Origin: Roseburia sp. 499
GTDB taxonomy: Bacteria; Bacillota; Clostridia; Lachnospirales; Lachnospiraceae
NCBI RefSeq assembly: GCF_001940225.2
Contig: NZ_CP135164.1
Coordinates: 62,001 to 126,000 of the forward strand
Reading direction: 5' to 3'
DNA length: 64,000 nucleotides
In this document: in pieces, positions 1-64,000 of the stretch
Layout of the letters: every line of letters begins with the position of its first letter
Numbering within the stretch: position 1 is the stretch's first letter
Notes under the pieces: generated by a model
What the model saw: only the letters and a program-made list of their open reading frames with translations
Databases searched by the model: none
Told to the model about the DNA's origin: nothing
Made by a program: the position numbers and the translations under genes

Positions 1-925
1 GCTGAGGCAGACCGGAACGGATTGCCTTAGAAGTAGGATTCAGGTTAATCTTGCTTTCGTGAAAAATAACAGGCATTTCCGTTAATGATTTTGCAAATCC
101 CCGATTATTTACTTTAGGAAGCGTGGAAGTATCGCTGCCGGTATATAAGTCAAGGTTGAAGTGTTTTGACAGGATTTCCATAGTCCGCAGCCGCTCTACG
201 GCGGTGATTTTGTTTCCAATATAAAGTTGCGCAGTTGTAATCTTATCCGTTAAAAAAGTATCCAGAGGATAGGTATAAAAGCCCGGTAAGCATGCTTTAA
301 AACTTTGAACAATTTCGTCTGTAAGTAAGTCTTCCACAAAGAAATAGCCATATACCTTAAGTTGACTTTCAATTATGCCATTCAGATAGCCTGAAAGATA
401 TTCAGGTGGATTGGTCAGCTTATCATAGGGGCATTTTTCTGTGTACAGGGAGCCTACAAAAGAAATATCAGAAGAAAAACGTTTTCTTTCTGCGGCAGAG
501 GCATTTTTTACCACCTGTTGTTTGGCTTTTACATTGACTGCAAGTGGAAAATGAAATACGTGTCCCGGGTTTAGAGGGGCTATTTCATTATATTGTGCCC
601 GGTCAAAGAGGAATATCCGATTGCAGGGATTTTGAATAGGCTTAGCAAAAAGCTCCATAACCGGAGAGTCCACAGTCCAGCAAATGTATGGAATTTTAAA
701 AATATTACATACATCAGAAATAATTGGAAAAAAGTTAATGGTAAATACGCAGTCATGAGGATGTTCCATAAGGTAGTTACTTACAATGCGGGCAGAGTCA
801 CCAAATACTAAATTTTTATTCGTAATTTCTTCTGTAATCTGGGAAACAGTATGTCCAAGTTCTTCGAATCCCTCTATAATATCCGGTTCGCAGATACTGC
901 CATAGCGATAGAATAATATTTTCAT
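1..925 (-). CDS. CgeB-like glycosyltransferase, 3' end cut by window
   Basis: The minus-strand frame is open from an ATG at 923-925 to base 1 (308 codons), so its C-terminus lies outside the window. The protein starts MKILFYRYGS and resembles the two other CgeB/DUF3880-type proteins here (927-2099 and 28152-29303). It shares the N-terminal Rossmann strand, a stretch reading as a change of partner domain near YICWTVDSP, the FLFDRAQY segment, and the DISFVGSLY motif that opens the second GT-B domain. The family is thought to transfer sugars from nucleotide donors, but substrates are mostly unknown. Its start lies one base after the stop of the upstream minus-strand gene, so the two are almost certainly co-transcribed and translationally coupled. 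There is no signal peptide or membrane segment. Family is fairly sure; acceptor is unknown, with flagellin or its glycan inferred from context. Confidence 0.75.
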   Translation of the reverse strand, partial: MKILFYRYGSICEPDIIEGFEELGHTVSQITEEITNKNLVFGDSARIVSNYLMEHPHDCVFTINFFPIISDVCNIFKIPYICWTVDSPVMELFAKPIQNPCNRIFLFDRAQYNEIAPLNPGHVFHFPLAVNVKAKQQVVKNASAAERKRFSSDISFVGSLYTEKCPYDKLTNPPEYLSGYLNGIIESQLKVYGYFFVEDLLTDEIVQSFKACLPGFYTYPLDTFLTDKITTAQLYIGNKITAVERLRTMEILSKHFNLDLYTGSDTSTLPKVNNRGFAKSLTEMPVIFHESKINLNPTSKAIRSGLPQ

Positions 926-926
926 C

Positions 927-2099
927 TTACTTTAAATCCTCCTGTACAATGGAAATGATTTTTTTTAGCTGGTGTTGATAGGAGAAGGAATCGCGCACCT
1001 TTTTATAGCCCTTCATGGCAATGGTAAGACGTTCCTTTTCGTGAGACAAATAATAAGCACATTTTTCACGTAGTTCGTCTATATTGCGAAATACCTCGAT
1101 TTCCTTTCCGATTACAAATAAATCTTCAATTTCTTCCTGATAGTTCGTTAGGACAAATCCACCGCATCCCATGATGTCCAAGATTCGTTGCGGGACACCT
1201 GTCTCGATAGAAGAGAGCGTAACATTTAAATTGATTTTGCTTAAATAAAAAATTTTATTCATTACAGTGTAGTAATCCACACTGGTATGCGTATTAACAT
1301 TTTGTAGGAAATTTGTAGGGCTTTTTGTGTATAAATGTACGTCAAAATCTTGCGCCAATGTATTCAACACAGTAACACGTTCTAATTCTGCTAATTTTCT
1401 AGGAAAGAATAATAACCCTAAGTAGGTAGTGTCGTTCAAAAGAGATGTTTGATTCCAACTGGAAATATCGGTCTGACTGAAAAGGAAATCTAAACAGTCT
1501 TGAGGAAGTTCTGGCCAATTTCGAGAAGATTCCCAATGGCACATGTTCTGCACCAAATATAATTTTAATTTCAACTGAAGATTTTCAGGAAAAGCTTGGA
1601 TCAATGCGTTGTAGGTGTTGTTTTCATACAGTCCACCCACAAAAGAAATATCATGGGAAAAAAGGTGCTCATCTTCTTCGGTAATATCAAGGCATCCGGT
1701 GCGTTCCAGATTCACGGCAAGCGGCATATGAAAAATATGTGGAACGCCTGCATCTGTTAGCCGTTTACATTGCATTTTGTCGAAAATAAAGGTATAATTT
1801 GTATTGTGAAAAACAGGCGGCGTAAAGAGCGCGGTCAAAGGAGAATCATAGGTCCATGAAATATAGGGAATATTGAATTTTGCACAAATATCTGAAACAG
1901 CAGGAATGAATAGATAAGAAATAACGAAATTGTAAAGGTTATTTTCTAAATGTGCTGTTAAATATTCATTTTGTTCGACAACGGAGTTGTTGGGGTCAAA
2001 CGGAGCAGATTCAAGAACATCAACAGTGTACCCCATGCTCTGCAATGCCCATGGAATATCATAGATAGAATTATGTGTTGGAACAAATAAAAATTTCAT
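927..2099 (-). CDS. CgeB-like (DUF3880 / GT1-type) glycosyltransferase
   Basis: A 390-residue protein of the CgeB-like GT-B family. The N-terminal half (MKFLFVPTHNS, then ISWTYDSPL near residue 80 and FIFDKMQC near 105) is the DUF3880 part. The C-terminal half opens with DISFVGGLYENN near residue 150 and carries the family signature ILDIMGCGGFVLTNYQEE near 308-325, which contributes to the donor site in GT-B folds. The ATG at 2097-2099 has a GGAGG ribosome binding site. It heads a minus-strand pair with the partial paralogue at 1-925, divergent from the large plus-strand island. There are no membrane segments. Homologues are common in spore-coat and flagellar glycosylation loci; this context favours the flagellar role. 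Exact sugar and acceptor are unknown. Confidence 0.8.
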   Translation of the reverse strand: MKFLFVPTHNSIYDIPWALQSMGYTVDVLESAPFDPNNSVVEQNEYLTAHLENNLYNFVISYLFIPAVSDICAKFNIPYISWTYDSPLTALFTPPVFHNTNYTFIFDKMQCKRLTDAGVPHIFHMPLAVNLERTGCLDITEEDEHLFSHDISFVGGLYENNTYNALIQAFPENLQLKLKLYLVQNMCHWESSRNWPELPQDCLDFLFSQTDISSWNQTSLLNDTTYLGLLFFPRKLAELERVTVLNTLAQDFDVHLYTKSPTNFLQNVNTHTSVDYYTVMNKIFYLSKINLNVTLSSIETGVPQRILDIMGCGGFVLTNYQEEIEDLFVIGKEIEVFRNIDELREKCAYYLSHEKERLTIAMKGYKKVRDSFSYQHQLKKIISIVQEDLK

Positions 2100-2137
2100 G
2101 ATGAGCCTCCAAATAAATAAACAGTAATATATAGTAC

Positions 2138-2166
2138 ATTTTAGCGAAAAACCGAGAAAGAGACAA
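2138..2166 (-). promoter_or_regulatory. Candidate sigma-A promoter for the minus-strand CgeB-like pair
   Basis: On the minus strand, TTGTCT (2166-2161) and TAAAAT (2143-2138) are separated by 17 bases, with the ATG of the CgeB-like gene about 40 bases downstream. The -10 matches 5 of 6 and the -35 matches 4 of 6 consensus positions. The 104-bp divergent gap must also hold a plus-strand promoter for the island; I could not pick a convincing one. Confidence 0.4.
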
Positions 2167-2203
2167 GAAGTATTTTGCAGAATATATGATTAGGAGAAGG
2201 AAT

Positions 2204-2911
2204 ATGGAAAGTCAGAAAGAATGGGCATATATGCATACGGAAGAATATATACAAGAGAAAGAGAAAAAGGAACAGGAATGGAACAGACAGAATAAAGAAC
2301 AAGAGAAGATATATTTGATGCAGATTGATAAGAAGATACAAGCAGGTTCAACAGAAGCAAGAGAGGAATTGTTAAGACTGTTCCGCAATAAAGATTTTAT
2401 AGAAACATACAAATCAAAAACGCAGATGGCATATTTGATTGTAATTATGCAGATATATGAGCGGGAAATTCAGGCTGATGAGAAAGTTACTATTTTGGAT
2501 ATAGGAAAATCAACGGAAGAAATAAAAAGTAAACTAATACAGCTAAAGTTTATTTTGTGGAAAATAGAATTTGCCAAAGATGAGCATGGAAAGGAATTAC
2601 TTTTAGATTTTATCCGTAGTAACTGGATAACCCCGGATATGCTACAATATATGGTACATACGGCAGTTGCAGATAAGGGTGGTATGCTGTTAGAATTGAC
2701 AGATATATTTATGGAGCAGAATATGTTTCGGTATGCGTTTCGCATGTTGGAGTATTTGGATGAATTATCTCCTGGAAATGAAACGGTTTTATGTATGCTG
2801 GCAGATTTGTGCGGAAGCGTAGGAAATAATCAGCGGGCAAAAGAATACTTGGAAAAAATTGAAACCCCGGGAAGATTGGCAGAAGGGATTAGAAGGAAAT
2901 ATGGATGCTAA
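2204..2911 (+). CDS. Helical, TPR-like protein of unknown function
   Basis: About 235 residues from the ATG at 2204. This start is chosen because AGGAGAAGG lies 5-6 bases upstream; the in-frame ATG at 2186 has none. The N-terminal 40 residues are highly charged, rich in Lys, Glu and Gln, and look like a coiled coil. The C-terminal part (FAYRMLEYLDEL-type repeats, then ETVLCMLADLCGSVGNNQRAKEYLEKIE) resembles two degenerate tetratricopeptide repeats. No catalytic motif is visible. It is the first plus-strand gene of the island and overlaps the next glycosyltransferase by 11 bases, so the two are coupled. A scaffold or target-recognition role is possible, like the TPR segments fused to glycosyltransferases elsewhere in the island, but this is inference. 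Confidence 0.6.
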   Translation: MESQKEWAYMHTEEYIQEKEKKEQEWNRQNKEQEKIYLMQIDKKIQAGSTEAREELLRLFRNKDFIETYKSKTQMAYLIVIMQIYEREIQADEKVTILDIGKSTEEIKSKLIQLKFILWKIEFAKDEHGKELLLDFIRSNWITPDMLQYMVHTAVADKGGMLLELTDIFMEQNMFRYAFRMLEYLDELSPGNETVLCMLADLCGSVGNNQRAKEYLEKIETPGRLAEGIRRKYGC

Positions 2912-4373
2912 GAAAATATGTTTTATTATGTGCGTGAATAATGAACAGTATCTCCAGGAAGCGTTGTATTATATCAATCGGTTAAATATACCGAAAGAAT
3001 ACAGTATAGATGTTTTGACGGTGCAGGAAGCAGAAAGTTTGACTGCAGGATATAATGAAGCAATGGAAGCATCTGATGCAAAATATAAGGTATATCTTCA
3101 TCAGGATGTAATGATTGTAGAAGCGGATTTTTTAAAGTATTTGCTTCAAATATTTGAGAATCCTGAAGTTGGAATGTTTGGGATGGTAGGAGCTCCGAAA
3201 CTGTCGGAAAATGGGGTCATGTGGTATAGCGACCGCATTGGGAGGCTTTATACCAGTAATATTTATTTTATGGGAGATTCCGAACTGGGTGAAGTGCAGG
3301 GAGCGTATCAAGAGGTGGAAGTAATTGATGGTCTGTTGATGGCAACTCAGTATGATATTCCGTGGAGAGCAGATATTTTTCAGAAATGGGATTTTTATGA
3401 TGTATCCCAGAGTTTTGAATTTCGTAAGCGGGGATATAAGGTCGTTGTTCCAAGGATGGAAAAGCCTTGGTGTATTCATGATGATGGATTCATGAATCTG
3501 GAGAATTATTATGAAGAAAGAAAAAAGTTTTTAAAGCAATATGGATGGGGAAAACAACTGAAAGAAAAAGTATCCGTCATAATACCGACATACAATCGGG
3601 CACATTTAATTGAAAGGTCGATTAGAAGTGTGTTGAATCAGACCTATGAGGACTTTGAGTTATTGATTGTAGATGATGGTTCTACAGACAATACAAAAGA
3701 GATAGTAGAGGGAATCAACGATGACAGAATCCGCTATATACAGTGTGAGGGAAATGGTGGTGCGGCGAAGGCAAGAAATCGTGGAATTCAAGAGGCAAAA
3801 TACAACTATATAGCTTTTCAGGACAGCGATGATGAGTGGCATTCAGATAAATTAGAAAAACAGATGAAGGTAATGCTTGAGGCATCTGAAGATACAGGAC
3901 TTGTTTATTGTGAGTATCATTATAATGGATTAAATGGAATAGAAGATATTTGTCCGGATAGAAACATTCCGAATGAGCAAAAAAGTGGATATATTTTTCC
4001 ACAGCTTTTGGCTGGAAATATGATAGGAACACCGGTTATGTTAGTAAAACGTGAATGTTTTGAAAAAGTGGGGATTTTTAATGAGAACTTTCCTTGTATG
4101 GAGGATTATGAACTGGTGCTTCGGATAGCTCAGAAGTACCGCATTGAATTTATACCGGAAATTCTTATGGAGGTACATGCCAATTATCAGTCTGTCACGA
4201 ATAATCTGGAAGGTTTCCTAACAACGAAATGCATTTTGGCAGGAGCCTATAAAAAGGAGCTTCTGGAATATGGTATGTTCGATATTATTGTAGGAAGTAT
4301 TATTGATAAAGCGAAAGAATTTGATTTGCTGGACAGTGTTGTGAAATATTTAGAAGCAGTCATGACAAAGTAA
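2901..4373 (+). CDS. Two-domain glycosyltransferase (Glyco_tranf_2_5-like + GT2)
   Basis: About 490 residues from the ATG at 2901, preceded by AGAAGGA; a longer TTG-started frame from 2859 lacks a good ribosome site. Residues 1-220 form a Glyco_tranf_2_5-like domain (CFIMCVNNEQYLQEAL, YKVYLHQDV, DGLLMATQYDIPWR, CIHDD). The same domain starts the gene at 26615. From about residue 225 follows a complete GT-A family 2 domain: VSVIIPTYNRA, the LLIVDDGSTDNT nucleotide-binding strand, and an FQDSDDEW metal-binding DxD motif. It probably adds one or two sugars from nucleotide donors in the cytosol. Being a two-active-site fusion, it could build a disaccharide in one polypeptide. Substrates are unknown. 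Confidence 0.85.
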   Translation: MDAKKICFIMCVNNEQYLQEALYYINRLNIPKEYSIDVLTVQEAESLTAGYNEAMEASDAKYKVYLHQDVMIVEADFLKYLLQIFENPEVGMFGMVGAPKLSENGVMWYSDRIGRLYTSNIYFMGDSELGEVQGAYQEVEVIDGLLMATQYDIPWRADIFQKWDFYDVSQSFEFRKRGYKVVVPRMEKPWCIHDDGFMNLENYYEERKKFLKQYGWGKQLKEKVSVIIPTYNRAHLIERSIRSVLNQTYEDFELLIVDDGSTDNTKEIVEGINDDRIRYIQCEGNGGAAKARNRGIQEAKYNYIAFQDSDDEWHSDKLEKQMKVMLEASEDTGLVYCEYHYNGLNGIEDICPDRNIPNEQKSGYIFPQLLAGNMIGTPVMLVKRECFEKVGIFNENFPCMEDYELVLRIAQKYRIEFIPEILMEVHANYQSVTNNLEGFLTTKCILAGAYKKELLEYGMFDIIVGSIIDKAKEFDLLDSVVKYLEAVMTK

Positions 4374-4389
4374 GGAGTAGAGAGTAAAA

Positions 4390-5421
4390 ATGAAGAAGGT
4401 TACGGTAATTACACCATGCCATAATTCAAAAAAATATTTGGGCGAGTGTTTGGAGTCTTTGGAAAATCAAACCATAGGAGTGGAGAATTTAGAGTTTATT
4501 CTTGTAAACGATGCATCCACAGATAACACATGGGATATGATTTTAGAATTTGAGAAAAAGTACCCGGAATCGGTCATTGCAATTAATCTGCCGGAAAATC
4601 GCAGACAAGGTGGGGCGCGAAATGAAGCATTGAAATATGCTACAGGAGAATATATTGCATTTTTAGATTCTGATGATAAAGCATTGCCTGAGACTTATGA
4701 AAAGGTTTATCAGCGAGCAATAGAAACAGATGCAGATATTGTTCAGTTTAATCATTGTAATTATACGACGGATTGGGAAGAATTATGTGATAATTGCAAG
4801 ATAGAGGGGGTAACAGAATTAAAAGACAAGATATCACGAAAACTTTTTCTTATGGCAGAGGTTTTAACCATGAATCATTGCAGTAAATTGTATCGACGTA
4901 AATTGCTGGAGGAAAGTCAGGCACAGTTTGCAGAGCATCGTATTTATGAAGAACCCGCATTTGTATATCCGCAGATGTTTTATGTAAAGAAAGTCTGCTG
5001 CATGAAAGAGGCATTTTATCGAATCCGAATGAATGAGGAAAGTACGATGCACTCTGAAGCGAAAAAGTCAGAAAGACTTGTGGATCATCCGGAAGTTCAG
5101 ATGCAGGTGCTGAGGTATATGATAGCGCATAGGCAATTAATGATGGATTACTATGATGAAATCGAGTTTTATTTCTTAAAAACATATTATGTGGAAACGC
5201 TGTTTTTCGCAGGGCAGGGAAATATGATTTTGGGTGTAGAGTATTTCAAGAAGATGCAAAATAATGTAAAGGAATTGTTTCCGGAGTGGAGGAGTAATGC
5301 TTACTTACAAGGAGAAGAGATTCAGAATGTGAAAAAGATTCTTGATACAGTTTATAATATCTATAGTCAGGAAGAATTGATAGCGTTGTGTAGAGACGTT
5401 TATAGAACAATGGCAGGATAG
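4390..5421 (+). CDS. Family 2 glycosyltransferase
   Basis: A 343-residue GT-A enzyme. The N-terminus has VTVITPCHNSKKYL, the donor strand FILVNDASTDNTW (about 37-49), the acceptor-side GGARNEALKYATGEYIAF segment, and the FLDSDD metal motif near 92-97. The ATG at 4390 follows AAGGAG. The C-terminal 150 residues are helical without a recognised domain. It is in line with its neighbours, with 16 bases to the upstream stop and 19 to the next start. Transfer of a hexose or amino sugar to a growing glycan is expected; donor and acceptor cannot be read from sequence. Confidence 0.85.
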   Translation: MKKVTVITPCHNSKKYLGECLESLENQTIGVENLEFILVNDASTDNTWDMILEFEKKYPESVIAINLPENRRQGGARNEALKYATGEYIAFLDSDDKALPETYEKVYQRAIETDADIVQFNHCNYTTDWEELCDNCKIEGVTELKDKISRKLFLMAEVLTMNHCSKLYRRKLLEESQAQFAEHRIYEEPAFVYPQMFYVKKVCCMKEAFYRIRMNEESTMHSEAKKSERLVDHPEVQMQVLRYMIAHRQLMMDYYDEIEFYFLKTYYVETLFFAGQGNMILGVEYFKKMQNNVKELFPEWRSNAYLQGEEIQNVKKILDTVYNIYSQEELIALCRDVYRTMAG

Positions 5422-5440
5422 CGAAAAGCGGAGAGGAAAA

Positions 5441-7030
5441 ATGGAGCAGCGAGAAGATAGATTTAATGTATTGGTAAGGTTGATGGAGCAGGACAGCTTG
5501 AATGGACAGAATTATGTGTGCCTAGGGGATTATTACTTGGAGGAAAATAAGGAAAAGGCATATCTGTGCTATGAGAATGCATTATTTTTAGGGGGAGTAG
5601 AGGAACAAATCGTTAAAGAGAGAATTAGAACCTTAGAACAGGAAGGAATTAATAAGCACAAGGTATCAATTGTAATTCTCTCTTATAATGCTAAGGATAT
5701 GCTGAAAGAATGTATAGAAAGTATTCGTAGAAATAATCCATCCTGTTCTTATGAATTGGTAATAGTAGATAATGCTTCTACAGATGGAATTGTGGATTGG
5801 TTAAGGGAACAGAAGGACATTGTACTACAATGCAACGAAGAGAATGTAGGTTTTCCTAAAGGGTGTAATCAAGGAATCGAACTGGCAGAAAAAGAAAATG
5901 ACATTATGCTTTTGAATAACGATACTATTGTAACAGAGAATGCACTGTTTTGGCTTAGAATGGCATTGTGTGAACCGGAGATTGGAGCAGCAGGAAGTAT
6001 CTCTAACATGACAGAAAAGGTGTCTGCAACTGTGGGGGGAAAAGAAACCAGAACGATAGAGGAACAGTTGGAATGGGCAGTGCATAATAATGTGTTATTG
6101 AAACATCCTTATGAGAAAAGCATGTGTTTGTTGGGATATGCTTTAATGATAAAACGTGAGGCATTGGAAAAGACTGGTTATTTGGATGAGAGATTTTCGC
6201 CGGGGAATTTTGAGGATGCAGATATTTGTCTCAGATTGATTCAAAAGGGGTATCAATTGGCGTTGTGTTACAACAGTTTTATTTTTCATTATGGAAGTGT
6301 AAGTTTTAAGAAAAGAGACGATTGGTACGAAAATCTCATTACAAGAAATTTCTATAAGTATAATGAAAAGTATGGATTTGATGTGGATTATTACACGAAG
6401 CAAAGAGATGATTTGATTGAACATTTGCCTAAGGATAACAGTCAGGTATTTCGACTTCTGGATATAGGGTGTGGATGTGGAAACACATTGCTAAGAATTA
6501 AAGGACTTTATCCAAATGCAGAGGTTGTGGGTGTGGAAAAATTTTCAAAAGCAGTGGAAATCGGAGCTAAAATGTCGGAAATTTATTGTCTTGATATTGA
6601 AAGCCAGGAATTGCCTTTTGAAAAACAGAGTTTTGATTATATTATTATGGGGAACGTTTTGGAACAGATAGAATATCCTAAAAAAGTTCTGAATGACATT
6701 AAGAAATATTTGAAGCTTGGAGGAACGATTATAGCAGCGGTCTATAACTCGGGAAATATAAGGAATATTTATCAATTGTTTTGTGGAACGTATGATAATA
6801 CAGAAAGATATGGTCTTTGGGATAAGAAAAATATACAGTGTTTTACCGGGGAAAGTGTATTGCAATTATTTCAAGAATGTGATTTTCAAATACAAGATAT
6901 TACTTTTTTGGAGAATAAACTATCGGCAGATGAGGAGAAGTTTTTAAAACTCACAGAGCAGGTGCGGAATAGAGCGCCAGAAGAATTATTGCGGGCTTAT
7001 AACTATATTGTAATTGCTGGGAGAAAATAA
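5441..7030 (+). CDS. TPR-like + GT2 + SAM-methyltransferase fusion (copy 1)
   Basis: A 529-residue three-part protein. Residues 1-65 are a TPR-like helical leader (LGDYYLEENKEKAYLCYENA). Residues about 75-300 are a GT2 domain (VSIVILSYNAKDML, LVIVDNASTDG, GFPKGCNQGI, LLNNDTIV, FSPGNFEDADICLR). Residues about 345-529 are a class I methyltransferase with SAM motif LDIGCGCGNTL, acidic VVGVEKF, and FDYIIMGNVLEQ. In the usual family the last motif ends DVLEH; here the D and H are replaced by N and Q. It touches the next gene (stop 7028-7030, ATG 7031), a near-copy. A single polypeptide that adds and methylates a sugar is the natural reading. Whether the altered methyltransferase is active is uncertain. 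Confidence 0.85.
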   Translation: MEQREDRFNVLVRLMEQDSLNGQNYVCLGDYYLEENKEKAYLCYENALFLGGVEEQIVKERIRTLEQEGINKHKVSIVILSYNAKDMLKECIESIRRNNPSCSYELVIVDNASTDGIVDWLREQKDIVLQCNEENVGFPKGCNQGIELAEKENDIMLLNNDTIVTENALFWLRMALCEPEIGAAGSISNMTEKVSATVGGKETRTIEEQLEWAVHNNVLLKHPYEKSMCLLGYALMIKREALEKTGYLDERFSPGNFEDADICLRLIQKGYQLALCYNSFIFHYGSVSFKKRDDWYENLITRNFYKYNEKYGFDVDYYTKQRDDLIEHLPKDNSQVFRLLDIGCGCGNTLLRIKGLYPNAEVVGVEKFSKAVEIGAKMSEIYCLDIESQELPFEKQSFDYIIMGNVLEQIEYPKKVLNDIKKYLKLGGTIIAAVYNSGNIRNIYQLFCGTYDNTERYGLWDKKNIQCFTGESVLQLFQECDFQIQDITFLENKLSADEEKFLKLTEQVRNRAPEELLRAYNYIVIAGRK

Positions 7031-8626
7031 ATGGGACAGAGAGAGAATGTATTTAAACAGTTGGAAGAATTAATAGGAAAAGATAGTTTAAATGGTGCAA
7101 ATTATGAAAAATTAGGAGATTATTATTTACAGGAAAATCGGGAGAAGGCTTATTTATGTTATGAAAACGCAATGTTTTTGGGAAATGTGCAAAAAGAAGA
7201 TATACAAGAAAAGATACGATGTTTAGAAGAAGGGGGGGTAAAACGGCATAAGGTGTCCATTGTAATACTTTCTTATAATGCATGTGATATGATGAAGAAT
7301 TGTATAAAGAGTATTCGCCGAAATAATCCGGTATCGGCGTATGAATTGGTGGTAATAGATAACGCTTCTACTGATGGAGTTGTAGAGTGGTTAAAAGAGC
7401 AGGAGGATATTGTATTACAGTGTAATGAGGAAAATGTAGGTTTTCCAAAAGGATGTAATCAGGGAATTGCATTAGCGGAAAAAGCAAACGATATTATGCT
7501 CTTAAACAATGATACAATTGTTACAGAAAATGCATTGTTTTGGCTTAGAATGGCAGTATGTGAACCTAAAATAGGAGCAGCAGGAAGTATTTCAAATATG
7601 GCAGAAAAGCTATCATCAGAAGGAACTGGAAGGGAAAAACGGAGCTTAGAAGAACAACTAAAGCAGGCGAGAACAAATAATATACTCATGAAACATCCCT
7701 ATGAGATTGGAATGTTTTTGCGGGGATATGCGGTATTGTTGGAAAGAGTAGCATTAGAAAAGACGGGATATTTAGATGAGGTATTTTCACCGGGAAACTA
7801 TGAGGACGCAGATATTTGTCTACGAATGATTCAGGCAGGTTATCATTTGGCAATGTGTTATAATAGTTTTATTTTTCATTATGGAAGTGTTAGCTTTAAT
7901 CAGAAAAGAGAGTGGTATTTAAATATATATAGTAGAAATCACTATATTTATACTCAAAAATACGGATTTGATGTAGACTATTATGCAAAGCAAAGGCTGG
8001 ATTTGATAAAGTATCTTCCGGAAAATGAGAATGAATCATTTCGGGTGCTTGATATTGGATGTGGATGCGGAAATACACTTTTTAGAATAAAGGGGTTATA
8101 TCCAAATGCAGAGATTATAGGAGTGGAAAAAGAAAGAAAAGCTGTATTAATTGGAGAAAAGATTGCTCCGATATATTGTATTGATGTGGAAGAACAGGAG
8201 ATTCCGTTTGAAACGCAAAGTTTTGATTATATTATTATGGGGAATGTATTAGAACAACTTAGAGAACCGAAGAAAGTGCTAAACAGGGTGAAAGATTATT
8301 TAAAACCAGGTGGAAAGCTTATCACTTCTGTTTATAACTTTGCTAATGTTAAAAATTTATGTGGATTATTACGAGGAAGTTATAATTATACAGATCAATC
8401 TGGAATTTGGGATAGAAAAAATAAACAGTGTTTTGCAGGAGCGAAGTTACTTCAAATGTTCAGAGAATGTAATCTAAAAATACAAGATATAGAGAGTATG
8501 GGAAATCCGTTAACAACTGAGGAAGAAGGTTTTTTAGTATCGGTAGAAGGAATGGAATGGTGTGAGGAAGAAGAAGGAATGTTACGAACAGATAACTATA
8601 TTATAATTGCAAATAAAGAAAAGTGA
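7031..8626 (+). CDS. TPR-like + GT2 + SAM-methyltransferase fusion (copy 2)
   Basis: A 531-residue tandem paralogue of the gene immediately upstream. It has the same order of modules and long identical stretches (ENVGFPKGCNQGI, LLNNDTIVTENALFWLRMA, LDIGCGCGNTL, SFDYIIMGNVLEQ). Differences cluster after the GT2 core, around residues 200-225, and at the C-terminus, which suggests changed acceptor choice after duplication. The ATG directly follows the previous TAA, so translation is coupled. As in copy 1, the methyltransferase has GNVLEQ where active relatives have DVLEH. Codons are more A/T-ending than in copy 1 by eye, so the copies are not a very recent duplication. Confidence 0.85.
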   Translation: MGQRENVFKQLEELIGKDSLNGANYEKLGDYYLQENREKAYLCYENAMFLGNVQKEDIQEKIRCLEEGGVKRHKVSIVILSYNACDMMKNCIKSIRRNNPVSAYELVVIDNASTDGVVEWLKEQEDIVLQCNEENVGFPKGCNQGIALAEKANDIMLLNNDTIVTENALFWLRMAVCEPKIGAAGSISNMAEKLSSEGTGREKRSLEEQLKQARTNNILMKHPYEIGMFLRGYAVLLERVALEKTGYLDEVFSPGNYEDADICLRMIQAGYHLAMCYNSFIFHYGSVSFNQKREWYLNIYSRNHYIYTQKYGFDVDYYAKQRLDLIKYLPENENESFRVLDIGCGCGNTLFRIKGLYPNAEIIGVEKERKAVLIGEKIAPIYCIDVEEQEIPFETQSFDYIIMGNVLEQLREPKKVLNRVKDYLKPGGKLITSVYNFANVKNLCGLLRGSYNYTDQSGIWDRKNKQCFAGAKLLQMFRECNLKIQDIESMGNPLTTEEEGFLVSVEGMEWCEEEEGMLRTDNYIIIANKEK

Positions 8627-8642
8627 AAGGATTAGGAGAGAA

Positions 8643-9530
8643 ATGAATGAATTGGTAACAGTTATAATGCCGGCGTATAATGCAGAAAAGTATATTGAAC
8701 AATCTATTTCAAGTATTATAAATCAGATATATGAGAATTGGGAACTGGTAATTGTAAATGATGCTTCTACAGATCGTACAGAAGAAATCATTAAAAAGTA
8801 TGTGGAAAAGTATCCTGAGAAAATACGTATGTACGCAAATGAAAAGAATAGCGGTGCAGCAGTTGCACTAAATAAAGCAATGCAGAATGCTCGGGGAGAA
8901 TATATGTGCTGGTTAAGTGCAGATGATTTATATTTTGAAACGATGATATCTTCTCAAATAGAGTATTTGCATGAACATCCGAATTTTGATGCTGTATTTT
9001 CAAAGTTTGTTTCTATTAATGAAAATAGTGAATTGTTGGGGATGTGGGAACCAACAGCTTATTTAGAGGAAGTGGATAGTGAAAATCCGGTTGCACATTA
9101 TATAACATTATTGATGACGGGAAATGCATTTCATGGGTGTTCATTATTAGGAAAGCGAGAAAGCTGGGTGAAGACAGGTGAATTTAATCCAGATGCATCA
9201 TATGCAACAGATTACGACTATTGGTTTCGAATGGCTGCAGTAACTAAAATTGGTTTTTTAAATGAGTTTAATGTAATGGGAAGAGAACATCCGGAACAAG
9301 GGACTAAAAAAGGGGAAAATGATATATATGCTATTAGAGTATTTTGTGATTTGAGAAAAGATGAAGAGCTAATGAGAAATTTATTTGAGAAAACCGGAAT
9401 ACCATACTCGAAAGATACGGTAAAACAGTGCTTCATTAGTAGAATGAATATGTATAAAGATAAAGATAGAGAATTGATTGAGGTGTTAAAAGGATTTCAA
9501 GAATATTTGGAAGAATGTATGGAGGGGTAA
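8643..9530 (+). CDS. Family 2 glycosyltransferase
   Basis: 295 residues from the ATG at 8643, which follows AGGAGAG; a longer TTG frame from 8607 would overlap the previous gene. The GT-A motifs are VTVIMPAYNAEKYI, LVIVNDASTDRT and the LSADDLYF metal motif near residue 90. An aromatic YATDYDYWFRMA segment near 185 is the usual acceptor/base region of GT2 enzymes. One base separates its stop from the next ATG. Role: single-sugar transfer in the island's glycan. Substrate unknown. Confidence 0.85.
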   Translation: MNELVTVIMPAYNAEKYIEQSISSIINQIYENWELVIVNDASTDRTEEIIKKYVEKYPEKIRMYANEKNSGAAVALNKAMQNARGEYMCWLSADDLYFETMISSQIEYLHEHPNFDAVFSKFVSINENSELLGMWEPTAYLEEVDSENPVAHYITLLMTGNAFHGCSLLGKRESWVKTGEFNPDASYATDYDYWFRMAAVTKIGFLNEFNVMGREHPEQGTKKGENDIYAIRVFCDLRKDEELMRNLFEKTGIPYSKDTVKQCFISRMNMYKDKDRELIEVLKGFQEYLEECMEG

Positions 9531-9531
9531 A

Positions 9532-10638
9532 ATGGAAATAAAAGAAGAAATCGGAAAAATAGATTTGAATCAAAATAATGATGCTAAGTTAGAGGGAAAA
9601 GAGATAGTTATTTTTGGAAGTGGAGTAAATGGCGCGTGGGTATATGAGCAATTAATGAAAAAGAAGAGTAAAATAATTTGTTTTTTGGATGATAAACATT
9701 TTGAGAAAAGAAATGAAGTTCCCGTAATGAATGAAAAGCAGTTGCAGGAGGCGGACTTAAATCTAGAAGAGATTATTGTTATTGTATCATTTTATGTAAA
9801 AAGTGAAGAAAAATATAATGAGATTAAAGAAAGGCTTCAGAAGATTGGATTCAGGGAAGAAAATATTGTACATTTTGTAGAAGCATTTATGGAGAGCTAT
9901 TTTGATAAAGAGCTATTGGTTTCGCAAGAAAAAGAAATAGAATTGGCTTATAGCAGATTAGAGGAGGAAGAAAGCAGGAGGGTATTTGAAAATTATATTA
10001 AGGCAATTGTCGGAGGAAATGCGGAAGAATTTTCAAAGCCGGTAAATGAGGAACAGTATTTTGATAAAGATATTATAAAGGATGTGAGGGAAGGAACATA
10101 TTTTGTAGATTGTGGAGCATATATAGGGGATACATTTGAGAGCTTTCAAAAACAGAAATTGAAATTAAATTATATTGGGTTCGAACCGGATATAAATAAT
10201 TTTAACATATTATCAGATAGAGTAAAATGTTGTGAGACAGAGTATCATCCGGTACTATTTCCTTGTGCTACTTCCAAGGAAAATGCTCTTGTTAGTTTTT
10301 CCTATTCGGAAGAGAAATCTGACAGCCCGGGAAGCGCTATCTGCGAAAGCGGAAATGTTACAGTGCCGGGGGTTGCTTTAGATACTGTGATTTCGGGACT
10401 TCCGATATCGTATATAAAAATGGATATTGAAGGTGCTGAATATGACAGCTTGCAGGGGGCAGAACAGATTATACGAAAATATCATCCTGATTTAGCAATC
10501 TGTACATATCATAAAACGGATGATATATGGCGTCTTATCAATTTGGTATATTCTTTTAATCATAACTATCAATTTTATTTGAGAAGTTATTATTTATTTA
10601 GTAGAGAAACGGTATTGTATGCAATAGAGAAAAAGTAG
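9532..10638 (+). CDS. Rossmann-module + FkbM-family methyltransferase
   Basis: 368 residues. Residues 22-130 form a PglD-N-like Rossmann module (EIVIFGSGVNGAWVYEQL, then LDDK and a closing LQKIGFREENI). The same kind of module starts the three SGNH-like proteins at 18485, 19688 and 23447. Residues about 180-368 are an FkbM-type SAM methyltransferase with DCGAYIGDT, GFEPD, and YIKMDIEGAEYDSL, the last being the family's characteristic motif. FkbM enzymes O-methylate sugars or related hydroxyls. GGAGG precedes the ATG. The gene sits between glycosyltransferases and the sugar-nucleotide cassette, so methylation of a flagellar-glycan sugar is inferred. There is no membrane segment. Confidence 0.85.
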   Translation: MEIKEEIGKIDLNQNNDAKLEGKEIVIFGSGVNGAWVYEQLMKKKSKIICFLDDKHFEKRNEVPVMNEKQLQEADLNLEEIIVIVSFYVKSEEKYNEIKERLQKIGFREENIVHFVEAFMESYFDKELLVSQEKEIELAYSRLEEEESRRVFENYIKAIVGGNAEEFSKPVNEEQYFDKDIIKDVREGTYFVDCGAYIGDTFESFQKQKLKLNYIGFEPDINNFNILSDRVKCCETEYHPVLFPCATSKENALVSFSYSEEKSDSPGSAICESGNVTVPGVALDTVISGLPISYIKMDIEGAEYDSLQGAEQIIRKYHPDLAICTYHKTDDIWRLINLVYSFNHNYQFYLRSYYLFSRETVLYAIEKK

Positions 10639-10650
10639 AAGGAGGACAAC

Positions 10651-11694
10651 ATGGGGATTTTTAAAGATAAGGTATTGATGATTACAGGTGGAACAGGATC
10701 TTTTGGAAATGCAGTTTTGAAACGTTTTTTAGAGACGGATATAAAAGAAATACGAATATTTTCCAGAGACGAAAAAAAGCAAGATGATATGCGACATGAA
10801 TATCAGGTAATGTTCCCGGAGGCAAGTAACAAAATTAAGTTTTATATTGGGGATGTACGAGATTTTAGAAGTGTACGAGATGCAATGTATGATGTTGATT
10901 ACATATTTCATGCTGCCGCATTGAAACAGGTACCTTCCTGTGAATTTTTCCCAATCGAAGCTGTTCGGACAAATGTATTAGGAACGGATAATGTTTTAAC
11001 TGCGGCTAATGAAATGGGTGTTAAGAAAATAGTGTGTCTTTCTACAGATAAAGCAGCATATCCAATTAATGCAATGGGAACGTCTAAAGCGTTGATGGAA
11101 AAGGTTGTTGTAGCAAAGTCCAGAACAGTAGCACCGGAAAAGACGATGATTTGTTGCACACGCTATGGAAATGTAATGTGCTCCAGAGGCTCCGTTATTC
11201 CGCTGTTTATTGATCAGATAAAAAAAGGAAAGTGCATGACAGTAACAGAACCTAAAATGACGAGATTCATTATGAGTCTGGAGGAGGCTGTTGATTTGGT
11301 GTTATTTGCTTTTGAGAATGCCAGTTCAGGGGATATTATGGTTCAGAAAGCCCCTGCTTGCACAATAGAGGTTCTTGCACAGGCAGTAAGAGAAATCTTT
11401 AATCCGAAAGCAGAAATAAAAGTGATAGGAATTCGACATGGAGAAAAGATGTATGAAACACTTTTGACCAATGAAGAGTGTGCTCACGCGATAGATCTTG
11501 GAAATTTTTATAGAGTTTCTGTTGATAAAAGAGACCTAAACTATGACAAATATTTCACACATGGAAATGTGGAACGAAATGTATTGAAAGAATTTAATTC
11601 AAATAACACAAAGATATTGGGAGTAGAGGAAGTAAAAGAAAAGTTATTACAGTTGAAGTATATCCAAGAGCAGTTGGAAGGATGGGAGTGCTAA
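10651..11694 (+). CDS. capE: UDP-GlcNAc 4,6-dehydratase / 5-epimerase, CapE/WbjB type
   Basis: A 347-residue short-chain dehydrogenase of the CapE/WbjB/FnlA group. It has the NAD(P)-binding GGTGSFG at 13-19, STDKA at 131-135, and an MxxxK active site (Met142, Lys146) in place of YxxxK, a hallmark of these inverting dehydratases. The established reaction removes water across C4-C6 of UDP-GlcNAc and epimerises C5 (with C3) to give UDP-2-acetamido-2,6-dideoxy-4-hexulose forms. AAGGAGG precedes the ATG. The reductase and 2-epimerase follow directly, completing a pathway to a 2-acetamido-2,6-dideoxy-L-hexose. FlaA1/PseB proteins are related, but no Pse or legionaminate genes follow here. Confidence 0.88.
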   Translation: MGIFKDKVLMITGGTGSFGNAVLKRFLETDIKEIRIFSRDEKKQDDMRHEYQVMFPEASNKIKFYIGDVRDFRSVRDAMYDVDYIFHAAALKQVPSCEFFPIEAVRTNVLGTDNVLTAANEMGVKKIVCLSTDKAAYPINAMGTSKALMEKVVVAKSRTVAPEKTMICCTRYGNVMCSRGSVIPLFIDQIKKGKCMTVTEPKMTRFIMSLEEAVDLVLFAFENASSGDIMVQKAPACTIEVLAQAVREIFNPKAEIKVIGIRHGEKMYETLLTNEECAHAIDLGNFYRVSVDKRDLNYDKYFTHGNVERNVLKEFNSNNTKILGVEEVKEKLLQLKYIQEQLEGWEC

Positions 11695-11695
11695 A

Positions 11696-12559
11696 ATGAA
11701 GTTTTTGGTGTTAGGGGCATCTGGAATGGCAGGTCATACAATTGCACTTTATTTGAAAGAGAGAGGACATGTTGTTGATGGATTTTCCAGAAGAAAAGTA
11801 AGTATTTGCAATAGTATAGTGGGAGATGCCCGGAATGAAAAGGATATAAGAGAAATCATTCGAGAGGGAAAATACGATATTGTAATCAATGCGATTGGAA
11901 TTTTAAACCAGTATGCTGAACAATATAAGGACCAGGCAGTATATCTGAATAGTTTTTTGCCACATTTTTTAGCTGAAATTACGAAAGATATGCATACGAG
12001 AGTTATACATATGAGCACAGACTGTGTGTTTGCAGGAAATAGTGGTCCATATACAGAGGAGTCTTTCTGTGATGGAAGAAGCTTTTATGACAGGAGTAAG
12101 GCGTTAGGGGAATTAAGAGATGAGAAGAATCTCACCATACGCACTTCCATTATTGGACCGGATATGAGTGCACAAGGAATAGGCCTTTTAAATTGGTTTA
12201 TGAAACAAGAAAAGGAAGTAAGTGGATATGTACATGCTATGTGGACAGGAGTTACAACATTAGAGCTTGCGAATATAATGGAAGAAGCAGCCCAAAATGG
12301 GATAACAGGATTGCACCATATGGTATATGAGAAAAATATTAGTAAATATGAATTGCTGAAGCTGTTTAACCGTTATTTGAGAAAAGATAAAATTACAATT
12401 CATAAGAATGAAGAGATTTATCTGGATAAAACTTTGGTTCGGACAAACTTCGATTTTTCATATCAAGTACCGGATTATGAAAAAATGATAGCTGAAATGA
12501 CAGAGTGGATGAAGGTGCATAAGGCGTTATATCCGCATTATAATTTAGAAGAACTGTAG
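11696..12559 (+). CDS. RmlD-type NAD(P)-dependent sugar 4-reductase
   Basis: 287 residues, an extended SDR of the RmlD family: GASGMAG at 7-13, STDCVFAG at 107-114, and YDRSK (Tyr131, Lys135) as catalytic pair. It lacks the C-terminal cupin domain of CapF/FnlB (about 370 residues), the reductase of the UDP-L-FucNAc pathway. In that respect it resembles WbvR, which reduces the CapE-type 4-keto product on the way to UDP-L-RhaNAc / L-QuiNAc. The ATG comes one base after the CapE stop. The 4-ketoreductase role is well supported by order. The stereochemistry of the product, and so the final sugar, is inference. Confidence 0.82.
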   Translation: MKFLVLGASGMAGHTIALYLKERGHVVDGFSRRKVSICNSIVGDARNEKDIREIIREGKYDIVINAIGILNQYAEQYKDQAVYLNSFLPHFLAEITKDMHTRVIHMSTDCVFAGNSGPYTEESFCDGRSFYDRSKALGELRDEKNLTIRTSIIGPDMSAQGIGLLNWFMKQEKEVSGYVHAMWTGVTTLELANIMEEAAQNGITGLHHMVYEKNISKYELLKLFNRYLRKDKITIHKNEEIYLDKTLVRTNFDFSYQVPDYEKMIAEMTEWMKVHKALYPHYNLEEL

Positions 12560-12576
12560 GAAGCAGGTAGAGTATA

Positions 12577-13701
12577 GTGAAAAAATTAAAGTTAATGACA
12601 GTGGTAGGAACAAGACCGGAGATTATAAAAATGTCTGCAATTATAAAAAAATGCGATGAATATTTTAATCATATATTAGTGCATACAGGGCAGAATTATG
12701 ATTATGAGTTGAATCAAGTTTTTTTTGAAGAACTGGGGCTGCGCAAACCGGATTACTATCTGGGAGTGGTTGGAAAAGATTTAGGAGAAACCATGGGGAA
12801 TGTCATTGCGAAGTCCTATGAGTTATTTGCAAAAGAAAAGCCGGATGCGGTAATTGTACTTGGAGATACCAATTCTTGTTTATGTGTTATTTCTGCGAAA
12901 CGCTTGAAAATACCAATTTTTCACATGGAGGCGGGGAATAGGTGCTTTGATGAGAATTTGCCGGAGGAAATTAACCGAAGAATTGTGGATGTTACCAGTG
13001 ATGTAAATCTTTGTTATACAGAACATGCCAGAAGGTATTTGAATGCAGCCGGAATTCCGAGGGAACGGACTTATGTAGTTGGGTCCCCTATGGCCGAGGT
13101 ACTTTCCGGTGTGCTGGATAAAATTGAAGGTAGCAAAGTGTTAGAAAAACTGGGATTGGAAAAGGGAAAATATATTTTGTTGTCTGCACATAGAGAGGAA
13201 AATATAGACCAGGAAGAAAATTTTATGGAATTGATGAATGCAGTAAATACCATGGCAGAATATTATCAGATGCCAATTGTTTATAGTATGCATCCACGAA
13301 GCCGTAAAATCATTGAAAAGAGAGGGTTTAAATTCCATGAAGTGGTAAGACCGTTGCAGCCATTTGGATTTTATGACTATAATTGTTTGCAACGAAACGC
13401 CTTTTGCGTGGTATCAGACAGCGGAACTGTGCCGGAAGAGGCTGCATATTTTAAATTTCCGGCAGTATCTATCCGAACTAGTACAGAGCGCCCGGAGGCA
13501 ATGGATAAAGGAGTATTTACAATTGGTAGTATTACAGGAGAAAGTGTATTGCAGGCAGTAGAACTTGCAACTGCTATGTATGCGCAGGGAGATTTACCGG
13601 TAGATGTACCTGATTACGTGGAAGAAAATGTCAGTGTAAAAGTGGTGAAAATCATTCAGAGTTATACGGAAATTGTGAATCGAATGGTATGGAGAAAGTA
13701 G
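12577..13701 (+). CDS. UDP-N-acetylglucosamine 2-epimerase family (WecB/CapG-like)
   Basis: 374 residues from a GTG at 12577. A GT-B-fold non-hydrolysing 2-epimerase: VVGTRPEIIKM at 9-19, HTGQNYD near 36-42, DTNSCL near 97, HMEAGNR near 115, EEINRRIVD, and SDSGTVPEEA near 282. The established chemistry is reversible inversion at C2 of UDP-HexNAc. Following CapE and the reductase, it should act as CapG/FnlC/WbvD on the 2,6-dideoxy-L-sugar rather than making UDP-ManNAc. A UDP-ManNAc role cannot be excluded, since no ManNAc dehydrogenase is nearby either way. It is the last gene before a sigma-28-like promoter. Confidence 0.88.
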   Translation: MKKLKLMTVVGTRPEIIKMSAIIKKCDEYFNHILVHTGQNYDYELNQVFFEELGLRKPDYYLGVVGKDLGETMGNVIAKSYELFAKEKPDAVIVLGDTNSCLCVISAKRLKIPIFHMEAGNRCFDENLPEEINRRIVDVTSDVNLCYTEHARRYLNAAGIPRERTYVVGSPMAEVLSGVLDKIEGSKVLEKLGLEKGKYILLSAHREENIDQEENFMELMNAVNTMAEYYQMPIVYSMHPRSRKIIEKRGFKFHEVVRPLQPFGFYDYNCLQRNAFCVVSDSGTVPEEAAYFKFPAVSIRTSTERPEAMDKGVFTIGSITGESVLQAVELATAMYAQGDLPVDVPDYVEENVSVKVVKIIQSYTEIVNRMVWRK

Positions 13702-13731
13702 GAAAATATAAAAGAATATAGTGGTAGATAT

Positions 13732-13757
13732 TAAGATATATGGGGAAAAACCGATAT
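13732..13757 (+). promoter_or_regulatory. Sigma-28 (flagellar) type promoter inside the glycan island
   Basis: TAAG at 13732-13735, 14 bases, then ACCGATAT at 13750-13757. The flagellar sigma consensus is TAAA-N15-GCCGATAA, with 14-16 tolerated. The -10 element matches 7 of 8 positions of the GCCGATAT variant. It lies about 25 bases upstream of the ribosome site of the small gene at 13794. Together with the terminator at 14153 it would make a one-gene transcript. Confidence 0.5.
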
Positions 13758-13793
13758 ATACTACATACAATAACCATGGAAGGAGAAAGACAG

Positions 13794-14141
13794 ATGGAAA
13801 ACGAATTCAAGGAAGAAATTGAGGCACTTGAGACTTTGAAAGGGTACAATGTCAAGGTGGTAAAGGCAGTGCAAGAAATTATCCCAGAACTAAAGGGTGA
13901 GAAGAAAGAGGATACCGACGAGTATTTGCAGCATATTTTTAAAGGAATTAACTGGGAGATTCAAGTAATAAATGGAACAATGAAATATTTGAATCGTGAT
14001 AAGGAAGTTATATCCAAGGAATCGACGAATGATATTATTGTAAAATTAAATGATGCTGTTAATGCAAAGAATGATTTGTTGATAGGAGAAGTAATGGAAA
14101 CGGAATTGCTTCCGTTTTTGCAAAAATTGAATGAGATTTAG
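13794..14141 (+). CDS. Small helical protein, probably flagellum-linked
   Basis: 115 residues from the ATG at 13794, eight bases after AGGAGAAAG; an earlier in-frame ATG at 13776 has no ribosome site. The protein is almost wholly helical and acidic, without signal peptide, membrane segment or recognised motif. I do not recognise the family. Its surroundings are informative: a sigma-28-like promoter directly upstream and a rho-independent terminator directly downstream. It therefore looks like a separately expressed late-flagellar gene lying among glycosylation genes. A FliT/FlgN-like export chaperone would suit the size and helical nature, but no sequence signature supports that. Confidence 0.6.
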   Translation: MENEFKEEIEALETLKGYNVKVVKAVQEIIPELKGEKKEDTDEYLQHIFKGINWEIQVINGTMKYLNRDKEVISKESTNDIIVKLNDAVNAKNDLLIGEVMETELLPFLQKLNEI

Positions 14142-14152
14142 GAATAAAAAAT

Positions 14153-14184
14153 AGGGACGCTTTTAAAAGTGGTGTCCCTGTTTT
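14153..14184 (+). terminator. Rho-independent terminator
   Basis: AGGGACGC at 14153-14160 pairs with GTGTCCCT at 14172-14179 (one G-T pair), with an 11-base loop, followed by GTTTT. It ends the short transcript of the 115-residue gene. The next gene starts only 35 bases further on, so it depends on read-through or a promoter overlapping this hairpin. Confidence 0.75.
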
Positions 14185-14219
14185 GTATTATATATATGAA
14201 ATGAAAAATGAGGAAAAAA

Positions 14220-15572
14220 ATGGAGAAGAGAAATATTACACTTGCAATAACAATGTATAATCGAAAAGAACTCTTAGAAGTTTGTTTGAACTGGCTGAGA
14301 GAAATAAGTGAGGTCAATAGAATTATTCTTGTTGATAACGGCTCAGATGATGGAACAGCGGATATACTGCCAACAATGGGATATGACTACATTGTTTTTG
14401 ATGAGGGAAAACAAGGGTATGGAACAGTATGGAATGCTATTGTAGATAATTTTCAGCTGGATGAAATCGTTGTTTTTATGGATATGCGATATATACCGGG
14501 GAAAAATTGTTTGGCAAAGTTGTCAGAGGCTGTAAGTGTGAATGGAAATGGTGTAGCAGGCCCAAAATCAAATGGTTTTCGAGGAGTACAATATCTGTCG
14601 CTTGATAAGGTAGAAGATATGCTTGCGTTGGAAGAACAGTTAATAAGAGAGAAAACAGAATGTGTCTATGAAAAAGTTGTAGGAATAGATGCAGGGATGT
14701 GGGCCATTTCACGAGAAATGTTGGAGAAAAATGGAAAGTTTAATGAAAAACTAATTGAGCCTCAGAATGTATTAGTAGATTATGAATTAAAGATGATAAA
14801 AGAAGGAAATCATGCGATTGTATGTGATGATGCAATTACGTTTGATCTTTACTTCGGTGCTGGAAATAGTGGTGCTGCAGAAACCAACAATCAAAATGAC
14901 AGGGAAATATTAAAAGATAATTGGAATATGAATTATTTTAATAGAATTCCTAACAGTAATTTGACGGATTTAATTGTGGAGGACATAAAGGCAGAATTTC
15001 ATGTTTTAGAAGTTGGTTGCGATTTGGGAGCAACATTACTGGAAATACAAGGCCGATATCCTAACAGTAAGGTCCATGGATTAGAAATCAATGGAGCAGC
15101 TGTTAATATTGCAAAATATTTGGTTGATGTAAAAGAAGGAAATATCGAAGAAGAGAATGTACCATTTGAAGAAAAATTTGATTATATTATTTTTGGCGAC
15201 GTGTTGGAGCATCTAAGAGACCCACAGAAAATAATATGGTTTTGTAAACGGAACCTATTAAAAGAGCATGGACACATCATAGCCAGCATACCAAATGTAA
15301 TGCATATTTCAGTAATGCAACAATTACTCAATGGAAGATTTGAATATCAAGATATGGGATTGTTAGATAGAACACATATTCATTTCTTTACGTATTATGA
15401 AATATTGTTAATGTTCCAAGAAGAAGGATATACAATGGAGGAAATTGGGAGCACAACAATGAATCTGACAGAAGAACAGGAGAAGTTGGAAATGAAGTTG
15501 TTGGAAATATCTCAAAATGTAGAAAAGTATATGTATGATACATATCAATATGTGGTAAAAGCCAGAAGTTAA
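14220..15572 (+). CDS. GT2 + SAM-methyltransferase fusion
   Basis: About 450 residues from the ATG at 14220, which GAGGA precedes at good spacing; the ATG at 14208 has no ribosome site. Residues 1-230 are a GT2-like domain (ITLAITMYNRKELLEV, IILVDNGSDDGT), with VVFMDMRYIPG where the metal-binding DxD normally sits, so a deviating motif. Residues about 260-450 are a class I methyltransferase (LEVGCDLGATL, HGLEINGAA, DYIIFGDVLEHLRDP), with the canonical DVLEH intact, unlike the 5441, 7031 and 33111 relatives. It has no TPR leader. Likely adds and/or methylates a sugar on the flagellar glycan; substrates unknown. Confidence 0.82.
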   Translation: MEKRNITLAITMYNRKELLEVCLNWLREISEVNRIILVDNGSDDGTADILPTMGYDYIVFDEGKQGYGTVWNAIVDNFQLDEIVVFMDMRYIPGKNCLAKLSEAVSVNGNGVAGPKSNGFRGVQYLSLDKVEDMLALEEQLIREKTECVYEKVVGIDAGMWAISREMLEKNGKFNEKLIEPQNVLVDYELKMIKEGNHAIVCDDAITFDLYFGAGNSGAAETNNQNDREILKDNWNMNYFNRIPNSNLTDLIVEDIKAEFHVLEVGCDLGATLLEIQGRYPNSKVHGLEINGAAVNIAKYLVDVKEGNIEEENVPFEEKFDYIIFGDVLEHLRDPQKIIWFCKRNLLKEHGHIIASIPNVMHISVMQQLLNGRFEYQDMGLLDRTHIHFFTYYEILLMFQEEGYTMEEIGSTTMNLTEEQEKLEMKLLEISQNVEKYMYDTYQYVVKARS

Positions 15573-15608
15573 GATAGAAGAAGAAAAGCAGTGGAGAGGA
15601 AAAAGTGC

Positions 15609-16640
15609 ATGTGTGATGAAAGAAAATTAGAAGAAGAAATTTCTATTTTAAAGAATACTCTAAGGGAGATTTCGCAAAGCAGTCAAGAGATGTTTCAGGT
15701 AATATGCCAAATGAATGAATCTTTGGGAAATGCACATCTGTATATTATGCAGATGAATACAATTATTGATAATGTAAAATATGAGATATTAGATCCCAGA
15801 GTAGATGGGCAAACACTTTTTTTTCCACATATTGAAAGTTGTGAAAAAACGATAGATAAAATCGTAGAGGAAAGAAAGTCAATGGCGCGATTTGGTGATG
15901 GTGAATTTTCACTTATGTCAAAAGTTTGCCGTCAAAAATTTCAGAGACTGGATAACAAATTAGCAGAGCGATTAGAAGAGGTTATACGGACAGATGATGA
16001 CAGAATTTTAATCGGGATAGCAGATAACTATGGAAATCTGGATAAGTATAATAAAACGTCAGCAGATAGTATTCGGATTTATATGACGAAAGAAGTAAGG
16101 GAAATGCATCAGCAGTATCTAAGTAGTGAAAAGATATACTATAATGCATATATGTCTCGGCCGTATGTAATAATGAAAGAAAATGGAAAAGAAGAGACTG
16201 CAAAAAGATTTGCGAATCTGAAAAGGATTTGGGAAGATAGAGATGTTATTATTGTAGAGGGTGCATTGACCAGAATGGGAATGGGGAACGATTTATTAGA
16301 GAATGCAAAATCTATTCGTCGTATTCTGGCTCCGGCCACAAGTTCTTTTGACAAGTATGATGATATTTTAAAAGCATCTTTGGAGATTGCAGAGGAAGGA
16401 GTGCTTTTCCTGATTGCAATGGGACCTTCTGCCGGAGTTCTTGCATATGATTTAACAAAACATGGTTATCAGGCAATTGATATAGGACATGTTGATTTAG
16501 AATATGAATGGTTTTTGGCAGGAAAGGGAGAAAGAGTATCGGTAAAAAACAAGTATAATAATGAAATGCCGAGGGGAGATGTTGTAGAAGGTGTAACTGA
16601 TGAGAAATATAATAGTGAGATTGTTGTAAATTTGTCTTAA
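15609..16640 (+). CDS. GT-D fold glycosyltransferase (DUF1792-like) with coiled-coil leader
   Basis: About 343 residues from the ATG at 15609, eight bases after GAGAGGA; an upstream GTG at 15591 is poorer. Residues 5-55 form a likely coiled coil. The core begins SMARFGDGEFSLM (RFGDGE at 94-99), the signature of the GT-D fold first described in the third glucosyltransferase of streptococcal serine-rich repeat protein glycosylation (DUF1792). Later come VIIVEGALTRMGMGNDLL and FLIAMGPSAGVLAYDL, which fit the family's second half. The known member extends a protein O-glycan in the cytosol, which agrees with the island's proposed role. Donor unknown, though the CDP-glucose synthase follows immediately. 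Confidence 0.8.
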   Translation: MCDERKLEEEISILKNTLREISQSSQEMFQVICQMNESLGNAHLYIMQMNTIIDNVKYEILDPRVDGQTLFFPHIESCEKTIDKIVEERKSMARFGDGEFSLMSKVCRQKFQRLDNKLAERLEEVIRTDDDRILIGIADNYGNLDKYNKTSADSIRIYMTKEVREMHQQYLSSEKIYYNAYMSRPYVIMKENGKEETAKRFANLKRIWEDRDVIIVEGALTRMGMGNDLLENAKSIRRILAPATSSFDKYDDILKASLEIAEEGVLFLIAMGPSAGVLAYDLTKHGYQAIDIGHVDLEYEWFLAGKGERVSVKNKYNNEMPRGDVVEGVTDEKYNSEIVVNLS

Positions 16641-16666
16641 AGTACATGGATTGGGAGGAAAAAGAT

Positions 16667-17449
16667 ATGAAAGTAGTGATTTTGGCAGGAGGTTTGGGAA
16701 CAAGAATTAGTGAAGAAAGCCGAATTAAACCCAAACCGATGGTTGCAATTGGAGAAGCACCTATTTTATGGCATATTATGAAGTATTATTCTTCTTACGG
16801 ATTTGATGAATTCGTGATATGTTGCGGATATAAGGGATATGTAATAAAGGAGTATTTTGCAGATTATTATTTACATCGGTCTGATATCACTTTCGATTTT
16901 AAAAATGGAAATGAGATGATTGTTCATAATAATATTGCAGAACCCTGGAAAGTAACCCTGGTAGATACGGGGGAAAAGGCACAGACCGGTGCAAGAATAT
17001 ATCGAATACATAAATATGTAGGAAATGAACCATTTATGCTCACTTATGGCGATGGAGTAAGTGATGTGAATCTTGATGAGTTGTTAGAGTTCCATAAGAA
17101 AAATAAGCGAACGGTTACTATGACTGCAATCCAACCGGGAAGTCGATTTGGGGTTCTGGATTTTAATGAGGATGGTGCAGGTATTGACAAATTTGATGAA
17201 AAACCGCAAGAAGACGGTGCATGGATTAACGGTGGATTCATGGTGGTAGAACCTAAAGTGTTTCAGTATCTGCGAGATGAGGATGGACTGGTTTTTGAAA
17301 AAGAAGTTTTGAACAATCTGGCATTTGATGGAGAGTTAGCAGCATATAAGCATAATGGTTTCTGGCAGTGCATGGATACGATGAGAGATAAAGGGATGCT
17401 GGAAAAACTTTGGTATGCGGGAAATGCGCCATGGAAGAGATGGGAATAA
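16667..17449 (+). CDS. rfbF: Glucose-1-phosphate cytidylyltransferase
   Basis: About 260 residues from the ATG at 16667, preceded by GGGAGGA. It has the nucleotidyltransferase signature MKVVILAGGLGTRI, the IKPKPMVAIGEAPILWHIM loop, GDGVSDVNL metal site, ALQPGSRFGVL-like IQPGSRFGVLDF, and the INGGFMVVEP and HNGFWQCMDTMRD motifs that set RfbF apart from RmlA and GalU. The reaction is CTP plus glucose-1-phosphate to CDP-glucose. The usual next enzyme, CDP-glucose 4,6-dehydratase (RfbG), is not in the window. So either CDP-glucose is used as such or RfbG is elsewhere. Length matches the family. Confidence 0.9.
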   Translation: MKVVILAGGLGTRISEESRIKPKPMVAIGEAPILWHIMKYYSSYGFDEFVICCGYKGYVIKEYFADYYLHRSDITFDFKNGNEMIVHNNIAEPWKVTLVDTGEKAQTGARIYRIHKYVGNEPFMLTYGDGVSDVNLDELLEFHKKNKRTVTMTAIQPGSRFGVLDFNEDGAGIDKFDEKPQEDGAWINGGFMVVEPKVFQYLRDEDGLVFEKEVLNNLAFDGELAAYKHNGFWQCMDTMRDKGMLEKLWYAGNAPWKRWE

Positions 17450-17474
17450 ATACTAATAGTGCGAGGAAAAGAAA

Positions 17475-18497
17475 ATGCAAGAAGAGAAAATAAAGCCGTC
17501 ATACAATACAGAGCGTGTGTGTCTAGGAAAAACGTTACCACTTGATACACCGTTCACCATAATGGCAGATATTAGTGATGTTTGTAATTTTAGATGCAAT
17601 TACTGTTTTAGAGGAATGGGGAAAAAGGAATTTTATTATGGAAAAAATAAATTGATGGAAGAAGACGTCTTTCATCGAATTGTGGATCAGGCGTTAGAAT
17701 TTAAAGGGCGTATTAAACGTTTTTCCTTGTCTCATAATGGAGAACCATTGGCACATCCTAAATTTGCGGAGTTTTTGGCATATGCAAAGGAAAGAAATGT
17801 AGCGGAATCCGTAGAAATACATACGAATGCTTCGTTGCTGAACGAAGAGTTAAGTACAAAGATTGCAGAAAGTAATATTGATAGAATTATTATTTCATTG
17901 CAAGGAATGAATACAAAGAAATATCAAGAGGTTTGTGGTGTTGCTATTGATTATGAGAAGTTTTATAACAATATTAAGTTTTTATATCAGATAAAAAAAG
18001 ATACGAAAATTTGCATTAAGGTAGTAGATGCTGCATTAGAAGAAGGGGATACTGAAAAATTTTATGAAAAATTTACACCTATCGCAGACCGGGTATATGT
18101 AGAAACGATAGTACCATTGTGGGATATTGAAGAAGAAAATGCAGCAATCAGAGAAACTAAAACATATAACAAATATGGTCGGCAGAATGAACGACAAAAA
18201 ATATGTCCATTAATGTTTTACACTATTAATGTCCTGCCAGATGGTACAGTCTTTCCATGTACTAATATTGAACCACCAATGGTTTTGGGAAATATAAAAG
18301 AAGTAACCCTAAAGGAGTGTTGGGAAAGTGAAAAGAGGAGACAATTTATCATTCATCAGTTAAAAGAAACCCGAAATAATAATGTGGTTTGTAGTAATTG
18401 CTATATTCCACAGAATACGGTATTAACGGAAAATGATATTTTAGATGGTTATGAAAATGAAATTTTAGAAAGAATTGAAAAGCGATGGAAGAAATAA
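17475..18497 (+). CDS. Radical SAM protein with SPASM-type C-terminus
   Basis: 340 residues. The cluster motif CNFRCNYC (Cys37, Cys41, Cys44) is the classical Cx3Cx2C that binds the [4Fe-4S] used to cleave SAM. After the partial TIM barrel comes a SPASM-like region with ICPLMFYTINVLPDG, VFPC and VCSNCY cysteines, likely holding an auxiliary iron-sulfur cluster. SPASM enzymes modify peptides or sugars, including dehydrogenation, epimerisation and carbohydrate redox. It lies 25 bases after rfbF and overlaps the next gene by 13. It may act on a sugar nucleotide or on glycosylated flagellin; the sequence does not settle this. No peptide precursor gene is visible nearby. Confidence 0.85.
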   Translation: MQEEKIKPSYNTERVCLGKTLPLDTPFTIMADISDVCNFRCNYCFRGMGKKEFYYGKNKLMEEDVFHRIVDQALEFKGRIKRFSLSHNGEPLAHPKFAEFLAYAKERNVAESVEIHTNASLLNEELSTKIAESNIDRIIISLQGMNTKKYQEVCGVAIDYEKFYNNIKFLYQIKKDTKICIKVVDAALEEGDTEKFYEKFTPIADRVYVETIVPLWDIEEENAAIRETKTYNKYGRQNERQKICPLMFYTINVLPDGTVFPCTNIEPPMVLGNIKEVTLKECWESEKRRQFIIHQLKETRNNNVVCSNCYIPQNTVLTENDILDGYENEILERIEKRWKK

Positions 18498-19675
18498 ACA
18501 GTAATAGATTAATAGAATGTGTGGCAAAAGAAAATTACGATAATTTCTGCCAGGCGGTTTTAAAAACTTCCCGGGCACGAAAGGACAAAAAAATTGTGAT
18601 ATTTGGTGCTGGGATTTTGGGATTACAATTTTGCTATACGTTAAAGAGTCTGGGAATACAAGAATTTGTTTTTTGCGATAATGATTCGAAAAAATGGGAA
18701 AAGAAAGTTGGAGATAAACTTGTTATTTCACCAAAGGAACTTGTGGATAACCAGGACGAATATTTCGTTTTTTTGGCAATAGAAAATTATTTCTCTTGCA
18801 TGCAACAGTTGGAACAAATGGGATATACTGAGGGAAAGGAATGGTATAATTTAACCAACTGTTCAGAAAGGAAATTAATAAAGCATTTTTCAGAAGACTG
18901 TGATGCAGATACTCTTATTTTGGGAGATTGTACATCAGTTAATATTTCAGTTACAGATGAAATGAAGAAATCTATAGCAGATTTGTTGTATCAGAAAAAC
19001 AAGGTAAAAGTTTTAGGCATGAATGGAATATACATGCGTTTGTATTATAATATTTTTTTGATGAATTTGTGCAAAATGTCGTCATTAAAGAAAACGTTAA
19101 TTTTGTTAGATTTAAGTATTTTTTATGGGAAATACCATTTGTTTTCGAAAAATCAGCATGTTGAGGTGGTTAAAGCTTTGCAAAATATTTCAGAGATTGA
19201 TACTGAAGAGGCAAAAGAGTTTGCAGAGATTGTGGAAAACAGAAGTGAAAACTCAATAATAGATATAGGAACTTCACCTAACAGAGAAGATAATCTTTCG
19301 GAGCAGAGGATTGAACAGGAACGCCGCATACATATGAAACTGAATTATTTGTATAGGTTACAGGAGGATTCAGAAAGCATACAATATTTGGATAAAATGA
19401 TAGAAAAGTGTGTGCGAGAAGAAATAGAAAATATATATGTAATTATGCCGGTAAATTATGAAATGGGTGAACAATATTTTGGAGATGTATTTTATCAAAA
19501 ATATGAAGCAATAAGAGATATAGTGATAAAGCATATCGCAGAGAGAAAAGGAAAAACTCTAGATTTGAGTTATGTTTTAAAAAAGGATGATTTTATTTGT
19601 TTACGTTCTACTAATGAGGGAATTCGAGAGCAGGGAAGAAAAAAAATAGTTACACTGATACAGGAGATACTATAG
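18485..19675 (+). CDS. Rossmann + SGNH-like protein, paralogue A
   Basis: 396 residues. Residues 30-125 form a PglD-N-like Rossmann module (IVIFGAGILG, FCDNDSKKWE, ISPKEL). From about 142 a second domain starts with LILGDCTS (Gly147, Asp148, Cys149), which looks like block I of SGNH/DltD-type hydrolases with Cys at the nucleophile position. It continues with VLGMNGIYMRL, KYHLFSKNQH at 216-225, MPVNY at 321-325, and ends DLSYVL then NEGIREQGRKK. The last resembles the SGNH block V region but has no DxxH. Function unknown. Paralogues lie at 19688 and 23447, and a carrier-protein and adenylation pair follows, suggesting acyl or aminoacyl transfer to sugars. The ATG overlaps the radical SAM gene by 13 bases. 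Confidence 0.65.
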   Translation: MEEINSNRLIECVAKENYDNFCQAVLKTSRARKDKKIVIFGAGILGLQFCYTLKSLGIQEFVFCDNDSKKWEKKVGDKLVISPKELVDNQDEYFVFLAIENYFSCMQQLEQMGYTEGKEWYNLTNCSERKLIKHFSEDCDADTLILGDCTSVNISVTDEMKKSIADLLYQKNKVKVLGMNGIYMRLYYNIFLMNLCKMSSLKKTLILLDLSIFYGKYHLFSKNQHVEVVKALQNISEIDTEEAKEFAEIVENRSENSIIDIGTSPNREDNLSEQRIEQERRIHMKLNYLYRLQEDSESIQYLDKMIEKCVREEIENIYVIMPVNYEMGEQYFGDVFYQKYEAIRDIVIKHIAERKGKTLDLSYVLKKDDFICLRSTNEGIREQGRKKIVTLIQEIL

Positions 19676-19687
19676 GAGGAGAATGAA

Positions 19688-20902
19688 TTGAAGGAGTCTA
19701 TTAATTTTGCGTGGCCTGTAACATCTACAAATCGAGAAGATTATGAGGCGTTTTGTGAATGGCTGGATAGGAAGAAAGAGATTGTTGAGAAGAAACAGAT
19801 TGCAATATGGGGTGCTGGGATTAGAGGAACAGAATTTTCGCTTTTTTTTAGAAAAAGAAATTACCATGATATCATTTTTGTTGATAATAACGAACAAAAG
19901 TGGGGAGGGGTGATAGATGAATTTCCTATTATATCTCCTGAAGAGTTGTATCAAAAAATGATGAAAGAAAAGGCAAAAATTTTGATTTCAGCAGAAGCGA
20001 GCACAGACATAGAAAAACAATTACAGGAAAAAGGTTATATAAAAGACAAGGACTTTTTTACAATAAAGTCTTGTTTATATGAAAAATATGTAAATGAATT
20101 TGAAAGAGAATATAAAGGTGAAATTCTTATTATGGGAGATTGTGAATTCTCTAAAATTTCTATGAAAGATATAGATTTAACTAATTTGGGAGAGATGATA
20201 AAAGCAAAGTGCGGTGAAGATAGAACAAAAGTATTAGCGATGCACGGAATGGGATTACGGGCACATTACAATGTATTAAATGCTCAGATTAGTAACGGAA
20301 TGAAACCTAAGGTATTGCTAGTTATGGTGAATTTGGATACATTGACCGGGAAACATCATTTATTGCCTAGATCTCAGCATGTAGAGTTACTACGGATGGT
20401 CTATAATAAAACAGAGAATAGAGATGAAGAATTTGAAGAATATATGAGGGTTGTGGAAGAAAGAAGCAAAAACATACAAGTGGAGTTTTTTACACATAAG
20501 TTTCAGACAGAAGGGGAAAAAGCAAAGGAAATAAAAGCCAAGAATTATTTTAGAATTAACTATATGTATAACTTAAATGTAGAGACGGAAGGACTTGTGT
20601 ATCTTCGCAAAATTTTTGAAAAAGCGAGAGAGGAAAATATAGACGTGATTCCTTTTGTGCCACCGGTAAATTATACTGTAGGAACAAAGTTATTAGGGGA
20701 AAAATTTGAAGTAAAGTACAAACAGAATTTGGAAAAAATCAGACAGATTGTAGAAGAGAATAAGAAGGAATTGTTGGACTTGAGTTATTGTCTTGGAGTA
20801 GATATGTTTGCAGAGCCTGAAACACCGGATGAGACAGCAAATGAAGTTGGTAGAAGAAGAATGACTGAATTATTATATGAGGCTATTAGGAAGCTGGTTT
20901 AA
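19688..20902 (+). CDS. Rossmann + SGNH-like protein, paralogue B
   Basis: 404 residues from a TTG at 19688; TAGGAGGAG precedes it by six bases, whereas the ATG at 19683 hits a stop at its third codon. Same plan as paralogue A: Rossmann module (IAIWGAGIRG, FVDNNEQKWGG, ISPEEL), then LIMGDCEFS (Gly150, Asp151, Cys152), AMHGMGLRAHYN, GKHHLLPRSQH at 221-231, PPVNY near 313, DLSYCL, and NEVGRRR near the end. Invariant between copies are the GDC tripeptide, the H-L-x-x-x-Q-H segment, PVNY and DLSY. I do not recognise a named family. A hydrolase or transferase acting on esters of a sugar is an inference from the SGNH-like layout. Confidence 0.62.
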   Translation: MKESINFAWPVTSTNREDYEAFCEWLDRKKEIVEKKQIAIWGAGIRGTEFSLFFRKRNYHDIIFVDNNEQKWGGVIDEFPIISPEELYQKMMKEKAKILISAEASTDIEKQLQEKGYIKDKDFFTIKSCLYEKYVNEFEREYKGEILIMGDCEFSKISMKDIDLTNLGEMIKAKCGEDRTKVLAMHGMGLRAHYNVLNAQISNGMKPKVLLVMVNLDTLTGKHHLLPRSQHVELLRMVYNKTENRDEEFEEYMRVVEERSKNIQVEFFTHKFQTEGEKAKEIKAKNYFRINYMYNLNVETEGLVYLRKIFEKAREENIDVIPFVPPVNYTVGTKLLGEKFEVKYKQNLEKIRQIVEENKKELLDLSYCLGVDMFAEPETPDETANEVGRRRMTELLYEAIRKLV

Positions 20903-20931
20903 AAGGAATGGGATGAAAGGGAGGGATGTAT

Positions 20932-21888
20932 ATGGAAATAAAGATTAGTGTAATCATGTTAACATATAATAGAGAGAAACTGGTACAGAGAGCAATAGAA
21001 TCTGTTTTAAATCAGACATATAAAAATATTGAATTTATAATAGTAGATAATGGTTCAGAAGATAAGAGTGGGGAAGTTGTAGAGTATTATGCAAAAATGG
21101 ACAAAAGAATTAAACCATATCATATTAGTAAGTGTTGTATTGGCGCTGGAAGAAATTTTGGATTGAGACAGGCAACTGGAGAGTATGTAGCTTTTATCGA
21201 TGATGATGATTGGATGTATGAAGATATGCTGGAATACTTGGTAGATTTTGTTAAAGATTATAACGCTGATATTGTATTGTGTGGTTCTCAGAAAGAAATT
21301 GAAGGTAAGATTTTCGATAACTGTTGTTTTGATAAAGTGTTAGTTATGAATAGTGGGGAGAGTGTTATTGAATTATTGAAAAGGAAGAAGTACAATGCAG
21401 CATATCCAACCAAATTGCTAAAAAAGGAATTGTTTGATCAGATTCCGTTCCGTGAAGATGGAAAATATGATGATATTACTGTTGTGTATAAACATTTTGC
21501 ATTGGCAAAATGTGTGGTAGCAGGTGGAGAACCAAAATATTGTTTTAGAAGACATGAAAGCAATAATTCCGCGTTTACTACAAACGACTTGTTATTGACA
21601 GAGGACCAGTTAGAAGAATATTTGGCGGCTTTTCGAGAAAGAACGGAATGGCTTAGTGCCAAATTGCCATCTATAGCAGATTATGCACAATATAGCGAAT
21701 GGTCATATATGATTTCTATGTGTAACAAGATTGAGAAGAATCAGTTGAGGAGTTGTTACCAGGTATTAAAGAGAATAAAGAAAATTTTGATTGTAAATTA
21801 TGATGTATTTTTTTATTCAGAATATATACAGGATTTTGAAAAAGAGTGGATGAAAAAATATATTGCACCAGAGAGGAATAGAAAATGA
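20932..21888 (+). CDS. Family 2 glycosyltransferase
   Basis: About 318 residues from the ATG at 20932, which best fits the AAGGGAGGG site; the ATG at 20926 abuts it. GT-A motifs: ISVIMLTYNREKLV, FIIVDNGSEDKS, GAGRNFGLRQATGEYVAF, and a FIDDDDW metal motif near 88. The C-terminal third is helical. Its stop overlaps the next start (ATGA at 21885-21888), so the two GT2 enzymes are coupled. Substrate unknown. Confidence 0.85.
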   Translation: MEIKISVIMLTYNREKLVQRAIESVLNQTYKNIEFIIVDNGSEDKSGEVVEYYAKMDKRIKPYHISKCCIGAGRNFGLRQATGEYVAFIDDDDWMYEDMLEYLVDFVKDYNADIVLCGSQKEIEGKIFDNCCFDKVLVMNSGESVIELLKRKKYNAAYPTKLLKKELFDQIPFREDGKYDDITVVYKHFALAKCVVAGGEPKYCFRRHESNNSAFTTNDLLLTEDQLEEYLAAFRERTEWLSAKLPSIADYAQYSEWSYMISMCNKIEKNQLRSCYQVLKRIKKILIVNYDVFFYSEYIQDFEKEWMKKYIAPERNRK

Positions 21889-23423
21889 GTACATTGGAAA
21901 AACCACTAATATCAATAATCACCAGGGCGTATAATGTCGAAGATTATATAGGAGAGTGTGCAGAAAGCGTATTAAGCCAGACGTATGAAAATTTTGAATG
22001 GATTGTTTTGGAGAATGGTTCCACAGATAATACAGGGATTATATTGGAAATGTACGCAAAGAAAGATAAACGAATTCGTTTGTTTGTAAATAGAAAGAAT
22101 TATAATAAAATAGAACCGAGTCGGGAAGGAGAATATAATTATTTAGATTTATTGAAGAAGAGCAAGGGAAAATATGTAACAGAGCTAGACAGTGATGATT
22201 TTTTGCATAGGGATTATTTGAAAGCTTTGTATGAAGCGACTGGTGGGGAAGAGATAGATATTGTTGCAGCTGGATCGGTGCAGTTTTTTAGTGATAATCC
22301 GCATCAAATAAGTAATATTGTTGTACCAAAAGCCTTTTCTGACAAAAATATTAACGAGTTGGGAAATAGTATTGATGATTTTTATAATGTATTCAGACCG
22401 GTATGGGGAAAGATAATTTTAAGGGACTTTTATGTACAAAATTTAGATTATATTTATGATAGACCTTCTTATATATCGATCGGAGGAGACACCTATGTAT
22501 GTCTTCGGATATTACAGGTTGCAAAGAGTTGTGTTTGTATAGACAAGCCTTTATATTTTTATAGAGTCAGAAATAATTCGATAACAAGGACGAGTTATTA
22601 TAAAGATAGATATTTAAGTTATGATGCAATTTTTTTTGAAGGTAACCGCCTTTTAAAAATTTGGGAGAAAAGCACCCAGGCCAATTTTGAGAAATTGAGC
22701 ATTATACATTTGGGAGGCTTAGAAATAGATTTGAAAATGATTTCAAATGTAGAAGGATTATTATTAAAAGATAGACTAGAGTATATTGAAAATTTGTTAC
22801 AAGATAAGGTATATAGGGAATATATAGGCGTATTTTCTAATGATATTAAAGTTATGTGGGAACACAAAATTCATGCGGGATTAGAAAAGATTTACAATAT
22901 TTCCACAAAAGAAAGCATGCAGGAAAAGACACAACTTTTGTTTTATAAATATAATTTTAGTCAGTGTTTTATATCTAAAAAGCTTATTTTTGAAAAAAAG
23001 AATAATAAATACGATATGATGCTTTATATTATTGCAAGTATATCGGAAAAGAATACTGTTGCGCGTGATAACGAATTGGTAAATTTCTGTATTAAATATT
23101 TGCTGGGGGAAAATTGCACATCAATTTTGGATGCAAGGAGAATTATAGAACAGCATACAAAAACAGAAAAACGGGAATATGACTTGAAAATAAAGATGAA
23201 CGAGTTATTGTCAAAGGGTGCATATGATGAAGTGGAAAAAATACTAGAAACTCTTGAGGAAACGATGAGGTTGGATTGTGATGTTTTGTTTTCAAGAGCA
23301 TGTTGTTGTTACGCAAGGGGTGATGTAAAAAATACAGTGGTATTGTTGACAACTGCAAATGAATTATATCCAGAGGAAGAAGTAATACAGGAAAACTTAA
23401 ATAATATATTGGAAGAACTATGA
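21885..23423 (+). CDS. GT2 glycosyltransferase with long helical/TPR-like tail
   Basis: 512 residues. Residues 5-230 are a GT-A family 2 domain: ISIITRAYNVEDYI, WIVLENGSTDNT, YVTELDSDDFLH. From about 250 on the protein is helical and ends with a TPR-like pair (LLSKGAYDEVEKILETL, ACCCYARGDVKNTVVLL). This puts the repeat at the opposite end from the TPR leaders of the 5441, 7031 and 29327 proteins. Such repeats may hold the protein acceptor. It starts within the stop of the upstream GT2. No membrane segment. Confidence 0.8.
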   Translation: MSTLEKPLISIITRAYNVEDYIGECAESVLSQTYENFEWIVLENGSTDNTGIILEMYAKKDKRIRLFVNRKNYNKIEPSREGEYNYLDLLKKSKGKYVTELDSDDFLHRDYLKALYEATGGEEIDIVAAGSVQFFSDNPHQISNIVVPKAFSDKNINELGNSIDDFYNVFRPVWGKIILRDFYVQNLDYIYDRPSYISIGGDTYVCLRILQVAKSCVCIDKPLYFYRVRNNSITRTSYYKDRYLSYDAIFFEGNRLLKIWEKSTQANFEKLSIIHLGGLEIDLKMISNVEGLLLKDRLEYIENLLQDKVYREYIGVFSNDIKVMWEHKIHAGLEKIYNISTKESMQEKTQLLFYKYNFSQCFISKKLIFEKKNNKYDMMLYIIASISEKNTVARDNELVNFCIKYLLGENCTSILDARRIIEQHTKTEKREYDLKIKMNELLSKGAYDEVEKILETLEETMRLDCDVLFSRACCCYARGDVKNTVVLLTTANELYPEEEVIQENLNNILEEL

Positions 23424-23446
23424 TTTTTTTGTAAAATAAAGGAGAA

Positions 23447-24679
23447 ATGAACTGGAAGGAGAGCATTTGTGTGTGGGCATTAAATACAATTGAAAAAAGT
23501 ACATATTTATCTTTTGAAAGACAATTAAAGATTGTATTAAATAAAGCAAGTAATAAAAAAATTGCTATCTGGGGGGCGAGCGTTCGAGGAATCATTGCAG
23601 GAATGATTCTTGAGGATTTAGGGGAAAATGAATTTATATATATAGATAACGATAGGAAAAAGCAGGGACAAAGTTTGTCAGGACATGTGATAATGTCATT
23701 TGAAAAGATTGACATAGAATCGACGTATATCGTGATATCTATGGAATATCAGGATGAAGTCAGAAATTTGCTTTTTGATTTAAGTTTTAAAGAGAAAGAA
23801 GATTTTTTCAGTTTAGTATCTTCGGATTATAATGATTTGATGAATGAGTTGAAGCAAAAATATGATAATGAAGTTCTTGTTGTAGGAGCAAGTATATTGC
23901 ATACACTGCCTATAGACGACAGAAATAGTGAAGATTTATCTGAGATGATAAAAAGAAAATATCAGAAAGCAATTAAAATTTTAGGTATGACATGTTTGGG
24001 AATGCGAAATATGTATTATTTGATAAGAACAGAGATGTATCAGAATCCAAATTTGAGAAATTTGATTATAATAGTGAGTTGGGAAACCCTTACATCGTTT
24101 CATCACATTTTACCCCGTACCCAAAAACCAGAACTGATAAAAAAATTAAAAGAATATGTATTGGAACTAGGAGACATACAGACAGAAAAAGAATTGTGCA
24201 TAGGGTATGACATAGCGAAGGAGAGATCAATAGATTATAATTTAGAAAATAAGTATAGTCCTGCACGATTAGATAGCGGTCTGAGACATAATGAAGTATT
24301 AAAATCATACTTAGATATTAGTATAGCAGAAAAGTTGGACAAAAAGTGTGAGGAAATTCAGTATCTGGATAAGATAATTGAGTGGGCAGAGCAGAACAAT
24401 ATAAAAATATCTCTAGTTATAGAACCAATGAATATGATATTAGCTAAAGAAGTATATGGGAAAGGGTTTGAGAAGATTTATGCAGAAAAGTGTGATGACT
24501 TAAAAGAATTGTTAATGAAATATCATGTACCACTTTTTGATGCAAGCAGTTTACTAAGCAAAGAAGAATTCTCAGCAGTAAATGTAGTAAATGAGGCTAT
24601 TTATACAACTGGAAGAAAAAGGTTTGCGGGTTATATAATAGAGAAAATAAAGGAATTAGGTAACCAAAGTGTAAAATAG
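23447..24679 (+). CDS. Rossmann + SGNH-like protein, paralogue C
   Basis: 410 residues from the ATG at 23447 after AAAGGAG. The Rossmann module (IAIWGASVRG, YIDNDRKKQG) is followed by LVVGASILH (Gly147, Ala148, Ser149), where paralogues A and B have GDC. So this copy keeps a serine at the presumed nucleophile position but loses the Asp. The HHILPRTQKPEL segment at 219-230, EPMNM near 327, and a C-terminal NEAIYTTGRKR match the others in place. It is the most divergent of the three. It is followed by a promoter and the carrier-protein/adenylation pair. Function unknown; SGNH-like assignment is by motif order only. Confidence 0.6.
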   Translation: MNWKESICVWALNTIEKSTYLSFERQLKIVLNKASNKKIAIWGASVRGIIAGMILEDLGENEFIYIDNDRKKQGQSLSGHVIMSFEKIDIESTYIVISMEYQDEVRNLLFDLSFKEKEDFFSLVSSDYNDLMNELKQKYDNEVLVVGASILHTLPIDDRNSEDLSEMIKRKYQKAIKILGMTCLGMRNMYYLIRTEMYQNPNLRNLIIIVSWETLTSFHHILPRTQKPELIKKLKEYVLELGDIQTEKELCIGYDIAKERSIDYNLENKYSPARLDSGLRHNEVLKSYLDISIAEKLDKKCEEIQYLDKIIEWAEQNNIKISLVIEPMNMILAKEVYGKGFEKIYAEKCDDLKELLMKYHVPLFDASSLLSKEEFSAVNVVNEAIYTTGRKRFAGYIIEKIKELGNQSVK

Positions 24680-24692
24680 TGTAATTGAGTAT

Positions 24693-24721
24693 TTGTTAAA
24701 TAGTGCGGAATTATATATAAA
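24693..24721 (+). promoter_or_regulatory. Candidate sigma-A promoter for carrier protein / adenylation pair
   Basis: TTGTTA at 24693-24698 and TATAAA at 24716-24721 with 17 bases between. This 151-bp gap is the longest within the 14.2-36.7 kb run. The predicted leader contains an inverted repeat GTTACTT / AAGTAAC (24726-24732 and 24751-24757) not followed by a T run, so it is not a terminator. Confidence 0.45.
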
Positions 24722-24830
24722 CAAAGTTACTTTTAGGGATCAAACAAAAGAAGTAACCTATGGACGGATAGACAAGCAATGTGTAATGTAAAATATAGTA
24801 TTATAAAAAGAGATAGAGGAGGATATAAAA

Positions 24831-25055
24831 ATGAAGGAAGAAATATTAGCAATGTTAAAGGATATAAATCCTTACGTGGATATTAACGAACAAACAAATT
24901 TATTAGAAGAAGATATTTTGGATTCTATGGGACTTTTACTTTTGATAACAGAATTAGAAGAGAAATATAATGTAGAAGTCCCATTAGATGATTTAAAATT
25001 AGAAGATTTTGAAAATTTGAATAGTATAATAGAATTTGTAAAAAGCTTAATTTGA
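24831..25055 (+). CDS. DltC-like acyl/aminoacyl carrier protein
   Basis: 74 residues. An acidic four-helix carrier protein with the phosphopantetheine attachment motif DILDSMG; Ser32 is the expected 4'-phosphopantetheine site. The size and the 'E-x-x-I-L-D-S-M/F-G' context are close to DltC (D-alanyl carrier) and to stand-alone peptidyl carriers, more than to the AcpP of fatty-acid synthesis, which has DSLD. GAGGAGG gives a strong start. It lies 11 bases before the adenylating enzyme that should load it. As apo-protein it needs a phosphopantetheinyl transferase, not in the window. Confidence 0.88.
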   Translation: MKEEILAMLKDINPYVDINEQTNLLEEDILDSMGLLLLITELEEKYNVEVPLDDLKLEDFENLNSIIEFVKSLI

Positions 25056-25065
25056 GGTAAATGAT

Positions 25066-26589
25066 ATGATAACAAATGTGGTGCAGTATCTGGATAGACA
25101 GCTAAGAGAGCAAAAAGATAAAGTGGCAGTAGCAGAGGAAAAAGTAGAGTTAACTTTTGAGGAGATACATTTTGGAGCAACAAATATAGCGCAGCACATT
25201 CATACAGAGCGCCTGAGGTATTTTAATAAGCCAATTATTGTGTTTTGCACAAAAAGTGTAATGGAATATGTGGCACTCATGGGAGTTTTGTATAGTGGAA
25301 ATTATTACGTGCCACTAGATGTAAAAATGCCAAAAGAGAGATTGAAACTTATTATCGGATTATTAGAGGCGGAGATAGCTATTACTACGTCAAATTTAGT
25401 GTCGTTATTACAGGAAACAGGGTTTGTAGGAAAAATAATTTTGCTGGAAAAAGAAGTATGTGAAAGAATACCAAAGGGGAGTGTGGAAAAATGGAGCCAG
25501 AATACTATAGACACAGATCCGGCATATGTTCTATTTACTTCTGGATCTACAGGGATTCCCAAGGGAGTGGTTGTTAGCCATAGAGCGATTATCGATTATA
25601 TTGAGTGGCAGTGTGAACGTTTTCAATTTGATAAAACATCTGTGCTGGGAAATCAGGCGCCTTTTTATTTTGATGCGTCGATGCCGGATATTTATACTCC
25701 GCTATGTTCAGGAGCAACATTACAGATTATTCCTGAAATGTTGTTTTTACTACCAAACAAATTAATTGATTATATAAACGAAAAGAAAATAAACACGTTA
25801 ATATGGGTGCCATCCGCTTTGATGATGTTGACAAATAGAGATTATTTTGCACAAAAAAGCATAGAAGAATTACGTCTCGTCATGTTTTGTGGTGAGGTTA
25901 TGCCTAATAAACATTTAAATATATGGAGGCGTTATTATCCAAATGCGAAATTTGTGAATTTATATGGACCAACAGAAGCCGCGTACGCATGTACTTATTA
26001 TGAAGTGGATAGAAAGTTTACAGATGAAGAGCCACTTCCAATAGGAAAGCCGTGCGAAAATACAGATATTATTGTTTTGAATGAAAATAATCAGCGTGTG
26101 CAAAAAAACGAGGAAGGAGAGTTGTGTATAAGGGGAAGTTGTCTTGCAAATGGATATTATAATAACAGCGTTAAGACAGAGGAAGCATTTACAATAAATC
26201 CATTAAATAATCTTTATGAGGAAAGAATATATCGTACGGGAGATATTGTTAGATATAATGAATATATGGAATTAGAGTATGTTGGTAGAAGAGATTTTCA
26301 AATAAAACATATGGGATATCGAATAGAGTTAGGAGAAATCGAAACTGCAGCATATGGGATGGAAGAAATGAGACAGTGTTGTGCAATATATGATAATGTA
26401 GAAAACCAAATTGTATTATATTGTGTTGTCGAAAAAGAGAAAACAGAAAAAGATATATTTGCATTTTTGAAGGGGAAAATACCTAAATATATGTTGCCAG
26501 GGAAAATTTTATTGGAAAGTGAGCTTCCGTTAAATGCAAATGGAAAAATTGATAGGTTACTGTTGAAAACTAAAGCGCAGGAAAAATGA
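25066..26589 (+). CDS. DltA-like amino-acid adenylating enzyme (carrier-protein ligase)
   Basis: 507 residues, a complete stand-alone adenylation domain: A3 LFTSGSTGIPKG at 156-167, A4 FDAS at 202-205, A5 YGPTE at 300-304, A7 YRTGD at 389-393, and catalytic Lys494 in NGKIDR. Asp203 matches the Asp that binds the substrate amino group, so an amino acid is the expected substrate. FCGE at 274-277 places Cys275 72 residues after Asp203, the same interval as Asp197 and Cys269 that I recall for Bacillus cereus DltA, favouring D-alanine or another small amino acid. The reaction would be ATP-dependent loading onto the neighbouring carrier. No DltB-type membrane acyltransferase is present, so the acceptor is probably cytosolic. 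Confidence 0.85.
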   Translation: MITNVVQYLDRQLREQKDKVAVAEEKVELTFEEIHFGATNIAQHIHTERLRYFNKPIIVFCTKSVMEYVALMGVLYSGNYYVPLDVKMPKERLKLIIGLLEAEIAITTSNLVSLLQETGFVGKIILLEKEVCERIPKGSVEKWSQNTIDTDPAYVLFTSGSTGIPKGVVVSHRAIIDYIEWQCERFQFDKTSVLGNQAPFYFDASMPDIYTPLCSGATLQIIPEMLFLLPNKLIDYINEKKINTLIWVPSALMMLTNRDYFAQKSIEELRLVMFCGEVMPNKHLNIWRRYYPNAKFVNLYGPTEAAYACTYYEVDRKFTDEEPLPIGKPCENTDIIVLNENNQRVQKNEEGELCIRGSCLANGYYNNSVKTEEAFTINPLNNLYEERIYRTGDIVRYNEYMELEYVGRRDFQIKHMGYRIELGEIETAAYGMEEMRQCCAIYDNVENQIVLYCVVEKEKTEKDIFAFLKGKIPKYMLPGKILLESELPLNANGKIDRLLLKTKAQEK

Positions 26590-26614
26590 GTTATTTGAGA
26601 GAAAGTAGGAAAAC

Positions 26615-28180
26615 ATGAATCCGTATCAAATTGCATTTATCATCTGTAGCAATGATAAACAGGAAACAGATGAGTGCTTATTTTATTTAAGAAATTTAAA
26701 AATTCCAAGAGGTTATAGTACGGAAATTATTCCAATTTATAACGCGTCTTCCATGGCTTCGGGTTATAATATTGGAATGAACCGTAGTGATGCAAAGTAT
26801 AAGGTTTATCTTCATCAGGACACATTCATTATCAATCCTAATTTTATCCATGAATTATTGCAAGTATTTCAATCTGATTCGGAAATCGGTATCCTGGGAT
26901 GTGTTGGCCGACGAAAGATGCCTTTAGATGGTCTTGCAGTTGATGGATGGAATACAGGGAAAGTGTATGATAATTTAGATTCTGTTCAAGGTTACGAAAG
27001 TGGAATCTGTGAAGTGGATGCCTTAGATGGCTTATTACTTGCCACACAGTATGACATTCCATGGCGGGAAGATCTTTTCCAGGGATGGGATTATTATGAT
27101 ATCTCCCAGTGCTATGAATTTCTGCGCAAAGGTTTAAAAGTTGTGGTTCCTAAGCAGAAAGAATATTGGTGTTATCACGATAATCGATATAGCAGGCTGA
27201 AGGATTATGATAAATGGCGTCAAAAATTTGTGGAAGAATACCAAGACATATATCCATTTGAATATACAGAGCACATCAGTGAGAATAAGCGGGAAATGGA
27301 AGAGCTGGCGAAAGCGCTTACAGCGATGTTAGCAAGTCATTTGAATAGTGGACAAATGACGGAATTTGCTGCAATATGCAGCAATCCAGGCGTGAAAAAT
27401 CAGCTTTGGGCAAAGGAATACTGTCAAGTTAGCAGCATTTTTGGTACAGAGCAGAATACCAATTCCATAAAACAGATTTATCGAGGAAATGCGAAGGATA
27501 CTTTGGATTATCTTCGAAGGTTAAAACATTTATTGAAGCGGATAGAATACAATGCCCAAATAGATGATGAGGTATTAAGTGAGATTATAGAAAACTATTC
27601 CGTATATGCAATATGTATTGTGTGTATCAGTTACTGCCGGAAGCGCAAGAGAGTATATGAAACATTGCTTAGTTTTTGCCGTATACATGGGAAAGAACAG
27701 GAAGAAAGAGAACTTTTTTCTTTTCAGGAAGTAATGACTGAGCAGCAAAGTATAGAAGTAAAACATATGCAGCCGCTGATTGTACGGGATGAGAGTTGGG
27801 AGAAATCGGGACAAGAACAGGTTCTGCTGATAGTAAATAGCATAGCAAGACAAACTCCGAAAGCCTTTGAATTGTGTCAGAAATTGCGGAAACAGTATGA
27901 TATTTTTCTGGTAGTGCAGCAGTATGATGCAGATATTTTAGAAGAACTAGACCAGATGCATATTGAGACTTTTTATTTGGAACAGCCGATGCATATGATG
28001 TGGGATATGAAAGATAAGTTGTATAAGCAGTTTAAAGAAGTTATTATTGTAGGAGACAATATGGAGCGGTTTGTAGAACAGTGGCACCGGACTCATGTGC
28101 CTGTGAAGTGGTATGTTTCTGGGGAAAAGGTTGAGGGAAGAAGGGAATATAGTGAAAATATTTTATTATACATGGCTTGA
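26615..28180 (+). CDS. Glyco_tranf_2_5-like glycosyltransferase with extra C-terminal domain
   Basis: 521 residues. Residues 1-215 are the same domain as the N-terminus of the 2901 gene (IAFIICSNDKQETDECLFYL, YKVYLHQDTFII, DGLLLATQYDIPWREDLF, WCYHDN). The middle is helical. From about 400 there is a Rossmann-like strand-helix series (QVLLIVNSIARQTPKAFELC, YDIFLVVQQYDADIL, EVIIVGDNMERFV) that looks like the N-terminal half of a GT-B enzyme without its second half. The ORF runs 29 bases into the next gene, a complete CgeB-like GT-B enzyme. Likely a cytosolic sugar transferase; the C-terminal domain may be a docking or vestigial module. Confidence 0.78.
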   Translation: MNPYQIAFIICSNDKQETDECLFYLRNLKIPRGYSTEIIPIYNASSMASGYNIGMNRSDAKYKVYLHQDTFIINPNFIHELLQVFQSDSEIGILGCVGRRKMPLDGLAVDGWNTGKVYDNLDSVQGYESGICEVDALDGLLLATQYDIPWREDLFQGWDYYDISQCYEFLRKGLKVVVPKQKEYWCYHDNRYSRLKDYDKWRQKFVEEYQDIYPFEYTEHISENKREMEELAKALTAMLASHLNSGQMTEFAAICSNPGVKNQLWAKEYCQVSSIFGTEQNTNSIKQIYRGNAKDTLDYLRRLKHLLKRIEYNAQIDDEVLSEIIENYSVYAICIVCISYCRKRKRVYETLLSFCRIHGKEQEERELFSFQEVMTEQQSIEVKHMQPLIVRDESWEKSGQEQVLLIVNSIARQTPKAFELCQKLRKQYDIFLVVQQYDADILEELDQMHIETFYLEQPMHMMWDMKDKLYKQFKEVIIVGDNMERFVEQWHRTHVPVKWYVSGEKVEGRREYSENILLYMA

Positions 28181-29303
28181 AAATTCAGAAAATGACATGA
28201 TGGAAGCATTGACACGTCTGGGGCATACTGTCGTAAAGTGTCATATTCCATTGAAAAATTATGAAGAAGACGAAGAGTTTACCGTAAATCTGGAGCATAT
28301 ATTTCTGGAACATCAATGTGATATCTTTTTCTCATTTGATTTTTTTCCAATCATTGCAAAGTCGGCACAGCGATTGCGAAAAAGATATATAGCCTGGATA
28401 TATGATATGCCGCATCTTACTTTATTCTCACCGGCAGTACAAAGTGAATATACCAGTATTTTTGTTTTTGATAAGGTGCAGTATGAAGAAGTGAAACGAA
28501 TCAAGCCGAATCATCTCTATCATCTGCCATTACCGGTAAATACTGTTCGGCTTAATAAGTTACTGGGAGATTTTTCGGGAGAAGCAGAATATCAACAGGA
28601 TATCAGTTTTGTGGGAAGTCTTTACGAGAAGAACATGTATCGTCAGATCAATTATCTACCGGAGTATTTGAAGGGATATATTGATGGAGTTGTAGAATCA
28701 CAACAGAAGATTTATGGATATAATCTGGTACAGGAAACTTTAACAGATGAGATTATAAAAGAGTTAGAGAAATATATACACATGAATCTGGATGAATCTT
28801 ATCTGGTTACTACAAGACAATTATATGCCGATATGATAAATGCCGAGGTTACGTGCAGAGAGAGAAGAGATTTGATGTCTGCCCTGGCTACAATAGGCAG
28901 ATTTAAATTATATACCGGTTCGGATGTGGGGCTTGTACCGGGAGTAGAACCGGGAGGAATTGTTTCTTATGACAGGCAGATGCCACAGGTATTTCGCAGT
29001 TCTAAGATAAATCTTAATATAACGCTTCGGTCTATTGTGAGTGGAATACCGCTTCGTGCCTTGGACATTATGGGAGCTGGAGGATTTTTATTATCAAATT
29101 ATCAACCGGAGCTTGCAGAATATTTTATAGATGGACAGGAAGTTGTAATGTTTGAAAGCAAAGAAGATATGCTAGCGAAGGCAGATTATTATTTACGACA
29201 TGAAGAGCAGCGAAAAGAGATTGCTTATCGCGGTTGGAAAAAGGTTCAGGAAGAGTTTTCGTATGACTTTTTATTGACAAAAATATTTGAATGTGCGATG
29301 TAG
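28152..29303 (+). CDS. CgeB-like (DUF3880 / GT1-type) glycosyltransferase
   Basis: About 383 residues from the GTG at 28152, preceded by GAGGGAAGAAGGG. This start makes the N-terminus (MKIFYYTW) match the MKILFYRY and MKFLFVPT starts of the two paralogues at the left edge, while the ATG at 28113 would add an unmatched leader. Shared landmarks: YIAWIYDMP, FVFDKVQYEEV, DISFVGSLYEKN, and the C-terminal LDIMGAGGFLLSNYQ. GT-B fold, no membrane segment. It overlaps the upstream gene by 29 bases. Three CgeB-like copies suggest the glycan contains several related residues or is added at several points. Substrate unknown. Confidence 0.82.
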   Translation: MKIFYYTWLENSENDMMEALTRLGHTVVKCHIPLKNYEEDEEFTVNLEHIFLEHQCDIFFSFDFFPIIAKSAQRLRKRYIAWIYDMPHLTLFSPAVQSEYTSIFVFDKVQYEEVKRIKPNHLYHLPLPVNTVRLNKLLGDFSGEAEYQQDISFVGSLYEKNMYRQINYLPEYLKGYIDGVVESQQKIYGYNLVQETLTDEIIKELEKYIHMNLDESYLVTTRQLYADMINAEVTCRERRDLMSALATIGRFKLYTGSDVGLVPGVEPGGIVSYDRQMPQVFRSSKINLNITLRSIVSGIPLRALDIMGAGGFLLSNYQPELAEYFIDGQEVVMFESKEDMLAKADYYLRHEEQRKEIAYRGWKKVQEEFSYDFLLTKIFECAM

Positions 29304-29326
29304 AACAGGATGGAGGAAGATATATC

Positions 29327-31054
29327 GTGTACAGAAGACTAATTGAATTAATCAATGCAGGGGAATGGGAACAGGCAGAGCAGGAATTTCAATTACATCA
29401 GAATGATGTCTGGACAGATGAACTGGCAGTATTGGCAGCTACTATATTTTTTCAAAAAGGGCAGATGGAAGATGCATACGAGAGCATCCGGAAGGGATTG
29501 CTTTATAATTATAAAAACTATGAGTTATATCTTTTGCTGGGGAATTATTATGAACAGAAAAATGTAAATCAGGCGTGGCTTTGTTATGAAAATGCAGAGT
29601 TTTATTGTGATAAGAAAGAAGATTTGGATATTATTCTGCAATACAAAGCTGCTGTTGAGAAGAGTGAAAAATGGAATGTGAAAAGGACATCAATTGTGAT
29701 GTTGTCCTATAATGTAAAGGAACTGACACAGCAATGCATTGAAAGTGTTCGACAGAACAACTTAGCTTCTTCTTATGAGATGATAGTAGTGGATAATCAT
29801 TCCACCGATGGAGTAAGAGAGTGGCTGGAGGAGCAGGATGATATTAAACTCATATGCAATTCCGAGAATAAAGGATTCCCTTATGGATGTAATCAGGGAA
29901 TAAAAATAGCAGAGCCGGAAAATAATATTTTTCTTCTCAATAATGATACGGTAGTTACTCCCAATGCAATCTTTTGGTTGAGAATGGGGTTATATGAAAA
30001 TGATGCGGTCGGTGCGACCGGTAGTGTTTCCAATTATGTCATGAATGAGCAGATGATAGTGGAAAAATATGATACACTGGAAGAGTATATTGCTTTTGGA
30101 GCAAGGAATAATCTTCCGAAAAAAAATCCATATGAGAAAAAAATATTTTTAGTGGGATTTGCATTGATGTTAAAGCGGGAAGCACTGGATAATATCGGTT
30201 TGTTGGATGTACGTTTTTCTTCTGGGCAGTATGAGGATAACGATTTGGGAATCCGAATGAACAAGGCCGGCTGGAAAGTTCTGTTATGTAAGAATAGTTT
30301 CATTTATCATTATGGTTCGGGAAATGGAAAATTTCAGGAATCATGGAATCACATTTCATGGAGAAATGCGGAAAAATTAAAAGAAAAATGGAAGTTTGAC
30401 ATAAGATATTATACCCGGGCGCGTTTGGAGATTATAAATCTGATTACCCATAATATAGATCAGCCTATCAAAGTGTTAGAAGTGGGATGCGGTATGGGTG
30501 CAACACTGGCTAAAATACAGTATTTCTGGCCAAAGGCAGAGGTCTGTGGAATTGAAATTGTGGATCGTGTGGCAGAAATTGGTGCAAATTATCTGGATAT
30601 TATTCAGGGAAATATTGAAACAATGGAGATTCCGTATACCGAGGAACAGTTTGATTATATCATTTTAGCTGATGTTATTGAGCATTTGCATGAACCAGAG
30701 AACGCGGTAAAACGCTTGATGCCATATTTGAAAAAAGGTGGAGCATTCTTATGCAGTGTGCCTAACTTTATGCATGTATCTGCATTATTGCCGTTATTGC
30801 AGGGAAAGTTAGATTACCAGGATGCAGGGATTCTGGATAGAACGCATATTAGATTTTTCACATTGAACAGTATTGCTAAAATGTTTGAGGGATGCGGACT
30901 GGGAATTGAAGCTTTATCCGGAACTGCAGGAGAGGAGATTACACCACAAGAAATGCAGATGTTGGATGCATTGGCGACAATACCGGGAATTGCTCCGAAA
31001 GAAGAATTTCAAATATACCAGTATATTTTTCGGGCAAGAAAGGCTGAGAGGTAG
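29327..31054 (+). CDS. TPR-like + GT2 + SAM-methyltransferase fusion (canonical MT)
   Basis: About 575 residues from the GTG at 29327, ten bases after GGAGG; an ATG at 29291 lies inside the previous gene. Residues 1-110 hold two or three TPR-like helix pairs (YELYLLLGNYYEQKNVNQAWLCYENA-type, split here for length). Then comes a GT2 domain (TSIVMLSYNVKEL, MIVVDNHSTDG, GFPYGCNQGI, LLNNDTVV, YEDNDLGIRM) and a methyltransferase with LEVGCGMGATL, CGIEIVD, and a full DVIEHLHEP motif. It is the only TPR-GT2-MT protein of the three in which both methyltransferase motifs are canonical. Probably transfers and methylates a sugar on flagellin or its glycan. Confidence 0.83.
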   Translation: MYRRLIELINAGEWEQAEQEFQLHQNDVWTDELAVLAATIFFQKGQMEDAYESIRKGLLYNYKNYELYLLLGNYYEQKNVNQAWLCYENAEFYCDKKEDLDIILQYKAAVEKSEKWNVKRTSIVMLSYNVKELTQQCIESVRQNNLASSYEMIVVDNHSTDGVREWLEEQDDIKLICNSENKGFPYGCNQGIKIAEPENNIFLLNNDTVVTPNAIFWLRMGLYENDAVGATGSVSNYVMNEQMIVEKYDTLEEYIAFGARNNLPKKNPYEKKIFLVGFALMLKREALDNIGLLDVRFSSGQYEDNDLGIRMNKAGWKVLLCKNSFIYHYGSGNGKFQESWNHISWRNAEKLKEKWKFDIRYYTRARLEIINLITHNIDQPIKVLEVGCGMGATLAKIQYFWPKAEVCGIEIVDRVAEIGANYLDIIQGNIETMEIPYTEEQFDYIILADVIEHLHEPENAVKRLMPYLKKGGAFLCSVPNFMHVSALLPLLQGKLDYQDAGILDRTHIRFFTLNSIAKMFEGCGLGIEALSGTAGEEITPQEMQMLDALATIPGIAPKEEFQIYQYIFRARKAER

Positions 31055-31060
31055 TACTTC

Positions 31061-31528
31061 ATGGATAAAATGATACTTACATATGAAACGGACATATATG
31101 CATTTTTTGAAGTTATCGACCGGACAGAGGCAGATAGTATTCTGGATGTTGGAATGTTTTTAAAACGAATTGGAAGTGTATCCCGACAGGTCAAGGATAA
31201 AGAGATTCCAGCAGATAAGAAAATGGTAGGAGTAGATTTTTTTCCGGAAATTGTGTGTCCGGTCTGGAACACGATATACGATGCCATATACAAACCGGAG
31301 GAAATTTTTTCTTCAGAAAATCATCAGAAGTATGAACTGGCAGTTATGATACAAGTGGAAGAGCTGGCACATAAGGAGGAAATGCCCCTTATGTGGAACT
31401 GGTTATCTTCGCATGTTTCTTATCTTCTGACGGATTGGAATTTGGAAGAAGTTAAGGAAATGGTAGCTTTCAAAACGGAACAGGAAATAACGGTAGATGG
31501 CAGGTCATATCGCTTTATTACCCTATAG
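31061..31528 (+). CDS. Small methyltransferase-like protein, probably inactive
   Basis: 155 residues. Strand order resembles the first half of a class I methyltransferase (SILDVGMFLKRIG, MVGVDFFPEI, YELAVMIQVEELAH), but the SAM-binding glycine loop (GxGxG) is missing: only one glycine follows the DV pair. So either it binds something else or it is a regulatory partner or relic. It sits between a TPR-GT2-MT fusion and a two-domain glycosyltransferase, with its own ribosome site (GAGAGG) and 11 bases to the next start. I do not recognise a specific family. Confidence 0.55.
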   Translation: MDKMILTYETDIYAFFEVIDRTEADSILDVGMFLKRIGSVSRQVKDKEIPADKKMVGVDFFPEIVCPVWNTIYDAIYKPEEIFSSENHQKYELAVMIQVEELAHKEEMPLMWNWLSSHVSYLLTDWNLEEVKEMVAFKTEQEITVDGRSYRFITL

Positions 31529-31539
31529 GAGGTCGGAAT

Positions 31540-33114
31540 ATGGATACAAGACTTTATGTTATGACACATAAAAAGATAGAGCCAATTCAAAATGATATCT
31601 ATATTCCTCTTCATGTAGGAAGAAAAGGAAAGGAAGACCTTGGTTATGTGGGGGATGATACAGGGGATTCTATCTCAGAAAAAAACAGTAGTTACTGCGA
31701 ACTGACAGGATTGTACTGGCTGTGGAAAAATGTAAACTGTGATATTATTGGCATTTGTCATTACAGAAGATTTTTCGTGAAAGATGAACAGATTTTAGAG
31801 AAAGAATACATTGAGGAACTTCTGCAAAGCTACGACATAATTATTCCTGATAGCAGATGTGCGCAAGAAGGGAGCATGGAAGCGCATTATGCGGCAAGAC
31901 ATGATGTGGAAGATTTGTTGCTATGTGGTGAGATTATAAAGGAAAAATATCCGGAATATTCAACTGCATTTCAGATGGCAATGAATTCGAATTTGATTTC
32001 CATGGGAAATATGTGGATTACCCGAAAAGAAATTTTTGACAAATATTGTGCATGGCTGTTTGATATTCTGTTCGAAGCAGAAAAGCAAATTGATTTTTTA
32101 AAATATGACGATTATCAGGGCAGGGTCATGGGGTTCTTATCGGAACGTTTATTTCGGGTCTGGCTTTTGAATCAGGAATATTCCATTCGAGAAGAATATG
32201 TTAAGATGATAGAAACGAAAGATTTTTTGAATGATATTAAGGGAATGCAGTTAAAGTATCAGTATATGAAAACTACTTTAAAGCCATTACTTCAGCTTTA
32301 TGAATCCCATACCGGTTCTCTGGATTCTGTGAAAAGTCTGGCGGAAGAATTTGGTCAAAAGGATGATTTTGAAGGAAAAATACCGGTTTGGGTATGCTGG
32401 TGGCAGGGAGAAGAGTCGGCACCTGAACTTGTGAAGGCATGCATTAATAGTATTCGAAAACGTATCCCGAGCGAAAAGGCAGTTTTTCGGTTGATTACGC
32501 TAGAAAATTGCAGAGAATACGTGACATTTACAGATACAGTTATTAAGAAGTTTCAGGAAGGTAAGATAACACTGACACATTTGTCGGATATGTTACGGGC
32601 AGAGTTGTTATATCGTTATGGTGGGCTGTGGTTGGATGCAACTTACTATGTAGCGGATAACATGGAAGAAAGTATGTTTGAAAAAGATTTCTATACGTTA
32701 AAGTATTCGAAAAGTATATGGAAATCAGATATATCTCAGGGACGTTGGTCATGTAATTTGTTGCGTTTGAAACCGAAGAGTCTTTTTGCGCGATTTCTCA
32801 TGGAAGGTTTATGGTTTTATTGGGAAATGAATGATTCGCTGATTAACTATTTTTGGATGGATGATGTAATTGCATTAGAATACGATACATTTCCTGAGAT
32901 ACATAAAATGATGGATGAATGTCCGGTAAGTGATACTGCTGTATTTGATTTGCAGAAAAATCTGAATCGAAAGTTTGATGAAAAGAAGTATCAGGAGTGG
33001 ACACGGAAAACATCATTTTTTAAACTCAATTGGAGAACAGAAGTGGCAGAACGAACATTAACGCAGGCGCAGACATTTTGGGGATATTTAAAGGAAAAGG
33101 AATTTAACTTATGA
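31540..33114 (+). CDS. DUF4422 + capsular-synthesis-type glycosyltransferase fusion
   Basis: 524 residues. The N-terminal half (about 1-240) is DUF4422, a glycosyltransferase-like domain: YVMTHKKIEP, LTGLYWLWKN, IGICHYRRFF and MFITRKEIF-like MWITRKEIFDKYC. The C-terminal half (about 275-524) is a Caps_synth / Gly_transf_sug-type domain: PVWVCWWQGEESAPELV, then LSDMLRAELLYRYGGLWLDA, where YGGLWLD carries the DxD-like metal motif. Two putative active sites in one chain suggest consecutive sugar additions. The stop overlaps the next ATG by four bases. GGAGG precedes the start. No membrane segment. Confidence 0.82.
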   Translation: MDTRLYVMTHKKIEPIQNDIYIPLHVGRKGKEDLGYVGDDTGDSISEKNSSYCELTGLYWLWKNVNCDIIGICHYRRFFVKDEQILEKEYIEELLQSYDIIIPDSRCAQEGSMEAHYAARHDVEDLLLCGEIIKEKYPEYSTAFQMAMNSNLISMGNMWITRKEIFDKYCAWLFDILFEAEKQIDFLKYDDYQGRVMGFLSERLFRVWLLNQEYSIREEYVKMIETKDFLNDIKGMQLKYQYMKTTLKPLLQLYESHTGSLDSVKSLAEEFGQKDDFEGKIPVWVCWWQGEESAPELVKACINSIRKRIPSEKAVFRLITLENCREYVTFTDTVIKKFQEGKITLTHLSDMLRAELLYRYGGLWLDATYYVADNMEESMFEKDFYTLKYSKSIWKSDISQGRWSCNLLRLKPKSLFARFLMEGLWFYWEMNDSLINYFWMDDVIALEYDTFPEIHKMMDECPVSDTAVFDLQKNLNRKFDEKKYQEWTRKTSFFKLNWRTEVAERTLTQAQTFWGYLKEKEFNL

Positions 33115-34496
33115 TGAAATATAGCAAAAAACAGACAGATTATCCCAAGACGGCGATTATTATAGTATCCTATAACAATAAAGAATTAACGCAGGCATGT
33201 ATTGAGAGTATCCGCGTCAACAATCCGGCGGAAACATATCAACTAATTGTAGTGGATAATGCTTCGACAGATGGTGTTACAGAGTGGCTTGCAGAACAAA
33301 AGGATATTACCTTGATTGTGAATCAGGAGAATAAAGGATTTCCGTATGCTTGCAATCAGGGAATTGCAGCAGCCGAGAAAGAAGCAGATATTTTTCTCTT
33401 AAATAATGACACGGTGGTTCCGAAGGATGCGTTGTTCTGGTTACGGGAAGGACTATATTCCGATGAAAAGGTGGGAGCAACAGGCAGTGTTTCCAATAAC
33501 GTAGTAAATTATCAGCAGGTGCCGGAGCAGTTTACTACATTAGAAGAATGGCTTGCCTTTGCAGAACAGAATAATGTAGAGATGGAATATCCTTATGAGA
33601 AAAAGGGGTGGCTGGTAGGATTCGCCATGCTCATCAAACGAACTGCTATGAATAAGATTTTAGTGGCAGAGGGAAAGGAAAAGGATGCAGTACCGGAGGT
33701 GCTGGATACTCGTTTTTCTCCGGGAAATTATGAAGATAATGATTTAAGCATCCGTTTATTGAAAAACGGTTATGAATTGTTATTGTGTAAAAACAGTTTT
33801 ATTTTTCATCATGGAGGAAAGTCCTTTGGAAAGCAGAACGAGAAGTATACAAAATTACTGTTAGAGAATCAGAAGAAACTGGCAGATAAATATGGTATAG
33901 ATTTTATACCATACAGCTATGTAGAGATGGCGTTGTTAGATATGATAAAGCCTGTAAAGCCTGATTTTTCTCTTTTAGAGATTGGCTGTAAGCTGGGAGC
34001 ATCTCTTGCAAGAATTGAAAGCAGATATCCACAGAGCAAAGTGTGTGGTATTGAAGAAAATGAGAAACTGGCAGAACTTGCAAAACAAGTGGCTGAGGTG
34101 CGATGTGAAGATATTTTAGAAATAGACGTAGAAGGAAATTCCGATTATGACGAAAAATACGATTACATCCTATTAAATCATGTTTTGGAAAAGTATGAGA
34201 GTGCAGAAGAAGTGTTGAAAAGGGCAGCAAGATGTGCAAAACCGGGAGGCACATTGCTGGTTTCTGTGGATAACCGTCAATGTATTCGTTCCGTGGAAAA
34301 GGGATTTACGCTGGATGAAATCGTGGAACTTTTTAACCGGTATGGATTGCAGTTAAAAGAGTTTAATTATCGGCCGTTGCTATGTAGTGAAGAAGAGAAG
34401 AAAAAATTGGCGGAGATTATGAAATATACGGATGCGTCTATGCGTCCATTATATGAAGCGGAACGGTTCATATTTGCAGCAGGAAAGGCGTTATAA
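33111..34496 (+). CDS. GT2 + methyltransferase-like fusion without TPR leader
   Basis: 461 residues. The GT2 domain has TAIIIVSYNNKEL, LIVVDNASTDG, GFPYACNQGI, LLNNDTVV and FSPGNYEDNDLSIRL. The C-terminal methyltransferase-like part has LEIGCKLGASL (second glycine of the SAM loop replaced) and YILLNHVLEKYES, where relatives have DVLEH. Both changes make SAM-dependent activity doubtful. About 14 extra residues (VAEGKEKDAVPEV region) interrupt the GT2 domain compared with its relatives. Coupled to both neighbours: ATGA overlap upstream and one base to the next ATG. Confidence 0.8.
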   Translation: MMKYSKKQTDYPKTAIIIVSYNNKELTQACIESIRVNNPAETYQLIVVDNASTDGVTEWLAEQKDITLIVNQENKGFPYACNQGIAAAEKEADIFLLNNDTVVPKDALFWLREGLYSDEKVGATGSVSNNVVNYQQVPEQFTTLEEWLAFAEQNNVEMEYPYEKKGWLVGFAMLIKRTAMNKILVAEGKEKDAVPEVLDTRFSPGNYEDNDLSIRLLKNGYELLLCKNSFIFHHGGKSFGKQNEKYTKLLLENQKKLADKYGIDFIPYSYVEMALLDMIKPVKPDFSLLEIGCKLGASLARIESRYPQSKVCGIEENEKLAELAKQVAEVRCEDILEIDVEGNSDYDEKYDYILLNHVLEKYESAEEVLKRAARCAKPGGTLLVSVDNRQCIRSVEKGFTLDEIVELFNRYGLQLKEFNYRPLLCSEEEKKKLAEIMKYTDASMRPLYEAERFIFAAGKAL

Positions 34497-34497
34497 G

Positions 34498-35550
34498 ATG
34501 AAAAAGATGATGGTGCTGCTTCCGTGTTTAGAAGGAGCAGGAGGAATCAGCGTATTAAAAAATCTTCTAGGTGTTTTAAAGAAAAAGGGCTATGAGATAA
34601 CGGTTATTTCACAGCTAGAGGGCGCCATGCGAGACAGCTTTGAAGGAATGGGATTTGTTGTTCGGATAGAGCCGGATATGCAGGAAGAAAAGTTTCTTTC
34701 CGAAGTGACAGAGGCAGATGAAATTTTTGTAAATACATTACAACTAATTCCGGTTATTCAGAAATTAAATGGTTGTAAAACAAAAGTTTACTGGTGGATT
34801 CATGAGCCTCCGGCCTACTTTAAAGTATGCAAAGACAGGATACCGGATGGGTTCTTTACACAACTGGAAGAAAATATAAAAGTGTATACGGCAGGACAGT
34901 TGGTACATGACCATATATGGACAACTTATGGGTATGATGCCACGGTTTTGAATTTTGGGGTAGAGGATACTTCTTCTAAAGTGAAAAAAAGAAGCAGAGA
35001 ACCAGAAGAACGGATACGTTTTTTACTACCGAGTTTTTATTTTGATTACATAAAAGGGCAGGATTTACTGTTGAAGGCAATTACAGGTCTTCCGCAGGAG
35101 TATTTGAACCGTAGTGAATTTTTCTTTTTGGGACATGTGGAAGAAGATATGCAAGGCTTATATGGTGTGATTCAAAAATTAGAGCAGGCATGGGGAAATG
35201 TACATTATCTGGCTCCGTTGGAACATGAAAAAATGTTGGAATTGATGAATGAAATGGATTGCTTAGTGGCACCATCAAGAGAAGATGCAACCAATGCCTG
35301 TATTGTGGAAGGAATGATGCTGTCTAAAATCTGTATTTGTTCAGATATGACAGGCGCATCAAGATATTTAGAAGACTGCGTCAGCGCATTGGTGTTCCCC
35401 ACGGAAAATGTAGATGAGCTGATAAAGCGGATTATGTTAGTGATTGGCAGTTTTGATGAGTTGACAGTCATTGGAGAAAATGGGCGGCGAGTGTATGAAG
35501 AGGTATTTTCAGAGGAAGTATTTGAACGGAGAGTCGAAGAACTATTTTGA
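34498..35550 (+). CDS. Family 4 (GT-B) glycosyltransferase
   Basis: About 350 residues from the ATG at 34498, one base after the upstream TAA. N-terminal Rossmann half: MMVLLPCLEGAGGISVLKNLL. C-terminal half: IRFLLPSFYFDYIKGQDLLLKAI, and the EX7E region PSREDATNACIVEGMM, where the two glutamates bracket the nucleotide-sugar site. This identifies a retaining GT4-type enzyme, the only one in the island, so one linkage should be of the retaining type. Substrate unknown. Confidence 0.85.
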   Translation: MKKMMVLLPCLEGAGGISVLKNLLGVLKKKGYEITVISQLEGAMRDSFEGMGFVVRIEPDMQEEKFLSEVTEADEIFVNTLQLIPVIQKLNGCKTKVYWWIHEPPAYFKVCKDRIPDGFFTQLEENIKVYTAGQLVHDHIWTTYGYDATVLNFGVEDTSSKVKKRSREPEERIRFLLPSFYFDYIKGQDLLLKAITGLPQEYLNRSEFFFLGHVEEDMQGLYGVIQKLEQAWGNVHYLAPLEHEKMLELMNEMDCLVAPSREDATNACIVEGMMLSKICICSDMTGASRYLEDCVSALVFPTENVDELIKRIMLVIGSFDELTVIGENGRRVYEEVFSEEVFERRVEELF

Positions 35551-35577
35551 GGCATTTATAAAATAGAGGAATATGAT

Positions 35578-36687
35578 ATGTTATCAGTTTGCATTATAAC
35601 CAAAAACGAAGAAAAGAATATTGGGCACTGTTTACAATGCCTGAAACCATATGGTTTTGAAATTATTGTAGTAGATACCGGTTCTGCGGATCGGACCAAA
35701 GAAATCGCACTACAATATACGGATAAAGTATATGATTTTATATGGTGCGATGATTTTGCGGCAGCCAAAAATTTTGCGGTGTCAAAAGCTGAGAATGCCT
35801 ATGTAATGGTAATAGACAGTGACGAATTTCTAGAAGAGATAGATGCAGAAAAATTATATCAGTTAATAAATCAGCATCCGGATGAAGTTGGAAGAATTCG
35901 TCGAAGAAATGTTTTTGCTCGAAATGGACTGCAGCAGGAAAACAAAGAGTGGATTAATAGAATTTTTTCAAAAGAGAAGTTTTGTTATGAAGGCAGGATT
36001 CATGAGCAGGTAACAGCAATAGATGGAAGTGAGTATAAGACATATCAGGCTCCCGTTGTAATCAAGCATACAGGATATGACCTTACACCGGAAGAACGTA
36101 AGAAAAAGGCGAAACGTAATTTTGCACTGTTGATACAAGAATTGGAGCGCTTGGAACGAGAAGAAAAGGATGCGGGAAGACAAGAGGAACAAGAAATGGA
36201 TAACGAACAAATTCCTTACATTCTTTATCAGCTGGGGAAAAGTTGTTACATGGCAGAGGAATATGAAAAAGCATGTGATTATTTTTCCAGAGGACTTTCC
36301 TTTGATCTCAATCCCAAACTGGAATATGTGATAGATATGGTAGAAAGTTATGGATATACGTTGTTGAACAGCGGACAGGCGGAGACAGCGTTGTTTTTTG
36401 AAAATATCTATGAAGAGTTTGGTAACAGCGCAGATTTTCAGTTTTTGATGGGGCTTATCTATATGAACAATGCCCGTTTTGAACAGGCTGTAAATGAATT
36501 CTTAAAAGCAACACGGCATAAGACGTGTAGGAATAAGGGGGTAAACTCTTATTCTGCTTATTATAATATTGGGGTTATTTATGAATGTCTTGGGAAAAAA
36601 GAAGAAGCTAATCGATATTATGAAAAGTGTGGAGATTACCAACCGGCTAAGAAAAGGCTTGAAAATTCTTGTAAATATGAGGAATAA
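35578..36687 (+). CDS. GT2 (WaaE/SunS-like) glycosyltransferase with TPR tail
   Basis: 369 residues. N-terminal GT2 of the short WaaE-like type: SVCIITKNEEKNIGHCL, IIVVDTGSADRT, FAAAKNFAV and the VIDSDEF metal motif near 80-86. From about 205 follow three TPR units (ILYQLGKSCYMAEEYEKACD, then FQFLMGLIYMNNARFEQAVN, then YNIGVIYECLGKKEEANRYY). This GT2-TPR plan is that of SunS-like enzymes that glycosylate peptides directly, and makes this a good candidate for the transferase that puts the first sugar on the protein. It is the last gene of the island, followed by a strong terminator. Confidence 0.83.
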   Translation: MLSVCIITKNEEKNIGHCLQCLKPYGFEIIVVDTGSADRTKEIALQYTDKVYDFIWCDDFAAAKNFAVSKAENAYVMVIDSDEFLEEIDAEKLYQLINQHPDEVGRIRRRNVFARNGLQQENKEWINRIFSKEKFCYEGRIHEQVTAIDGSEYKTYQAPVVIKHTGYDLTPEERKKKAKRNFALLIQELERLEREEKDAGRQEEQEMDNEQIPYILYQLGKSCYMAEEYEKACDYFSRGLSFDLNPKLEYVIDMVESYGYTLLNSGQAETALFFENIYEEFGNSADFQFLMGLIYMNNARFEQAVNEFLKATRHKTCRNKGVNSYSAYYNIGVIYECLGKKEEANRYYEKCGDYQPAKKRLENSCKYEE

Positions 36688-36728
36688 TAAAAACGGATAT
36701 TGGCTCATTGAGCGAATATCCGTTTTTT
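36688..36728 (+). terminator. Bidirectional rho-independent terminator
   Basis: AAAACGGATATT pairs with AATATCCGTTTT across a short GCTC/GAGC-containing loop. It has A-runs on the left and T-runs on the right, so it can end both the plus-strand island and the converging FliD-like gene, whose stop (36727-36729) lies at its edge. Confidence 0.88.
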
Positions 36729-38022
36729 AACAATATCGATCCATCATCATACCTGAATAAATAGAAGTAATATATGGAGATACCAAGGTTTTATCAGGAT
36801 TTTTATAAACCACTACTACCTTATCTACATATTTCATCGGATCAAGAGAAGCATTCGTTGCTTTTTCGTTTAAAAGATTCTTAAAATCATTTAATACAGA
36901 AAAGCTTTCATCAGGAGTTTCTGTATCAATGGCATCTGCCAAAAGAGCCTTGTCCACAGAAATTTCTCCATGTGAATCTACCATAAGCCCTAAAGCTTCT
37001 AAATCATTTTGCAGTATAAAGGCAGCACTGCTCATGTCGTGGAACAATCGTGCACTCTGATGTTGCGATTCAGAGTACTTATCTGCTGTTTCAATAATTC
37101 CGTTATAAGAATCAACCAATATTTGAATATTGTCTGCAATAGCATCTACATTTGCTTTAAATCCAATCGTAGCAGGATTTCCTTCTTCGCTGATGCTGTG
37201 CAAAGTTAATTCAAAAGTATTATTAATACTAAAAGTATTTGTGAAGGAAGAACGTTCCTCTCCGTTCAGAAGAAATTCTGCATTTGCTGACGGCTGAGAA
37301 ATGTGATCGATACCTAGCACATTGAGAGCTGTCATGGAGTTATGATTTCCCTGTGGAGTAATATTAAAAAGGTATTCTTCTCCTAAATTGCGTCCGGTAT
37401 TGCCGGATTCAATTCGAATGGCACTTTTTCCTTGTTCATCTTCGATTACGGAACCTTGTAAATTAATGCCTGCATTGGTGATTAAATTTGCAATCTTTTG
37501 CTGTACATCATAATTGCTGTCAGCAGGCGCTACATTAAACTGAAATTCATAGGCCGCAGAATTGGTTTCCAAATCAAATGTATAGGTATCCGGTCTTAAA
37601 TCCAGTCGACCTTTATCCAAAAAAGTACCAAGATTAATTTGCGGTTGAGCTAACTGCCGTACTTCGATGTCGAAACTATCTATATTTTCTGCCTGTTTAG
37701 ATGTTCCTATATAGTTAGCAGTAACAATATCTTCCTGAGTGGAAAAAGCAATTTTCTTTTGGAAAGCTTTGCTGATGTCATCGTCATCTGAAAGTGAAGC
37801 CACTACATTCTGGATAGTGCGAGCGCCTTCTTTGATATCGATGGCAAATTTTTGAACATCCCCCATATTCTGGAACTTGTACAAAGGGGATTCTTTATTG
37901 ATTTTTACGATTGTATTATAGATGTTACGCAATTCGCTTTTCTTATGCGTATCATAGCGGGATGCTGATTTAGTGGCATAAGTGCTTAGATAATAGCCGT
38001 AAGCAGTATCTATTGCAGCCAT
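36727..38022 (-). CDS. FliD-like flagellar filament cap / hook-associated protein
   Basis: 431 residues, minus strand, ATG at 38020-38022 with AAAGGAGGGG. It has FliD-like landmarks: the DIEVRQLAQPQ segment at 118-128 (FliD: VxQLAxAQ), repeated beta-rich D2/D3-like stretches, and a C-terminal block reading FSINNTFELTLHSI, IGFKANVDAIADNIQILVDSYNGII, typical of FliD domain D1. It is extracellular when assembled; no signal peptide is expected, because export is through the flagellar type III system. The usual C-terminal coiled-coil end is short and closes SIYSGMMMDRYC, so this may be an accessory FliD-like protein rather than the cap itself. A sigma-28-type promoter upstream supports late-flagellar expression. 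Confidence 0.68.
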   Translation of the reverse strand: MAAIDTAYGYYLSTYATKSASRYDTHKKSELRNIYNTIVKINKESPLYKFQNMGDVQKFAIDIKEGARTIQNVVASLSDDDDISKAFQKKIAFSTQEDIVTANYIGTSKQAENIDSFDIEVRQLAQPQINLGTFLDKGRLDLRPDTYTFDLETNSAAYEFQFNVAPADSNYDVQQKIANLITNAGINLQGSVIEDEQGKSAIRIESGNTGRNLGEEYLFNITPQGNHNSMTALNVLGIDHISQPSANAEFLLNGEERSSFTNTFSINNTFELTLHSISEEGNPATIGFKANVDAIADNIQILVDSYNGIIETADKYSESQHQSARLFHDMSSAAFILQNDLEALGLMVDSHGEISVDKALLADAIDTETPDESFSVLNDFKNLLNEKATNASLDPMKYVDKVVVVYKNPDKTLVSPYITSIYSGMMMDRYC

Positions 38023-38101
38023 ATCAATCCCCTCCTTTCATCCGTGAAATTCATGCTAAAGCATGGGGGCATTTGTTACTCCTTGTAATCCTTTATGGAA
38101 T

Positions 38102-38128
38102 ATATCGGCACGTTGCTAAAAAAAATTA
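38102..38128 (-). promoter_or_regulatory. Sigma-28 promoter of the FliD-like gene
   Basis: On the minus strand, TAAT (38128-38125), 15 bases, GCCGATAT (38109-38102). This is one mismatch from TAAA-N15-GCCGATAT, the flagellar sigma consensus. Between it and the ATG lies a leader with a small CATGC/GCATG hairpin near 38052-38065. The 352-bp gene-free stretch 38023-38374 otherwise holds the divergent sigma-A promoters of rpmG; I see no gene in it. Confidence 0.7.
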
Positions 38129-38220
38129 TACTTGTTTGCACGATTATTATTCATAGTTTCTTATTATATAGGAAGAAAAATCATTTGTCACTAAAAAAAT
38201 GAAGGAAATGAAAAATTTTC

Positions 38221-38308
38221 TTGATTTCTACTATATCTAGTGCTACAATATTTAAATCAGTCAATTATGTAAAAAAGAGTTGACGGGGAAAATGGATTGT
38301 GCTATATT
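38221..38308 (+). promoter_or_regulatory. Tandem sigma-A promoters of rpmG-secE-nusG
   Basis: P1: TTGATT at 38221-38226, 17 bases, TACAAT at 38244-38249. P2: TTGACG at 38280-38285, 17 bases, TATATT at 38303-38308. Both have optimal spacing. Just after P2, AGACTA ... TAGGTCT is followed by eight T (about 38308-38338), a weak attenuator-like hairpin. Confidence 0.7.
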
Positions 38309-38374
38309 AGACTAGCGATGGAAGTAGGTCTTTTTTTTATGCCTAAAATTAGAAATTAAGTGGAGGTGGAAGTT

Positions 38375-38524
38375 GTGCGCACAAATATTACATTGGCATG
38401 TACAGAATGTAAACAACGTAATTACAACATGACAAAAGATAAGAAAGCTCATCCGGACAGAATGGAAACAAAGAAATATTGTAGATTCTGTAAGACACAT
38501 ACATTACACAAAGAAACAAAGTAA
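38375..38524 (+). CDS. rpmG: 50S ribosomal protein L33
   Basis: 49 residues from a GTG at 38375, with GGAGGTGG nine bases upstream. The four cysteines CTEC (9-12) and CRFC (36-39) form the zinc ribbon, so this is the zinc-binding (C+) form of L33. It reads [12 protein letters not shown] and [17 protein letters not shown], typical of Firmicutes. It is the first gene of the rpmG-secE-nusG unit, 26 bases before secE. Confidence 0.95.
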
Positions 38525-38550
38525 TAGGATTGAGCAAAGGAAGTGACAAA

Positions 38551-38760
38551 ATGGGAGAAACCAATACAGAAAAAGCTCCAAAGACGAGCTGGTTCACCGG
38601 TCTTAAGGCTGAATTTTCCAAAATTATTTGGCCGGACAAAAAATCACTTATCAAACAAACAACAGCTGTTACGGTTGTTTCAATTATCTTAGGTCTAATT
38701 ATCGCTTTGATTGATGCAATTATCAAGTATGGCGTAACAGATATCCTGGTAAATTTATAG
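38551..38760 (+). CDS. secE: Preprotein translocase subunit SecE
   Basis: 69 residues from the ATG at 38551 (AAAGGAAG upstream); a TTG at 38530 would add seven residues. One transmembrane helix (about 34-60, VTVVSIILGLIIALIDAII) follows the amphipathic FSKIIWPDKKSLIKQT segment, which is the conserved SecE motif (W-P-x-x). It forms the SecYEG channel in the inner membrane. Usual position before nusG. Confidence 0.95.
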   Translation: MGETNTEKAPKTSWFTGLKAEFSKIIWPDKKSLIKQTTAVTVVSIILGLIIALIDAIIKYGVTDILVNL

Positions 38761-38776
38761 GAGGCATAGGTGATTT

Positions 38777-39292
38777 ATGGCAGAGGCAAACTGGTATGTA
38801 GTTCATACCTATTCTGGTTATGAAAACAAAGTCAAAGAGAACATTGAAAAAACAATTGAAAATCGACACTTAGAGAATCAGATTCTGGAAGTAAGAGTTC
38901 CGATGCAGAGTGTTGTGGAAATGAAAAACGGTGTGAAAAAGACTGTTGAGAAAAAAATGTTTCCAGGATATGTTCTTATTAACATGGTTATGAATGATGA
39001 TATATGGTATGTGGTTAGAAATACCAGAGGTGTAACCGGATTTGTTGGTCCGGGATCCAAGCCGGTACCACTCACTGAAGCTGAAATGAGACCGTTGGGT
39101 ATCCAGGTTGACAATGTGGTTGTGGACTTTGAGGAAGGCGATTCCGTAAGAGTTACCGGCGGTGTTTGGAAAGATACCGTTGGAGTCATCCAGACCATTA
39201 ACCATGGTAAACAGATGGTTACAATCAATGTTGACTTGTTTGGTCGTGAAACACCAGTAGAGATAAGTTTCACAGATATTAGAAAGTTATAA
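38777..39292 (+). CDS. nusG: Transcription termination/antitermination factor NusG
   Basis: 171 residues with the NGN domain (NWYVVHTYSGYENKVKENI, then FPGYVLINM and VRNTRGVTGFVG) and the C-terminal KOW domain (GDSVRVTGGVWKDTVGVIQTI). Binds RNA polymerase clamp and couples it to ribosomes or Rho. AGGAGG precedes the ATG. L11 follows after 30 bases. Confidence 0.97.
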   Translation: MAEANWYVVHTYSGYENKVKENIEKTIENRHLENQILEVRVPMQSVVEMKNGVKKTVEKKMFPGYVLINMVMNDDIWYVVRNTRGVTGFVGPGSKPVPLTEAEMRPLGIQVDNVVVDFEEGDSVRVTGGVWKDTVGVIQTINHGKQMVTINVDLFGRETPVEISFTDIRKL

Positions 39293-39322
39293 GATGCAAA
39301 AATTTAAAGGAGGAATTTCCAA

Positions 39323-39748
39323 ATGGCAAAGAAAGTAGAAGGATATATCAAATTACAGATTCCTGCTGGAAAGGCTACACCTGCACCACCAGTTGGACCT
39401 GCACTTGGACAGCATGGTGTAAACATCGTTGAATTTACAAAACAGTTCAACGCAAAGACAGCTGATCAGGGAGACTTAATTATTCCGGTAGTTATTACCG
39501 TATACGCAGATAGAAGCTTTAGCTTCATTACAAAGACTCCACCTGCTCCAGTATTAATCAAAAAGGCATGTAACATCAAATCTGGTTCTGCTGTACCTAA
39601 CAAGACAAAGGTAGCAACTATTTCTAAGGCAAAGGTTCAGGAAATCGCAGAATTAAAGATGAAAGATTTAAATGCAGCTTCTTTAGAAGCAGCAATGAGC
39701 ATGATTGCAGGAACAGCTCGAAGCATGGGTGTTACCGTAGAGGAATAG
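39323..39748 (+). CDS. rplK: 50S ribosomal protein L11
   Basis: 141 residues, the standard length. The N-terminal domain has [23 protein letters not shown], the proline-rich thiostrepton/factor-binding region. The C-terminal rRNA-binding domain ends [22 protein letters not shown] upstream. The L1 gene follows after a 194-base structured spacer. Confidence 0.97.
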
Positions 39749-39897
39749 GCATTGAGCACTTAGTGAGAACGAGCTGTTAGGCGAAGTTCAAAGATAGTGC
39801 GAAAGCCGTTCTGCGAGATTAGTGAAGTCAAGCTGAAAGTGAAGGCTGAACTTAGCGAGCAGAACTACCTTGTATTAGCATATTGATACGTAGAATC
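39749..39897 (+). other. Structured rplK-rplA spacer, function unknown
   Basis: No ORF of note. GCGAAGTTCA at 39781-39790 pairs with TGAACTTAGC at 39847-39856 (one mismatch), and GAGC/CTG-type extensions lengthen the stem. It reads like a folded intercistronic element upstream of the L1-binding mimic rather than random spacer. Confidence 0.35.
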
Positions 39898-39927
39898 GTG
39901 GGAGGGACCTACTCCCGATATTACCAC
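39898..39927 (+). promoter_or_regulatory. L1 autoregulatory mRNA site mimicking 23S rRNA
   Basis: GTGG at 39898-39901 pairs with CCAC at 39924-39927, and GGGAG with CTCCC inside, leaving an asymmetric GATATTA strand. The order GUGGGAG ... AUAUUACCAC closely follows the L1-binding region of 23S rRNA (GUGGGAG ... GAAAUACCAC). It lies five bases before the rplA ribosome site, so L1 binding would block its own translation. Confidence 0.65.
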
Positions 39928-39942
39928 TAGGAGGTTATTTAA

Positions 39943-40635
39943 ATGAAAAGAGGAAAGAAATACGTTGAAGCTGCAAAAGCTATCGACAGAACTGTGCAGT
40001 ATGACACAGCAGAAGCAATCAGCTTAGTAAAAAAAGTTGCAGTTGCTAAATTTGACGAAACAATTGAAGCTCATATCAGAACCGGTTGTGACGGACGTCA
40101 TGCAGAACAGCAGATTCGTGGTGCAGTAGTATTACCACACGGAACTGGTAAAACTGTAAAAGTTTTGGTATTCGCAAAAGGCGATAAAGTAGACGAAGCA
40201 TTGGCAGCAGGAGCAGACCACGTTGGAGGAGAAGAACTGATTCCAAAGATTCAGAACGATGGATGGTTAGACTTTGACGTTGTTGTTGCTACTCCTGACA
40301 TGATGGGTGTTGTAGGTCGTTTAGGACGTGTACTTGGACCTAAGGGCTTAATGCCAAACCCGAAAGCAGGAACTGTTACTATGGACGTTACCAAGGCTGT
40401 AAATGACATTAAAGCTGGTAAGATTGAGTACAGATTAGATAAAACAAATATTATCCATGTGCCAGTTGGAAAAGCATCTTTTACAGAAGAACAATTAGCG
40501 GACAACTTCCAGACTCTTATGGATGCCATCATTAAGGCTAAACCGGCTACCTTAAAAGGTCAGTATTTAAAGAGCATTTCATTAGCTCCTACAATGGGAC
40601 CTGGTGTAAAGGTTAATACAGCTAAGTTTGTTTAA
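39943..40635 (+). CDS. rplA: 50S ribosomal protein L1
   Basis: 230 residues, normal length. Starts [16 protein letters not shown] and has the RNA-binding [13 protein letters not shown] and the [14 protein letters not shown] loop that contacts 23S H76-78. Ends [21 protein letters not shown] upstream. Likely autoregulated through the site at 39898-39927. Confidence 0.97.
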
Positions 40636-40643
40636 AATTGGTG

Positions 40644-40672
40644 TTGACATCTAATATAGACAATGCTATAAT
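40644..40672 (+). promoter_or_regulatory. Sigma-A promoter of rplJ-rplL
   Basis: TTGACA at 40644-40649 and TATAAT at 40667-40672 with 17 bases between: both hexamers are perfect consensus. It drives the L10 leader and rplJ-rplL. Confidence 0.92.
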
Positions 40673-40680
40673 AGCAAAGC

Positions 40681-40770
40681 ATATTGCCGAAGACAGCAGG
40701 TGCCGTAAGGCATAACCGTAGGACCTGCCGAGGGAATTTACCGAATGGTGAATACGAAATGATTATTTCA
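40681..40770 (+). promoter_or_regulatory. Ribosomal protein L10 leader
   Basis: The segment with AGACAGCAGGTG, CCGTAAGG and ACCTGCCGAGGGAA is the conserved L10 leader fold of Firmicutes. It is bound by L10 with L7/L12, and its first stem pairs GCAGGT with ACCTGC. Binding favours the attenuator just downstream. Confidence 0.85.
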
Positions 40771-40803
40771 AGCCTCTTTGTCTCGGACAAAGGGGCTTTT
40801 AAA
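40771..40803 (+). terminator. L10-leader attenuator terminator
   Basis: AGCCTCTTTGTC at 40771-40782 pairs with GACAAAGGGGCT at 40786-40797 (one T-G pair) and is followed by TTTT. Located between the L10 leader and rplJ, it serves as the conditional terminator of feedback control. Confidence 0.85.
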
Positions 40804-40868
40804 TTGGGCTGCCTGGCAGTTTGATTTAAAAGCTCACATACAAAATAATATAAGGAGGTGCACGATTC

Positions 40869-41456
40869 GTGGCAAAAGTAGAACTGAAACAGCCTATCGT
40901 ACAGGAAATTTCTGAACAGATCAAAGATGCACAGTCAGTCGTATTAGTAGACTACCGTGGACTTACTGTTGAAGAAGTTACAGCATTACGTAAAGAATTA
41001 AGAGAAGCTGGTGTTACTTATAAGGTATATAAGAACACATTAATGAATTTTGCATTCAAGGGAACAGATTTCGAAAGCATGTCTTCTTTATTAGAAGGAC
41101 CAAACGCTATCGCAATTTCCAAAGACGATGCAACAGCACCGGCAAGAATTCTTGCTAAGTTTGCAAAGACAGCACCAGCATTAGAATTAAAAGCAGGTGT
41201 TGTAGAAGGAACTTTCTATGATGCGAACGGAATCAAAGCAATCGCTTCTGTTCCATCCAGAGAAGAATTACTTTCCAAATTCCTTGGAAGTATTCAGTCT
41301 CCTATCAGCAACTTTGCTCGTGTTCTTAATCAGATCGCAGAGCAGGGTGGCGCAGCAGATGCAGCAGTAGCTGCACCAGCAGAAGAAGCTCCAGCAGCTG
41401 AGGAAGCAACCGCAGAGGAAGCTCCGGCAACTGAAGAAGCTCCAGTAGAAGAATAA
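40869..41456 (+). CDS. rplJ: 50S ribosomal protein L10
   Basis: 195 residues from a GTG with AAGGAGGTG. The conserved core has VVLVDYRGLTVEEVTALRK, YKVYKNTLMNFA and ILEGPNAIA-like LLEGPNAIAIS. The C-terminal helix that binds L7/L12 dimers is followed by a tail of about 35 Ala/Glu/Pro residues (APAEEAPAAEE-type repeats), about 25 longer than typical L10. It is followed by rplL after 33 bases. Confidence 0.96.
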   Translation: MAKVELKQPIVQEISEQIKDAQSVVLVDYRGLTVEEVTALRKELREAGVTYKVYKNTLMNFAFKGTDFESMSSLLEGPNAIAISKDDATAPARILAKFAKTAPALELKAGVVEGTFYDANGIKAIASVPSREELLSKFLGSIQSPISNFARVLNQIAEQGGAADAAVAAPAEEAPAAEEATAEEAPATEEAPVEE

Positions 41457-41489
41457 TAATAAAACAATATTAAACGGAGGTAAACTATA

Positions 41490-41867
41490 ATGGCAAAGTT
41501 AACAACAGCAGAATTTATCGAAGCTATTAAAGAATTAAGCGTATTAGAATTAAACGAATTAGTAAAAGCATGTGAAGAAGAATTTGGTGTATCCGCAGCA
41601 GCAGGTGTTGTAGTAGCAGCAGCTGGCGGAGACGGAGCAGCAGCAGGCGAAGAAAAATCTGACTTCGACGTAGAATTAACAGAAGTTGGACCAAACAAAG
41701 TTAAGGTTATCAAAGTTGTTCGTGAAGCAACTGGATTAGGATTAAAAGAAGCTAAAGAATTAGTTGACGGAGCTCCTAAGATCCTTAAAGAAGGTGCTGA
41801 AAAGGCAGAAGCTGAAGACATCAAAGCTAAATTAGAAGCAGAAGGTGCTAAGGTTACTTTAAAATAA
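41490..41867 (+). CDS. rplL: 50S ribosomal protein L7/L12
   Basis: 125 residues. N-terminal dimerisation helices ([20 protein letters not shown]), an Ala/Gly-rich hinge, and the factor-binding domain ([38 protein letters not shown]). ACGGAGG upstream. A strong hairpin follows, and RpoB is not next in line as it usually is. Confidence 0.97.
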
Positions 41868-41873
41868 TCGCGA

Positions 41874-42045
41874 TTCAGCGGATTGAGAATAGGAAAAGAG
41901 GAAGACTCTGCATGTTTGACATGCAAGAGGCTTCCTCTTTTTCTATTTGAAAGCGCAACGCGTGAGCCAGAAACAAAATGTTTCTGGCCCAATCCGCTGA
42001 AGAATTGTTTGGCTTATAGGGCGAAAGCCAATTTCTAAAATTCTT
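41874..42045 (+). repeat. Nested inverted-repeat region after rplL
   Basis: An outer pair TTCAGCGGATTG / CAATCCGCTGAA (41874-41885 and 41990-42001, perfect) encloses the rplL terminator and a second perfect hairpin, GCCAGAAACA-AAA-TGTTTCTGGC (41966-41988). A third hairpin follows: AAGAATT/AATTCTT outside TTGGCTT/AAGCCAA (42000-42045). Almost every base is in a stem, more than a terminator needs. Could be a repeat element of the genome or a small RNA. Confidence 0.6.
41891..41946 (+). terminator. Rho-independent terminator of rplJ-rplL
   Basis: AAAAGAGGAAG then CTCTGCATG pairs with CATGCAAGAG and CTTCCTCTTTTT across a TTTGA loop: about 20 pairs with T and A runs at the two ends. It closes the rplJ-rplL unit and isolates it from the sigma-factor genes. 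Confidence 0.9.
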
Positions 42046-42114
42046 ACATTTTCTTGATAGATTTCCCCTTTCTTTTTCGTAATAATAAGTGTAGCTACAA
42101 AGGAGTGATAACTT

Positions 42115-42666
42115 ATGAAAATCGGAGAAATAAATTATATTCAGCAGTTACAACTGCACAATGAAAAAGCCCTTTTATATGTAATTGATAAATACGGCGG
42201 CCTTTTGATGGCGGTAATTCGAAAACATCTTTTTAGTATACCTCAGCGGCAAGAGGAATGTTTCAATGATGTATTGTTAAATATTTGGCAACATATTTCC
42301 TGCTTTGATGAAAGTAAGAATACTTTTAAGAACTGGGCGGCAGCAATTGCAAAATACCGAGCAATTGATTATTTGAGACAGTACCAGAAAGAACTGGTAA
42401 CAGTAGATATTGATAATGCCATAATTGCTCAGGAAGATAGTATGTTGGCGGAAATGATAGAAAGAGAAATTTCAGAAGAAGTAGATAAAATGTTGAAGTA
42501 CTTAAAGCACGAAGATAGACAATTATTTCTTAAACTATATGTGGAAGAAAAAACAGTGGAACAGGTAAGCCAAGAAACCGGTATGAAACGAGAGACTATT
42601 TATAACCGTTTATCTAGAGGGAAAAAGAAACTTCGCAAAGAGATTTCATTAGAAAGAGGTGTTTGA
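42115..42666 (+). CDS. ECF-type RNA polymerase sigma factor
   Basis: 183 residues. Region 2: YVIDKYGGLLMAVIRKHL, then ECFNDVLLNIWQHI and FKNWAAAIAKYRAIDYLRQYQ (the -10 recognition helix). Region 4: EEVDKMLKYLKHEDRQLFLKLYVEEKTVEQVSQETGMKRETIYNRLSRGKKKLRK, here cited in part as the helix-turn-helix that reads the -35. AAGGAG precedes the ATG. The DUF4179 partner starts two bases after its stop, which is the usual sigma/anti-sigma pairing. It probably directs transcription of its own operon and an envelope-response set. Confidence 0.9.
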   Translation: MKIGEINYIQQLQLHNEKALLYVIDKYGGLLMAVIRKHLFSIPQRQEECFNDVLLNIWQHISCFDESKNTFKNWAAAIAKYRAIDYLRQYQKELVTVDIDNAIIAQEDSMLAEMIEREISEEVDKMLKYLKHEDRQLFLKLYVEEKTVEQVSQETGMKRETIYNRLSRGKKKLRKEISLERGV

Positions 42667-42668
42667 GA

Positions 42669-43832
42669 ATGGAAAAAAGTATTTATGATTTACTCAATGA
42701 GGTAAAAATGGATGAAAGAGAGTATGAAGAAAATGAGTTATCCTATCAAGAGAAAGACAGGAAAAAACAGGAAATCTTGAAGGAGGTAAGAAAAATGGAA
42801 AAAGAAAGAAATAAGACTACAAGAAAAAAGGTAAAAATAATGGGAGCGGTAGCTGCATTTGCAGTGGTAATTGGAACAGCGGGGGTTGCCAACCCTTCTT
42901 TGGCTAAAGAACTTTTTAGCAACACATTTGGAAAATTAATAGAAAATAGCAAAGGAACAAAGAATGAAGAAGAGGACACGGCACTGTACACAACGATTGG
43001 AAAAGGTGCAGTGGATGTGAAAGAAGAAGTGGAAAAAAGTGATAATGGTGAGGCATACATTACCACAGCAGAAAATAATGGTGTTAGTATTTCTGTATCA
43101 GATGTTTATTGTGATGGATATGTTTTGTATTATACCGCAACTTTGAAAACAGATGATGCCGGATTAAATCAGGCAGACTGGGTTCATACAACAAAGAAAT
43201 CAGAAGCAGAATATATGGTTGTCAATGGTGTAAATGTAGGACCGGGAACGGGGACTTCTTTTGAAAAAATGTCAGATGGTACATTTGTAAAAACAGGTCA
43301 GATTGATTTGATGAATCTGACGTCAGAAGATGGACAGTTGGTGATTTTTGATAGTATAGATTCCTTTGATGTAGATTATGTTCTGAAAGACCTTGCTGGT
43401 TCTGATGCAGATGCGTGGGATGAACAGGGAGAATATTTAGAGACAGGAGAAGTAGAAGGTGAATGGAAACTAAAGTTTCCTGTAACAGTCGATCGGTCTC
43501 AAAATGAAATAGTCAGCATTGATAAAGAAGAAAATGGAATCAAGCTGACCAATGCAGTAAAAACAAAAGCGGGGCTTGTTTTGGAAGTGGAAACACCGGA
43601 TTTTAGGAAGGAACCGTACAATGATTCTTATAATGATCCTGATATTGCAATAAAGGACAGTCAGGGAAAAAGTTTGCAGTGGCTGAGTGGAAGCGCTAAG
43701 GAAAATCAGGATGGTACAGCAATCTATAGAATTATGGTTCTCTATGACGGGCAGACAGATTTAACTTTGGAAGTGACAAATAAAAATGTTGATGGAAATG
43801 AAATTGCATCTATAGATTTTCAGATACAGTAA
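42669..43832 (+). CDS. DUF4179-type anti-sigma factor, membrane-anchored
   Basis: About 387 residues from the ATG at 42669. The cytoplasmic N-terminus (1-54, charged) should hold the sigma factor. A single membrane helix (about 56-75, IMGAVAAFAVVIGTAG) follows Lys/Arg residues. The exported part begins NPSLAKELFSNTFGKLIE, matching the DUF4179 start, and continues as beta-rich extracellular domain (DVYCDGYVLYYTATL, DVDYVLKDL). Role: hold the ECF sigma at the membrane until an envelope signal is sensed. Translationally coupled to the sigma factor. Confidence 0.85.
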   Translation: MEKSIYDLLNEVKMDEREYEENELSYQEKDRKKQEILKEVRKMEKERNKTTRKKVKIMGAVAAFAVVIGTAGVANPSLAKELFSNTFGKLIENSKGTKNEEEDTALYTTIGKGAVDVKEEVEKSDNGEAYITTAENNGVSISVSDVYCDGYVLYYTATLKTDDAGLNQADWVHTTKKSEAEYMVVNGVNVGPGTGTSFEKMSDGTFVKTGQIDLMNLTSEDGQLVIFDSIDSFDVDYVLKDLAGSDADAWDEQGEYLETGEVEGEWKLKFPVTVDRSQNEIVSIDKEENGIKLTNAVKTKAGLVLEVETPDFRKEPYNDSYNDPDIAIKDSQGKSLQWLSGSAKENQDGTAIYRIMVLYDGQTDLTLEVTNKNVDGNEIASIDFQIQ

Positions 43833-43864
43833 CATATATCGAAAAAATATAAAAGACTATTGCA

Positions 43865-44133
43865 TTGAGATTTGGTAATATACCGCTTAATGTAGTAGTC
43901 TTTATTGCTACGAATACTTTAATTGCTAACGCGGTGGTGCCAACTGGGTATATGGAAAATACAATTATGACGGGGAGCCGCATTATTATTAATCGTTTGG
44001 CATATCTTACAGAAAATCCTGAACGTGGAGATGTGATTTCTTTTTGGTTCCCTGACAATGAGGAGGAGAATTATTTAAATAAGGAGGAGCGGAATTTGAA
44101 TACTATCCGGAATTGAAATGGCTGTCGCGTTAA
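43865..44133 (+). pseudogene. Decayed signal peptidase I (lepB/sipS-like) remnant
   Basis: From 43865 the frame reads LIANAVVPTGYMENTIMTGSRII, then NRLAYLTENPERGDVISFWFPDNEEENYL. This is signal peptidase I around its active site, but the catalytic serine of PTGSM is a tyrosine. The frame then ends at 44116, well before the catalytic lysine box. Another frame, 44089-44133, reads EFEYYPELKWLSR and stops, which looks like the enzyme's C-terminus. An internal deletion of about 80-100 codons plus a frame change explains both. There is no good start: the frame opens with TTG and has no ribosome site. Product would be inactive. Confidence 0.8.
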
Positions 44134-44152
44134 ATGTGGCAGTCATTTTTTT
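44119..44152 (+). terminator. Rho-independent terminator
   Basis: TGGCTGTCGCG at 44119-44129 pairs with TGTGGCAGTCA at 44135-44145 (all 11 positions if G-T pairs are allowed), loop TTAAA, followed by seven T. It probably was the terminator of the original sigma/anti-sigma/lepB unit. Confidence 0.85.
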
Positions 44153-44180
44153 AACATTTTTAAAAATTTTCAAAAAATTC

Positions 44181-44210
44181 TTGACGTTTTATATAGGCTT
44201 GTGCTATCAT
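44181..44210 (+). promoter_or_regulatory. Sigma-A promoter of rpoB-rpoC
   Basis: TTGACG at 44181-44186, 18 bases, TATCAT at 44205-44210. Because the rplJ-rplL unit is closed by its own terminator, this promoter must serve rpoB-rpoC. Confidence 0.75.
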
Positions 44211-44235
44211 ATAGGGTGCACTATTGTGGTGACGT

Positions 44236-44296
44236 AGGCTCATTTCCTTTAAGAATATAGGAAAATCAAGCCTTCCGCGCATTTTGAAAGATGTGC
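44236..44296 (+). promoter_or_regulatory. Two hairpins in the rpoB mRNA leader
   Basis: AGGCT...AGCCT with TTTCCT/AGGAAA inside (44236-44273), then GCGCAT/ATGTGC (44277-44282 and 44291-44296). The leader is about 175 bases long. No T run follows, so these are not simple terminators. Role unknown. Confidence 0.4.
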
Positions 44297-44390
44297 GAGG
44301 ATGAGTACAACATCTAGTTGTTTCTCATTCCATCTTAACTGCATATTGCTATTAGTTAGATATAAATATAAAACGAGAGGTGAAACGTCA

Positions 44391-47300
44391 ATGGAGAAAA
44401 ACAGAATACGTCCGATTAAAGCAGGAAAAAGCGTTCGTATGAGTTACTCGCGACAAAAAGAAGTATTGGAAATGCCAAACTTAATCGAGGTCCAGAAGGA
44501 TTCTTACCAATGGTTCCTTGACGAAGGATTAAAAGAAGTGTTTGCCGATATTTCTCCAATCGCAGATTACAGCGGACAGTTGAGTCTGGAGTTCGTTGAT
44601 TTTACATTGTGTGAGGACGATGTAAAGTATTCAATTGCGGAGTGTAAGGAAAGAGATGCAACTTATGCCGCTCCTTTGAAAGTAAAGGTAAGATTTTACA
44701 ACAAAGAAGCTGTTGAAGAAGTGAAAGATTACGAAATCTTCATGGGCGATTTACCACTTATGACAGAGACAGGAACATTCGTAATCAACGGTGCAGAACG
44801 TGTTATCGTTAGCCAGTTGGTTCGTTCTCCTGGTATCTATTATGGGATTGCACACGATAAAGTGGGTAAGACCCTTTATTCTTGTACCGTAATTCCAAAC
44901 CGTGGTGCATGGTTGGAATATGAGACTGATTCCAATGACGTATTTTATGTGCGTGTTGACCGAACTAGAAAGGTGCCGGTTACTGTTTTGATTCGTGCAT
45001 TAGGTATTGGAACCAATCAGGAAATTATAGATTTATTTGGTGAAGAACCAAAGATTATTGCAAGCTTTGGAAAAGATACAGCAACTAACTACCAGGAAGG
45101 TCTGCTGGAGTTATATAAGAAAATCCGTCCGGGTGAACCTCTCACTGTGGAAAGTGCGGAAAGTCTTATTAATGCGATGTTCTTCGACCCAAGACGTTAT
45201 GATTTGGCGAAGGTAGGTCGTTATAAATTCAATAAGAAGCTGGCGCTGAAGAATCGTATCAGCGGACAGGTTCTTGCAGAGGATGTAGTAGATGCGTCTA
45301 CAGGAGAAATTCTTGCAGAAAAAGGAACTACAGTTACAAGAGAAATGGCAGAAGCTATTCAGAATGCAGCTGTTCCGTTTGTATGGATTCAGGGTGAAGA
45401 GCGTAATATCAAAGTATTGTCTAATATGATGGTAGATATTACAAACTATGTTGATATTGACCAGGAAGAGGCAAGAAAACTTGGTATTACAGAATTAGTA
45501 TATTACCCTGTTTTGGAAAAAATATTAGAAGAAAATGAAAGTTTGGATGAAATTAAAGAAGCTCTGCAGAGAAATGCTTCTGATTTGATTCCAAAGCATA
45601 TTACAAAGGAAGACATTCTGGCATCTATCAACTACAACATGCATCTGGAATATGGTCTGGGACATGATGATGATATCGACCACTTAGGAAACAGACGTAT
45701 TCGTGCAGTTGGTGAATTGTTACAGAACCAGTATCGTATCGGTTTGTCAAGAATGGAAAGAGTAGTTCGTGAGAGAATGACTACACAGGATTTACAGGGA
45801 ATTTCTCCACAGAGCTTAATTAATATCAAACCGGTAACGGCAGCAGTAAAAGAGTTCTTCGGATCTTCCCAGCTGTCTCAGTTTATGGATCAGAACAACC
45901 CATTGGGTGAATTGACACATAAGAGACGTCTTTCTGCATTGGGACCAGGTGGTTTGTCCAGAGACCGTGCCGGATTTGAGGTTCGTGACGTTCACTATTC
46001 TCATTACGGAAGAATGTGCCCGATTGAGACTCCTGAAGGTCCTAACATCGGTTTGATTAACTCTCTTGCAACTTATGCAAGAATTAATGAGTATGGTTTT
46101 ATTGAAGCGCCATACCGTAAGATAGATAAGACTGACCCTAAGAATCCAAGGGTTACAGATGAAGTTGTTTACATGACTGCAGATGAAGAAGATAACTATC
46201 ATGTAGCACAGGCAAATGAGGCACTGGATGCAGAAGGACATTTTGTTCGTAATTCCGTATCCGGTCGTTATAGAGAAGAAACACAGGAATACGAAAAAGG
46301 AATGTTCGATTACATGGACGTATCTCCTAAGATGGTGTTCTCTGTAGCTACAGCATTGATTCCTTTCTTGGAAAATGACGATGCAAACCGTGCGCTGATG
46401 GGATCTAACATGCAGCGTCAGGCAGTACCGCTTTTGACAACAGAAGCACCTGTAGTAGGAACCGGTATGGAAACTAAGACTGCAGTTGACTCAGGAGTAT
46501 GTGTTGTAGCAAAACATGCAGGTATTGTAGAACGATCCATATCTAATGAGATTACAATTAAGACAGATGATGGTAATCGTGATGTATACAAATTAACCAA
46601 GTTCTCCAGAAGTAACCAGTCTAACTGTTACAACCAAAGACCAATTGTGTTCAAAGGTGAGCGCGTAGAAGCAGGTCAGGTTATCGCAGACGGTCCTTCT
46701 ACAGCAAACGGAGAATTGGCATTAGGAAAGAACCCATTAATCGGATTTATGACTTGGGAAGGTTATAACTACGAGGATGCTGTTCTTTTAAGTGAAAGAT
46801 TGGTACAGGAAGATGTTTACACTTCCGTACACATTGAAGAATATGAAGCAGAAGCACGTGATACCAAGTTGGGACCGGAAGAAATTACAAGAGATGTTCC
46901 GGGTGTCGGTGATGATGCATTAAAAGACTTAGATGAAAGAGGTATCATCCGTATCGGTGCAGAGGTGCGTGCAGGTGATATTCTGGTTGGTAAAGTTACT
47001 CCAAAGGGAGAGACAGAACTGACAGCAGAAGAGAGATTGTTACGTGCTATTTTCGGTGAAAAGGCAAGAGAAGTAAGAGATACTTCCTTAAAGGTACCTC
47101 ATGGTGAATACGGTATTGTTGTAGATGCTAAAGTATTTACCAGAGAAAATGGTGACGAATTATCTCCTGGAGTAAATCAGGCAGTTCGTATTTACATTGC
47201 TCAGAAGAGAAAGATTTCTGTTGGTGACAAGATGGCTGGTCGTCATGGTAACAAGGGTGTTGTTTCCCGCGTATTACCGGTTGAAGATATGCCGTTCCTG

Positions 47301-48245
47301 CCAAACGGACGTCCATTGGATATTGTATTGAACCCATTGGGTGTGCCTTCTCGTATGAACATCGGACAGGTGTTGGAAATCCACCTAAGTCTTGCAGCTA
47401 AGGCATTAGGATTCAATATTGCAACTCCGGTATTCGATGGAGCAAACGAAGTTGATATTATGGATACCCTGGATTTGGCAAATGATTATGTTAACATGTC
47501 CTGGGAAGATTTTGAAGCAAAGCATGGGGAAGAACTTCTTCCAGAGGTTCTGGAATACTTATCTGAAAATAGAGACCACAGAGAATTGTGGAAGGGCGTT
47601 CCGATTTCCCGTGATGGTAAGGTAAGATTACGTGATGGTAGAACCGGAGAGTACTTCGATAGCCCGGTAACCATCGGACACATGCATTATCTGAAGTTAC
47701 ATCACTTGGTAGATGATAAGATTCATGCACGTTCTACTGGTCCTTACTCCTTAGTAACACAGCAGCCGTTAGGTGGTAAGGCACAGTTCGGTGGACAGCG
47801 TTTCGGAGAAATGGAAGTTTGGGCACTGGAAGCATACGGTGCATCTTATACCTTACAGGAAATCTTAACTGTGAAGTCCGATGATGTTATCGGTCGTGTT
47901 AAGACTTACGAAGCAATTATTAAAGGTGATAATATTCCTGAACCGGGAATTCCTGAATCCTTTAAGGTACTTTTAAAAGAACTTCAGTCTTTAGGTCTGG
48001 ATGTAAAAGTCCTTGACGAGAACAGAGAAGAAGTAGAACTTATGGAAACCAGTGAATACGGTAATACCGATTTGAATTCCGTTATTGCGGGAGACCGCAA
48101 CTTTGCATTTGAGGAAGACGAATCCTTTGGTGAGATGGGCTTCCAGAAGCAGGAATTTAATGAAGACGAAGAACTGGTAGACGTAGAAGAAGATGTAGAA
48201 GAGGACGATTTCGGCGATTTTGATGATGTTCTTGACGAAGAATAA
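44391..48245 (+). CDS. rpoB: DNA-directed RNA polymerase beta subunit
   Basis: 1284 residues from the ATG at 44391, with GAGAGGTG upstream; an ATG 90 bases earlier gives a leader unrelated to RpoB. All family segments are present: the rifampicin-pocket region ([21 protein letters not shown] and following), [29 protein letters not shown], the [11 protein letters not shown] catalytic loop and the C-terminal anchor [21 protein letters not shown]. The C-terminus carries a 40-residue acidic tail. Complete and apparently normal. It is followed by rpoC after 21 bases. Confidence 0.98.
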
Positions 48246-48266
48246 AAAGGGAAAGGAGTGTCATAC

Positions 48267-51200
48267 ATGCCAGAGACAATGAACAAAGAAAAATACCAGC
48301 CAATTACATTTGATGCAATCAAGATTGGTCTGGCATCACCTGAAAAAATTAGAGAGTGGTCCAGAGGCGAGGTAAAGAAGCCAGAGACCATTAACTATAG
48401 AACTTTAAAACCAGAAAAAGACGGATTATTCTGTGAAAAGATTTTCGGACCAAGCAAGGACTGGGAATGCCACTGTGGTAAGTATAAGAAGATTCGTTAT
48501 AAAGGTGTTGTCTGCGACCGCTGTGGTGTAGAAATTACCAAAGCAAGTGTGCGTAGAGAACGTATGGGACACATCGAGCTTGCAGCTCCTGTTTCCCATA
48601 TCTGGTACTTCAAGGGAATTCCAAGTAGAATGGGATTAATCCTTGATCTTTCTCCAAGAACATTGGAGAAAGTGCTGTATTTTGCATCCTATATTGTATT
48701 GGATAAAGGAACTTCCGGATTACAGTACAAACAGGTATTGTCTGAAGCGGAGTATCAGGAGGCAAGAGAAAAGTTTGGTAGCGATTTCCGTGTTGGAATG
48801 GGTGCTGAAGCAATCAAAGAGTTGTTACAGGCAATTGACTTGGAAAAAGATGCAGCTGAATTAAAGGCTGGATTAAAGGATGCTACCGGACAGAAACGTG
48901 CCAGAATTATTAAGCGTTTGGAAGTAGTAGAAGCATTCCGTGGCTCAGGAAATAAGCCGGAATGGATGATTATGGATGTTATTCCGGTCATTCCTCCAGA
49001 CTTACGTCCTATGGTACAGTTAGATGGTGGACGTTTTGCAACTTCCGACTTAAATGACCTGTATCGTAGAATTATCAATAGAAATAACCGTCTGAGAAGA
49101 CTTTTGGAATTAGGTGCACCTGACATTATCGTTCGTAATGAAAAGAGAATGTTACAGGAAGCAGTAGATGCATTGATTGACAACGGTAGAAGAGGACGTC
49201 CTGTAACCGGACCTGGTAACAGAGCACTGAAGTCTTTATCTGATATGTTAAAAGGTAAGTCCGGACGTTTCCGTCAGAACTTACTTGGAAAACGTGTTGA
49301 CTACTCCGGACGTTCCGTTATTGTCGTTGGACCGGAACTTAAGATTTATCAGTGTGGTCTTCCAAAAGAAATGGCAATCGAATTATTCAAGCCATTCGTT
49401 ATGAAAGAGCTGGTTGCAAATGGAACTGCTCACAATATTAAGAGTGCAAAGAAAATGGTAGAAAGACTTCAGCCGGAAGTATGGGATGTTCTGGAAGAAG
49501 TAATTAAAGAGCATCCGGTTATGTTAAACCGTGCCCCCACACTTCACAGACTTGGTATTCAGGCATTTGAACCAATTCTGGTAGAAGGTAAGGCAATTAA
49601 GCTTCATCCATTGGTTTGTACCGCGTTCAACGCTGACTTCGATGGTGACCAGATGGCTGTCCATCTTCCATTATCTGTAGAAGCACAGGCAGAATGCCGC
49701 TTCTTACTGTTATCACCAAACAACCTGTTAAAGCCATCTGATGGTGGTCCTGTTGCCGTTCCTTCACAGGATATGGTACTTGGTATTTACTATCTGACTC
49801 AGGAAAGACCAGGTGCGTTAGGTGAAGGTAAGTTCTTCAAGAGTGTAAACGAAGCAATTTTGGCATATGAAAATGAATCTTTGACTTTACATTCCAGAAT
49901 TACAGTTCGTATGACAAAGACAATGCCGGACGGTGAAGTAGTAACCGGAATGGTAGAATCCACTTTGGGAAGATTTATCTTTAACGAGATTTTGCCACAG
50001 GATTTAGGATTCGTAGATAGAAGTAAGGAAGAAAACAAGCTGAAACTGGAAGTAGACTTCCATGTTGGAAAGAAAGGCTTGAAGCAGATTCTTGAAAAAG
50101 TTATTAATATTCATGGTGCAACTAAGACTGCTGAGGTTTTGGATGATATTAAGTCCATGGGATACAAATATTCTACCAGAGCAGCTATGACAGTTTCTAT
50201 TTCTGATATGACTGTACCGGAAAAGAAACCAGAACTGATTCAGAAGGCACAGGATACGGTAGACAGAATCACAAAGAACTACAAACGTGGTCTGATTACA
50301 GAAGAAGAAAGATATAAAGAAGTAGTCGAAACATGGAAAGAGACTGACGATATTCTGACAAAAGAACTGTTGGATGGTCTGGATAAGTACAACAACATCT
50401 TCATGATGGCTGATTCCGGAGCCCGTGGTTCCGATAAACAGATTAAGCAGCTTGCCGGAATGCGCGGTTTGATGGCTGATACAACAGGTCGTACCATTGA
50501 GTTGCCAATTAAGTCTAACTTCCGTGAAGGTCTGGACGTATTGGAATACTTCATGTCTGCGCATGGTGCTCGTAAGGGACTTTCCGATACCGCTCTTCGT
50601 ACCGCTGACTCTGGTTACTTGACCAGACGTCTGGTAGACGTTTCACAGGAATTGATTATTCGTGATATTGATTGTTGTGAAGGAAAAGAAGCTCCAGGAA
50701 TGTATGTAAAGGCATTCATGGATGGAAAAGAAGAAATCGAAAGTCTGGAAGAACGTATTACAGGTCGTTTCGCATGTGAAAATATCTGTGATGCAGAAGG
50801 AAATGTGTTAGTAAAGGCAAACCACATGATTACACCAAAGCGTGCAGCACTTGTAATGAGCAAAGGTGTAGACGAAAAGGGAGAGCCATTAACAAAAGTA
50901 AAGATTCGTACCGTTCTTACCTGCCGTTCACACAACGGAATTTGTGCGAAGTGCTACGGTGCTAACATGGCAACGGGCCAGGCAGTACAGGTTGGTGAAT
51001 CTGTAGGTATTATTGCAGCACAGTCTATCGGTGAACCTGGTACACAGTTGACCATGCGTACTTTCCATACCGGTGGTGTTGCCGGAAACGATATTACACA
51101 GGGTCTTCCTCGTGTCGAAGAATTGTTTGAGGCGCGTAAGCCAAAGGGTCTTGCAATTATTACAGAATTTGCAGGTATTGCAACCATTAAGGACACCAAG

Positions 51201-51914
51201 AAGAAACGTGAAGTTATTGTAACCAATAGCGAAACAGGAGAGACAAAGGCTTACCTGATTCCATATGGTTCCAGAATTAAAGTAATGGATGGAGCAGAAT
51301 TGGAGGCTGGTGATGAACTGACCGAAGGTAGTGTAAATCCACATGACATCTTAAAGATTAAAGGTGTTCGCGCCGTTCAGGATTACATGATTCAGGAAGT
51401 ACAGCGTGTATATCGTCTGCAAGGTGTAGAAATCAACGATAAGCATATCGAAGTAATTGTACGTCAGATGTTGAAGAAGATTCGCATCGAGAACAACGGA
51501 GATTCTGATTTCTTACCAGGAACTTTAGTGGATATTCTAGATTACGAAGATATGAATGAAAAGTTGATTGAAGAAGGCAAAGAGCCTGCAGAAGGAAAAC
51601 AGGTAATGCTTGGTATTACCAAAGCTTCTCTGGCAACAAACTCCTTCCTGTCAGCAGCATCCTTCCAGGAAACAACCAAGGTATTAACCGAGGCTGCGAT
51701 CAAAGGAAAAGTTGACCCATTGATTGGTCTGAAAGAAAATGTAATTATCGGTAAACTGATTCCTGCCGGAACCGGTATGAAGCGTTACCGTGACATTAAG
51801 CTTTCTACAGATATGAATAATCTGGATGAAATTTACTTCGATGAAGATATGATGGATTTCAGCTATCAGCCGGAAGAGGAAGAAACTCAGGAAGCTGATG
51901 TTGTAGAAGAGTAA
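48267..51914 (+). CDS. rpoC: DNA-directed RNA polymerase beta' subunit
   Basis: 1215 residues from the ATG at 48267 (AAAGGAG upstream); a GTG at 48258 is less well placed. Zinc-binding CHCGKYK...CDRCG at the N-terminus, the active-site [25 protein letters not shown], the bridge-helix region ([21 protein letters not shown]), and the second zinc site ([13 protein letters not shown]) are intact. It ends in an acidic tail. A terminator follows 8 bases on. Confidence 0.98.
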
Positions 51915-51922
51915 GAATAAAT

Positions 51923-51962
51923 AAAACGACCTGCACATCTATTGTGGTGTGTAGGTCGTTTT
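51923..51962 (+). terminator. Rho-independent terminator after rpoC
   Basis: AAAACGACCTGCACA pairs with TGTGTAGGTCGTTTT (one G-T) across a short loop, with flanking A and T runs. It ends the rpoBC transcript. Confidence 0.9.
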
Positions 51963-51964
51963 GC

Positions 51965-52022
51965 ATATCCTAGGAAATACCTTGTTTCATTAAAGCGAAA
52001 GTATATGAATTTCCTAGGATAT
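51965..52022 (+). repeat. Perfect 14-bp inverted repeat after the rpoC terminator
   Basis: ATATCCTAGGAAAT at 51965-51978 and its exact reverse complement at 52009-52022, 30 bases apart. Each arm contains the palindrome CCTAGG. No T run follows. Could be a protein-binding site or an insertion-type relic; no gene lies in it. The remaining spacer up to 52128 shows nothing I can name. Confidence 0.7.
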
Positions 52023-52128
52023 AAAAAACGCCCCGCTAATTTCTTCGGATAAAAAGAAAAATACAGGAAAAATTTGTAAGTAAAACATGTATATATCCAG
52101 TAAATACGGGAAAATTACGAAAAAACGC

Positions 52129-52157
52129 TTGACATGGGACTTTTCTCCTTATATAAT
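52129..52157 (+). promoter_or_regulatory. Sigma-A promoter of the str operon
   Basis: TTGACA at 52129-52134, 17 bases, TATAAT at 52152-52157: perfect consensus. Drives rpsL-rpsG-fusA. Confidence 0.92.
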
Positions 52158-52210
52158 TATTTAGCGTGCATACGAATGCATGTTGATAATTTTTACAGGA
52201 GGTGAAAAGA

Positions 52211-52633
52211 ATGCCAACATTTAACCAGTTAGTAAGAAAAGGAAGACAGACATCTGTTAAGAAGTCTACAGCACCGGCTTTACAGAAAGGATATAACTCC
52301 TTAAAGAAACGCCCAACTGATACTTCTGCACCACAGAAGAGAGGTGTTTGTACTGCAGTTAAAACTGCAACTCCTAAAAAGCCTAACTCTGCTCTTCGTA
52401 AAATCGCCAGAGTACGTCTTTCTAACGGAATCGAAGTAACAAGCTATATCCCAGGTGAAGGACATAACTTACAGGAACATAGCGTTGTTCTGATTCGAGG
52501 CGGAAGAGTAAAGGACTTACCAGGTACCAGATACCACATCATCCGTGGTACATTGGATACAGCAGGTGTTGCAAATAGACGCCAGGCTCGTTCCAAATAT
52601 GGTGCTAAGAAACCAAAAGATGCTAAGAAATAA
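52211..52633 (+). CDS. rpsL: 30S ribosomal protein S12
   Basis: 140 residues from the ATG at 52211 after AGGAGGTG; a slightly longer frame exists from 52202. It has [25 protein letters not shown] and [16 protein letters not shown]. The lysines of the streptomycin region (PKKPNS and RVKDL) are the common sensitive type. The YbxF/L7Ae-like gene often found between rpoC and rpsL in Firmicutes is absent. Confidence 0.97.
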
Positions 52634-52642
52634 ATTTTAGCG

Positions 52643-52678
52643 AACCAATAGTATCACAAACAGAAGCTACTATAGGTT
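52643..52678 (+). promoter_or_regulatory. Hairpin in the rpsL-rpsG spacer
   Basis: AACC-A-ATAGTA pairs with TACTAT-A-GGTT (one A-A mismatch), 14-base loop. It opens a 193-base spacer with a further CACACGT/ACATGTG stem near 52734-52758. In enterobacteria S7 binds this spacer to regulate its own synthesis; a similar role here is possible but not shown. Confidence 0.4.
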
Positions 52679-52796
52679 AGTGTTGGAAAGCGCGAAAGCG
52701 AACATTCTTTTTGAATAGATAAATTTCCGCACGAACACACGTAGAGAGACACATGTGAGTACCGTTGAATTAATCGAAAAGAAACAAGCTGAATAA

Positions 52797-53297
<501 letters not shown>

Positions 53298-53343
53298 TAG
53301 AAACAGTGTTATCTTTGTTTGAGAAAATTAGGAGGAAAAAACC

Positions 53344-55461
53344 TTGGCTGGAAGAGAATATCCATTAGAGAGAACCAGAAACATTGGTATTATGGCTCAT
53401 ATTGATGCTGGTAAGACAACAACAACAGAGCGTATTCTTTATTATACCGGTGTTAATTATAAGATTGGTGATACTCACGAAGGTACTGCTACCATGGACT
53501 GGATGGAGCAGGAGCAGGAAAGAGGTATTACCATTACTTCAGCCGCTACAACATGTCACTGGACATTGCAGGAAAACTGCAAGGCTAAGCCAGGTGCATT
53601 AGAGCATCGTATCAATATCATTGATACTCCGGGACACGTTGACTTTACAGTTGAAGTTGAGCGTTCACTTCGTGTACTTGACGGCGCCGTTGGTGTCTTC
53701 TGTGCAAAGGGTGGAGTAGAACCTCAGTCTGAAAATGTATGGCGTCAGGCGGATACCTACAACGTACCTAGAATGGCTTTTATCAATAAGATGGACATTT
53801 TAGGAGCTGATTTCTACGGTGCAGTAGAACAGATTAAAACACGTTTAGGTAAAAATGCAATCGTTCTTCAGTTACCAATAGGTAAGGAAGATGATTTCAA
53901 GGGAATTATCGATTTATTTGAAATGAAGGCTTACATCTACAATGATGATAAGGGAGACGACATTTCTATCGTAGATATTCCTGATGATATGAAGGATGAT
54001 GCAGAACTGTATCATACCGAATTAGTAGAAAAAGTATGCGAATTAGACGATGATCTGATGATGGAATACTTAGAAGGTGAAGAACCATCTGTAGAAGCTA
54101 TGAAAGCAGCTTTGAGAAAAGGAACTTGCGAATGTGCAGCTGTTCCGGTTTGTTGTGGTTCTGCTTACCGTAACAAGGGTGTTCAGAAGTTATTGGATGC
54201 TATCGTAGAGTATATGCCATCTCCATTAGACATTCCTGCTATTAAGGGTGTTGATTTGGACGGAAATGAAATCGAAAAGCATTCTTCTGATGAAGAACCT
54301 TTCGCAGCATTGGCATTTAAGATTATGACAGACCCATTCGTTGGTAAACTGGCATTTATCCGTGTATACTCCGGTACAATGAACTCTGGTTCCTATGTAC
54401 TGAACGCAACTAAGAATAAGAAAGAACGTGTAGGACGTATTCTTCAGATGCATGCAAATAAGAGAGAAGAACTTGAAAAAGTTTACTCTGGAGATATTGC
54501 AGCAGCTGTTGGATTTAAGTTTACAACAACAGGTGATACCATCTGTGATGAACAGCATCCTGTAATCTTAGAGTCCATGGAATTCCCAGAACCGGTTATC
54601 GAGTTGGCTATTGAGCCTAAAACTAAGGCTGGACAGGGTAAGATGGGTGAAGCTCTTGCAAAACTTGCAGAAGAAGATCCTACTTTCCGTGCACATACTA
54701 ATGCAGAAACAGGTCAGACTATTATCGCAGGTATGGGTGAGTTACATCTGGAAATCATCGTTGACCGTCTGCTTCGTGAATTCAAGGTAGAAGCTAACGT
54801 TGGTGCTCCACAGGTTGCTTACAAAGAAACATTTACAAAACCTGTAGACCAAGAATACAAATATGCAAAACAGTCTGGTGGACGTGGACAGTACGGACAC
54901 TGTAAAGTTAAATTTGAGCCAATGGATGCCAACGGAGAAGAATTATTCAAGTTCGAATCTACTGTTGTTGGTGGTGCTATTCCAAAGGAATACATTCCAG
55001 CAGTTGGTGAAGGTATCGAAGAGGCTACAAAGGCTGGTATTCTTGCAGGATTCCCTGTAGTTGGTGTACACGCTACTGTATATGATGGTTCTTACCATGA
55101 AGTCGACTCTTCTGAAATGGCATTCCATATTGCCGGATCTATGGCATTCAAGGAAGCTATGAAGAAAGCAAGCCCGGTATTGTTAGAGCCTATCATGAAG
55201 GTAGAAGTAACTATGCCGGAAGAATACATGGGTGATGTTATCGGTGATATCAACTCCCGTCGTGGACGTATTGAAGGAATGGATGACCTCGGTGGAGGTA
55301 AGATTGTACGTGCATTCGTACCACTTGCTGAAATGTTCGGATATTCTACAGATTTGCGTTCCAGAACACAGGGACGTGGTAACTACTCTATGTTCTTTGA
55401 AAAATATGAGCCAGTACCAAAGTCTGTTCAGGAAAAAGTTATTTCTGCAAAAGCAGAGTAA
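53344..55461 (+). CDS. fusA: Elongation factor G
   Basis: 705 residues from a TTG start at 53344, with AGGAGG eight bases upstream and no ATG near. GTPase motifs: [15 protein letters not shown] (G1), [11 protein letters not shown] (G2), DTPGHVDFT (G3), NKMD (G4). Domain IV has the [17 protein letters not shown] segment that enters the decoding site. It has a short insertion ([13 protein letters not shown]) before G3, common in Clostridia. The TTG start may set its level relative to S7. A promoter and tuf follow. Confidence 0.97.
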
Positions 55462-55477
55462 TATTGCGAGAAAATAC

Positions 55478-55506
55478 TTGAAAAACCTTTGATTATTTAA
55501 TATAAT
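55478..55506 (+). promoter_or_regulatory. Sigma-A promoter of tuf
   Basis: TTGAAA at 55478-55483, 17 bases, TATAAT at 55501-55506. It gives tuf its own strong transcription besides any read-through from fusA. Confidence 0.85.
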
Positions 55507-55531
55507 CAGAGATAGCCGAGTAACTTTTAAG

Positions 55532-55566
55532 GCAATCACTTGTATGCAAAGGCTACGAGTGATTGC
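55532..55566 (+). promoter_or_regulatory. Leader hairpin before tuf
   Basis: GCAATCACT at 55532-55540 and AGTGATTGC at 55558-55566 form a perfect 9-bp stem with a 17-base loop in the tuf leader. No T run follows. Could stabilise the mRNA. Confidence 0.45.
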
Positions 55567-55618
55567 AATTATAAAAAGACAGCCCAAAGGGGCATAAAAT
55601 TAAGGAGGACGTTATAAA

Positions 55619-56806
55619 ATGGCTAAAGCTAAATTTGAAAGAAACAAACCACATTGTAATATCGGAACCATTGGTCACGTAGACCATGGTAAAACAACCT
55701 TAACAGCAGCTATCACAAAAGTACTTGCTGAAAGAGTTGCAGGAAACGAAGCTACAGATTTCGAGAACATCGATAAAGCTCCAGAAGAAAGAGAAAGAGG
55801 TATTACTATCTCTACAGCTCACGTTGAGTACGAAACAGAAAACAGACACTACGCACACGTTGACTGCCCAGGCCATGCTGACTATGTAAAGAACATGATC
55901 ACTGGTGCTGCACAGATGGACGGAGCTATCTTAGTAGTAGCTGCTACTGACGGTGTTATGGCTCAGACAAAAGAGCATATCTTATTATCCCGTCAGGTAG
56001 GTGTACCTTACATCGTTGTATTCCTGAACAAATGTGATATGGTAGATGACGAAGAATTAATCGAATTAGTAGAAATGGAAGTAACTGAAATTCTTGAAGA
56101 GTATGAATTTACAGATTGCCCAATCATCAAAGGTTCTGCTTTAAAAGCTCTTGAAGATCCTAACGGAGAATGGGGCGACAAGATTATGGAATTAATGGCA
56201 GCTGTTGATGAGCACATTCCAGATCCACAGCGTGCAACAGATCAGCCATTCTTAATGCCTATCGAAGATATCTTCACAATTACAGGACGTGGAACTGTTG
56301 CTACTGGTAGAGTAGAACGTGGTGTTCTTCATGTAAACGAAGAAGTTGAAATCGTTGGTATCAAAGAAGAAGTTAAGAAGACTGTTGTAACTGGTATCGA
56401 AATGTTCCGTAAGCTGTTAGACGAAGCTCAGGCTGGTGATAACATTGGTGCATTACTTCGTGGTATTCAGAGAACTGAAATCGAAAGAGGACAGGTTCTT
56501 TCAAAACCAGGTACTGTAACATGCCATAAGAAATTTACAGCTCAGGTTTACGTTTTAACAAAAGATGAAGGTGGACGTCATACTCCTTTCTTCAACAACT
56601 ACAGACCTCAGTTCTACTTCAGAACAACTGACGTAACTGGTGTTATCGAATTACCAGAAGGTACAGAAATGTGCATGCCTGGAGATAACGTAGAAATGAA
56701 AATCGAACTGATTCACCCAATCGCTATGGAGCAGGGTCTTACATTCGCTATTCGTGAAGGTGGACGTACTGTTGGATCAGGACGTGTTGCTACAATCATC
56801 GAGTAA
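55619..56806 (+). CDS. tuf: Elongation factor Tu
   Basis: 395 residues. G1 [15 protein letters not shown]2 [14 protein letters not shown]3 [10 protein letters not shown]4 NKCD. Domains II and III are complete ([25 protein letters not shown] at the end). AAGGAGG upstream. Codon choice is strongly biased, as expected for a very highly expressed gene. A terminator follows. Confidence 0.98.
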
Positions 56807-56825
56807 TTAAAGATTAGCATAAATT

Positions 56826-56853
56826 AGGGTTTCCAGTAATGGAGGCCCTTTTT
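56826..56853 (+). terminator. Rho-independent terminator after tuf
   Basis: AGGG-T-TTCC pairs with GGA-G-GCCCT across AGTAAT, followed by TTTTT. Confidence 0.75.
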
Positions 56854-56870
56854 AGTACTATTTTGGTACA

Positions 56871-56900
56871 TTGGTAAAAAAAAGTATGTTGTGATATAAT
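56871..56900 (+). promoter_or_regulatory. Sigma-A promoter of the DUF6465-type gene and parA
   Basis: TTGGTA at 56871-56876, 18 bases, TATAAT at 56895-56900. The -10 is perfect; the -35 matches 4 of 6. Confidence 0.65.
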
Positions 56901-56963
56901 ATTGCTCGGGTAACTTCATGGTTCTAAGCAGTTATGAGTAAGTTTTGTAAGGAGGATATAAAT

Positions 56964-57218
56964 ATGGCACGTAAATGTAGCGTGGAACGGGCGCAAAATA
57001 AAGCGGGAGGTTTTGCAAAAGCAAAGAAACGAATTACGATTCAGTATCAGGGAAGAGAACGTTTAGAAGAGAATCTATTACATCTAATCAAGAAAGCGAT
57101 TCTAGAGCAAGGAGTAAAAGACGAGGATATCATGGAAGTAGATGTTTATGTGAAACCGGAAGAACAGGCCGTGTTTTATGTGGTTAATAAAGAAATCAGT
57201 GGACAGATTGGATTTTAA
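56964..57218 (+). CDS. DUF6465-like small protein
   Basis: 84 residues from the ATG at 56964 after AAGGAGG. Basic N-terminus with Lys/Arg/Ala-rich stretch (RAQNKAGGFAKAKKRI), then a small alpha/beta fold ending VDVYVKPEEQAVFYVVNKEISGQIGF. This C-terminus is what I recall as DUF6465, found in Lachnospiraceae; function not known. The basic tail could bind nucleic acid. It lies 41 bases before parA and probably shares its transcript. Confidence 0.7.
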   Translation: MARKCSVERAQNKAGGFAKAKKRITIQYQGRERLEENLLHLIKKAILEQGVKDEDIMEVDVYVKPEEQAVFYVVNKEISGQIGF

Positions 57219-57259
57219 TTAAGTAATTTTTGTGTGCGAAGGAGAAGGAGAGAAGAAAC

Positions 57260-58036
57260 ATGGCGATAACATTTGTTGTAGCAAATCAAAAAGGTGGTAT
57301 TGGAAAGACAACAACAGCGACAACGTTAGCAGGAATATTAAGTAAGAAAAAGAAGACTTTGCTGATAGATGCAGATCCGCAGGGAAATTGTACAAGTACA
57401 TATGAAGCACTTATTGAAGATCAGGCAACTTTGTATGATGTAATGGTGGATTCGGATAAGTTACCTTTAGAGGAGGCTATTCAGCATATGCCAAATGGAG
57501 ATATTGTGGCATCAGACCCATTACTCAGTAAAGCAGAGAAGATGTTGGATGGCGATGTGGAAGGTCTATATCGATTAAAGGATGCAGTGGATGAACTAGA
57601 AGGATATGATTATATTGTGATTGATACGGCGCCGTCTTTGAATGTTATTTTATACAACTGTCTTATTGCAGCGGATCAGGTTATAATTCCCGTTACAGCG
57701 GATGCATATGCAATGCAGGGATTACAACAGTTAAGTGATACGATACGTGCTGTACAGAGAAGACAGAACCCAGGATTATCAATTGCAGGTTTATTGTTGG
57801 TGAGGTTTGCGGGCAGATCCAATCTGGAAAAAACGGTGCGGAATGAGTTGCAACAATTAGCAGATACTATGGATACAAAGCTATTTCAGAACGCAATTCG
57901 TGAATGTGTGAAGACGAAGGAAGCACAAAGTAAGAAACAGTTATTGATTGATTACGCGCCAAAATGTACGACCATGCAAGATTATCAGGCTTTTGTAAAG
58001 GAACTGCTAAAAGGAGTAAATGAATCAAACAAATGA
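57260..58036 (+). CDS. ParA/Soj-family ATPase without a ParB partner
   Basis: 258 residues from the ATG at 57260 (GGAGAGAAG upstream). Deviant Walker A KGGIGKTTT near residue 11, Walker A' DADPQGN near 38, Walker B YDYIVIDTAP near 113. This is the Soj type that binds DNA nonspecifically as ATP dimer and moves cargo. No parB or parS-like repeat is near. In a chromosome with the usual soj-spo0J pair elsewhere, this orphan could position another cargo, for instance chemoreceptor arrays. That is inference. Confidence 0.88.
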   Translation: MAITFVVANQKGGIGKTTTATTLAGILSKKKKTLLIDADPQGNCTSTYEALIEDQATLYDVMVDSDKLPLEEAIQHMPNGDIVASDPLLSKAEKMLDGDVEGLYRLKDAVDELEGYDYIVIDTAPSLNVILYNCLIAADQVIIPVTADAYAMQGLQQLSDTIRAVQRRQNPGLSIAGLLLVRFAGRSNLEKTVRNELQQLADTMDTKLFQNAIRECVKTKEAQSKKQLLIDYAPKCTTMQDYQAFVKELLKGVNESNK

Positions 58037-58060
58037 TAATTATAGAATATTAATTTTGCC

Positions 58061-58093
58061 GAGCTCTTCTAATTGTTGGAAGAGCTTCCTTTG
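58061..58093 (+). terminator. Weak rho-independent terminator after parA
   Basis: GAGCTCTTC at 58061-58069 pairs with GAAGAGCTTC at 58079-58088 with a short TAATTGTTG loop; the following CCTTTGCTTT is a poor T tract. Confidence 0.5.
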
Positions 58094-58107
58094 CTTTAAT
58101 GGAAAAC

Positions 58108-58136
58108 TTGTTGGCAAAATAGTAATATGTTATCAT
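58108..58136 (+). promoter_or_regulatory. Sigma-A promoter of the ketoacyl synthase gene
   Basis: TTGTTG at 58108-58113, 17 bases, TATCAT at 58131-58136. It lies about 35 bases before the ribosome site GGAGAAGG. Confidence 0.6.
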
Positions 58137-58181
58137 TAAAAAGTGGAAAAAACAAGGAATGGAGAAGGTAAAATGAAGTGA

Positions 58182-59408
58182 GTGGTAGTAACAGGGATGG
58201 GATTAATTACTCCTATAGGAAATGATATAAAGACATTTTGGGAAAATGTTCATAAAGGAAAGGTAGGAATCGGACCAATCCGTAATTTTGATACCTCAAA
58301 CTATAAGGCAAAACTTTCAGCAGAGGTATGTGACTTTGAACCTACAGAGTATATGTCTCCAAAGGATGCAAAACGAATGGATCGTTTCAGTCAGTTTGCA
58401 GTAGCAGCAGCCAAGCAGGCCGTGCAGGATTCAGGACTAGAGCTGGAACAGGAAGATTCCTATCGTATGGGAGTTTGTGTTGGTTCTGGTGTTGGGAGTC
58501 TTATGGGAATTGAACGTGAATATGATAAATTGTTGGCAAAGGGACCTGGAAGAATTCATCCCCTGTCAGCACCTATGGTTTTGGGAAATATGGCTGCGGC
58601 CAATATTGCCATGCAGTTTGGTTTCCATGGAAAATGTATCGACGTGGTGACCGCCTGTGCGACAGGAACAAATTCCGTTGGCGAGGCATTTCGTTCTATA
58701 CAGCATGGAGAAGCGGATGTCATTCTGGCGGGTGGCGTAGATAGTTCAGTTAGTCGATTTGGCGTTGCAACATTTCAGGCTTTAACAGCGCTTTCTACTT
58801 CCGAAGATCCGTTGCAGGCATCTATTCCATTTGATAAAAAGAGAGATGGATTTGTAACAGGCGAAGGTGCGGGAGTTTTGGTGTTGGAGGAACTAGAGCA
58901 TGCAAAAGCACGGCACGCCAGAATTTATGGAGAAATTGGCGGATATGGAGCTACCTGTGATGCCAGTCATCTGACAGCACCTTTAGAAAATGGAGAAGGA
59001 GCAGCAAGAGCGATGACAATGGCAATAGAAGATGCCGGTCTGACACCAAAAGATGTTGATTATATTAATGCGCATGGAACCAGCACGCCAATGAATGATA
59101 AATATGAAACAATAGCAATTAAGCGGGTATTTGGAGAGGAAGCCTATCGTGTGAAGATTAATTCTACCAAATCCATGATTGGTCATTTATTTGGAGCGGG
59201 TGGAGCAGTGGAATTGATTACATGTATTCTTTCGATTGACGAAGGGTATGTTCATCAAACGGTAGGACTGGTAGATGACGACCCGGATTGTGATTTAGAT
59301 TATACCAAAGACCAAGGTGTTTATATGCCAGTTAATGTAGCAATTAGTAATTCTTTAGGTTTTGGTGGACATAATGCCACAGTTCTGGTAAAAAAATATA
59401 GTGAATAG
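58182..59408 (+). CDS. fabF: FabF-type 3-oxoacyl-ACP synthase with an abnormal start
   Basis: 408 residues from a GTG at 58182. Condensing-enzyme active site: Cys in VTACATGTNS near 158, His in NAHGTSTP near 300, and KSMIGHLFGAGGAVE with the second His near 335. FabF extends acyl-ACP by decarboxylative condensation with malonyl-ACP. The expected N-terminus M-K-R-V-V-V-T-G-M-G would start at the ATG 58173, correctly placed after GGAGAAGG, but its third codon is TGA where CGA would give Arg. Translation must restart at the GTG directly after that stop, or the gene is impaired. No other fab gene is near, so a specialised synthase is possible. Confidence 0.85.
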   Translation: MVVTGMGLITPIGNDIKTFWENVHKGKVGIGPIRNFDTSNYKAKLSAEVCDFEPTEYMSPKDAKRMDRFSQFAVAAAKQAVQDSGLELEQEDSYRMGVCVGSGVGSLMGIEREYDKLLAKGPGRIHPLSAPMVLGNMAAANIAMQFGFHGKCIDVVTACATGTNSVGEAFRSIQHGEADVILAGGVDSSVSRFGVATFQALTALSTSEDPLQASIPFDKKRDGFVTGEGAGVLVLEELEHAKARHARIYGEIGGYGATCDASHLTAPLENGEGAARAMTMAIEDAGLTPKDVDYINAHGTSTPMNDKYETIAIKRVFGEEAYRVKINSTKSMIGHLFGAGGAVELITCILSIDEGYVHQTVGLVDDDPDCDLDYTKDQGVYMPVNVAISNSLGFGGHNATVLVKKYSE

Positions 59409-59414
59409 CATAGA

Positions 59415-59477
59415 AAGTCATTTGGTGAAAAAAGGACGTAAGCAACGTTTGTGTTTTTCACTGAGTGGCTTTTTTTG
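59415..59477 (+). terminator. Rho-independent terminator after the ketoacyl synthase gene
   Basis: AAGTCATTTGGTGAAAAA pairs imperfectly with TTTTTCACTGAGTGGCTT (several G-T pairs) and ends in seven T. Confidence 0.75.
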
Positions 59478-59541
59478 TTGGATGAATTCTTGAAATGGTA
59501 AAAAATACCAAAAAAAATAAAAAAAAGTAAAAAAAATACAA

Positions 59542-59577
59542 TAAAATGATGAAAAATATGCCGAATAATGGTATAAT
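59542..59577 (+). promoter_or_regulatory. Overlapping sigma-28-like and sigma-A promoters of SBP-MCP operon
   Basis: TAAA at 59542-59545, 14 bases, GCCGAATA at 59560-59567 resembles the flagellar sigma promoter (6 of 8 at -10, full -35). Immediately downstream TGGTATAAT (TATAAT at 59572-59577) is an extended -10 for sigma-A with no good -35. Either or both may drive the two genes. The long A-rich tract 59508-59545 may act as an UP element. Confidence 0.45.
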
Positions 59578-59634
59578 TAGACCATATCAAATAAACAGGG
59601 AAGAAAAATAAGAACAAGGAAAGGAAGTTGCGGT

Positions 59635-60897
59635 ATGAGAAGGAAGATAACAACACTTATTGTAGGGGTTTTGGCTGTCAGCATGGTACTTGGTGGTTGC
59701 GGTAAAACTCAGAAAGAAGAAAAAGACAATAGTAGTGACAAGAAGACAGAAGAAAAAAGCGGTACAGTAACTTTGAAAGTTTGGGGGGCAACGGATGATC
59801 AGGAAATATTAGCTGAGATGGTAGAGAGTTTTAAACAAAAATATGCAGGAGAAGCAGAATTTGATATTACCATCGAAGCGATAGAAGAAGGTGATTGTCA
59901 AGGAACATTGTTGGCAGATGTTCAGAATGGAGCAGATGTATTTGCTTTTGCGGACAATCAATTGATGGCACTAGTGGCAGGAGGTGCATTGGTACCGGTG
60001 GATAATGTGGATGATGTGAAGAGCGCCAATATGGAAGAGGCCGTTGAGGCAGCAACAGTAAATGATGTTTTATATGCTTATCCTATGACGGCAGATAACG
60101 GATATTTTATGTATTATGATAAAAGTGTGTTTTCGGAAGCAGATGTAACTACATTGGACCAAATGCTCAGTGTTGCGGCAGCTGCAAATAAGAAGGTAAC
60201 AGTTGACCTAGGAGATGGATACTATTTATATACCTTCTTTGGAAACACGGGTTTGAACTTTGGAATGAATGATGATGGTGTGACCATGTTCTGCGACTGG
60301 AATACAACAGAAGGTCCGATTAAAGGAGTGGATATTGCTCAGGCAATTCAAGCAGTTGTAGCAAATCCGGGCTTTCAGAATGGTGGAGACACAGCTTTGG
60401 TAGAAGGCGCTCAGAATGGAACGGTTGCAGCAGGAATTAGCGGTGTGTGGAATGCTGAAAAGTTAAAGGCAGTCTGGGGAGATAATTATGCAGCGGTGAA
60501 GTTACCAACATATACCTGTGCGGGTCAACAGATACAGATGGCATCTTTTTGTGGATATAAGATGGTAGGTGTTAATGCTTATTCCAAGAACAAGGAGTGG
60601 GGATTGAAACTTGCAGATTGGTTAACAAATGAAGAAAATCAGAAACTTCGATTTGAAAAAAGAGGGTTAGGACCATCGAACACCGCGGTAGCTGGTTCTT
60701 CTGAGGTACAAAGTAATCCTGCAATTATGGCAGTTCAGGCTCAACTAGAGTATGCAACCCTTCAACGTGTAGGTGGTAAGTATTGGGCACCGATGCAAGA
60801 ATTTGGAAATACACTTGCGGCAGGAAAAAATGATGTGGTTGTGCAGGAACTTATGGATAATCTGGTTAAAGCGATTACCGCTTCTGCAGCAAACTAA
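59635..60897 (+). CDS. Sugar-binding lipoprotein (ABC family 1 solute-binding protein)
   Basis: 420 residues. Lipoprotein signal with VLGGC lipobox, Cys22 the lipidated residue, followed by a Lys/Glu/Ser linker. Mature part is a maltose-binding-like family 1 fold: [47 protein letters not shown], and [19 protein letters not shown] near the end. Anchored outside the membrane, it binds an oligosaccharide. No ABC permease or ATPase follows; the chemoreceptor 20 bases on does. So it may act as sensor for chemotaxis, or serve a transporter encoded elsewhere. GAAAGGAAG precedes the ATG. Confidence 0.88.
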
Positions 60898-60917
60898 TAG
60901 GTAGGAGGATGAAGAGA

Positions 60918-62651
60918 ATGAAAGGGAAAAAGCGAGCCACGATTAAACGGTATATTATGTTGCCGGTGATTTTATTGGGAGTAGTATCCATTATTTCAAA
61001 TGCCTTGGCATTAGTAAATGTCCGAAAAGTAAATGGGAATGCATCTGAGATAGTAGATAATTATATGGCAGCCATTTCAGAGTTGGAATCAATTCAAAGA
61101 CAGGCAAAGGTACTTCATATTGAGGCATTGTCTCATATTATCGCGATAGATGCGAATACGATGATTGGGATTGTAGATGGTATACGTGAAGGAGAGACAA
61201 AACTGGATGAATGTCTGGATGCGTACGAGAAGTATGTTGGTGATGCAGATAAAAAGGCCTATGAAGAACTTGTATCAAATTTTGGTAATATGAAATACGC
61301 GATGGCAAACTTAATGGCGTATAGTGCAAATGGAGATAATGATGCAGCATATGCTTGCGCAAATAAGGACTTGGCATCCAGTGTGATGAATATGCAGAGT
61401 AATATTGAGGTGTTAGAAAAAAGTGCAAATAAGGGAGTTGAAGATGCCCGTAAGCAGCTTTCTGCGGTATATGCTACAGCGCTCATTAGTAGTGGAATCA
61501 CCATTAGTATTAGTGTTTTATCTATTTTAGGTGCGTTATATAGTGTGAATAAACGAGTAATTCGTCCAATTTCTTCAACGGAAAAAGAAATCACTCATAT
61601 TATTTCAGACATTGATAGAAGAGAAGGAGACTTGACCAAGCGAGTTACGATTTATTCAAATGATGAGATAGCAGCTTTGGGTAACGGAATTAATGTATTT
61701 ATGGAGAAACTTCAGAACATTTTCCGCATGATTACAAACAATTCACAGAAGATGGATGCTGTAGTAAATGAAGTTATGGATAGCGTAAAGACTTCTAATA
61801 ACAGTGTATCTGACTTGTCGGCGTTGACAGAGGAATTAGCGGCAACAATGGAAGAGGTTGCAGAGAATGCATCTGTAATCAATGCAAATGCCAGTGAAGT
61901 GCGTGACGAAGTAAATGAAATGGCAGACAAGACAAGTGAGATTAATAGGTATTCTATAGAAATGAAAGAGCATGCAGAAAACATGGAAAATACAGCACGC
62001 ACCAATATGGAGACTACAAGTATTAAGGTAAATGAGATTTTGAGTGTTTTGAGTCAGGCGATTGAGGATAGTAATAGTGTTAATCAGGTCAACAGTTTGA
62101 CAGATGACATTCTTAATATTGCAAGCCAGACGAATCTGTTGGCGTTGAATGCATCTATTGAGGCTGCTAGAGCCGGAGAAGCAGGAAAAGGCTTTGCGGT
62201 AGTTGCAGGAGAGATTAGCCAGTTGGCAGATGCAAGTAGGGAAGCTGCGAATAATATTCAAAAAATCAATGGTGTTGTAACGGCTGCGGTACATAATCTG
62301 GCCAACAATGCAAATGATTTAGTATCCTATATGAATGATTCTATTCTGCCAGAGTTTGAGTCATTTGTTGCTGCCGGAAGCGCTTATAAAAATAATGCCA
62401 CATATATTGAAAGTGTAATGGGAGATTTTGCAGTTAAGACAGATGCTTTGAAATCAGCAGTTGCAGAAATTGCAGGTTCTATCGATAGCATTACAACTGC
62501 AATCGATGAAGGTGTAAGTGGTGTTAATGGTGCAGCAGAAAATACGCAGGTATTAGTTGGAGATATGGACAACATTACCGGACATATGGATGAAAATCAG
62601 CAAATAGCGGGAGCTCTGAAACAGGAAACAGAAGTATTTGTAAAATTGTAA
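60918..62651 (+). CDS. Methyl-accepting chemotaxis protein
   Basis: 577 residues from the ATG at 60918, spaced nine bases from AGGAGG; the ATG at 60909 directly abuts it. First membrane helix about 10-30; extracellular region about 31-185, wholly helical, of four-helix-bundle type; second membrane helix about 190-212; HAMP about 213-270 ([13 protein letters not shown]). The signalling hairpin has [36 protein letters not shown], split here into the CheA/CheW contact tip. No C-terminal CheB/CheR tether. Paired with the sugar-binding lipoprotein, which may present its ligand to the helical sensor domain. Confidence 0.92.
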
Positions 62652-62670
62652 AAGTAAGATGTGAATAAAA

Positions 62671-62708
62671 ATGCAGTGGTGGAGAAAGAACACCACTGTA
62701 TTTTTTTA
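62671..62708 (+). terminator. Rho-independent terminator after the chemoreceptor gene
   Basis: CAGTGGTG at 62674-62681 pairs with CACCACTG at 62691-62698, loop GAGAAAGAA, then TATTTTTTT. Confidence 0.9.
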
Positions 62709-62774
62709 GAAAAAAGGTAGTTGGAGTATAAGAAAATAATATAGAAAATCCTTTCAAATTCGTAAATTTGTATA

Positions 62775-62803
62775 TTGATTTTTGATACGTTTAAGAATAT
62801 AAT
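62775..62803 (+). promoter_or_regulatory. Sigma-A promoter of nrdD
   Basis: TTGATT at 62775-62780, 17 bases, TATAAT at 62798-62803. The first NrdR-box-like site starts five bases after the -10. Confidence 0.75.
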
Positions 62804-62807
62804 ATAA

Positions 62808-62854
62808 AAGCAATATATAGTGTGAAGAAAAAAGATGAACACTATATTTAGTAA
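62808..62854 (+). promoter_or_regulatory. Two NrdR-box-like operators
   Basis: Against the consensus acaCwAtATaTwGtgt, the site at 62808-62823 matches 14 of 16 and the site at 62839-62854 matches 13 of 16. Their starts are 31 bp apart, three helical turns, as usual for tandem NrdR boxes. They lie over the transcription start and leader of nrdD, so NrdR (with dATP/ATP) should repress it. Confidence 0.75.
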
Positions 62855-62869
62855 TTTGGAGGGAATGAA

Positions 62870-64000
62870 ATGAGAATTATCAAGAGAAGCGGAAAAGAAG
62901 TGGGCTTTGATGTTACCAAGATTATTGAAGCTATCCGCAAAGCAAATAAAGAAGTATCTGAAAATGAACAGCTGACAGAAAAGCAGATTCTGAATATTAC
63001 AGAACGTATCACAGATTTCTGTGAAGCGATGGACAGAACATATAATGTAGAAGAGATTCAAGATTTAGTAGAAAACCAATTAATGGAATACAAGGCATTT
63101 GAAGTTGCCAGAAAGTATATTACATATCGCTATAAGCGTGCACTGGTGCGTAAGTCGAATTCTACCGATCAGCAGATTTTGAGTTTGATTGAATGTAATA
63201 ATGAGGAGATTAAGCAAGAGAATTCCAACAAGAATCCAATTGTAAATAGCGTACAGCGAGACTATATGGCAGGAGAGGTCAGCAAAGATATTACAAGACG
63301 TTTTCTTTTGCCGGACAATATTGTACGCGCCCATGAGGAAGGAATTATCCATTTCCATGATGCAGATTATTTTGCACAGCATATGCATAACTGTTGTCTG
63401 GTGAATCTGGAAGATATGTTGCAGAATGGCACTGTAATCAGTGAGACTATGATAGAGAAGCCAAAGAGCTTTTCTACTGCGTGTAATGTAGCAACACAGG
63501 CAATCGCTCAAATTGCCAGCTCACAGTATGGTGGACAGAGCATTACACTTTCTCATTTGGCACCATTTGTAGATGTAAGCCGCCAAAAATTGAGAAGAAT
63601 TGTAAAGGAAGAGTTTGAGGCAGCAGGTCTTGGATTAAATGAAGAGAAAATAAATGAAATAGCTGAGATGCGCGTAAGGGAAGAGATAAAACGTGGCGTG
63701 CAGATGATACAGTATCAGGTCATTACGCTGATGACAACTAATGGCCAAGCACCGTTTGTTACCGTATTTATGTATCTGAACGAGGTGCCGGAGGGACGTA
63801 CCAGAGATGACCTTGCTATGGTGATTGAGGAAATGCTGATTCAACGCATGCAAGGGGTTAAGAATGAGAAGGGTGTTTATATTACACCTGCATTTCCAAA
63901 ACTTATTTATGTTCTGGAAGAGGATAATATCAAAGAAGGAAGTAAATACTGGAGATTGACGGAATTAGCAGCAAAATGTACTGCAAAGCGTATGGTACCG
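62870..64000 (+). CDS. nrdD: Anaerobic ribonucleoside-triphosphate reductase, 3' end cut by window
   Basis: 377 codons from the ATG at 62870 (GGAGGG upstream), open to the window's end; the complete enzyme is about 700-780 residues. Residues 1-90 are an ATP-cone (IIKRSGKEVGFDVTKIIEAI), the allosteric dATP/ATP site. Then follow DYMAGEVSKDITRRFLLP, FHDADYFAQHMHNCCLVNLEDML, and SSQYGGQSITLSHLAPFVD, characteristic of NrdD. The glycyl-radical site and zinc cysteines lie in the missing C-terminus. It makes deoxynucleotides without oxygen, needing the activase NrdG, not in view. Confidence 0.95.
   Translation, partial: MRIIKRSGKEVGFDVTKIIEAIRKANKEVSENEQLTEKQILNITERITDFCEAMDRTYNVEEIQDLVENQLMEYKAFEVARKYITYRYKRALVRKSNSTDQQILSLIECNNEEIKQENSNKNPIVNSVQRDYMAGEVSKDITRRFLLPDNIVRAHEEGIIHFHDADYFAQHMHNCCLVNLEDMLQNGTVISETMIEKPKSFSTACNVATQAIAQIASSQYGGQSITLSHLAPFVDVSRQKLRRIVKEEFEAAGLGLNEEKINEIAEMRVREEIKRGVQMIQYQVITLMTTNGQAPFVTVFMYLNEVPEGRTRDDLAMVIEEMLIQRMQGVKNEKGVYITPAFPKLIYVLEEDNIKEGSKYWRLTELAAKCTAKRMVP

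Follow-up and report, generated by a model that had tools for sequence, protein, structure and literature searches.

A possible soluble offshoot of Dlt-like aminoacylation systems in a flagellin-glycosylation island of Roseburia sp. 499

Introduction

The Dlt system is described as a set of five proteins, DltA, DltC, DltB, DltX and DltD, that D-alanylate teichoic acids (PMC12148441). The module that we describe here resembles it in having an amino-acid ligase, a carrier and an SGNH protein. Unlike Dlt, it has no MBOAT beside it and no membrane anchor, its SGNH domain has a Cys and lacks the His, and an extra Rossmann domain is present. Its setting is flagellar and not that of teichoic acid.

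Other described systems share single features with the module. In the viosamine island of Pseudomonas syringae (VioB, VioR, VioS and an ACP), an ACP-linked acyl group is proposed to be moved onto a nucleotide sugar for the flagellin glycan, much as we propose below; the group is 3-hydroxybutyryl from a fatty-acid type route, however, and the accessible part of that paper names no amino-acid ligase, SGNH or radical SAM partner (PMC3927599). Group II flagellar islands of Aeromonas also place an AMP-forming synthetase and an ACP in a flagellin island, but these genes (ACP, ketoreductase, AMP-dependent synthetase) are read as fatty-acid synthesis, and no SGNH protein is named in the part of the source available to us (PMC7874193). 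BtrH is an acyl-ACP:aminoglycoside transferase for the butirosin side chain (PMC10318531). This Cys enzyme moves a carrier-bound amino-acid derivative to a sugar amine, as in our proposal, but it has a papain-like fold and belongs to an antibiotic pathway. The type A flagellin of Clostridioides difficile carries an amino acid (N-methyl-threonine) on its glycan, yet through a phosphate linkage, and the accessible text names no ligase or ACP among the genes (PMC4441256).

An initial annotation of this DNA knew of no described system of this layout. Given the ACP-dependent nucleotide-sugar acylation of P. syringae and BtrH, this statement was too strong. The layout itself was not recognised among the matches listed in the open-licence literature on flagellin islands, Dlt and MBOAT, DUF1574 and O-antigen.

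Here we analyse a stretch of 64,000 nucleotides from Roseburia sp. 499 (hereafter the window). We give about even credence to the reading that the module derives from a Dlt-like system as a soluble offshoot without an MBOAT, which would move a carrier-bound amino acid to a sugar via Cys152 of one of its proteins, paralog B.

Results

The module occupies positions 18485-26589 of the window, and its setting is a flagellin-glycosylation island. Upstream of the window, at a distance of 2.7-5.4 kb, are flagellin-like ORFs; glycosyltransferases lie inside the island, and at its downstream edge is a FliD-like flagellar cap protein (36727..38022, reverse strand; PF07195 1.4e-8, covering part of its length). 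This agrees with the earlier description as a protein-glycan island. The genes described next are all on the forward strand. They begin with a glucose-1-phosphate cytidylyltransferase for CDP-glucose synthesis (16646..17449; TIGR02623 388 bits, cut-off 300.25) and a radical SAM/SPASM enzyme, a core member of the module (17475..18497; PF04055 3.1e-19, PF13186 1.4e-13). A CDP-3,6-dideoxyhexose route was considered and rejected, as the best match to CDP-glucose 4,6-dehydratase in the organism's own genome scores 93.6 bits against a cut-off of 278.45.

Paralog A (18485..19675; 396 aa) and the core protein paralog B (19688..20902; 404 aa) follow. Then come two GT2 glycosyltransferases, GT2a (20926..21888; PF00535 1.8e-36) and GT2b with a long C-terminal part (21885..23423; PF00535 5.3e-25), and paralog C (23447..24679; 410 aa). 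The row ends with a DltC-like acyl carrier protein (24831..25055; PF00550 8.4e-8), in which an Asp-Ser motif places the pantetheine site at Ser32 by alignment, and a DltA-like amino-acid adenylating ligase (25066..26589; PF00501 4.3e-66). The ORFs of the three paralogs, the carrier and the ligase are intact where they had been placed, and the observation as such is confirmed. Ligase and carrier had been said to come immediately after all three paralogs; this is true of C, while the two GT2 genes separate B from C.

As noted before, the island encodes no multi-pass membrane protein by simple hydropathy, the method behind all our counts of TM-like segments. The only ORFs in the window with at least two such segments (38388-38726 and 60909-62651) lie outside the island, and two segments are at noise level, since one module ligase (L078) also scored two. 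ORFs with at least three segments are absent from the window and from 15 of 16 related stretches; the remaining one (L064) has two of them on the far side of FliD. Blast found no MBOAT in the window or the 16 stretches, and no DltB-like gene lies beside the module in the loci examined.

The search for related loci returned 39, of which 18 match B; the 21 that match only the N-domain of B were left out. Our counts cover 17 loci, namely L064-L079 and the window, with L080 and L081 (cut) set aside. Ligase and ACP lie near B in each of the 15 related loci whose sequence runs on beyond B (L064-L078), a co-occurrence of the kind that the initial annotation had proposed to look for. The module families thus occur together in 15 further loci and partly in a 16th, which is cut by a contig end. 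Because of this recurrence the co-occurrence is more than chance, and the set is a real conserved module. Co-occurrence alone does not prove that the genes share a reaction.

The radical SAM/SPASM enzyme is present in 16 of the 17 loci. The other families found in more than four are GT2a (13), FkbM (12), the cytidylyltransferase (11; the six loci where it was not found include several cut by contig ends), GT2b (10) and a PS_pyruv-like family (7). No other acyltransferase-like family is among the widely recurrent ones, which leaves B as the sole widely recurring candidate for the acyl-transfer step. Flagellin or FliD was found by blast in six of the 16 related stretches (L064, L065, L069, L072, L074, L078). 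Full-length Rossmann-SGNH proteins occur in at least 3 of 397 family genomes and, at class level, in at least one of 391, which is the genome analysed here. These counts, like that of the ligase below, are lower bounds from the best 3-4 candidates scored per genome.

The ligase belongs to the amino-acid adenylating enzymes (TIGR01733 361 bits, cut-off 317.4). Unlike the Dlt proteins, ligase and carrier stay below the specific cut-offs: the ligase reaches 325.4 of 559.85 bits (TIGR01734) and 345.5 of 476 (PRK04813) for DltA, the carrier 33.1 of 52.35 (TIGR01688) and 43.3 of 68 (PRK05087) for DltC. As controls, DltA of a dlt operon (L114) scores 549.1, just under the TIGR01734 cut-off, and 571.3, above that of PRK04813, and a DltC scores 71.3 and 70.1 bits.

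Published work on the D-Ala pocket of DltA describes roles for Asp197, Cys269 and the Val301 region (PMC4176424, PMC8972799). The window ligase reads DAPWMCLYAK, against DLMSLCTV(A/C)K in two DltA: it keeps the Asp and the Cys, but has Tyr at the place of Val301 and Trp at the place of a DltA Ser. At the corresponding pocket positions of the module ligases, the likeness to Dlt comprises the Asp for the amino group in 17/17 and the Cys269 equivalent in 13/17. Seven different pocket codes occur among the 17 loci, so the pocket varies while the partner B stays, and the codes of L071 and L078 are identical to those of ligases from other settings. D-Ala, the amino acid earlier thought probable, can therefore not be taken as given; a pocket that differs from DltA and varies between loci does not support it.

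In a tree that took in the first 20 of 40 chosen ligase neighbourhoods, 15 of the 17 module ligases form one clade (support 98/99). The fork by which this clade joins its nearest neighbours has weak support (80/70), and the L078 ligase sits on a long branch with an unsure place. We had considered that ligase and ACP might be specific to the island; this proved wrong, since a ligase match at E<=1e-100 is present in at least 170 of the 397 family genomes.

The initial annotation had treated company with a DltB elsewhere, and not with this island, as telling against its reading. Such company is found, with an MBOAT in 29 of the 40 neighbourhoods; the module ligases, on the other side, are mostly in their separate clade. 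The 40 neighbourhoods surround ligases matching the same profile, 20 mostly top-ranked and 20 spaced down the list, and are thus not a random sample; the module loci of two genomes (G325 and G167) were left out of the first 20. Within 6 kb, 27 of the 29 also have an SGNH protein (without TM-like segment in L146, in two pieces in L188), and none of the 40 has a Rossmann-SGNH protein. One of the MBOAT matches was confirmed by Pfam (L151, PF03062 8e-15), and DltB and DltD of L114 and L115 were labelled by operon place and a DltD search. We know of no named system for these operons of ligase, ACP, MBOAT and DUF1574-like SGNH protein.

Like the module, the membrane operons have ligases of the same profile, an ACP and an SGNH protein, partly with the GDC motif. 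Pocket codes can be near-identical (DNLWLCLDAK versus DNLWLCLDVK, in L146-L148 and 7 of the 17 module loci). Unlike the module, they have an MBOAT, in most cases a TM anchor, and a His at block V (26/26 aligned). These comparisons support the view that a four-part Dlt-like membrane operon of the same bacterial family contains relatives of all three module components, the ligase, the carrier and the SGNH domain.

Identity to B is 29% for paralog A and 27% for paralog C, and all three paralogs share one layout, a Rossmann-like N-domain and an SGNH-like C-domain, with no TM-like segment. The Pfam scan of the window paralogs gave weak matches only, and a joint alignment of all three types, used as scan query, showed no conserved stretch. 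By its matches (3nkl 1.6e-8, PglD_N, Methyltransf_14), the Rossmann domain is of a predicted nucleotide-sugar-binding type.

The C-domain of the 26-member family matches 14 membrane SGNH proteins in hhalign with 96.6% over 230 columns, and four DUF1574-like proteins with 96.9% over 237; smaller comparison sets (two DltD, three DUF1574-like) give the same picture. With 26 membrane SGNH proteins in place of 14, the value is 96.2% and the aligned length only 94 columns. B-type rows alone reach 96.2% over 191 columns, the A-type C-domain alone 94.0% over 60, and the C-type 87.7% over 86. Six island families of other kinds, used as controls, stay at or below 1.7%, and a single GDSL-type SGNH protein gives no match (0.3%). 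The likeness to DltD is weak (29.4% over 59 columns against three DltD; PDB 6o93 E=0.22): PF04914 (DltD) matches 4/26 family members, at best with 0.0044, and no window paralog up to E=0.1. PF07611 matches 5/26, at best with 1.3e-5, and window B stays below the cut-off at 0.028. From these profile comparisons, we assign the C-domain as a putative remote SGNH domain of a DUF1574-like branch. DUF1574 is listed with no known activity in a 2022 review (PMC9487903).

The motif order ascribed earlier to these domains (SGNH/DltD-like) holds at block I, with GDC in A and B and GAS in C, and fails at block V, where the His of DxxH is absent. At block I, the nucleophile Ser is replaced by Cys in 19/19 B-type and 3/3 A-type proteins (window, L064, L073); in window B this is Cys152 (codon 20141..20143). 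The three C-type proteins have Ser, Thr and Ser and no Cys. GDC also occurs in 11 of the 26 aligned membrane relatives. His186 is kept in 18/19 B-type proteins, while window A has Asn at this position. The block-V His is present in 26/26 aligned membrane relatives and in 0/26 family members; Thr383 stands in its place in B (codon 20834..20836), and the last 35 columns contain just two His (in L064 and L070), both away from it. Classical SGNH enzymes need this His. A classical Ser-His SGNH esterase was thus rejected, given the missing His and the change from Ser to Cys in the A and B types. Since the block-V His is missing throughout the family, B may be inactive as a transferase. C, which has no Cys, is perhaps a non-catalytic partner.

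Discussion

Because membrane operons carry the same ligase type, and because 15 of the 17 module ligases form one clade, the module looks like a soluble Dlt offshoot that lost the MBOAT and the anchor and gained a Rossmann domain. In such an offshoot, the ligase would use ATP to activate an alpha-amino acid, which need not be D-Ala, and load it on the phosphopantetheine of the ACP. Cys152 of B would then receive the aminoacyl group by thioester exchange, and B would pass it on in the cytosol; the acceptor would be an amino or hydroxyl group, either on a sugar nucleotide or on the growing flagellin glycan. Tailoring of the sugar, or of the amino acid on the carrier, is probably the task of the radical SAM/SPASM and FkbM enzymes. 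The GT2 enzymes would place the sugar on flagellin, and A and C would be auxiliary copies.

A more specific version of this scheme is tentative. B would be a Cys-dependent cytosolic aminoacyltransferase derived from a DltD-like protein, acting from a Cys152 thioester on a flagellin-destined sugar that is bound to a nucleotide, perhaps CDP, with His186 or the acceptor amine replacing the block-V His. It would stand beside a little-noticed membrane branch that is spread through the Lachnospiraceae (ligase-ACP-MBOAT-SGNH, with Ser- or Cys-type DUF1574-like proteins).

Alternatively, the Rossmann-SGNH proteins could be pseudo-enzymes that bind the glycan, a nucleotide sugar or the carrier. The radical SAM enzyme would then modify the carrier-bound aminoacyl group, and its transfer would fall to another enzyme of the island, such as an acyltransferase that is glycosyltransferase-like or specific to the strain. 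We find this doubtful, yet it fits the lost block-V His, the C type that lacks the Cys as well and the degenerate look of A and C. Moreover, ligase and ACP occur with a radical SAM enzyme and without an SGNH protein in two loci (L145 and L149), and therefore B is not an obligatory partner of this pair. A pure scaffold, however, would need neither the Cys152 nor the His186 that B-type proteins keep so consistently, and no other acyltransferase-like family recurs widely; a family of 280-303 aa, without a Pfam match in two members tested, occurs in 3 of the 17 loci.

It is improbable that the ACP instead feeds an MBOAT encoded elsewhere, for an extracellular modification. The genome does have one MBOAT, 31% identical to that of a Dlt-like operon and next to a one-TM protein of 299 aa, and on one contig of another genome (G325, L063) an MBOAT-like gene lies ~22 kb from the module. 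The own-genome MBOAT is unlinked, though, at 2736 kb against 87 kb for the only close ligase on the 3382-kb contig, and blast found no SGNH protein or ligase in the 17 kb around it. An extracellular step also fits poorly with A, B and C, which lack TM-like segments, and with flagellin glycosylation, which is cytosolic in known systems. That the genes make a secreted metabolite through a small pathway of nonribosomal type, and lie in the island by chance, is hardly credible: NRPS adenylation domains are the top PDB matches of the ligase in sequence comparison, with DltA behind them, but the recurrent neighbours are glycosyltransferase, cytidylyltransferase, FkbM and radical SAM families, no condensation, thioesterase or transporter family is among those identified in at least three loci (in the annotated part of the ORFs), and the adjacency to flagellin or FliD recurs.

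If the soluble offshoot of a Dlt-like system is real, then the Dlt logic of ligase, carrier and SGNH transferase would depend neither on the membrane nor on teichoic acid. DUF1574-like SGNH proteins would gain a testable role. Aminoacylated flagellin glycans would be predicted in Clostridia of the gut and elsewhere; the flagellins of these bacteria are immune targets.

The module and its island

The open reading frames that the initial annotation described were found where it had placed them. Pfam and NCBIfam both clearly identify the acyl carrier protein (ACP, 24831-25055) and the ligase (25066-26589). Paralog A (18485-19675) is 29% identical to paralog B (19688-20902), and paralog C (23447-24679) is 27% identical to B, from which it is separated by two GT2 genes. 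Upstream of A lies a radical SAM/SPASM gene (17475-18497), itself preceded by the gene of a glucose-1-phosphate cytidylyltransferase (G1P-CT, 16646-17449). The island ends at a FliD-like gene (36727-38022), beyond which lie nusG, rplK and rplA, and flagellin-like reading frames occur 2.7-5.4 kb upstream of the window. The whole reads as a flagellin-glycosylation island.

A scan of genome_contigs with B-type sequences returned 39 loci. In 18 of these the match to B extends past the N-domain or the locus is cut within B. Ligase and ACP lie inside the fetched stretch in all 15 loci that continue past B (L064-L078). L079 stops right after B; in the genome it belongs to (G012), a B fragment, ligase and ACP are found at another contig end (L026). 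When reading frames were clustered over 17 loci (L064-L079 and the window's island), SGNH proteins were present in 17, radical SAM and ligase in 16 each, GT2a in 13, FkbM in 12, G1P-CT in 11, GT2b in 10 and PS_pyruv-like in seven; every other family reached at most four. ACP was detected in 13 of the 17 by blast and in 16 by HMM. Record titles of the loci include Lachnospiraceae, Vallitalea, Marinisporobacter, Oceanirhabdus, a Faecalibacterium MAG and, on a cut contig, a Spirochaetaceae MAG.

A genome of the same genus (G027) carries a compact module in the order rSAM-A-C-B-ACP-ligase-GT2a-GT2b, flanked by FliD on one side and by counterparts of rplA and rpoB of the window on the other. The island there (L023, L024) is far shorter and holds almost nothing but the module. 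It apparently occupies the same chromosomal site as the window's island, from the FliD side to the ribosomal-protein side. That the module is real, conserved, soluble and part of a flagellar island is well supported.

Two domains of the paralogs

The N-domain matches Rossmann proteins that bind NDP-sugars or NAD (3nkl, 1.6e-8; Rex, 6.4e-6), as well as PglD_N in seven and Methyltransf_14 in nine of 26 family members. It also matches the N-part of FkbM enzymes from the same loci (hhalign, 98.6%). FkbM methyltransferases with this domain are encoded at 9532-10638 of the window and by the FkbM genes of related loci. The A2 profile, at E<=1e-10, hits at least 51 of 397 genomes, and in 48 of these the match is confined to the N-domain. 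The Rossmann domain common to FkbM and the paralogs may be a shared recognition domain.

The C-domain matches DUF1574 in 5/26 members (best 1.3e-5) and DltD in 4/26 (best 0.0044). In profile comparisons it reached 96.9% across 237 columns against four DUF1574-like proteins, 29.4% across 59 columns against three DltD, and 0.3% against one GDSL protein; with six unrelated families it did not exceed 1.7%. B-type rows by themselves gave 95-96%. Against membrane SGNH proteins the values were 96.6% over 230 columns for the first 14 and 96.2% over 94 columns for all 26; A-type alone (94.0%, 60 columns) and C-type alone (87.7%, 86 columns) gave weaker and shorter matches.

The SGNH reading of the initial annotation thus holds at the superfamily level but not for the catalytic pair. 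The nucleophile position carries Cys in 19/19 B-type and 3/3 A-type sequences, and Ser, Thr and Ser in the C-type. The block-V His is absent from all 26 members, with Thr in its place in 13 of 19 B-type sequences. His186, beside block II, occurs in 18/19 B-type sequences and in no A-type or C-type sequence.

Amino acid choice

All 17 module ligases retain the Asp that binds the amino group, and 13 retain the equivalent of DltA Cys269. The window and two relatives share the pocket code DAPWMCLYAK, and seven of the 17 have DNLWLCLDVK. Beyond Asp and Cys these pockets differ from that of DltA (DLMSLCTV(A/C)K in two DltA). Because of this difference D-Ala, which the initial annotation gave as probable alongside another small amino acid, is one possibility among others.

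PLP decarboxylases of the Orn/DAP/Arg kind adjoin the ligase at L071:4310-5539, L162:9073-10263 and L163:6122-7318, on its 3' side in L071, a locus with B, and likewise in two scanned membrane operons (L162, L163). The three ligases have in common a Ser at position 301 and a code of the D-V-K-W type, which reads DVKWISVCNK in L071 and DVKWLSLCNK in L162 and L163. This suggests a different, perhaps decarboxylated, amino acid.

Membrane operons and the probable origin of the module

This kind of ligase is widespread: of 397 genomes of the family, at least 170 have a hit at E<=1e-100. Among 40 chosen ligase neighbourhoods, 29 have an MBOAT gene within 6 kb (L146-L148, L151-L159, L162-L164, L170-L174, L177-L180, L184-L188). 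An SGNH protein occurs within the same distance in 27 of the 40, in each case together with an MBOAT, and almost all of these proteins have a single TM-like segment. Such Dlt-like operons with ligase and MBOAT recur in Lachnospiraceae, and 27 of the 29 also have this DUF1574/DltD-like protein. ACP was present in 20/20 stretches by HMM, a check confined to L145-L164. None of the 40 contains a Rossmann-SGNH protein, and two contain a radical SAM protein resembling the window's. In 26 aligned neighbourhood SGNH proteins the block-V His is always present, and the nucleophile is Ser in 15 and Cys (GDC) in 11.

At L145:7019-10051 and L149:4977-8824 ligase and ACP adjoin a radical SAM gene (25-26% identity to the window's), whose product may have the amino acid on the carrier as its substrate; neither SGNH nor MBOAT was found within 6 kb of these ligases. 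Formyltransferase-like, GNAT and aminoglycoside N-acetyltransferase-like genes adjoin ligases of the same kind at L148:8977-9834, L146:6332-7216, L152:8864-9673 and L150:8839-9639.

In the ligase tree, one clade holds 15 of the 17 module ligases (support 98/99). With DltA as outgroup, MBOAT-linked ligases fall on more than one side of this clade, but support is low (80/70) at the fork where its closest neighbours join. The L071 and L078 ligases lie outside, with pocket codes identical to those of ligases from other settings. Profile, neighbourhood and tree evidence support a Dlt-derived module. The plainest reading, its direction inferred, is that the soluble system arose from a membrane Dlt-like one and later exchanged ligases while B was retained.

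Known relatives and proposed mechanism

The initial annotation knew of no described system of this layout, and the module itself was not found among the matches listed in searches of open-licence papers. However, the idea has precedents, at least as excerpted from the papers: a nucleotide sugar acylated via ACP for flagellin (PMC3927599), the flagellar islands of Aeromonas, which encode an AMP-synthetase and an ACP (PMC7874193), the enzyme BtrH (PMC10318531) and a C. difficile flagellin glycan that bears an amino acid (PMC4441256). No SGNH transferase is named for these systems in the excerpts.

In the known Dlt pathway, as excerpted from PMC12148441, D-Ala passes from DltC to DltB, to a Tyr of DltX and to a Ser of DltD. 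In the soluble module the ligase would load an alpha-amino acid onto ACP. With no membrane to cross, the carrier could hand it straight to Cys152 of B in a thioester exchange, and as proposed here a sugar amine could take the aminoacyl group without the lost block-V His. B is a plausible candidate for a Cys-dependent transferase.

A nucleotide sugar as acceptor is suggested by the Rossmann domain and by the presence of a CDP-glucose synthase in 11/17 loci. G1P-CT genes, often adjoining GT2a, are found in the window, L065, L067-L069, L072, L074, L075 and L077-L079. No CDP-glucose 4,6-dehydratase scored above the cut-off in the window's own genome, and CDP-glucose may be used directly. A glycan precursor is likely aminoacylated in the cytosol.
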